The notes under the pieces are model-generated. The model made no database searches. It was not told where the DNA came from and was given only the letters and a program-made list of their open reading frames with translations. Shown in pieces: positions 1-23,937 of a stretch of DNA of 23,937 nt (the stretch's first letter is position 1; every line of letters starts with the position of its first letter). This DNA comes from a virus. The DNA lies in IMG/VR virus record IMGVR_UViG_3300032116_001304, positions 1 through 23,937 of that record; one strand, given 5' to 3'. Both the position numbers and the translations under genes were made by a program.

Positions 1-2
1 AA

Positions 3-305
3 GATCCAAATAAAAAGATAGAATTGAATTCTCTTTCTTATGAGCTTGCTTTAGAAGAAGCATTGAATAATCTCGATCCAGAAAATTTCAAAAACCATCA
101 AGAATCTATAGATGAACATGCGCTATCAATATATTGTGTTTGTTTGGAGGAGCAGTTGGAAAAACTTGGTTGGACTATTTCAGAAGATTGGGACGAACCA
201 TATAAGAGTATGATATATGATGATGAACATATGATGTCTCTTTGGAGTCAAAGAGCAGAATATGGTAAAGACTTAAACAATCCACCAATTGGGAGTATTT
301 CCTAG
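3..305 (+). CDS. 5'-truncated acidic phage protein, function unknown
   Basis: The reading frame is open from the left edge of the window to the TAG at 303-305, so the true start probably lies outside; an internal TTG at 24 is the first possible start inside. The visible 100 residues are acidic and mostly helical, rich in Glu, Asp, Asn and Tyr/Trp, with no membrane segment. Near its beginning the stretch YELALEEALNNL resembles the LLEEAY tag seen in proteins further right, with an L-E-E-A site, but the true N-terminus is not visible, so membership of that group is only possible. The 3' end overlaps the convergent gene 273-746 by 33 bases. I do not recognise a family. Confidence 0.6.
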   Translation, partial: DPNKKIELNSLSYELALEEALNNLDPENFKNHQESIDEHALSIYCVCLEEQLEKLGWTISEDWDEPYKSMIYDDEHMMSLWSQRAEYGKDLNNPPIGSIS

Positions 306-746
306 TTTCCAAGTAGAGAATTCTTTTTTATCTTTTATATAGTATGTTCTATATGCTGTAACAGCGTCTGGATTTTTATACTCAAGTGGCATTGCTTGTG
401 CAAACTCTGTCATTTCACCATCTGGAATAAGGTTGGCATGATTCCTGCATAGCTGAAAAATAGGATATGTTTTATGTTGTTTTCCATAACGACGTGTATA
501 TTCTTGGAATAGTTCTTCTGTCATTTCACAAAGCCATAAGAAATTTGATCTACTTTTTCGTGTCCAAATGCTACAAGGATGATTCAAGTGTGCTTTCTTA
601 TAAACACCATCAACAGTATCGTTTGAATGAACACGAATAGCAGTAGAAAGCATTTGCGTGTGTTCTAAAATCATTTTAATACAATGCTTATCATTATGTT
701 GTTGAGCCGCAAGTTTTGGATTTTTATCAAGTACAAATATGTTCAT
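273..746 (-). CDS. Conserved phage protein of the MNIFVLD type, function unproven
   Basis: 157 residues when started at the ATG at 744-746. An upstream extension to 767 is possible but reads MFMYFLY, which is unlikely. The N-terminus MNIFVLDKNP, then AAQQHNDKHCIKMILEHTQML, is a recognisable signature of a soluble protein seen in many large phages. Such proteins are sometimes labelled pyrimidine-dimer glycosylase-like, but I see no match to the T4 DenV N-terminus. Conserved His, Asp and Lys in the NDKHxxKM segment (residues about 18-24) and the Trp-rich HPCSIW and NFLWLCE segments suggest a catalytic or nucleic-acid-binding helical fold. The function is not established from sequence. It is the last of three minus-strand genes that may be cotranscribed from about 2560 down to 273. 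Confidence 0.75.
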   Translation of the reverse strand: MNIFVLDKNPKLAAQQHNDKHCIKMILEHTQMLSTAIRVHSNDTVDGVYKKAHLNHPCSIWTRKSRSNFLWLCEMTEELFQEYTRRYGKQHKTYPIFQLCRNHANLIPDGEMTEFAQAMPLEYKNPDAVTAYRTYYIKDKKEFSTWKLGNTPNWWIV

Positions 747-783
747 GTATAAAAAATACATAAACACTTAAAAACAGTCAAGA

Positions 784-1260
784 TTATTTTACTCTTATTA
801 CTTCTGTCTTTGGACCATCATCGTCCAACTGAGTTCCTTTTTTAACATATTCCATTGCGTATGGTGCTGACATATGTTTTTTTACGTAAGGTAAAATAAT
901 ATCATTTAATTTCAAAAAAGATTCTTTCGTCCAATATGATATATACGTAGAATCAACATCTTCTTGTTTTGGTAAAATGATTCCAGAATAATTAAAATCA
1001 ATTATTTTTGGATTTCCTAAAACAACAATATCTGAATTATTTTCTATTGGATATACAACACTATAGGTGTTATCGATAATACCTCTTTTCCTAAGTTCTT
1101 TGAAAACATAAGAATGTGACTCTCTTTCAGTATTGTATGGTGCTAAAAAAACACCATCAGAATCTCCTATGAAATAGACAAAATCATACATTGTTCTATC
1201 ATAAACGCTATTAACGTATTCTGGTGATTCTAATAAATAATATTTTTCAAAAGACAACAT
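784..1260 (-). CDS. Unknown phage protein with N-terminal packaging-like motif
   Basis: 158 residues from the ATG at 1258-1260. The first twelve residues, MLSFEKYYLLES, have the shape of a T4-type capsid-targeting peptide: Phe/Tyr-rich, ending in L-L-E before Ser, which fits the (L/I)-x-E consensus of prohead protease gp21. The body mixes beta and alpha segments and ends in a charged tail (DDDGPKTEVIRVK). It lies 9 bases downstream of the DUF7227-like gene on the same strand and 37 bases before the MNIFVLD gene. No catalytic motif is recognisable. The packaging role is inferred only from the N-terminal pattern. Confidence 0.65.
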   Translation of the reverse strand: MLSFEKYYLLESPEYVNSVYDRTMYDFVYFIGDSDGVFLAPYNTERESHSYVFKELRKRGIIDNTYSVVYPIENNSDIVVLGNPKIIDFNYSGIILPKQEDVDSTYISYWTKESFLKLNDIILPYVKKHMSAPYAMEYVKKGTQLDDDGPKTEVIRVK

Positions 1261-1269
1261 TATTTTACT

Positions 1270-2559
1270 TTATCTCCTTTTTTTTGTTTCTTCTGTGAAG
1301 AAATTTTTAAATGATTCGGAATTAATTTCTTTCTGAACAACTGGTTGTTCTACTTCTTGATTAAAATCAGAATCAGATGCTTCATAATTTGGATTAAAAA
1401 CTTCTGGTTTAATCTTTTTAAGATCGTCAACTATAATTTCAAACCCACCATCTGGTTCTAATAATTTACTGTCTGGTTTTTGAAAATCCAAATATTCTCT
1501 TAATTTATCTCTATTGTTTAAAAGATCATTTAAACTTGAAACTCCAAAATAATCCATACAATCTCTTTTAAATTCGTTGGATCCAATATATTTTGGATTT
1601 TTTTGTTTTTTGTTCCATATTATTGACCTTCTTTTTGCTCTGAAAATACTACCCCTTCCTCTTAATGATCCCTTAGCTGTCAATCCAACTATTAAACCAA
1701 TAGGATTTCCGTTTTCATCAAATTGTTTTTCATCATCATCCAAGAATCTTAAATCACTTCCGTCTCCATTTAAAACTTTATATCCCAAATAATGTGTTGG
1801 TAATAAACCACTTTTTTGATAAAAAACATAAGCCACGTTTCCACCGTTCTTTAAAATATCTAATGCTGCTTTTTCGTTTGATGCGCTTCTACTAAAAGTT
1901 TGATGTATTAGTTTATTTTGAGAATACTTTTTATATCGAGGGACTATTTTAGTATAATCGTAAAAAGTAACACCTTTTCCAACTTGCTCTTTAACGAAAT
2001 CTTCCATCTTTTCACCAAAATCGTAATCGGATGTTCCGTTCATACGGATTGCTAATTTTAAATTAAATTCATCTGCAAAATGTTTAAGTAAAACAATATC
2101 TGATTTTAATTTAGTAAAAAATAATTCTGGTTTTAAATGTAGTTCTTGTGCTTTTCTAATTCTTGATTTTAGTTTACCTTCAAGTCGTCTTGGATCACCA
2201 GCGGTATTCAAACAACCTATTCTACAACACCCATCAGAACCAACACATACATCAACACCGCCTTCTTCTGCTGGAGCAATATATAACACACCAGTAATAT
2301 ATTGCGTACCACTTCTTTTATCATGAAGAGATTTTAGCGTTTTAGAATCAGCTAAAACTGATAATAAATTTAATTTTGGTAATTGTTTTTTAAGTTCTTG
2401 TTCAAAAGCAAGTTCTTCTTCGCTTAACTGTAATTTTGCTTCCGATAGTATATTTTGATTACATTCATCACAACATAAAGATTCGTTTAGAGATTCAAAT
2501 TTTAAAACTTTAAACTTAACAGTTTTTATTGTGTTTTCTATTAATAACTTTAAATTCAT
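1270..2559 (-). CDS. DUF7227-like phage protein with N-terminal Cys-rich, packaging-like extension
   Basis: 429 residues from the ATG at 2557-2559; a GTG two codons upstream is an alternative. The core (residues about 64-300) matches what I remember of the phage family DUF7227: NLLSVLADSKTLK, the Cys cluster CVGSDGCCRIGCLNTAG at about 105-121, IRMNGTSDY at about 171-179, FYDYTK at 199-204, NVAYVFY at 241-247 and IVGLTAKGS at 290-298. The biochemical role of that family is unknown to me. The N-terminal 62 residues are extra and contain LIE, LNE-S and LSE-A, all fitting a gp21-type cleavage site, plus CCDEC at 29-33. The same LNES...CCDEC arrangement occurs in the protein at 2843. The C-terminal about 100 residues are acidic and end in FKNFFTEETKKRR. 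Confidence 0.8.
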   Translation of the reverse strand: MNLKLLIENTIKTVKFKVLKFESLNESLCCDECNQNILSEAKLQLSEEELAFEQELKKQLPKLNLLSVLADSKTLKSLHDKRSGTQYITGVLYIAPAEEGGVDVCVGSDGCCRIGCLNTAGDPRRLEGKLKSRIRKAQELHLKPELFFTKLKSDIVLLKHFADEFNLKLAIRMNGTSDYDFGEKMEDFVKEQVGKGVTFYDYTKIVPRYKKYSQNKLIHQTFSRSASNEKAALDILKNGGNVAYVFYQKSGLLPTHYLGYKVLNGDGSDLRFLDDDEKQFDENGNPIGLIVGLTAKGSLRGRGSIFRAKRRSIIWNKKQKNPKYIGSNEFKRDCMDYFGVSSLNDLLNNRDKLREYLDFQKPDSKLLEPDGGFEIIVDDLKKIKPEVFNPNYEASDSDFNQEVEQPVVQKEINSESFKNFFTEETKKRR

Positions 2560-2599
2560 TAACACTATTTATCCAAAACAAATATATATAAATATATTT

Positions 2600-2833
2600 A
2601 TGTCAAAAAAGCAGGATTGGAACAAAAGAATGAAAGTTAAAGAAAACCAGAAACAAAGAAGAAATAAAAATTTTTTTGTTGCAAAGGACGTTTCTGTTGA
2701 AGAAATTATGGACGAATCTGGTGAAGTTTTAAACGATACAATATTTAAAATTTCATTTGAAGGTCTTTTAGTTCATGTTAGTATAGCAGCAGCAATAAAG
2801 TTAAATCTTGAATTGAGTAAACTATTAAAGTAA
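2600..2833 (+). CDS. Small basic phage protein, unknown
   Basis: 77 residues from the ATG at 2600; upstream in-frame codons to 2531 would overlap the divergent gene's start and read as non-coding, so I reject them. The first 30 residues are very basic (Lys, Arg, Gln, Asn), followed by a predicted beta segment and a C-terminal hydrophobic helix (HVSIAAAIKLNLELSKLL). It could bind nucleic acid or a larger assembly partner. It starts 40 bases from the divergent start at 2559 and ends 9 bases before the next gene. No family recognised. Confidence 0.6.
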   Translation: MSKKQDWNKRMKVKENQKQRRNKNFFVAKDVSVEEIMDESGEVLNDTIFKISFEGLLVHVSIAAAIKLNLELSKLLK

Positions 2834-2842
2834 ATATAATAA

Positions 2843-3400
2843 ATGAGAACAAAAGATCAAATGGCTTTAGAAGAAGCATATTCTTCAGTTTTAAACGAAT
2901 CACACAAAAAACATTGCTGTGATGAATGCAAAAAGAAAAAGAAAAAAACACCATGTTGTGGGAAGAAAACAAAAGAGGAAGAAGAATTAAAAGAATCTGT
3001 TTTTGCTGATGTTTCCGTTGGTAAAGATTTTATAGAAGCTATGTCGTTTTGGGTGGCTGGTCTTGGGACTGCTGCTGCTGCTGCTGGTGCTGTTGTTGGT
3101 GGGTCAAATCTTTTAAGAGTAATTGCAAAATATAAAGAAAAAAATAACATGATTTCTCTTTTGAATAATCCGGAGATTAAACCATTATATAATGAATTAA
3201 GAGATATTTATAATAAATATAAAGAAACCAAAAATGCTTCACAACTCCAGTCTCCTTATCAGAAAAAATCAAATGAAATAAAGCAAAAGATTTCAGAAAT
3301 AATTGGTATTGAAGCTCATGGTGAAGATTCATCAAAATATCACATGGCTGTAAAAAAAGCATTGGAAGACGAAAATAATAAAACTGAAAATAAAATGTAA
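2843..3400 (+). CDS. Tagged Cys-rich membrane protein, candidate head cargo
   Basis: 185 residues. The N-terminus MRTKDQMALEEAYSSVLNES belongs to the tag family found at 14398-16973. Two (L)-x-E sites fit prohead-protease cleavage: LEE-A at 9-11 and LNE-S at 17-19. Directly behind lies a Lys-rich metal-binding-like cluster, HCCDEC...TPCCGKK (residues 24-42), with four to five Cys that could hold zinc. Residues about 66-95 form one strongly hydrophobic Ala/Gly-rich segment, a likely membrane helix, followed by a charged helical tail to the end. Predicted processing would expose the Cys cluster at the N-terminus. The start follows TAAATATAAT with 2 bases between, the same arrangement as at 6953. 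Function is unknown; packaging and injection are inferred. Confidence 0.75.
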   Translation: MRTKDQMALEEAYSSVLNESHKKHCCDECKKKKKKTPCCGKKTKEEEELKESVFADVSVGKDFIEAMSFWVAGLGTAAAAAGAVVGGSNLLRVIAKYKEKNNMISLLNNPEIKPLYNELRDIYNKYKETKNASQLQSPYQKKSNEIKQKISEIIGIEAHGEDSSKYHMAVKKALEDENNKTENKM

Positions 3401-3401
3401 T

Positions 3402-3551
3402 ATGGGTGCTGGAAAGGGAGACAAACCAAGACCTGTTGATAAAAAAGTTTATGATTCCAATTTTGATAATATAAATTGGAATAAACCAAAAAAAGATTTA
3501 ACCCCAATTAAATCAAAAGGTACTATTAAATTTGTTTATAAAACCCTTTAA
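3402..3551 (+). CDS. Small GKGDKPRPV-type phage protein
   Basis: 49 residues, ATG at 3402, one base after the stop of the previous gene. It starts MGAGKGDKPRPVDKKVYDSN and continues with NINWNK. Small proteins with a G-K-G-x-K-P-R-P N-terminus followed by an Asn/Asp/Trp segment are a recurrent but uncharacterised type in tailed phages, which supports this being a real gene. The last 26 bases overlap the convergent gene that ends at 3526. The protein is basic and probably unstructured at its N-terminus. Confidence 0.6.
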   Translation: MGAGKGDKPRPVDKKVYDSNFDNINWNKPKKDLTPIKSKGTIKFVYKTL

Positions 3552-4215
3552 ATTTCTCCAATGAGAGTTGGTTGTTAATAAGGTTTCTTTTATAATCGAA
3601 TAATTTACCAATATATTCGGTGCTTCTCAATTTTTTAAACGTCAAGTTTCCAACAGAATATTCTCCTTCTTCTTTAAGACCATCTATTCTTAACCCTTTG
3701 ATTTCTTTTTTTAACATTTCAACATCTTCAATAGAACCATTTGAATGTATAAGTTCATCTATTTTACCTTGATATTCTTTTGTTAGTTTTAAAACATCAG
3801 GATCATTCAAATCTCTTGTTTCTGGATTTGGTAAAACAACCCATTCGTCTTTTATCAAATCATAAATTGCTTTATCTTTTAAAAAAACTTCTTGTTCTTT
3901 CATGTTAACTTCAACCTTATATCCTTTTATAAAGATGCTGTGTTCCAAGTTAAAAATTTTGCACCTCAAATCCAAGTATTCAGATAATGTGTTATCATTG
4001 TGTTTTTCTAAAATATCAACAATAATATGTAAATCAAAATCACTAGCTGGTGTCCATTTATATGTTGCTAATGAACCGGTTAAATATATGTTTTTAATTT
4101 TAACTTTTGTTGCAACGTCGTTTGAAACTTTGTTAGCTATGACTATTAACTTGTTTTTTATACTTGGAATAAGTTTATCTTTCGAATCCCATATTAACGG
4201 ATTTAATTTTTTCAT
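3526..4215 (-). CDS. Nucleotidyltransferase-fold protein
   Basis: 229 residues from the ATG at 4213-4215. The stretch IYLTGSLATYKWTPASDFDLHIIVD (residues about 43-67) carries the hallmark of the polymerase-beta-type nucleotidyltransferase superfamily: a G-S pair (47-48), then D-x-D (Asp59, Asp61). Glu102 in KVEVNM is a plausible third metal ligand. The substrate is unknown; related folds adenylylate RNA, proteins or antibiotics, and free-standing versions occur in large phages. The C-terminal half is helical and charged. The gene is isolated on the minus strand, divergent from 4251 across a 35-base, nearly pure A/T spacer that includes TATAAATA on the minus strand, resembling a T4 late promoter core. 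Confidence 0.8.
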   Translation of the reverse strand: MKKLNPLIWDSKDKLIPSIKNKLIVIANKVSNDVATKVKIKNIYLTGSLATYKWTPASDFDLHIIVDILEKHNDNTLSEYLDLRCKIFNLEHSIFIKGYKVEVNMKEQEVFLKDKAIYDLIKDEWVVLPNPETRDLNDPDVLKLTKEYQGKIDELIHSNGSIEDVEMLKKEIKGLRIDGLKEEGEYSVGNLTFKKLRSTEYIGKLFDYKRNLINNQLSLEKFKGFYKQI

Positions 4216-4250
4216 TGATTTAATAATATATTTTTGTATATATTTATAAT

Positions 4251-4373
4251 ATGACAGAAGAAGAAAAGGTAGAATTAAGAAAAAAGATGGAAGAAGAAAT
4301 TTTGGGTGGAATAAAAGAAATGAACGAAGAAGCGGAGAAACTCAAAAATTCTCAAAAAGAGAATCAAGAATAA
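4251..4373 (+). CDS. Small highly charged helical protein
   Basis: 40 residues from the ATG at 4251, nearly all Glu, Lys, Asn and Gln: MTEEEKVELRKKMEEEILGG followed by IKEMNEEAEKLKN. The heptad-like spacing suggests one amphipathic or coiled-coil helix. It is supported by tight packing between the divergent start at 4215 and the next ATG at 4391. No function recognised. Confidence 0.5.
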   Translation: MTEEEKVELRKKMEEEILGGIKEMNEEAEKLKNSQKENQE

Positions 4374-4390
4374 TAAATAATATAAAAGAA

Positions 4391-4597
4391 ATGGGTCTTA
4401 AATACATAGTACCGTTAATTGCTATTGTTGGTTTTGCTTCAATTGTGATCAACAAAATCACAGAAAAAGACCCACTTATTATATTTACGTTTCTTTTTTC
4501 TGGTAGTTTTATTTCTTTAATATTCTACTATTTTTTTATTTACTGTACCTGTAAACTGGCTGATCGTTTTAATGTTTTGAATAATGACAAAAATTGA
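4391..4597 (+). CDS. Small two-pass membrane protein
   Basis: 68 residues with two hydrophobic segments, at about residues 4-22 (YIVPLIAIVGFASIVIN) and 29-55 (LIIFTFLFSGSFISLIFYYFF), joined by a short charged loop KITEKD. The C-terminus is hydrophilic. Such proteins in phages can act in lysis, membrane exclusion or host takeover, but nothing here distinguishes these. Its last 14 bases overlap the next gene, so the two are probably translationally coupled. Confidence 0.6.
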   Translation: MGLKYIVPLIAIVGFASIVINKITEKDPLIIFTFLFSGSFISLIFYYFFIYCTCKLADRFNVLNNDKN

Positions 4598-4784
4598 TTC
4601 TTTTATAATAAAGGAAAATAATATTTTTTATTTTGACTCAGACTCTTATAATCAAGTCAATGAAGATATTAAAATGGAAAACGGTGACATAATTAAATTT
4701 AATTATGAAAATCAAAAATATATGGGAAAATTAGTTGAACTTTCTTCAAAAAATGGTTTAATGTTAATTAACACTTTAAAATAA
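4584..4784 (+). CDS. Small beta-rich protein, unknown
   Basis: 66 residues, ATG inside the 3' end of the membrane-protein gene. It alternates short polar and hydrophobic beta strands (IFYFDSDSYNQ, GDIIKFNYENQKYMGKLVEL) reminiscent of a small barrel, with no Cys and no membrane segment. One base separates its stop from the next ATG at 4786. No family recognised. Confidence 0.55.
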   Translation: MTKIDSFIIKENNIFYFDSDSYNQVNEDIKMENGDIIKFNYENQKYMGKLVELSSKNGLMLINTLK

Positions 4785-4785
4785 T

Positions 4786-4995
4786 ATGTTAAATGTAAAA
4801 GATGAAAATAACAATGGTTTAGTCGAAGAGTTTTTATATTTGGTTGAAAGTAAAGACGTTGACAAAGACGGAAACAGTTTATTAGAAATTGCACAATACA
4901 GAAAAGGAAAGTTTTGGTTTTTTGGATGGGAATGTCCAGAAGCAGTTGAAAAATTTAAATCTTGGAAAGAGTTACAGGTTTCAATTAAACAGTAA
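4786..4995 (+). CDS. Small acidic protein, unknown
   Basis: 69 residues. Acidic first half with DVDKDGNSLLE, an EF-hand-like run of Asp/Asn/Gly spacing that may be coincidental, and an aromatic patch KFWFFGWECPEAVEKFKSWKEL in the second half. It follows the preceding gene by one base and ends 24 bases before the large virion gene. No function recognised. Confidence 0.55.
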   Translation: MLNVKDENNNGLVEEFLYLVESKDVDKDGNSLLEIAQYRKGKFWFFGWECPEAVEKFKSWKELQVSIKQ

Positions 4996-5011
4996 GTTTC
5001 TTAATAAGTAT

Positions 5012-5027
5012 GTGTACAGATGTACAC
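5012..5027 (+). promoter_or_regulatory. Inverted repeat overlapping the start codon of the virion gene
   Basis: GTGTACA-GA-TGTACAC is a 7-bp perfect inverted repeat with a 2-base centre. The ATG at 5020-5022 lies inside it. In RNA it would form a short hairpin (6 bp with a 4-base loop) that would mask the start codon; in DNA it could be a dyad bound by a regulator. An alternative ATG at 5010 opens only a 7-codon frame. Confidence 0.4.
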
Positions 5028-6927
5028 GCTTAAAAATGAAGTCTCCTCAGCACCAATAAATTGTAATGTTGGTTACAATAATTCTTGGTTGAATGTTGCT
5101 AACAATGCAGCAAGACCTTTATATGCACAGGCATCTTATGTAACTAACTTTGATGATTTATCAATAAGTTTATCAGCTTCTGATGTTAACATAGGAAATG
5201 TACACATAGCAGACTCAACTACTGGATTACACGCCGATGTTGTAAACGTGGGCATTGGATCTGGTGCATTAAGAGTCATAACACAAGATTTAGAATCAAA
5301 AGATGATGATGTTACAATAGGAGATAGAATAGGAAATTTTGCAGCAGTACATCAACCCACAAGTGCATTAAAAGTATATAACACAAACCCTATATCTTCT
5401 GTAGATGTAACAAATATAGTATCAGTAAAAGCATCTAATACATTTCCTGTATCTGGAACTGTTACCATTTTAAATCCAATAACTTCTGTTAATGTTTTAA
5501 ATTTTCCAACACAATTAACTGCTGTTAGTATTACTAATCAATTAACGGGAATAACTGTTTTAAATCCAATAACTTCTGTTAATGTTTTAAATCCCATTTC
5601 TCTAAAAGACATTAATAACAATAACGTATCTGTTGTTTCGTCTACATCATCTTTAAATGTAAATGTTACAAATCCAATAGTCGCAACTATCGATTCTTCT
5701 GCTGGGTTTCCTATTACTTTTGCAGCATCTCCTAATTTTGATGCATTTGGGAGAATGAGAACATCGAATCCTTTAACTCTTTTTGATTCTTCTCATAGAT
5801 ATAGAGACAACAATCTCTGGTCATCTTTAACAGCAGTTGGTGGAACTTATTCATTTAATCAAAATCAAGGATTAATGAATTTAACGGTTAATGCTCTATC
5901 TGGTTCTTCGGTAATCAGAGAAACCACAAAAGCATTCGCCTATCAGCCTGGTAAATCTCTTCTCATATTAAACACTTTTGTTTTTGCTCCCTCTTCTACA
6001 AATTTAAGACAAAGAGTTGGTTATTATGGTGCTGATAATGGAATTTATTTACAATTAGATGGTGGAGTTATAAGTTTCGTTGAAAGATCTTTGGTTAATG
6101 GATCACCTTCTACCGAATCAATTATACCTAAATCAGATTGGAACATAGACAAGTTGAATGGAACTGGTCCTTCGGGATTTACTTTAGATATTACAAAAGC
6201 TCAAATTCTATGGATGGATGTTGAATGGTTAGGGGTAGGAACGGTTCGTTGTGGATTTGTAATCGATGGAAAGTTTGTTCATTGTCATTCGTTTCATCAT
6301 GCCAACAGAATTGCTTCAACTTATATTACAACCGCATCTTTACCATTGAGATGCGAAATAACAAACAAAGCAGCTACAGCAGGTTCAGCAACTATGAAAC
6401 AAATATGTTCTTCTGTGATCTCAGAAGGCGGTTATGAACTAAGAGGATTACAACAAGCAATTAGTATTCCAATTACTTCTCCAAGAACATTTGCTGCAAC
6501 TAATACATATTATCCAATTATTTCAATTAGATTAAAAGCGTCACCAGATAGACTAGATGCTGTTGTAATTCTAACCGCTCTTTCCATGCTTGGAAGAGGA
6601 AATGGTATAGATTATAACTGGCAAGTTAGAGCAAGTGGAGTTACATCAGGAGGATCTTGGATAGATGCTGGAATTGATAGTGCGATTGAATATAATATAA
6701 GTGGAACTAGTTACGCTGGCGGTAGAATATTGGCTAGTGGGTTCCTAAATTCTTCTAATCAAGGTTCTCCAAATTTAGATATTCTCAAAGAGGCTTTATT
6801 TAAATTTCAACTTGAACGAAATAATCTAACAAAGACTCCATTTGAAATTACATTAGTAGCTGCTACCGATACTAGTAACGGCTCTAGTATGTTTGCTTCT
6901 ATGGATTGGGAAGAAATTAGTCGTTAA
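5020..6927 (+). CDS. Large beta-rich virion protein, probably tail/fibre or surface-associated
   Basis: 635 residues. Residues about 45-240 consist of repeated beta strands of the type V-x-V-x-N-P-I-T-S-V-N-V-L-N, as in the repetitive shafts of phage fibres and surface proteins. At about 240 follows FDAFGRMRTSNPLTLFDSSHRY, a signature I associate with structural proteins of large marine and T4-like phages (AFGRLR...P.TLFD), leading into a C-terminal about 390-residue domain that looks like a jelly-roll or lectin-like beta domain (GYYGADNGIYLQLDGG, VEWLGVGTVRCGFVIDG). It has no signal peptide or membrane helix. The start at 5020 lies inside a hairpin. This is the longest gene in the window. 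Which virion part it forms cannot be decided from sequence; receptor contact is a reasonable guess. Confidence 0.75.
   Translation: MYTLKNEVSSAPINCNVGYNNSWLNVANNAARPLYAQASYVTNFDDLSISLSASDVNIGNVHIADSTTGLHADVVNVGIGSGALRVITQDLESKDDDVTIGDRIGNFAAVHQPTSALKVYNTNPISSVDVTNIVSVKASNTFPVSGTVTILNPITSVNVLNFPTQLTAVSITNQLTGITVLNPITSVNVLNPISLKDINNNNVSVVSSTSSLNVNVTNPIVATIDSSAGFPITFAASPNFDAFGRMRTSNPLTLFDSSHRYRDNNLWSSLTAVGGTYSFNQNQGLMNLTVNALSGSSVIRETTKAFAYQPGKSLLILNTFVFAPSSTNLRQRVGYYGADNGIYLQLDGGVISFVERSLVNGSPSTESIIPKSDWNIDKLNGTGPSGFTLDITKAQILWMDVEWLGVGTVRCGFVIDGKFVHCHSFHHANRIASTYITTASLPLRCEITNKAATAGSATMKQICSSVISEGGYELRGLQQAISIPITSPRTFAATNTYYPIISIRLKASPDRLDAVVILTALSMLGRGNGIDYNWQVRASGVTSGGSWIDAGIDSAIEYNISGTSYAGGRILASGFLNSSNQGSPNLDILKEALFKFQLERNNLTKTPFEITLVAATDTSNGSSMFASMDWEEISR
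5468..5592 (+). repeat. Direct repeat inside the virion gene
   Basis: A 35-base stretch at 5468-5502 recurs exactly at 5558-5592, 90 bases (30 codons) downstream in the same frame, and encodes LNPITSVNVLN twice. Exact identity at DNA level, including synonymous positions, points to a recent duplication of a beta repeat, a way to lengthen or shorten a fibre shaft. Confidence 0.85.
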
Positions 6928-6952
6928 TACGTAAAAAAACTAAATATAATAT

Positions 6953-7777
6953 ATGTTTAAATATATTGTAGGTTTTTCTGCTTTGATAGTCGCTGGATGT
7001 GCTGCTTATTTTTCAGTACAAGGTCTTGCTACATTATATTCTGGTGCTTTTATTTCGGTTTGTATAATGGCTGGATCATTGGAACTGGGTAAATTAGTAG
7101 CCGCTAGTTATCTTCATAGACACTGGAACAAAACATCTTTTTTATTAAAGGTTTATATGATAACAGCTGTTGTTTTTTTAATGGGAATAACATCTCTTGG
7201 TATTTTTGGATTTTTAACATCAGCATATCAACAAAGTCATGTGAAGGTTGAAATGTTCGATGTTCAAAAACAATCAATAGAACTTAAAAAACAAACCGCT
7301 CAAACAGAAATAAACAATTTAACAAAAAGAATAGAAACTTTAAATGAAATTAGACTGTTACAGGAACAAAGAGTTCAAACCGCAGGAAATTATAAATTAC
7401 CAAGAGAGCAAGCATATGAAGCTATTAATAAAGCAAATTCAGAAATTACTTCTGCTCAAGACAGAATAAAACAACTTTCCGATGATGTTAACAAGATAAA
7501 CCAAGAAACTATTTTTTTGAAAGCAGAAGAATCGAAATCAACTGATATTGGAACTTTAAGATTTGTTGCGCAATTGTTTAATGTTGATACTTCAACTGTT
7601 GTTAAGTGGTTTACAATAATAATAATATTGGTTTTTGATCCTCTTGCTGTTTCATTGGTTTTGGCATATAACAATCTTGTTAGTAAAAAAGAAAATACAC
7701 CAAAGGAACAAAAAGAAGAAAATAAAATTTTTAAATTATTAAAAAGACCATTTAGTGTAAAATATAAAGATAAATAA
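6953..7777 (+). CDS. Membrane protein with long coiled coil, conserved in large phages
   Basis: 274 residues. Three hydrophobic segments fill residues about 5-90 (including GFSALIVAGCAAYFSVQGLA and ISVCIMAGSLELGKLVAASYLH), then a long Gln/Lys/Glu coiled coil spans about 95-195, and a fourth membrane helix lies at about 218-242 (WFTIIIILVFDPLAVSLVLAY) before a basic tail. The SLELGKLVAASYLHRHW segment is characteristic of a recurring phage membrane-protein type whose role is unknown to me. Superinfection exclusion, membrane remodelling or lysis control are possible. Its start has the same leader, TAAATATAAT plus 2 bases, as the gene at 2843. Confidence 0.7.
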   Translation: MFKYIVGFSALIVAGCAAYFSVQGLATLYSGAFISVCIMAGSLELGKLVAASYLHRHWNKTSFLLKVYMITAVVFLMGITSLGIFGFLTSAYQQSHVKVEMFDVQKQSIELKKQTAQTEINNLTKRIETLNEIRLLQEQRVQTAGNYKLPREQAYEAINKANSEITSAQDRIKQLSDDVNKINQETIFLKAEESKSTDIGTLRFVAQLFNVDTSTVVKWFTIIIILVFDPLAVSLVLAYNNLVSKKENTPKEQKEENKIFKLLKRPFSVKYKDK

Positions 7778-7782
7778 TTTCT

Positions 7783-7929
7783 ATGAAATATTCTTCTGGA
7801 AAGTATTATAGAGATGTTTTATCGGTCGAGGTAAACAAGACTATAAAAAAACTTGAAGAAGAAGATAAAAAAGAAACCATTCTTGAAAAAATCAAAGAAT
7901 GGTTTCTTCGTTTATTTGGAAAAAATTAA
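7783..7929 (+). CDS. Small charged protein
   Basis: 48 residues, ATG at 7783, five bases after the membrane-protein stop. The sequence starts MKYSSGKYYRDVLSVEVNKT and continues as a Lys/Glu helix ending in EWFLRLFGKN. It may be an amphipathic helix that touches the membrane. Its 3' half contains a 14-bp stem-loop, and its TAA overlaps the convergent stop at 7926-7928. Confidence 0.5.
   Translation: MKYSSGKYYRDVLSVEVNKTIKKLEEEDKKETILEKIKEWFLRLFGKN
7871..7908 (-). terminator. 14-bp stem-loop at convergent gene ends, likely minus-strand terminator
   Basis: AAGAAACCATTCTT (7871-7884) and AAGAATGGTTTCTT (7895-7908) are perfectly complementary with a 10-base loop. Reading the minus strand, the stem is followed by TTTTATC (7870 downward), as expected for an intrinsic terminator of the phosphoesterase gene that ends at 7926. 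On the plus strand the downstream sequence is a weaker CGTTTATTTGG. It lies entirely inside the coding sequence of the 48-residue gene. Confidence 0.6.
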
Positions 7930-9101
7930 CAAACCTTTATTGTTTTTCCGAGTGAACAAATTGTTGCTTTTTTATTGTGTACAACAACTGTTTCAACGCC
8001 AGTAATTCCTTCCGAGTAGTTTACAATTGAAAATCCATTTTGCCAGTTAGCACCAGAAACATAAGTTGGATTTAACTTACATGCACAACCATTTTCATAG
8101 TTTTTAATTATTTGATCCGGTCTAGAACCAATTCTAGGAATTCTCTGACACGTAGAACCAATTCGGTGTGTGTGGTTTGTGATAGTAGATGCATAACGCT
8201 TCTCGAATGTTCCTCTTGCAGAAAATCCACCATTCTTTCTAACAACATCACCGTGCATTACAAACAACCCATCCGGAAGTTCAACAATAGATTCTTCATC
8301 TTCATTTGAATCGATTAGTTTAATTCTAGACCAACTTTCATGTGGATGAAATACCTTTGAATAGGACAATCCTTCGGCAATTGTAGGGATACAAAGAAGT
8401 TGCTTAATGTCATCACTTGATGAAATATATCGCCACCAACGACCCTCAACACCGTTGCCGGAATGGTTTCCATTTGTCTCTATGATTTCAGTTTGATATG
8501 GTTCTGTGATATCGTGCAAAATCTTTAAGAACTTATGGTATGCGATAATTTCATCATTCAAAGTGTGGGTATGTCTAGGATCTTTTGAATATCTACTAAT
8601 AGACAATAGATCTACTGTATCACCGTTTAAAATAACCTTTTCTGGTTTAAGCTCATCAACTGTTTGCAAAAAGATATTAAGAGTGTCCCAGCACTCAACA
8701 CCGAAATGTGTATCACCAATAACCAATGCAATTCTATTTGGAGAACTGTATGTTTTTGGTTTTGGTGGAGCAGGGTATTGTACACACCTAATGTTTGAAA
8801 TAAATTCTTTGATTTTTTCTTCGTCGTATTTAGATAAATTTGAAATTAAAGGAACATCGTCTATAATATCTGTTTCTTGTTCTGTTATGATATCAATTGG
8901 ATTATCGTTTTCATCGTATGAAGATTCTTCTTCGATGATGGTTGTTTTTACTTTAGTGGTTTTCTTTCTACCTGTGATCCAATCGAAAATCGTTGATCTC
9001 GGAACACCTGTCTTTTCCGAGATTTCAGTTTTAGAGAATCCCTTCTTATAGAGATTCAAGACTTGATTGATTTTTGATTGTTTGGCTTGGTCTATATTCA
9101 T
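7926..9101 (-). CDS. Helix-turn-helix / calcineurin-type metallophosphoesterase fusion
   Basis: 391 residues from the ATG at 9099-9101. A TTG at 9113 with a possible AAGGAAG upstream would add four residues. Residues about 13-45 form a helix-turn-helix of the resolvase/transposase type (LYKKGFSKTEISEKTGVPRS, then TIFDWITGRKK). After a 60-residue acidic linker comes a metallophosphoesterase domain with all expected metal-binding blocks: GDTHFG (Asp130, His132), NGDTVD (Asp161), NGNH (Asn212, His213), MHGD (His283) and NHTH (His310, His312). The family hydrolyses phosphomono- or diesters with two metal ions. The added DNA-binding module suggests action on, or regulation at, DNA. A palindrome at 9153-9167 in the divergent promoter region is a candidate site. 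Confidence 0.85.
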   Translation of the reverse strand: MNIDQAKQSKINQVLNLYKKGFSKTEISEKTGVPRSTIFDWITGRKKTTKVKTTIIEEESSYDENDNPIDIITEQETDIIDDVPLISNLSKYDEEKIKEFISNIRCVQYPAPPKPKTYSSPNRIALVIGDTHFGVECWDTLNIFLQTVDELKPEKVILNGDTVDLLSISRYSKDPRHTHTLNDEIIAYHKFLKILHDITEPYQTEIIETNGNHSGNGVEGRWWRYISSSDDIKQLLCIPTIAEGLSYSKVFHPHESWSRIKLIDSNEDEESIVELPDGLFVMHGDVVRKNGGFSARGTFEKRYASTITNHTHRIGSTCQRIPRIGSRPDQIIKNYENGCACKLNPTYVSGANWQNGFSIVNYSEGITGVETVVVHNKKATICSLGKTIKVC

Positions 9102-9152
9102 AGTTTCAACCAATCATGCTTCCTTTTGAAAAAATGTCAAATATTTTTTTTT

Positions 9153-9167
9153 ATTTGTAATACAAAT
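9153..9167. promoter_or_regulatory. Palindromic operator candidate between divergent genes
   Basis: ATTTGTA-A-TACAAAT is a perfect 7-bp inverted repeat with a 1-base centre, in the 93-base gap between the divergent genes starting at 9101 and 9195. On the minus strand TTGACA (9140-9135) followed after 16 bases by CATGAT could serve the phosphoesterase gene. Autoregulation by its helix-turn-helix is a guess. Confidence 0.4.
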
Positions 9168-9194
9168 TTGATAATTATTTAAACACAAACAATC

Positions 9195-9593
9195 ATGAGC
9201 AGTAAAGGTAATCTAGTTGACTTTTTGGAACAATTTGAAACAAAACATAAGTCGTTTATAAACTTAATTTTGCGCCCAATTTTCATGTTATTGATTTTTC
9301 TTTCCATTGGTTATTATACAACTTGGTTATCGGCCAATTATGTACACCAAGAAAATTTTTCAAAATATATAGAAAAACAATTTGAGAACGATAAAAAGCA
9401 AGACGAATTCAGCAGAAATAGATTTGAAGTTACACAATCAAAATTAGATGCAATAATTAATCAACAAGTAGCATATACTGAACAACTTAAAGCATATAAT
9501 GGTTTATTGATAAACTATCAAAAACAATTAGACAATATCAATGATCGTCTTTTGTATATCGAAAGAGGATATAAAAAAAATCCACAAGAATAA
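9195..9593 (+). CDS. Single-pass membrane protein with coiled coil
   Basis: 132 residues. A short cytoplasmic-like N-terminus (MSSKGNLVDFLEQFETKHKS) is followed by a basic patch and one hydrophobic segment at about residues 25-46 (LILRPIFMLLIFLSIGYYTT), then a long Gln/Asn/Lys coiled coil to the end. The topology, N-in with an external coil, resembles small membrane-anchored phage proteins such as spanin-like or exclusion factors, but it has no lipobox partner next to it. Function unknown. Confidence 0.65.
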   Translation: MSSKGNLVDFLEQFETKHKSFINLILRPIFMLLIFLSIGYYTTWLSANYVHQENFSKYIEKQFENDKKQDEFSRNRFEVTQSKLDAIINQQVAYTEQLKAYNGLLINYQKQLDNINDRLLYIERGYKKNPQE

Positions 9594-9599
9594 TTTTTC

Positions 9600-9628
9600 T
9601 TGAATTTTTTACCCAGTTAAGGTAAATA
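9600..9628 (+). promoter_or_regulatory. Sigma-70-like promoter for the Hsp20 unit
   Basis: TTGAAT (9600-9605), a 17-base spacer, then TAAATA (9623-9628). Transcription would begin near 9635, about 58 bases before the Hsp20 ATG and just in front of the left arm of the 11-bp inverted repeat. Confidence 0.45.
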
Positions 9629-9637
9629 TTTTTCAGT

Positions 9638-10201
9638 TCTGGTGCTCACAAAGGCTAGACAAACATATACCTCGCTTAAAAGGAGAAAATATATGACAAA
9701 CATAACAACATACACACCTGGACATTATTCGTCCACAGAGAGGGTATTCAGCCAATTACCCGCTTTGTTCAACGATGATTGGCTAAACACAGTAGTAACC
9801 GATTGGGAAAAAGCATTCGAGGTTAAGAATGCCGTTTACCCATACAACATAAAGGCGATTAAAAATGCCGAAGGAGGAGCAGACAAATACATTGTAGAAG
9901 TTGCTCTTGCTGGTGTTGGAAAAAATAATATCGATGTTAAAGTTCGAGATGGACATTTAAACATTGATGTTCTTAAAGAAGATAAAGAAGATGAGAAAAA
10001 CGTTTATTATGTCAAAAAAGGAATAAGCAAACGTAAAGGTAGTCTTTCATTTGTCTTGAATGAAAACACAGATGCTAAAAACATCACATCAACATACGTG
10101 GATGGTTTATTGCGAGTGATCGTCCCCGTAAAACAACCGGAGGTCTATAATATAGATATTAAGGTTGACTAAGTTTCTTTAGTCTTTGCTTGAGCACCAG
10201 A
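9638..10201. repeat. 11-bp inverted repeat bracketing the Hsp20 gene
   Basis: TCTGGTGCTCA at 9638-9648 and its exact reverse complement TGAGCACCAGA at 10191-10201. The left arm falls in the 5' leader, the right arm in the terminator hairpin. Either the mRNA ends pair with each other, or the arms are the scar of a mobile cassette. Confidence 0.7.
9693..10172 (+). CDS. Small heat-shock protein (Hsp20 / alpha-crystallin family)
   Basis: 159 residues from the ATG at 9693, chosen because AGGAG at 9681-9685 sits 7 bases upstream; the in-frame extension to 9642 lacks such support. Residues about 47-150 form an alpha-crystallin domain: YPYNIKAIK, a central strand pair (YIVEVALAGVGKNNIDVKV, DGHLNIDV) and the closing GLLRVIVPV strand, with an I-x-I-like tail (YNIDIKVD). 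The family holds unfolding proteins in soluble form, and homologues occur in T4-like cyanophages and other large phages. Unlike its neighbours it has a strong Shine-Dalgarno, more C/G-ending codons (for example ATC, GTC, CCC near the 3' end), its own promoter and its own terminator, consistent with acquisition as a unit. Confidence 0.9.
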   Translation: MTNITTYTPGHYSSTERVFSQLPALFNDDWLNTVVTDWEKAFEVKNAVYPYNIKAIKNAEGGADKYIVEVALAGVGKNNIDVKVRDGHLNIDVLKEDKEDEKNVYYVKKGISKRKGSLSFVLNENTDAKNITSTYVDGLLRVIVPVKQPEVYNIDIKVD

Positions 10202-10213
10202 GACTTATTTTTT
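10181..10213 (+). terminator. Intrinsic terminator of the Hsp20 unit
   Basis: AGTCTTTG (10181-10188) pairs with CAGAGACT (10198-10205), 8 bp with one G-U pair, and a 9-base loop, followed by TATTTTTTATT. It starts 8 bases after the Hsp20 stop. The loop and 3' arm contain the right copy of the 11-bp inverted repeat, so the terminator stem and the end-to-end pairing compete. Confidence 0.55.
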
Positions 10214-10248
10214 ATTGTAATGTAAATAAAAAGGTGTAAATATATAAT

Positions 10249-10959
10249 ATGAAACAAGACGATATAAATTTATTTGAAGCCTATGCACAAGTTGTCTCAT
10301 CAAACAGAGAGCAATTAGATGAAGCTGGTGTATTAGCCAGAACTGGAGCAAGACTTGGTGCTTTGGGTGGAGCGGTAAAGCAAGGTCTTAAAGCTTTCAC
10401 ACAAGGTGGATCAGAAGGATTTACTAAATCATATCAGATGGGTAAACAGCAATCTATTATTTCTAAAATTGCTGATGAAACTGTAAAAAACATAGAATCT
10501 CTAGGATTAATCCCAGCCGGAACAAAACTTTCACCAGAAGATAAAAACGAACTCGTTGGAATGTTAAATAAATTTATTGAAAGTCGTGGTGGATTAAGCG
10601 CAACAGGACAACAAGGACAAGCATTAGAAAATCCAAAGGGTGGCGATTCTGTTCCTATTGGTGGAAACACTTATGAGTTTGATGATGCTTCTAAAAAATG
10701 GGAAAAATTACTTTCCGGTGGTTCAACACAACCAATAAACGTTAGTGATGAAGTTCAAAATAAAATCACAGACGAATGGAGAAAATCAAAAGATAAAGAA
10801 AAAGCTAAAGACAACCCAGATTTTTCTGCACCAGCAACACCAGCACCTACACCAACAGCTTCACCAAAACCAGCTGCGGCACCAAAACCAGCACCAAAAC
10901 CATTTAAACTTGGAGCAGCTGGAAAAGGACCAAAACCAAAACCAAAAGCAAGTCGTTAA
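10249..10959 (+). CDS. Tagged protein with Pro/Ala/Lys tail, candidate head-internal DNA-binding protein
   Basis: 236 residues. The N-terminus MKQDDINLFEAYAQVV is a variant of the tag used by the proteins at 14398-16973; LFE-A at 8-10 and LDE-A at 23-25 both fit a gp21-type cut. After the second site comes a Gly/Ala/Arg amphipathic helix (GVLARTGARLGALGGAVKQG), a helical middle domain (about 60-120), a short GNTYEFDDASKKWEK motif, and from about 190 a low-complexity tail of Pro, Ala and Lys (PKPAAAPKPAPKPFK and similar), strongly basic. Such tails are typical of DNA-condensing or disordered linker proteins. No enzymatic motif. Packaging in the head is inferred from the tag and composition. 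Confidence 0.75.
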   Translation: MKQDDINLFEAYAQVVSSNREQLDEAGVLARTGARLGALGGAVKQGLKAFTQGGSEGFTKSYQMGKQQSIISKIADETVKNIESLGLIPAGTKLSPEDKNELVGMLNKFIESRGGLSATGQQGQALENPKGGDSVPIGGNTYEFDDASKKWEKLLSGGSTQPINVSDEVQNKITDEWRKSKDKEKAKDNPDFSAPATPAPTPTASPKPAAAPKPAPKPFKLGAAGKGPKPKPKASR

Positions 10960-10970
10960 TAACCCCCTTA

Positions 10971-10998
10971 TTGCTTTTTTAAAAAAATATACTAATAT
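10971..10998 (+). promoter_or_regulatory. Possible promoter for tRNA-Pro / tRNA-Val
   Basis: TTGCTT (10971-10976), 16 bases, TAATAT (10993-10998). Transcription would begin almost at the mature 5' end of the tRNA at 11006. Weak matches in an A/T-rich stretch, supported mainly by position. Confidence 0.3.
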
Positions 10999-11005
10999 AT
11001 TTTTA

Positions 11006-11080
11006 CGGGCATGAGGAAGAAAGTAATCCGACTGGTTTGGGACCAGTAGACACTCAGGGCGGTACTGAGATGCCCGACCA
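11006..11080 (+). tRNA. tRNA-Pro (TGG) with degenerate D- and T-loops
   Basis: Acceptor CGGGCAT pairs with ATGCCCG perfectly, discriminator A, encoded CCA. Anticodon arm ACTGG-TTTGGGA-CCAGT gives anticodon TGG. T-stem CTCAG/CTGAG is perfect, but the T-loop reads GGCGGTA instead of TTCxAxx, and the D-loop (AGAAAGTAA) lacks the G-G pair. Elbow-forming bases are therefore absent on both sides, while all four stems are intact. Confidence 0.8.
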
Positions 11081-11081
11081 T

Positions 11082-11157
11082 GGGAAATTAGCTTAGTGGC
11101 TAAAGCATCACGTTTACATCGTGACTATCATAGGTTCGAGTCCTATATTTCCCACCA
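11082..11157 (+). tRNA. tRNA-Val (TAC)
   Basis: Acceptor GGGAAAT/ATTTCCC, D-arm GCTTAGTGGCTAAAGC, anticodon arm TCACG-TTTACAT-CGTGA (anticodon TAC), T-arm ATAGG-TTCGAGT-CCTAT, discriminator A and encoded CCA. It begins one base after tRNA-Pro, so the two are surely processed from one transcript, and its CCA abuts the stop of the convergent gene at 11158. Confidence 0.97.
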
Positions 11158-11889
11158 TTAATCCCCAACTCGATTTATCCAAGATGGTGCTTTTTGTGTT
11201 CTGGTAGCTTTCATTGCTTCGAAAGGGTCTTCTTTGATTCCAAGTTTTTTATTCAAATCTTGAATTTTTAACGTTACCACGTTTCTCTCAACTCCAGTTA
11301 CAAGATGACGTTCGGCGTCAAGGTCTGCTTTTTCTTTTTTCCATTTATCAATCTGTGTTTGTTTTACTACGGTCGTATTGTCAGGTGCAAAATTTATTCC
11401 TTTTGAATTTGAAAGATAATGTTCATACTCAAATTCAGTTGCACTAGGAATAATTTTCTTAATTAATTTTTCAAAAAAAGGTTTAAACTTCCTATCAAAA
11501 TCTTGTCTATGTGTCCACATTGAAACCAACATTCTTGCTTTATTTTCTGGATCAATCCAAAGTCTACCTCTAACATATTCTTCTTCTGCATCAAGCCCCA
11601 TATCTAAATTAAAAACATGTCCCATGTTGTCGTGGTACATTATTTTTGTTTGTGATGTGAGAGATGAAGAATCTTTGATCTTAAATGCACTATCAACATG
11701 AAACAGTTTTGGAAGTTTTGAATTTGTTGTTTGGAAAATATAAGAATCAAAATATCTTCGACGGTCTAATTCATATTCAGAAATAATAAAAGTGATAACC
11801 GATTCATCCATTGGAATATTCCTAGTTCCATATCTTATTATGGTTGGACTTTCATTAATCATCTTGAAATATTTTTTAAAATTAAGCAT
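11158..11889 (-). CDS. Unknown protein with N-terminal packaging-like motif
   Basis: 243 residues from the ATG at 11887-11889. The N-terminus MLNFKKYFKMINESPTIIRY has the aromatic, basic shape of a T4-type capsid-targeting peptide and an I-N-E-S site, close in style to MLSFEKYYLLES of the gene at 784. The middle (about 70-130) is beta-rich with YHDNMGHVFNLDMGLDAEEE and GRLWIDPENKARMLVSMWTHRQDF, possibly a compact enzymatic or binding domain; the rest is Lys/Glu helical. No family recognised. The stop is directly adjacent to the tRNA-Val CCA on the opposite strand. Confidence 0.7.
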   Translation of the reverse strand: MLNFKKYFKMINESPTIIRYGTRNIPMDESVITFIISEYELDRRRYFDSYIFQTTNSKLPKLFHVDSAFKIKDSSSLTSQTKIMYHDNMGHVFNLDMGLDAEEEYVRGRLWIDPENKARMLVSMWTHRQDFDRKFKPFFEKLIKKIIPSATEFEYEHYLSNSKGINFAPDNTTVVKQTQIDKWKKEKADLDAERHLVTGVERNVVTLKIQDLNKKLGIKEDPFEAMKATRTQKAPSWINRVGD

Positions 11890-11925
11890 ATACTGTTTAA
11901 TATTTACAATTTGAAATAAATATGT

Positions 11926-12108
11926 ATGATTATGAACAAACTTTTTAGTGTTTTAACATTTATTTTTATTGCATTTGGAATTTTTGGAATAATGCATTTA
12001 ATCCAAACCAATCAAGATAATTTACAAATAAAAGATTTACAAAAAATTGTTGATAGAGAAATTCAAGAATTTGAAAATTTTAAAAAGAAACATATTGACA
12101 GTCATTGA
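11926..12108 (+). CDS. Small single-pass membrane protein
   Basis: 60 residues from the ATG at 11926; a second ATG at 11932 is equally good. Hydrophobic residues about 7-26 (FSVLTFIFIAFGIFGIMHLI) form one membrane helix, followed by an amphipathic Gln/Lys/Glu helix (LQIKDLQKIVDREIQEFENF). It looks like a membrane anchor with a short coil. Starts 36 bases from the divergent start at 11889. Function unknown. Confidence 0.55.
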   Translation: MIMNKLFSVLTFIFIAFGIFGIMHLIQTNQDNLQIKDLQKIVDREIQEFENFKKKHIDSH

Positions 12109-12132
12109 CTGAAATGATATTTTTGATGCAGT

Positions 12133-13146
12133 ATGAAACTAGCATCAATTGAAATAATCAAAAACATACGCAAACACCCAAACGCAGACTCTTTGGATAT
12201 TGCCGAGGTATTGGGTTGGCAAGTAGTGGTTAAAAGTGGAATACATAAAGAAGGAGATAGTGTTGTGTTTATTACCATTGATAGTATTGTCCCAAAACTC
12301 CCGTGGTCTGAATTTTTAGTTGATCCCAAAAATCCAGATAAACCATTAAGAGTTAAAAATATAAAACTCCGTGGAGAATACTCATCTGGTATTGTTATTC
12401 CTTTATCAGAATTTCCATCACAATTCACAGCTACTTGTGTTGTTGGAGAAGATTTAACTACACTACTTGGTGTTACTAAATACATCAAAGAAACCCCTGC
12501 CAACCTTTCTGGTGAAGACGCAGGATCATTCCCAACGCATTTAATATCCAAGACCGATGAGGATAATGGATTAAATGATCCAGAACTGGTTTCAAAGGTT
12601 TTGGAAGCAGATACTCACATCACAATAACACAAAAGCTGGATGGTAGTAGTGTTACGATTGTAGTTGAAGATGGTGCAATCACTCAAGTATGTAGTAGAA
12701 ATCTTTCAAAGAAAGACACAGAGCAATCATTGTTCTGGAGATGTGCCAGAAAATTAAACATACCCGAAGGTTGGAACGGTGTAATCCAAGGTGAATTAGT
12801 TGGTAATGGAATACAAAAAAATACAATGAAACTTATCGACAATAGAATATTTGTATTCCAAATAAAAACCGATACAGATTACATGGACTATGAAACAATG
12901 GAAAAATTCTGTAAGAATGAACTTCAATGTGACATTGTTCCATTAATTGCAAAATTAGATGTTGCATCTACAATAAAATTGTGGCAGAATCCTCTACAGA
13001 AACTTCAAGAGTTGGCAGATAAACAAAGATACGACAGTGGACAAGTTGGTGAAGGAATAGTAGTTCGTCCATTTTCTTATCCAAGATCATTTGAATCACG
13101 CCGACCATTGGGGTTTAAACTAATCAATAGAAACTATAAAGACTAA
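12133..13146 (+). CDS. RNA ligase with N-terminal OB-like domain (Rnl5/DraRnl-like)
   Basis: 337 residues. Residues about 1-115 form an OB-like domain (RKHPNADSLDIAEVLGWQVV, VVFITIDSIVPK). The C-terminal two thirds carry the nucleotidyltransferase motifs of the RNA ligase family: motif I QKLDGSS with Lys168 as predicted AMP-accepting residue, SRNLSKK (about 188-194), IQGELVG (about 218-224, motif IIIa), FQIKT, EGIVVRP (Glu307, motif IV) and GFKLINRNY with Lys329 (motif V). An N-terminal OB module in front of the ligase core is the arrangement of Deinococcus DraRnl, which seals nicks with a 3' ribonucleotide. In this phage, with nine tRNAs and a second ligase at 22536, repair of cleaved tRNA or RNA is the likely role. 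Confidence 0.9.
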   Translation: MKLASIEIIKNIRKHPNADSLDIAEVLGWQVVVKSGIHKEGDSVVFITIDSIVPKLPWSEFLVDPKNPDKPLRVKNIKLRGEYSSGIVIPLSEFPSQFTATCVVGEDLTTLLGVTKYIKETPANLSGEDAGSFPTHLISKTDEDNGLNDPELVSKVLEADTHITITQKLDGSSVTIVVEDGAITQVCSRNLSKKDTEQSLFWRCARKLNIPEGWNGVIQGELVGNGIQKNTMKLIDNRIFVFQIKTDTDYMDYETMEKFCKNELQCDIVPLIAKLDVASTIKLWQNPLQKLQELADKQRYDSGQVGEGIVVRPFSYPRSFESRRPLGFKLINRNYKD

Positions 13147-13147
13147 T

Positions 13148-13333
13148 ATGTATAAACTAGAACGAAAAATATACACCTCCGGTGTTTGGCAAGAAGTTAT
13201 GTTGTCTCCTTTTAAAACAAGGGAGGATGTAAAGACATATCATGCAAAATATAGCAAATACTATCCAGATCCAGAAGATCGAATTTATAGAGTAACCAAT
13301 CTTGAAACAGGTGGTATGAAAGTTATTCGATAA
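13148..13333 (+). CDS. Small unknown phage protein
   Basis: 61 residues, ATG one base after the RNA-ligase stop, so probably cotranscribed and coupled. Mixed alpha/beta composition with many Tyr, Lys and Arg (YHAKYSKYYPDPEDRIYRVT) and a C-terminal strand GGMKVIR. Basic; might touch nucleic acid. No family recognised. Confidence 0.6.
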   Translation: MYKLERKIYTSGVWQEVMLSPFKTREDVKTYHAKYSKYYPDPEDRIYRVTNLETGGMKVIR

Positions 13334-13334
13334 T

Positions 13335-13538
13335 ATGGATCACGGAATATATACCGATCTCCAAGAGATTGAAGAAATGAAAGAACGTTTAAAAGTTGAT
13401 GCAGATGAAATTTTAGATGCATATAAAAATAATCCAAAAGAATGTTCTCGTCTTTTAAAGGTTTTAAATGAACTTGAAGAAGAACTTGTTGACTTAGAAA
13501 AACAATACAATAAACTATTAAACGATGAAATTTCTTGA
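13335..13538 (+). CDS. Small coiled-coil protein
   Basis: 67 residues, one base after the previous stop. Two Glu/Leu-rich helices (LQEIEEMKERLKVDADEILD and LLKVLNELEEELVDLEKQY) linked by YKNNPKEC suggest an antiparallel helical hairpin or dimeric coil. Its 3' end overlaps the next gene by 14 bases. No function recognised. Confidence 0.6.
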   Translation: MDHGIYTDLQEIEEMKERLKVDADEILDAYKNNPKECSRLLKVLNELEEELVDLEKQYNKLLNDEIS

Positions 13539-14016
13539 AATCATAATTGATAATAGTACTGAAAAATTAGCAAAACTTTATAAGCCAGCTTATAAGGCTA
13601 GTCAAAATCCAGAAAATGGAATAACAATTCAAAACAAATCAGCATACCACGTGATTAAAGATTGTGCTTATGTTGCACATTTATATCTCCCTATATATTG
13701 TTTCGAAGAATATATAAATCCATTTCTCCAATTAAAAGGAAAATTTAAAAAATCAGATATTGAAGAATTTGTAAAATCAACAAAAACGCAAAAAGTTAAT
13801 GCTTTTTTATTGAATTTAATTTTACAAAAAATAGATGATAAAGTTGAAAAACAACCACAAGAAGATTTTTCTAAAGATATTGAACCAAACGATCCATACG
13901 GTGAATATGGTCTGGAGAGTGATACCAGACAATACGTAAACCAATATAGTAAAATTTCAGATGACTTGTATTATTTAGTTAATATACTGTGTGAAAAATT
14001 CGGTGTAAGTAACTAG
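13525..14016 (+). CDS. Unknown helical protein
   Basis: 163 residues, starting inside the previous gene. Mainly helical, with an aromatic central part (AYHVIKDCAYVAHLYLPIYC), a Lys-rich segment at about 70-95 and an acidic loop with DPYGEYGLESDTRQYVNQY before a last helix. No membrane segment or catalytic motif. It is the fourth gene in a tightly packed run that begins with the RNA ligase at 12133. Confidence 0.6.
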   Translation: MKFLEIIIDNSTEKLAKLYKPAYKASQNPENGITIQNKSAYHVIKDCAYVAHLYLPIYCFEEYINPFLQLKGKFKKSDIEEFVKSTKTQKVNAFLLNLILQKIDDKVEKQPQEDFSKDIEPNDPYGEYGLESDTRQYVNQYSKISDDLYYLVNILCEKFGVSN

Positions 14017-14017
14017 T

Positions 14018-14392
14018 ATGGGAAGACTTTTTATTTTATTGTTTTTGTGTTTTTTGTTACTTGGTTGTGTTACACATCCACCATTGGTTAGTAATAAACT
14101 ACAATTTAAGTATGGAAACGATTGCTTACCACAAGCAATAATAATGACACAATCTTTAAAGGAAAAGGGAATAGACGCAAATGTTTTAGGTATATACACT
14201 GATAAATGGGGTCATGCAATATGTGTATACATGTATCCACCAGGCCAAAATAAATTATGGGGGTGGGATAGGTTTTGGAAAAGTATGAGACTCCGTGCAT
14301 GGAAAAATGATCCAGAATCTATTGCAAAAGAATGGTTAAGAGTAACTTTAAGTGAAGATAAATTACAATATGCAATGTTTCATGATAAATAA
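14018..14392 (+). CDS. Lipoprotein with cysteine-peptidase/transglutaminase-like triad
   Basis: 124 residues. The N-terminus MGRLFILLFLCFLLLGCVTH is a lipoprotein signal peptide with lipobox LLGC, lipidation at Cys17. The mature part contains NDCLPQA (Cys36 at the head of a helix), KWGHAICVYM (His66 at a strand start) and LWGWD (Asp84), the order and spacing of a papain-fold transglutaminase-like or bacterial cysteine-peptidase core in minimal form. If so it would act in the periplasm or on the membrane face, perhaps on cell-wall or envelope proteins, or as an exclusion lipoprotein. The fold assignment is from motif spacing only. It sits one base after the preceding gene and 5 bases before the tagged cassette. 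Confidence 0.7.
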   Translation: MGRLFILLFLCFLLLGCVTHPPLVSNKLQFKYGNDCLPQAIIMTQSLKEKGIDANVLGIYTDKWGHAICVYMYPPGQNKLWGWDRFWKSMRLRAWKNDPESIAKEWLRVTLSEDKLQYAMFHDK

Positions 14393-14397
14393 TTAAA

Positions 14398-14802
14398 ATG
14401 AAAAACAAAGATCAAATTCTATTGGAACAAGCATATTCTAAAATTTTAAATGAAAATTTAGGAACCGGATTTCAAATTCAAAAAGGTGGAACTGGTGGTT
14501 CTAACACTAGAACTCTTGATGAAATCCAAATTGGAGATGATGTTTATTCCGCTTCTTATGATGTTGAATTAAGCAGAAGCGTTGAGCCACATGGGACATT
14601 TTATGATGATCCAGAAATAGATATTGTTGGAGTGTGGAAATATGACCCCACAATAGATGATAATATAAAGTTAGATTTGCAAACAATTGATAAAGAAATA
14701 TTAAGTCAAATTAAATCAGCTATTTATGCTGATGTTGATTCTGATATAGATAATGACAGATATGATTTTTATCCAGATGAACCAAACCACGAAGACATAT
14801 AA
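14398..14802 (+). CDS. Tagged cassette protein 1, candidate head cargo
   Basis: 134 residues. N-terminal tag MKNKDQILLEQAYSKILNEN, with L-L-E at 8-10 and L-N-E-N at 17-20. The payload begins with Gly/Thr-rich GTGFQIQKGGTGGSN and continues as an acidic, beta-rich domain (IQIGDDVYSASYDVELSRSV, YDDPEIDIVGVWKYDP) that ends in an Asp-rich tail. No family recognised. The gene is followed at once by the TTGACA promoter of the structured RNA. Confidence 0.75.
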   Translation: MKNKDQILLEQAYSKILNENLGTGFQIQKGGTGGSNTRTLDEIQIGDDVYSASYDVELSRSVEPHGTFYDDPEIDIVGVWKYDPTIDDNIKLDLQTIDKEILSQIKSAIYADVDSDIDNDRYDFYPDEPNHEDI

Positions 14803-14805
14803 TTG

Positions 14806-14834
14806 TTGACATTTTTATAAAATAGATATATAGT
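14806..14834 (+). promoter_or_regulatory. Strong sigma-70-like promoter of the structured RNA
   Basis: TTGACA (14806-14811), 17-base spacer, TATAGT (14829-14834). It begins 3 bases after the stop of the preceding gene. Transcription should start near 14841, exactly where the long pairing of the following RNA begins. Confidence 0.75.
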
Positions 14835-14840
14835 TTTTAT

Positions 14841-15068
14841 AAGAGTTGGTTCCCGATGATCCAATAGGTGGGTGACGATCCACGAACACAAAATCGGAAA
14901 AAGATTTTTGAAATTTGATAGAGTCGGACGGGAATAGTGTGCTGTGCTGTTCTTAAAAAGCTCACCGTTGCGGACCTATCAACCAGACTCGATTAGGCAG
15001 AGGGTAACAAGTAAACTTCGTCCAGCGGGATCACAACTCGGTAGCCAATGAAGAACTTTCTGGTTTTT
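14841..15068 (+). ncRNA. Unassigned structured RNA with closed ends
   Basis: The 292-base gap between two tagged genes has no plausible reading frame but dense pairing. The ends close through GTTGGTT (14845-14851) with AGCCAAT (15043-15049), CCGA (14853-14856) with TCGG (15038-15041), and TGATCC (14857-14862) with GGATCA (15028-15033), leaving a 4-base bulge. Inside are hairpins GTGGG/TCCAC (14868-14883), AAAATC/GATTTT (14890-14908), and a long arm TTGATAG/CTATCAA (14915-14921 with 14976-14982) that continues with GTC/GAC and GACGG/CCGTT and is capped by GAATAG/CTGTTC (14932-14952). GGACG at 14926 could alternatively pair with CGTCC at 15019. T-rich runs at 15064-15078 may end transcription. 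Base composition is more G/C-rich than flanking genes. It does not resemble RNase P, 6S, SRP or tmRNA. Confidence 0.7.
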
Positions 15069-15094
15069 AATTTTTTTATTGTAAGTATATTTGA

Positions 15095-15559
15095 ATGAAA
15101 TCAAAAGATCAAATTTTATTAGAAGAAGCATACAATGAAATTTTAATAGATGAAAAAATTAACTTTAAAGGTGCTTTAACTGCTGCTGCTTTAGCAGCTT
15201 CTAGTTTATTGGGTTCAAATAATGCAAAAGCTGCTGATGTTGATAAACCAGTTCAAGGAATCGAACAATCTCAAAAAATTACAGTAGAGGATTTGATACC
15301 AAGAAAAGAATTCGATCAAGTATTAGATATGATGAGACAAGCTGTTGCTAAAGGAGATTTAAAATCAGCTAAACAAATTTGTGAAGTGGTGCGCACGGAA
15401 TGTCAAGATGCTGCTATGAAAGTGAGAGGCCGCGAACAAATTTTAAAACTTGCTGATATGGAAGGAGAAGCTCTCAACATTTTTCATAATGCATATCTAG
15501 GAGTTGTTAAAACTGGTATGGGTGCTATGGCTAACTCCGCAAGAGCCGCTGCTGAATAA
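15095..15559 (+). CDS. Tagged cassette protein 2 with a buried signal-peptide-like segment
   Basis: 154 residues. Tag MKSKDQILLEEAYNEILIDE (residues 1-20). Directly behind it is a segment with the three parts of a Sec signal peptide: KINFKG (basic), ALTAAALAASSLLG (hydrophobic) and SNNAKA-ADV with an A-x-A cleavage site, at residues about 21-46. The remainder is helical and soluble (DLIPRKEFDQVLDMMRQAVA, VCGR-like Cys pair in ICEVVRTEC, and a C-terminal Ala/Gly helix). Processing at the tag would expose the signal-like segment as a new N-terminus. The same segment could instead be a simple membrane anchor. No enzymatic motif is seen. Confidence 0.75.
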   Translation: MKSKDQILLEEAYNEILIDEKINFKGALTAAALAASSLLGSNNAKAADVDKPVQGIEQSQKITVEDLIPRKEFDQVLDMMRQAVAKGDLKSAKQICEVVRTECQDAAMKVRGREQILKLADMEGEALNIFHNAYLGVVKTGMGAMANSARAAAE

Positions 15560-15567
15560 ATAAATTT

Positions 15568-15999
15568 ATGAAAACAAAAGATCAACAATTATTGGAAGAA
15601 GCATACTTAAAAACTTTATTAGAAGATGAAAAGTTTCAACCAAATGATCCCGAGATGCAAGAGCTTTCAAAAGTTGGTATGGGAGAAGAGTTTCCAGAAG
15701 ATCAAGATCCTCGAAATTTAGAGGATGATAATATTCTTTCACCGGAAGAAAGTCGAGCACAATATGAAGAAATAATGAATGCAGTTAATTCTATTATAGA
15801 TTCAAATGAAAAATTTAAAAACATAGGAAACACTATTGATAATTTCATAGAAAAAAATTTATCTGAAATGGTTTCTAAATTTAAACAAGAACATTCTGGT
15901 TTAGTTGAAGGTGATGTAACAGATGATATTAAAAGCTATTTTGATAAAAAAATTGAACGCATTTTAAAAAATCAATCTAAATTTTTAGCAAATCTTTAA
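15568..15999 (+). CDS. Tagged cassette protein 3, paralogue of the next gene
   Basis: 143 residues. Tag MKTKDQQLLEEAYLKTLLED with L-L-E-D at 17-20, followed by an acidic linker KFQPNDPEMQELSKVGMGEE and FPEDQDPRNLEDD. The first 54 residues differ from those of the gene at 16000 by only five substitutions, with many silent changes. The payload from residue 55 on is an all-helical, Lys/Glu-rich domain (SRAQYEEIMNAVNSIIDSNE, then FIEKNLSEMVSKF) unrelated to the payload of the neighbour. The stop is immediately followed by the next ATG. Confidence 0.75.
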   Translation: MKTKDQQLLEEAYLKTLLEDEKFQPNDPEMQELSKVGMGEEFPEDQDPRNLEDDNILSPEESRAQYEEIMNAVNSIIDSNEKFKNIGNTIDNFIEKNLSEMVSKFKQEHSGLVEGDVTDDIKSYFDKKIERILKNQSKFLANL

Positions 16000-16161
16000 A
16001 TGAAAAGCAAAGATCAACAATTATTGGAAGAAGCATACTTAAAAACTTTATCAGAAAATGAAAAGTTTCAACCCAATGATCCAGAAATGGAAGAACTTTC
16101 AAAAGTTGGTATGGGAGAAGAATTTCCAGAAGATGAAGATCCAAGAAATTTAGAAGATGAT
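15568..16161 (+). repeat. Duplicated leader module of two adjacent tagged genes
   Basis: The segments 15568-15729 and 16000-16161 (about 162 bases, 54 codons) align without gaps. Five residues differ, at positions 3, 18, 20, 31 and 46, and at least eight codons differ silently (for example CCA/CCC, CCT/CCA, CGA/AGA). Similarity stops abruptly after the acidic L-E-D-D motif. Confidence 0.85.
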
Positions 16162-16431
16162 TCAAATCAAGATCTTTCAACATATAATGGATATTATCAT
16201 TATATGATAAAAACCTTTGGAGAGGAAGCGATTTCTTATGCTCGTAAGTACATGGAAAAAGACGAGTATTCTGACAATTTAAGAATGGCTTTTGTTGGAG
16301 ATCCAAAAACAGAAAGTCTTTATAATAAAATAAAAGATCAGGGATGCTGTGGATATGCAGATAACAAAGAAATTCCAACAAATCTTACTAGTGGAAGAAA
16401 AGCATATTTTGGTTATAATTACGGACATTAA
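16000..16431 (+). CDS. Tagged cassette protein 4, same leader, different payload
   Basis: 143 residues, ATG directly after the previous stop. Tag MKSKDQQLLEEAYLKTLSEN with L-S-E-N at 17-20, then the same acidic linker as its neighbour. From residue 55 the payload differs: a compact region with YNGYYHYMIKTFGEEAISYA, RMAFVGDPKTESLYNKIKDQ, a CCGYADN Cys pair and a Gly/Tyr C-terminus YFGYNYGH. That makes two proteins of equal length with one leader and two payloads. Function unknown. Confidence 0.75.
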   Translation: MKSKDQQLLEEAYLKTLSENEKFQPNDPEMEELSKVGMGEEFPEDEDPRNLEDDSNQDLSTYNGYYHYMIKTFGEEAISYARKYMEKDEYSDNLRMAFVGDPKTESLYNKIKDQGCCGYADNKEIPTNLTSGRKAYFGYNYGH

Positions 16432-16434
16432 TTT

Positions 16435-16683
16435 ATGAAAAGCAAAGATCATATTTTATTAGAGACTTTGGTAGAAGACATCTATACCCAACAAACAAAA
16501 GACGAACCTTTGACTAAAGAACAAATGATCGAAGCACAAACTCTTGCTGACTATATTGAAAAAAATATAAATGTAATTAATCCCGAAATGAATTATAAAA
16601 CATTGGCAAATGCAATTAAAATTATATTGAAAGATTTCGGTAGTCATAATATGCCAGCTTTCATAGAAGAAATTCAAAAATGA
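16435..16683 (+). CDS. Tagged cassette protein 5, short
   Basis: 82 residues. Tag MKSKDHILLETLVEDIYTQQ, with L-L-E-T at 8-11 but no L-x-E at 17-19, so it is the most diverged cassette member. The payload is a small helical domain (TKEQMIEAQTLADYIEKNIN, then YKTLANAIKIILKDFG). The stop overlaps the next ATG by 4 bases (ATGA). Function unknown. Confidence 0.7.
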   Translation: MKSKDHILLETLVEDIYTQQTKDEPLTKEQMIEAQTLADYIEKNINVINPEMNYKTLANAIKIILKDFGSHNMPAFIEEIQK

Positions 16684-16973
16684 AAAACAAAGATCAAGTT
16701 TTATTAGAAGAGTTATACCTTAGGATTTTTTCCGAAAGTGAATTTGTTAAAGGGTGGAAAGAAGATCCACTTGGTCTTGATGGAGATCCACTAGGATTGA
16801 AATATAACCCAAGCGTATCTAATGAAGAAGATTCTGGTGTTAATGTTAGGAAAATAGTTCATGACATACTGAATGATATTCAGCCTCATGTTTTTGATCT
16901 TGATAGCGAAACCTATAAAGAAGCAATTAAAACTTTAATTGATAGGTTAAATTCAATTTTACAACGATATTGA
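16680..16973 (+). CDS. Tagged cassette protein 6
   Basis: 97 residues, start overlapping the previous stop. Tag MKNKDQVLLEELYLRIFSES, with L-L-E-E at 8-11 and F-S-E-S at 17-20. Behind it is a short tandem motif EDPLGLDGDPLGLKYNP, where D-P-L-G-L occurs twice, then a helical C-terminus (KIVHDILNDIQPHVFDLDSE, ALKTLIDRL-like). The TTGACA of the tmRNA promoter overlaps its TGA stop region. Function unknown. Confidence 0.7.
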   Translation: MKNKDQVLLEELYLRIFSESEFVKGWKEDPLGLDGDPLGLKYNPSVSNEEDSGVNVRKIVHDILNDIQPHVFDLDSETYKEAIKTLIDRLNSILQRY

Positions 16974-17002
16974 TTGACAAATCCACTATTCGGTGGTAAG
17001 TT
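16974..17002 (+). promoter_or_regulatory. Putative tmRNA promoter
   Basis: TTGACA (16974-16979) starts inside the stop region of the last cassette gene. The -10 element is poor: TAAGTT (16997-17002) at 17 bases. Identification rests on the perfect -35 box and the position 80 bases before the tmRNA. Confidence 0.35.
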
Positions 17003-17016
17003 TAATACACAATAAA

Positions 17017-17037
17017 TATTCGACATATATTCGAATA
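17017..17037 (+). repeat. Inverted repeat just upstream of the tmRNA
   Basis: TATTCGA (17017-17023) and TCGAATA (17031-17037) with a 7-base loop, ending 21 bases before the mature tmRNA 5' end. It could be a processing hairpin of the precursor or a regulator site. Confidence 0.4.
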
Positions 17038-17058
17038 ACTGATCTTTGAAAAATTTAT

Positions 17059-17483
17059 GGGGATGAAAGGATTCGACTTTGGATTCTAATTCCACAATGC
17101 ATGTGAAGGTTAATCGATGGCCTTCTAAAAAATCGATTGAAAACTAAATGCAGACGATGATATGTCTGATCTTTTAGCCGAAGCTGAATACATCTTCAAC
17201 AACGCTGACGAGTTCCTCGGTGGCATTGAAGAAGAGTCTTACGCACTCGCCGCTTAAAGACCTAACGGTAATCCTCTAAATCCGTTTTGAATTGCAGAGG
17301 GGTTTGAGTTGTCGGGTAGCTTCAATGTAAAAGTAAATTATCCACGATAACAAATGTCGTTACTATTTGTAGGAAAGTAGATATACTATGATATCCTTAT
17401 AATATCGAAAATATCCAAACATGTGAAGAATTGTGAAATGAAAGTTCATTGGACACGGCTATCGTATGCCGTCATCTCCACCA
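17059..17483 (+). ncRNA. ssrA: tmRNA with an exceptionally long tag
   Basis: About 425 nt. The 5' end GGGGATG pairs with the 3' CATCTCC, including the G3-U pair that identifies alanine, followed by ACCA. The conserved GGATTCGAC follows the acceptor (17069-17077). CACAAT (17093) pairs with ATTGTG (17430) in the long P2 helix. The T-arm is ACGGC/GCCGT with an 8-base loop TATCGTAT, one base longer than usual. The tag frame opens at GCA 17150 after the usual A-rich lead AAACTAAAT and runs 35 codons to TAA at 17255-17257. It begins ADDDMSDLLAEAEY and ends EEESYALAA, the terminal YALAA being the ClpXP-recognised degron type. Tag codons are unusually C/G-ending (TTC, AAC, CTC, GGC, ATC, GAG) for this genome. 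The RNA would rescue stalled ribosomes together with host or phage SmpB; no SmpB gene lies in the window. Confidence 0.95.
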
Positions 17484-17655
17484 TTTGATTAGAAAATGTA
17501 AAATAGTTCAAGTATAATTAGAACTATTATGCAAAATCTAAACAATTTGTTTGGTGTTTACAAAATTATTTGTAGATCATTGCCTCGAAAATGAAATGGT
17601 GCTTAATAAGGTGTTTCGAGAGTCTTCACAGCCATTCATCAAACGAAGTTTTTAT
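17484..17655 (+). other. Spacer between tmRNA and tRNA-Met with two stem-loops
   Basis: No reading frame of note. AATAGTTC (17502-17509) pairs perfectly with GAACTATT (17521-17528) around an 11-base loop. Further on, CTCGAAA and TTTCGAG (about 17583-17619) form a 7-bp stem enclosing about 23 bases. The second arm resembles the size of a small structured RNA or the stump of a lost tRNA, but no anticodon arm can be fitted. Confidence 0.35.
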
Positions 17656-17727
17656 TGCGGGGTACAATTCTGGGAATTGGGGTGTCTCATAAGCATCTTT
17701 AGGTGAGTTCGATTCTCACCCCCGCTA
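17656..17727 (+). tRNA. tRNA-Met (CAT), initiator-like acceptor end
   Basis: GCGGGG (17657-17662) pairs with CCCCGC (17720-17725); the first position is an unpaired T against T, with discriminator A. D-arm CAAT/ATTG with GG in the loop, anticodon arm GGTGT-CTCATAA-GCATC, T-arm GTGAG-TTCGATT-CTCAC. CCA is not encoded. A mismatch at 1-72 and the GCGGGG acceptor are bacterial initiator-tRNA features, but the three G-C pairs of the initiator anticodon stem are missing, so elongator or Ile2 identity is possible. Confidence 0.85.
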
Positions 17728-17733
17728 ATTTTT

Positions 17734-17818
17734 GGGTAGTTCGCATAGCGGCAATTGCCGGAGACTGTAAATCTCCTCTCTTCGGAGTTCGCTGGTTCGA
17801 GTCCAGCACTGCCCACCA
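17734..17818 (+). tRNA. tRNA-Tyr (GTA)
   Basis: Acceptor GGGTAGT/ACTGCCC, anticodon arm GGAGA-CTGTAAA-TCTCC (anticodon GTA), a long class-II variable arm around TCTTCGGA, T-arm GCTGG-TTCGAGT-CCAGC, discriminator A and encoded CCA. It lies 6 bases after tRNA-Met. Confidence 0.96.
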
Positions 17819-17826
17819 TTTTATAT

Positions 17827-17899
17827 TGGAGTGTAGCACAGCGGTAGTTGCGTTCGCCTGTTAAGCGAAGTGTCGTTGGTTCGATCCCAACCACTCCAG
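17827..17899 (+). tRNA. tRNA-Asn (GTT)
   Basis: Acceptor TGGAGTG/CACTCCA, anticodon arm TTCGC-CTGTTAA-GCGAA (anticodon GTT), T-arm GTTGG-TTCGATC-CCAAC, discriminator G, CCA not encoded. The 3' end therefore needs a CCA-adding enzyme, unlike its neighbour tRNA-Tyr. Confidence 0.96.
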
Positions 17900-17953
17900 T
17901 TTAAATTTAAAACGGTATAGTAAAAAGTGTTCTACCAAGATAAGTATTAATAT

Positions 17954-18361
17954 ATGAAAGAAAAATATATTACTAAAGAATGCAAATATCACGGTGAAAC
18001 AGAATTTATTCTAGAACCAAGTAGAAATTCTTATAGATGTAAAAAATGTAGATCTAACAATGTTTCTAAAAGAAGAAGAAAAGTTAAAGAAAAATTAGTT
18101 AATGTTTTTGGTGGCAAATGTATATTATGTAATTATTCAAAATATATAGGAGCATTAGACTTTCATCATTTAAACCCAAATGAAAAAGAATATGGGCTTG
18201 GTGGTAAAGGATTAACAAAAGGATATAAAACTCTCCTAGAAGAAGCTAAAAAATGTATATTGTTATGTGCTAACTGTCATCGAGAAGTCGAATCGGGGAT
18301 TGTTACCATAGACGATAAAAATTTGAATAAAAACAAAAAATTTATTGAAAATACAAAATAA
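17954..18361 (+). CDS. HNH endonuclease inside the tRNA cluster
   Basis: 135 residues. An N-terminal Cys/His zinc-binding segment (CKYHGE...YRCKKCRSNN, residues about 11-36) is followed by a basic linker and an HNH nuclease domain: CILCNYSKY, then LDFHHLNP with the catalytic-type His pair, and CILLCANCHREVESG closing with the second C-x-x-C and the metal-binding His. Proteins of this type cut DNA and commonly act as homing endonucleases in phages. It sits between tRNA-Asn (ending 17899) and tRNA-Gly (18368) with no intron signs, so it is free-standing. It probably promotes its own spread, together with flanking tRNA genes, into related phages lacking it. Confidence 0.88.
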   Translation: MKEKYITKECKYHGETEFILEPSRNSYRCKKCRSNNVSKRRRKVKEKLVNVFGGKCILCNYSKYIGALDFHHLNPNEKEYGLGGKGLTKGYKTLLEEAKKCILLCANCHREVESGIVTIDDKNLNKNKKFIENTK

Positions 18362-18367
18362 CTTACA

Positions 18368-18441
18368 GCAGAATTAGTTTAATGGTAAAACGGGAGTTTT
18401 CCAAACTTTAGTTGAGAGTTCGATTCTCTCATTCTGCACCA
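18368..18441 (+). tRNA. tRNA-Gly (TCC)
   Basis: Acceptor GCAGAAT/ATTCTGC, D-arm GTTT/AAAC, anticodon arm GGAGT-TTTCCAA-ACTTT (anticodon TCC, two G-U pairs), T-arm GAGAG-TTCGATT-CTCTC, discriminator A and encoded CCA. Confidence 0.96.
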
Positions 18442-18443
18442 AT

Positions 18444-18518
18444 GTCGCTATCGTCTAACGGTTAGGACACATGGTTTTCATCCATGTAATCGGAGTTCGA
18501 TTCTCCGTAGCGATGCCA
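18444..18518 (+). tRNA. tRNA-Glu (TTC)
   Basis: Acceptor GTCGCTA/TAGCGAT, anticodon arm CATGG-TTTTCAT-CCATG (anticodon TTC), T-arm CGGAG-TTCGATT-CTCCG, discriminator G and encoded CCA. Begins 2 bases after tRNA-Gly. Confidence 0.97.
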
Positions 18519-18524
18519 ATTTAT

Positions 18525-18599
18525 GCCTGTGTAGCTCAGTGGTAGAGCAACGCTTTTGTAAAGCGAAGGTCATCGGTTCGAACCCGATCTCAGGCTCCA
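18525..18599 (+). tRNA. tRNA-Thr (TGT)
   Basis: Acceptor GCCTGTG/CTCAGGC (one imperfect pair), D-arm GCTCAGTGGTAGAGC, anticodon arm ACGCT-TTTGTAA-AGCGA (anticodon TGT), T-arm ATCGG-TTCGAAC-CCGAT, discriminator T and encoded CCA. Six bases after tRNA-Glu. Confidence 0.96.
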
Positions 18600-18624
18600 T
18601 TTTAATTATACCAGTTGTTTTTTT

Positions 18625-19212
18625 ATGAATGTTAAAAGAAATACTAAAGAATGTCCAAAGTGTGGATTAAAAATCGCATTATCGTCTTTTCATAAACATA
18701 TTAATGGCAAAAGATGTGGAAAACCATATGAAAAATTTGATGGTAATAATTGTGTTTATTGTGATCTTTTAATTTTAAATAAAGGATCTTTAATTTCTCA
18801 TATGAAATGTTGCAAGAAAAATCCAAATGCAAACAAAAGACATAGATCACCAAAAGCTGGTGGGCAGACAGGTTCGGTAGCATGGAACAAAGGAAAAAAA
18901 TTTGAAAACGAAACAATAGATAGAATTATACAACAAATAGAATCTGGTGATTATGTAAAGTACGGTGAAGCACATATAAGAAGAAGAATTAAAAAATATT
19001 TAATTCATAAACATGGTCATAAATGTATGATGTGTAATTTATCAGAATGGCAAGGTTTAAAAATACCTTTAGTTTCTGATCATATTGATGGTAATTCTCA
19101 AAATAACGAAATATCAAATTTTAGAATAATTTGTAATAATTGTGATTCTATATTACCAACATTTAAAGCAAAAAATATTGGAAAGGGTAGAAAAAAAAGA
19201 TATAAAAGTTAG
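18625..19212 (+). CDS. HNH endonuclease with N-terminal zinc fingers
   Basis: 195 residues. The N-terminus holds two or three zinc-finger-like units: CPKCGLKI...FHKHINGKRC (residues about 9-31) and CVYCDLLI...SHMKCC (about 43-64). A basic linker RHRSPKAGGQTG and the motif VAWNKGKKF follow; W-N-K-G-K is common in phage homing nucleases. The HNH domain is at about 130-180: CMMCNLSEW, LVSDHIDGNSQNN and FRIICNNCDSILPTF, with C-x-x-C pairs and an Asp-His active-site strand. It is probably a DNA-cutting homing enzyme whose finger array confers site specificity. It lies after tRNA-Thr and before the terminator at 19238; no intron signs. Confidence 0.88.
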   Translation: MNVKRNTKECPKCGLKIALSSFHKHINGKRCGKPYEKFDGNNCVYCDLLILNKGSLISHMKCCKKNPNANKRHRSPKAGGQTGSVAWNKGKKFENETIDRIIQQIESGDYVKYGEAHIRRRIKKYLIHKHGHKCMMCNLSEWQGLKIPLVSDHIDGNSQNNEISNFRIICNNCDSILPTFKAKNIGKGRKKRYKS

Positions 19213-19237
19213 TAAATTATTTCTGCGGAGTCGAACC

Positions 19238-19279
19238 AAACCCCTTTTGGGCTACCAACCTGAAAGGGGTTTATTTTTT
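19238..19279 (+). terminator. Strong intrinsic terminator after the tRNA/HNH operon
   Basis: AAACCCCTTT (19238-19247) pairs perfectly with AAAGGGGTTT (19263-19272), 10 bp, followed by ATTTTTT. It closes the unit that begins at the tmRNA and lies just upstream of the promoter for tRNA-Ser. Confidence 0.85.
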
Positions 19280-19280
19280 G

Positions 19281-19308
19281 TTGACATTTTGTAAAACTTA
19301 AATATAAT
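19281..19308 (+). promoter_or_regulatory. Consensus sigma-70 promoter of tRNA-Ser
   Basis: TTGACA (19281-19286), 16-base spacer, TATAAT (19303-19308), both boxes perfect. Transcription should start about 6-8 bases before the mature 5' end at 19321. It starts 2 bases after the T-run of the terminator. Confidence 0.88.
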
Positions 19309-19320
19309 TATAAAACATTT

Positions 19321-19407
19321 GGAAGTGTGGCAGAGTTGGTCTATTGCACTTGACTTGAAATCAAGAGGAGTCAAAAGCTCCCGTGGGTTCGAATCCTACC
19401 GCTTCCG
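19321..19407 (+). tRNA. tRNA-Ser (TGA)
   Basis: Acceptor GGAAGTG/CGCTTCC with one T-G pair, anticodon arm CTTGA-CTTGAAA-TCAAG (anticodon TGA), long variable arm AGGAGTCAAAAGCTCC as expected for serine, T-loop GTTCGAATCC, discriminator G, CCA not encoded. Set apart from the main cluster by a terminator and its own promoter. Confidence 0.97.
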
Positions 19408-19425
19408 TTTTTTTAATAATAAAAT

Positions 19426-19671
19426 ATGATGAATGAAATTTTAGAAAATTGTCTACACGACGACGAAGAAGTTTTATTGGCGGATGGATTTGAAGATGCT
19501 TTTGTTGGTATCGGAAGACAGTTTGGAAATCCAGTAGCTGTTTATGATCGTTCTAAGTGTATTAAAATATTAACAGAAGATATGACAGAAGAAGAAGCAG
19601 AGGAATATTTTCAATTTAATGTTGAAGGTGCTTATGTTGGTAAAAACACACCAATATTTTTAGAGTACTAA
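19426..19671 (+). CDS. Conserved small acidic phage protein
   Basis: 81 residues from the ATG at 19426 (a second ATG follows at 19429). The pattern EEVLLADGFEDAFVGIGRQF, AVYDRSKCIKIL, MTEEEAEEYFQFNVEGAYVG and TPIFLEY is one I recognise as a widespread conserved hypothetical of tailed phages, without known function. Full-length relative to that type. It follows tRNA-Ser by 18 bases and could be transcribed from the same promoter. Its end overlaps the possible minus-strand gene by 4 bases. Confidence 0.85.
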   Translation: MMNEILENCLHDDEEVLLADGFEDAFVGIGRQFGNPVAVYDRSKCIKILTEDMTEEEAEEYFQFNVEGAYVGKNTPIFLEY

Positions 19672-19907
19672 TAAGAGTCCGAAGAATCTGATGAGTTTAA
19701 ACAGTCTTTAGCTAAAAACACGTCCTTACATAAAGATGGTGTAGTTGATACTAAAGATTCTTTTCCAGTAGCAAAAGATAAATCATATGTATATTTTGGA
19801 TTTCTTGTCAATGTTCCTAACAAAGAATTATCGCTATTTCGATATATGTTAAAACTTAAATATGTTGCATATTGTACGTAAATTGTGCTAAAGCTTGGAA
19901 ATTTCAT
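19668..19907 (-). CDS. Possible small Ser-rich protein; competing remnant on the other strand
   Basis: 79 residues on the minus strand from the ATG at 19905-19907 to TAG. It begins MKFPSFSTIYVQYATYLSFN and ends with Ser/Asp-rich LNSSDSSDSY. It has a proper ATG and fills an otherwise empty 272-base gap. On the plus strand the same DNA is also open for 68 codons after a double stop (ESEESDEFKQ...NVPNKELSLFRYM, 19675-19881), Lys/Glu-rich like typical genes here but without any start codon. One of the two is a shadow of the other. I favour the minus gene slightly; the plus frame could be a pseudogene remnant. Confidence 0.42.
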   Translation of the reverse strand: MKFPSFSTIYVQYATYLSFNIYRNSDNSLLGTLTRNPKYTYDLSFATGKESLVSTTPSLCKDVFLAKDCLNSSDSSDSY

Positions 19908-19908
19908 A

Positions 19909-19938
19909 TTGACTTTTTTCTTTAAAAGATAATAATAT
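19909..19938 (+). promoter_or_regulatory. Promoter candidate before the gene at 19944
   Basis: TTGACT (19909-19914) with AATAAT at 16 bases or TAATAT at 18 bases (19933-19938). The GTG start at 19944 is so close that the message would have almost no leader. Confidence 0.45.
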
Positions 19939-19943
19939 TTATT

Positions 19944-20276
19944 GTGAAACTTAAAATACCAGATACAATTTACGAACTTGGAATAATAAAATGCAAAGAA
20001 CCAATTTATATTGATATCTACCATGTAGATCGTCACAATCATCTTGCATATTTTACATGGGACTTTGGAATGGATTGTAAAGTATTTTTGGACTCTTGGA
20101 TGTTGGAAAGTAGAGCACCAAAAGGAATTAAAAATAAAGTTATGAAACAAATTCAATATGATTTGGGTCATGCGTTTTTTCATTACGAAGGAGATCCCAA
20201 CTACACATATTATCACTGGGCTTTGTGTGCTTGGTTAAAAGATAGAGTAATACTTGACGAAGGAGAAAATTTATAA
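19944..20276 (+). CDS. Unknown phage protein
   Basis: 110 residues from a GTG at 19944; no nearby in-frame ATG suits better. Beta-rich first half with many His, Tyr and Asp (YIDIYHVDRHNHLAYFTWDF), then a helix and an aromatic GHAFFHYEGDPNYTYYHWAL segment. The number of His and Asp would allow metal binding, but no known motif is met. First gene of a run of short-spaced plus-strand genes to the window end. Confidence 0.6.
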   Translation: MKLKIPDTIYELGIIKCKEPIYIDIYHVDRHNHLAYFTWDFGMDCKVFLDSWMLESRAPKGIKNKVMKQIQYDLGHAFFHYEGDPNYTYYHWALCAWLKDRVILDEGENL

Positions 20277-20288
20277 TATAAGTGATAT

Positions 20289-20555
20289 ATGAAAATATTC
20301 AAAAATTGGGAAGATGATATTTCTGCGTTTGTAGTTTTTTTGGGTAAAGACGTATTAGCTCAAAATAGAAGAATGCGAAGATTACATAAAGAATATTACG
20401 TTAATGGAGATGTAAATGCACTCAAACAATATACAATGCAATGTGGTGTTGCGATGCAGACAAACACCATTTATAACATAGCAAAACATCATTTTAATCT
20501 CGATTCTTTCAAAAGAAAACACATAAACAATAAAGATGAAAAAGAAAAAATCTGA
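20289..20555 (+). CDS. Small basic helical protein, unknown
   Basis: 88 residues. MKIFKNWEDDISAFVVFLGK is followed by a strongly basic middle (QNRRMRRLHKEYYVNGDVNA) and a Lys-rich C-terminus. Might bind nucleic acid. It follows the previous stop by 12 bases; its 3' end overlaps the next ATG by 20 bases, indicating coupled translation. No family recognised. Confidence 0.6.
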   Translation: MKIFKNWEDDISAFVVFLGKDVLAQNRRMRRLHKEYYVNGDVNALKQYTMQCGVAMQTNTIYNIAKHHFNLDSFKRKHINNKDEKEKI

Positions 20556-21297
20556 AAGAATTTCAATAGAATTTGATAAAAGACACCTATTCGTTCTAAT
20601 CTCGGCCTTAGAAACTTATTCTCGGCTTCAATCCGGTCAAATTAAAATGGCTATGGATGAGGTATATTGGGACAGAGGTCTTACATATGACGAGGGTCAG
20701 CATATTGAAAATACTATAAGATACCATGCATTTCCCCCTAATGCAAAACGGGAATATGATGGTAATGGTGGTTTCTATGATCAATATGGTAGTTTCTATG
20801 ATCAATATGGTAATGAGTATGATGATCGTGGAGAAATTGTAGAAGAAAGCGAAGATTGGAAGTCTAAAAAAAATAGACCTCATCTTGATCATCCTAATTC
20901 ATCCTTTGGTGTAGGGTGTAAAGAAATGATAAGAGGAACTATTGCTTGGGAGATAAAGAAAGCAATAGAAGAGTATTTGAATTATCACAGAAATGACGGT
21001 TATCGAGATATGGGTGTGGATGGAGATGGTGTTCTTAATATTTCTCGCATTCCTAACGCGAAAGTATTAGACCCAATTCACGGATATTGGAAACCCCAAA
21101 AGCAATTTAGGATTCCACAGAGGTATCAGGACAAAATTGATAAACTTATTAAAAATAAAGATTATAAACCGGTTTGGGAAGTTGTAGATAAAGCATTTAA
21201 AAATAAACCTTTACCCAAAGGATCTAGCTACAGAATTGAAGAAGTTTCTGGAACATATTATGTGATTGTTGATAAGCCGTATAAGTTAAATATATGA
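20536..21297 (+). CDS. Conserved phage protein with Tyr-Asp heptad repeats
   Basis: 253 residues. The N-terminal helical part includes LFVLISALETYSRLQSGQIK, a segment I associate with uncharacterised proteins of large phages. Residues about 73-101 hold four consecutive 7-residue units, EYDGNGG, FYDQYGS, FYDQYGN and EYDDRGE; the middle two are nearly identical at DNA level. They resemble Asp/Gly calcium-binding or YD-type repeats. The second half is helical with GVDGDGVLNISR and a Lys-rich end. The stop overlaps the next ATG by 4 bases. Function unknown. Confidence 0.65.
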   Translation: MKKKKSERISIEFDKRHLFVLISALETYSRLQSGQIKMAMDEVYWDRGLTYDEGQHIENTIRYHAFPPNAKREYDGNGGFYDQYGSFYDQYGNEYDDRGEIVEESEDWKSKKNRPHLDHPNSSFGVGCKEMIRGTIAWEIKKAIEEYLNYHRNDGYRDMGVDGDGVLNISRIPNAKVLDPIHGYWKPQKQFRIPQRYQDKIDKLIKNKDYKPVWEVVDKAFKNKPLPKGSSYRIEEVSGTYYVIVDKPYKLNI

Positions 21298-21581
21298 AAA
21301 CAATTATTGAAGAAATTACAGACTTAACTGACGAGTGGTATGTATTAATAGGAAAAGACCATCATAAAGATCGAGATTGTCATTGGTATATAGAAACTAA
21401 ATGGAGTTATGGATTTCCGCCAAAATATTTAGTTTGTCATCATGGATACATTGTAGATGAAATCGAAGAAGAATGTGATACATACGAACTTGCATTAGCT
21501 CGTTTAAAAGAAATATTGACAGAAGAGATAAAACAGTATAGAATATATCAAACTAATGATGACGAAGAATCTGGATGGTAA
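21294..21581 (+). CDS. Unknown acidic protein
   Basis: 95 residues, ATGA overlap with the previous gene. Acidic with a His/Asp/Trp-rich centre (GKDHHKDRDCHWYIETKW, LVCHHGYIVDE) and a helical C-terminus (YELALARLKEILTEEIKQY). The His pairs could bind a metal. No family recognised. Its last 26 bases overlap the next gene. Confidence 0.6.
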   Translation: MKTIIEEITDLTDEWYVLIGKDHHKDRDCHWYIETKWSYGFPPKYLVCHHGYIVDEIEEECDTYELALARLKEILTEEIKQYRIYQTNDDEESGW

Positions 21582-22257
21582 TAAACAAATATTATTTTTA
21601 GGTGACAATCACGGTGATTGGCCTGATCTTATTCATAATATAAATTCAAAAAATATTTCAAACACAAATATTATTTCAGTTGGCGATTTGGGTGTTGGGT
21701 TTAATCCAAATAAAGATTTGACTACTTACGAAAAGCTAAGTGAACAATTTCAAAAAAGAAATATTAATTTTTATGCTATTCGTGGAAACCATGATGATCC
21801 TTCGGCATTCAAAGGAAATGATAGAATATGTTTGGATAATTTTGAATTAATCGAGGATTACTCGGTTTTTGAACATAATTCTAAACATATTCAATTGATT
21901 GGGGGTGCAGTATCTATTGATAGAACGGGAAGAACCGTTGGAGTTTCTTATTGGGAAGACGAGGGCGTTGTTTTCAATAAAGAATCCTGTCAAAAGGTTG
22001 ATATTCTAGTGACCCATACGGCCCCATCACATTGCTTTCCTCAACAATTTAATGAAATGGTATATGGGTGGGCAAGGGAAGATGCGTATTTACTAGAAGA
22101 TTTAACCGATGAACGAGCGGTCATGGATGAAATCTTTAAACTATGTAGTCCAAGTCTACATTTATATGGACATTTTCATTCAAGCTGGACTGAAAGAGTA
22201 AATGGGTGTGTATCTAAACTTTTAGATATCAATGAACTTTGGGAGTATCGTGAATAG
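21556..22257 (+). CDS. Calcineurin-type metallophosphoesterase
   Basis: 233 residues from the ATG at 21556; a second ATG follows at once. Complete set of metal ligands: GDNHGD (Asp17, His19), GDLG (Asp44), RGNHDD (Asn78, His79), THTAP (His154) and YGHFH (His206, His208). The family cleaves phosphomono- and diesters, and members in phages act as protein phosphatases, nucleases or nucleotide hydrolases; the substrate here is open. Unlike the phosphoesterase at 7926 it has no DNA-binding extension and the two are clearly different subfamilies. It overlaps the preceding gene by 26 bases. Confidence 0.88.
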   Translation: MMTKNLDGNKQILFLGDNHGDWPDLIHNINSKNISNTNIISVGDLGVGFNPNKDLTTYEKLSEQFQKRNINFYAIRGNHDDPSAFKGNDRICLDNFELIEDYSVFEHNSKHIQLIGGAVSIDRTGRTVGVSYWEDEGVVFNKESCQKVDILVTHTAPSHCFPQQFNEMVYGWAREDAYLLEDLTDERAVMDEIFKLCSPSLHLYGHFHSSWTERVNGCVSKLLDINELWEYRE

Positions 22258-22271
22258 CGGTAAATATCAAT

Positions 22272-22535
22272 ATGAAAAAATATGATGAAAAAATTGAATC
22301 AATTCTTACTGGTTTAAAAAAACCAAAATCAGAAAATGAATTGGTAAAAAAACATTCAAAAGAGTTAAATCTTCCATTAGATAAAACAAAGAAGATTTTA
22401 AAAAACCAAATTAAAAAGGGAGAGAACGTTGAGAAAGAACACACGACTTCCAAAAAAATTGCAAACGTAATAGCTAGACACCATGAAGATGAGAATTTAA
22501 AGTATTACGATGCTTTAAATAAATCTAAACTTTAA
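22272..22535 (+). CDS. Small Lys-rich protein resembling the DUF5661 type
   Basis: 87 residues. Very basic N-terminal two thirds (LTGLKKPKSENELVKKHSKE and similar). The C-terminus EKEHTTSKKIANVIARHHED then NLKYYDAL has the H-T...A..I-A..H...E...Y-Y..L spacing of the small helical family I know as DUF5661, found in phages and bacteria without a known function. The stop abuts the GTG of the RNA ligase at 22536, so the two are translationally linked. Confidence 0.6.
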   Translation: MKKYDEKIESILTGLKKPKSENELVKKHSKELNLPLDKTKKILKNQIKKGENVEKEHTTSKKIANVIARHHEDENLKYYDALNKSKL

Positions 22536-23627
22536 GTGAAAGTACATCTACCAACAGAAGAAGGATATTTTAATATCGTTCCAAATAAGTTTTGCGGTCT
22601 GGATTGTTATTTAATAACACCAGAAATAGATGCAAAGTGGAATAAGAATAATTTATTTTATCGTTCTTTGATTACAGACAAAGAAGGTAATGTTTTATCT
22701 TCTGGTTTTCCTAAGTTTTTTAACTATGGAGAAAAACCAGAATGTTATCCGACTCCAGAAGATTTTAAAGATTGGAAACTTGAAGATAAGATAGATGGTT
22801 CTCTTCTTATAGCAGACTATGTTAATGGTCAGTTCTCTATGAGAACGAGAGGAACGGTTTCCTATACTCTTCAAGAAAATGCTAAAGATTTTGAATTGCT
22901 ACCAGAAAAATATCCAAACGTAGTTGATTTCTTAAAAGAAAATCAACACCTTAGTCTTTTGTTTGAAATTGTAACACCCAATAATGTTATTGTTGTTAGA
23001 CCACAACAAATAGAGTTCTATCTTATTGGTGCTATAAACAAAAACGGAATGTGTGTTGTTTCTTCATCTGATTTGGTTGATATATGGAGAAAAATTGGTC
23101 AGATGCCAACTCCACAGTCATATAACTTTCTAGATACTAATGATCTTTATAAAATATCAGAAACTATTAAACATTGGAAAGGTAAAGAGGGAATTGTTAT
23201 ATCGTATAACAACGGACAAAATAGAATTAAATTAAAATCTGATTGGTATTTATTTTGCCATAGAGTTAAATCACAACTGAACTCACAAAACAACTTAATT
23301 GAATATTATGTTGATTCTGAAATGCCACCATGTGAAGCTTTCTATGAAAAGATAGAAACAGACTTTGATTTTGAAATAGCATTACAATTAAAAGACGAAA
23401 TAGAAAAAATTTGTGGTGCAGGAGAGAAAACAAAAAAATATATTGACAATATACTGAACATGGTCCATGATATTAGGAAAATAGAATCCAGAAAAGAACA
23501 AGCGGAGATGATAAAAAGAAATTATAAAGAAAATTCATCTTATGCTTTTTCTATTCTTGATAATAAACAAATATCTAGAATACAATGGATAAAATTAATA
23601 ACACAAAAATTAAACCATGAAAGTTAA
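22536..23627 (+). CDS. rnlA: RNA ligase of the T4 Rnl1 type
   Basis: 363 residues from a GTG start directly after the previous stop; T4 Rnl1 has 374. Nucleotidyltransferase motifs: LEDKIDGSLLI with Lys85 as predicted AMP acceptor (motif I), MRTRGTVSY (about 102-110), LLFEIVTPNNVIVV (motif IIIa, about 141-154), KEGIVISY (Glu218, motif IV) and RIKLKSDWY with Lys232/Lys234 (motif V). The C-terminal about 110 residues are helical, as in Rnl1, where this part favours tRNA. The family joins 5'-phosphate and 3'-hydroxyl RNA ends and in T4 repairs tRNA cut by an anticodon nuclease. No polynucleotide kinase/phosphatase is visible here, which such repair would need from elsewhere in the genome. Confidence 0.87.
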   Translation: MKVHLPTEEGYFNIVPNKFCGLDCYLITPEIDAKWNKNNLFYRSLITDKEGNVLSSGFPKFFNYGEKPECYPTPEDFKDWKLEDKIDGSLLIADYVNGQFSMRTRGTVSYTLQENAKDFELLPEKYPNVVDFLKENQHLSLLFEIVTPNNVIVVRPQQIEFYLIGAINKNGMCVVSSSDLVDIWRKIGQMPTPQSYNFLDTNDLYKISETIKHWKGKEGIVISYNNGQNRIKLKSDWYLFCHRVKSQLNSQNNLIEYYVDSEMPPCEAFYEKIETDFDFEIALQLKDEIEKICGAGEKTKKYIDNILNMVHDIRKIESRKEQAEMIKRNYKENSSYAFSILDNKQISRIQWIKLITQKLNHES

Positions 23628-23838
23628 AGAATTAATTGAAAAATTGTCACAGGAAGATCCAGAAATGAGAGTTGTTGTTACTGGATATGAATGTGGTTAT
23701 GATGAATTAGAAGAATTAACTAAAGTTGGAATATCAAAAAACGCAAAAAAAGAAGATAAATGGTGGGAGGGAGAATTTCACGAAACTCCAAAAATAGAAC
23801 CATTTGAAACAGCATTACTTTTACCTAGAAAGTCATAA
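23617..23838 (+). CDS. Conserved small phage protein, MKVKELIEKL type
   Basis: 73 residues. The pattern MKVKELIEKLSQEDPEMRVV, then GYECGYDELEEL, is a common small phage and bacterial protein type of unknown role (a short helix, then strands around D-P-x-x-x-V). Overlaps the RNA ligase by 11 bases. Complete. Confidence 0.75.
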   Translation: MKVKELIEKLSQEDPEMRVVVTGYECGYDELEELTKVGISKNAKKEDKWWEGEFHETPKIEPFETALLLPRKS

Positions 23839-23839
23839 C

Positions 23840-23923
23840 ATGAAAATATTGAAAAAAATACTCGGTAAATTTCTACATAAGTTTTTTTGTTTTACGTCTA
23901 AATTAGTAATTTATGTACGTTAA
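23840..23923 (+). CDS. Possible short basic membrane-active peptide
   Basis: 27 residues, ATG one base after the previous stop: MKILKKILGKFLHKFFCFTS followed by KLVIYVR. Lys alternates with Leu, Ile and Phe as in amphipathic membrane peptides. Supported only by position and a clean start/stop, so it may be chance. Confidence 0.35.
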   Translation: MKILKKILGKFLHKFFCFTSKLVIYVR

Positions 23924-23937
23924 TTTTACAATTTATA

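What the first reader, a model, noticed from the sequence alone, without database searches (positions are those of the whole stretch)
14398..16973. Array of tagged genes: a candidate head-packaged, injected protein set with exchangeable payloads
Six tandem genes (14398, 15095, 15568, 16000, 16435, 16680) and one at 2843 begin M-(K/R)-x-K-D-(Q/H)-x-x-L-E, mostly with a second x-L-x-E near residues 16-19; 10249 carries a variant. Behind the tag the payloads are unrelated. T4 internal proteins carry a short N-terminal capsid-targeting peptide cut by protease gp21 after (L/I)-x-E; these tags hold L-L-E at 8-10 and often L-x-E at 17-19. I infer a set of proteins packaged into the head through a common tag, trimmed on maturation and possibly delivered with the DNA. 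Minus-strand genes 784, 1270 and 11158 start with looser versions (LLE-S, LIE-N, INE-S).
Basis: partly seen in the sequence, partly recalled or inferred. Interest (0 to 1): 0.9.

Follow-up and report, generated by a model that had tools for sequence, protein, structure and literature searches.

The report
Phage cargo-tag for head-packaged proteins
A short, shared N-terminal address label sits on many otherwise unrelated proteins of uncultured T4-like phages, and the genomic evidence says it sends them into the assembling phage head, probably for injection into the host with the DNA, so the label can be used to find large numbers of unknown phage effector candidates.

Summary
Seven window genes carry M(K/R)xKD(Q/H)xxLE, separated by >20 bits from background starts. 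In IMG/VR the tag fronts at least 169 distinct proteins in 93 unrelated payload clusters. It is a protein-level signal: synonymous sites are saturated and upstream DNA identity is at chance.

Four results support a T4-type capsid-targeting propeptide: (1) gp21 protease in 8/8 tag-bearing contigs of 131 kb or more. (2) In seven contigs a tagged gene directly follows gp21 in the prohead operon, with five different proteins in that slot. (3) Natural tag swaps: a kinase-like payload carries this tag in one phage and a T4-style MKSFKQYIKE tag in six others, joined at the same residue; window gene 784 (MLSFEKYYLLE|SPE) has a relative with a variant of this tag (MNRDHKLLEEAYRQVRLFE|SPE). (4) L-x-E sites at residues 8-10 and 17-19, like T4's 10- to 19-residue propeptides.

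The array lies at a variable locus (0-6 tagged genes) beside a conserved RNA, tmRNA and tRNAs, as T4 ipI lies beside tRNAs. Packaging, cleavage and injection are inferred. The tag lacks T4's aromatic residues 4 and 7, so it works like, but is not, the T4 sequence. Novelty: new variant of a known kind.

The parts
14398..14802 (+). tagged gene, 134 aa: MKNKDQILLE|QAYSKILNE|NLG; unknown payload
   Evidence: relative in L062 75% identical with the same tag
15095..15559 (+). tagged gene, 154 aa: MKSKDQILLEEAYNEILIDE|KINFKGALTAAALAASSLLGSNNAKA|AD; signal-peptide-like segment right behind the tag
15568..15999 (+). tagged gene, 143 aa; residues 1-55 shared with 16000, rest different
16000..16431 (+). 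tagged gene, 143 aa; 96.5% identical orthologue in G022
16435..16683 (+). tagged gene, 82 aa; orthologues in G022, G020, G032
16680..16973 (+). tagged gene, 97 aa; orthologues in G029, G020, G025, G032
2843..3400 (+). tagged gene outside the array, 185 aa: MRTKDQMALEEAYSSVLNE|SHKK; Cys/Lys-rich stretch and an Ala-rich hydrophobic segment
10249..10959 (+). variant tag MKQDDINLFEAYAQVV...EQLDE|AGV; conserved single-copy gene in six relatives, where LxE also precedes the payload
784..1260 (-). T4-style tag MLSFEKYYLLE|SPEY; its relative in L063 carries a KDQ-type tag MNRDHKLLEEAYRQVRLFE|SPEI
1270..2565 (-). GP88-domain protein with a T4-style start MNLKLLIE|N; another GP88-domain protein elsewhere (L024) carries the KDQ tag
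11158..11889 (-). T4-style start MLNFKKYFKMINE|SPTI; no relative found
14911..15064 (+). conserved non-coding element (probable structured RNA) inside the array; anchors the locus in 21 IMG/VR contigs
17059..17483 (+). tmRNA gene that bounds the array on the right, followed by a tRNA cluster
12133..13146 (+). RNA ligase gene, conserved left flank of the array

Best explanation
The shared start M(K/R)xKDQxLLExxYxxI(L)xE is a propeptide that works like the T4 capsid-targeting sequence. It binds the prohead core (gp22-type scaffold) so that unrelated passenger proteins are built into the head. The gp21-type prohead protease then cuts after L-x-E at residue 10 and/or 19, frees the passenger, and the passenger is probably ejected into the host with the DNA to act early (anti-defence, host takeover). 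The window's six-gene array is a hypervariable cassette locus for such passengers, in a T4-like myovirus distantly related to cyanophages. Shown: the tag, its breadth, its protein-level conservation, its adjacency to gp21 in relatives, its interchange with T4-style tags, and the locus variability. Inferred: packaging, cleavage and injection.
For: 169 distinct tagged proteins in 93 payload clusters, including GNAT, CCA/polyA nucleotidyltransferase, NUDIX, GP88 and weak PARP/ART matches. Tag codons 2-13 pN/pS 0.24 with pS 0.78, while upstream DNA is at chance identity. gp21 (PF03420) in 8/8 contigs of 131 kb or more. Tagged genes directly after gp21, before gp22/gp23, in seven contigs with five different proteins; the two compared share only the tag. 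Tag swaps at a fixed junction: MKNKDQILLENLYTE|MAYPV vs MKSFKQYIKE|MAYPV in six contigs, MATFSEYLFE|EYPQ, and MKQVRLSQFLSE|APLP in cultured phage XacN1; MLSFEKYYLLE|SPE vs MNRDHKLLEEAYRQVRLFE|SPE; cl10. Second LxE starting at 15-19 in 39/91 cluster representatives vs 4.1 expected. T4 IPs: MKTYQEFIAE|A and MKTFKEFTSTTTPVSTITE|A; T4 propeptides are 10-19 residues, residues 8 and 10 govern processing, site L/I-x-E (PMC9026906). gp23 of two relatives keeps IEE|(A/S)G near residue 60, and gp22 is full of LxE. T4 ipI lies beside the tRNA cluster.
Against: No virion proteomics exists for any tagged phage here. The window has no gp21 (fragment). T4 targeting rests on residues 4 and 7 (PMC9026906; Y4 or F4, and F7), and the tag has K4 and I7. 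P1' after E10 is mostly E/N/Q, whereas the T4 IP sites read here have A, so cleavage at E10 itself is uncertain; in the swaps the junction falls at residue 15 or 19. In most large relatives the tagged genes lie far from the head operon. Most payloads have no recognisable function.
Confidence: 0.83

Rival explanations
1. The tag recruits proteins to the prohead core, but the passengers act only in assembly (core filler, size control, protease or scaffold regulation) and are degraded or stay in the head rather than being injected.
For: Tagged genes sit between gp21 and gp22 in seven contigs. One tagged protein shares a 27-residue stretch with a gp67-position core protein of G001. T4 gp67/gp68/gp22 are core proteins cut by gp21 (PMC9026906).
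Against: Payloads include enzymes of cellular type (NUDIX, GNAT, nucleotidyltransferase, ART-like), change from phage to phage and are not essential-looking (0-6 at the same locus).
Confidence: 0.12
2. The tag is a DNA-level element (promoter, ribosome-binding or recombination hook) that happens to be translated.
For: Some neighbouring copies share about 60 bp at 81%, and 15568/16000 look like a recent duplication joined to a new tail.
Against: Across 79 payload clusters synonymous sites are saturated, amino acids are conserved, and the 60 bp upstream match no better than composition predicts.
Confidence: 0.02
3. The genes are one fast-diverging paralogous family whose N-terminus is merely the slowest part, not a sorting signal.
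For: Small orphan proteins dominate; some share longer N-terminal stretches.
Against: The same payload occurs behind different tags with the junction at the same residue, and payloads belong to unrelated known folds.
Confidence: 0.02
4. The tag addresses another phage structure (tail, baseplate, or an intracellular compartment) rather than the prohead core.
For: The localisation is not measured by any tool here; this follows only from the absence of data.
Against: Interchange with T4-style capsid-targeting peptides, gp21 adjacency, LxE sites.
Confidence: 0.04

Closest known systems
Bacteriophage T4 internal proteins IPI, IPII, IPIII with their capsid-targeting sequence (CTS)
   Same: Short N-terminal peptide starting M-K, hydrophobic residue 7-8, L/I-x-E ending at residue 10 or 19, many unrelated passengers, polymorphic locus next to tRNA genes, gp21-type protease in the same phages.
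   Different: Different tag sequence (KDQxLLExxY instead of (Y/F)xEF), often two LxE sites in one tag, far more passengers (93 clusters across the group, against three IPs plus Alt in T4), enzymes among them, and tagged genes in the gp21-gp22 slot of some relatives.
T4 Alt (head-packaged ADP-ribosyltransferase)
   Same: Enzyme with a processed N-terminal propeptide; ART/PARP-like sequences occur here behind a KDQ tag (L068) and behind a T4-style tag in the head operon (L034).
   Different: PARP/ART matches are weak (E 0.0004 and 0.003, below Pfam cut-offs); no full-length Alt relative seen.
phiKZ/SPN3US inner-body ejection proteins
   Same: Large sets of head proteins trimmed by a gp21-related protease; redundant cut sites in propeptides (PMC9026906).
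   Different: phiKZ motif S/A-x-E, no short shared tag described in the text read; these phages are T4-type (Gp23, T4_CASP, Peptidase_S77 families).
Polyvalent proteins (ART-PolyVal and others)
   Same: Weak ART-PolyVal match in one payload; predicted delivery with DNA (own knowledge).
   Different: Those are long multi-domain proteins; here mostly single small payloads carry a removable tag.

Membership tests
T4-type CTS / internal-protein system | One short N-terminal peptide shared by otherwise unrelated proteins | tested here: met
   169 proteins, 93 payload clusters; information falls off after residue 20
T4-type CTS / internal-protein system | L/I-x-E cleavage motif ending at residue 10 and/or 19 | tested here: met
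   E10 in 93/101 unbiased starts; second site in 39/91 vs 4.1 expected
T4-type CTS / internal-protein system | gp21-family prohead protease in the same phage | tested here: met
   In relatives: 8/8 contigs of 131 kb or more, adjacent to the tag in seven contigs. Not visible in the 24-kb window itself.
T4-type CTS / internal-protein system | Functional equivalence with known CTS | tested here: inconclusive
   Supported by natural swap only: same payload behind KDQ tag or MKSFKQYIKE-type tag; no experiment
T4 CTS sequence family (MKT(Y/F)xEF...) | Aromatic residues 4 and 7, the positions that direct targeting in T4 | tested here: not met
   K4 (100%) and mostly I7 (67%). So it is not filed as the T4 sequence itself.
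T4-type CTS / internal-protein system | Protein is inside the virion and its N-terminus is trimmed | not testable with these tools
   needs virion mass spectrometry
T4-type CTS / internal-protein system | Protein enters the host with the DNA | not testable with these tools
   needs infection experiment
T4 Alt | ADP-ribosyltransferase domain in a tagged head protein | tested here: inconclusive
   PARP E 0.0004 and 0.003, below curated cut-offs

The most novel reading that the evidence does not exclude
In a subclass (window 15095 and proteins in G010, G012, G015/L063, G025; four unrelated payload clusters) the capsid tag is followed, right after the second L-x-E, by a Sec-signal-like segment, often with an AxA-type end. 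The prohead protease would then unmask a signal peptide, so that a protein carried in the head and injected into the host is exported by the host's own Sec machinery to the envelope, for instance for instant superinfection exclusion: a two-step address label.
Probability: 0.3. Interest if true: 0.8.

Novelty: new variant of a known kind. Interest (0 to 1): 0.72.

Why it matters
T4's few internal proteins are a textbook case, and it is an open question how widely T4-like phages carry pre-made effectors in the head. A tag readable from sequence turns this into a search. It already lists 93 payload clusters, nearly all unknown, that can be tested as injected anti-defence or takeover proteins. The natural tag swaps suggest that the address label is modular and offer new tags for loading foreign proteins into phage heads.

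Tried and rejected
Tag alone by tblastn against 50,697 cultured phages: no match, so no cultured phage with proteome data could be used; the window's structural protein and gp23 point only to distant cyanophage relatives. Text search for the tag in 5.39 million papers: none. PHROGs/Pfam on window payloads: nothing solid. Structure models of the kinase-like payload (pLDDT 49) and of gene 784 (66) were too poor to interpret. Untagged relatives of 15095 that would start at the signal peptide: none found. DNA-element and single-family explanations rejected. The Repoila 1994 paper on T-even polymorphism is not held.

Full report
What is there. The window is the whole of a 23,937-bp IMG/VR record, a fragment of a T4-type phage: it encodes RnlA-type and other RNA ligases, a cyanophage-type virion structural protein, Hsp20, tRNAs and a tmRNA. 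Seven ORFs (2843, 14398, 15095, 15568, 16000, 16435, 16680) start M(K/R)xKD(Q/H)xxLE. On a tag profile they score 32-50 bits, while almost all of 8,564 candidate starts in seven contigs score below zero. Its statement that all payloads are unrelated needs one correction: 15568 and 16000 share residues 1-55 and then nothing.

How wide is it. A back-translated pattern found 95 stretches in IMG/VR, and a wider scan of the fetched DNA gave 169 distinct tagged proteins in 93 payload clusters. Among 101 starts M(K/R)x(K/R)D(Q/H/T/E/I/V), chosen without requiring LLE or Y, E10 is present in 93 and Y13 in 91. A reversed pattern gave no hit in 22 records. Recognisable payloads include GNAT acetyltransferases, a CCA/polyA nucleotidyltransferase (3e-23), a NUDIX hydrolase (6e-19), GP88 (1e-17) and weak PARP/ART matches.

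Protein signal, not DNA element. Taking one gene per payload cluster (79), tag codons 2-13 differ at 78% of synonymous but 19% of non-synonymous sites. The sixty bases upstream are identical no more often than composition predicts, apart from a slight A-rich rise before the start. The search pattern constrained some amino acids but no synonymous choice, so the synonymous saturation is not an artefact of the search; the low non-synonymous value partly is.

Link to the prohead. All eight tag-bearing contigs of at least 131 kb hold the gp21 family Peptidase_S77. In seven contigs a tagged gene (MKKKDQILLE...) follows gp21 directly, before the gp67-like, T4_CASP scaffold and Gp23 genes. Five different proteins occupy that slot (178, 186, 86, 301 and 141 aa); the 178- and 186-aa ones, compared directly, share only the first 21 residues. 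In two of these contigs two further short-tag genes (MLKDQKLIAEAY..., MNKDQKNLAENY...) lie just upstream of gp21. In the larger genomes the tagged genes are mostly elsewhere, as T4's ip genes are.

Natural tag swaps. A kinase-like payload begins MKNKDQILLENLYTE|MAYPVSF in one contig and MKSFKQYIKE|MAYPVSF in six others (83-88% identical payload). The DNA similarity begins at the payload's ATG. A more distant relative reads MATFSEYLFE|EYPQ, and that of cultured Xanthomonas phage XacN1 reads MKQVRLSQFLSE|APLP. Window gene 784 reads MLSFEKYYLLE|SPEYVNSVYDRTMYDF, and its relative in L063 (GTG start) reads MNRDHKLLEEAYRQVRLFE|SPEIVGDLYDRTKYDF, a KDQ-type tag one residue shorter. A third family alternates between the KDQ tag and MKFDLLVES. 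T4's own internal proteins start MKTYQEFIAE|A and MKTFKEFTSTTTPVSTITE|A. T4 propeptides are 10-19 residues long, residues 8 and 10 govern processing, and gp21 cuts after L/I-x-E (PMC9026906). The KDQ tag places L-x-E at 8-10, and in 39 of 91 cluster representatives a second one starting at 15-19, against 4.1 expected. T4-style starts are themselves about 3- to 8-fold over expectation in the large relatives, and [LI]xE is enriched in N-termini genome-wide (ratio 1.68; controls 0.85-1.32).

The locus. In seven relatives the array position is conserved between the 13525 gene or its neighbours and a tmRNA/tRNA cluster, with 0 to 6 tagged genes when the window is counted. A conserved non-coding element at 14911-15064 anchors the locus in 21 contigs independently of the tag. 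The first tagged gene downstream of it starts 149-158 bp after a fixed point in six contigs, with several different payloads; in four others the tmRNA follows at +145 instead. T4 ipI likewise flanks the tRNA cluster. Rao and Black describe T-even internal proteins as a highly diverse set of defence proteins with only a conserved CTS (PMC3012670). So the principle is known; the tag, its scale and the gp21-adjacent slot are what is new here, as far as these searches reach.

Mechanism and limits. Most likely the tag binds the prohead core, the gp21-type protease releases the passenger, and the passenger leaves with the DNA. The sequence evidence supports targeting and a propeptide; cleavage position and injection are inferred. 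E10 is followed mostly by E, N or Q rather than A, so the second site, or the swap junction, may be the working one. T4's aromatic residues 4 and 7 are absent, so I do not file the tag as the T4 CTS itself, only as a peptide that works like it.

Hidden signal peptides. Window 15095 and proteins in four other contigs, from four unrelated clusters, have a basic, Ala-rich hydrophobic, signal-peptide-like stretch immediately behind the second L-x-E. No untagged relative starting at that stretch was found. This is a lead, not a result.

Noticed in passing
window 14911-15064: Conserved non-coding element of about 150-200 nt inside the tagged array, no Rfam match at E <= 0.1, predicted structure with a few compensatory changes, present in 21 IMG/VR contigs next to tmRNA or tagged genes.
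   Followed up: partly
window 17059-17483: Phage-encoded tmRNA (Rfam RF00023, E 1e-31) that ARAGORN missed, beside a cluster of tRNA genes.
   Followed up: no
G001 and G007 (L107-L110), gp21 gene: Prohead protease open frame of 614 aa split by about 360 residues; the insert starts CITSSASILCEDGWKN near the GELNHP motif, which looks like an intein inside the protease.
   Followed up: no
L034:10379-11185: PARP/ART-like protein (weak match) with a T4-style tag MSRFEQLVELILE|MSAYHGS in the head-gene operon, an Alt-like candidate.
   Followed up: partly
window 15095-15559; L063:4259-4681, L202:7939-8625, L181:17414-17830, L186:756-1157: Signal-peptide-like segments directly behind the capsid tag.
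   Followed up: partly
large relatives G001-G005: A second class of T4-style N-terminal tags (MxFxxLVExxL, MNKFDLLVSTILTES and similar) occurs on several proteins per genome, about 3- to 8-fold over expectation.
   Followed up: partly
window 17954-18361 and 18625-19212: Two HNH-endonuclease-like ORFs (own reading of the sequence) lie within the tRNA cluster, as T4 segB does.
   Followed up: no
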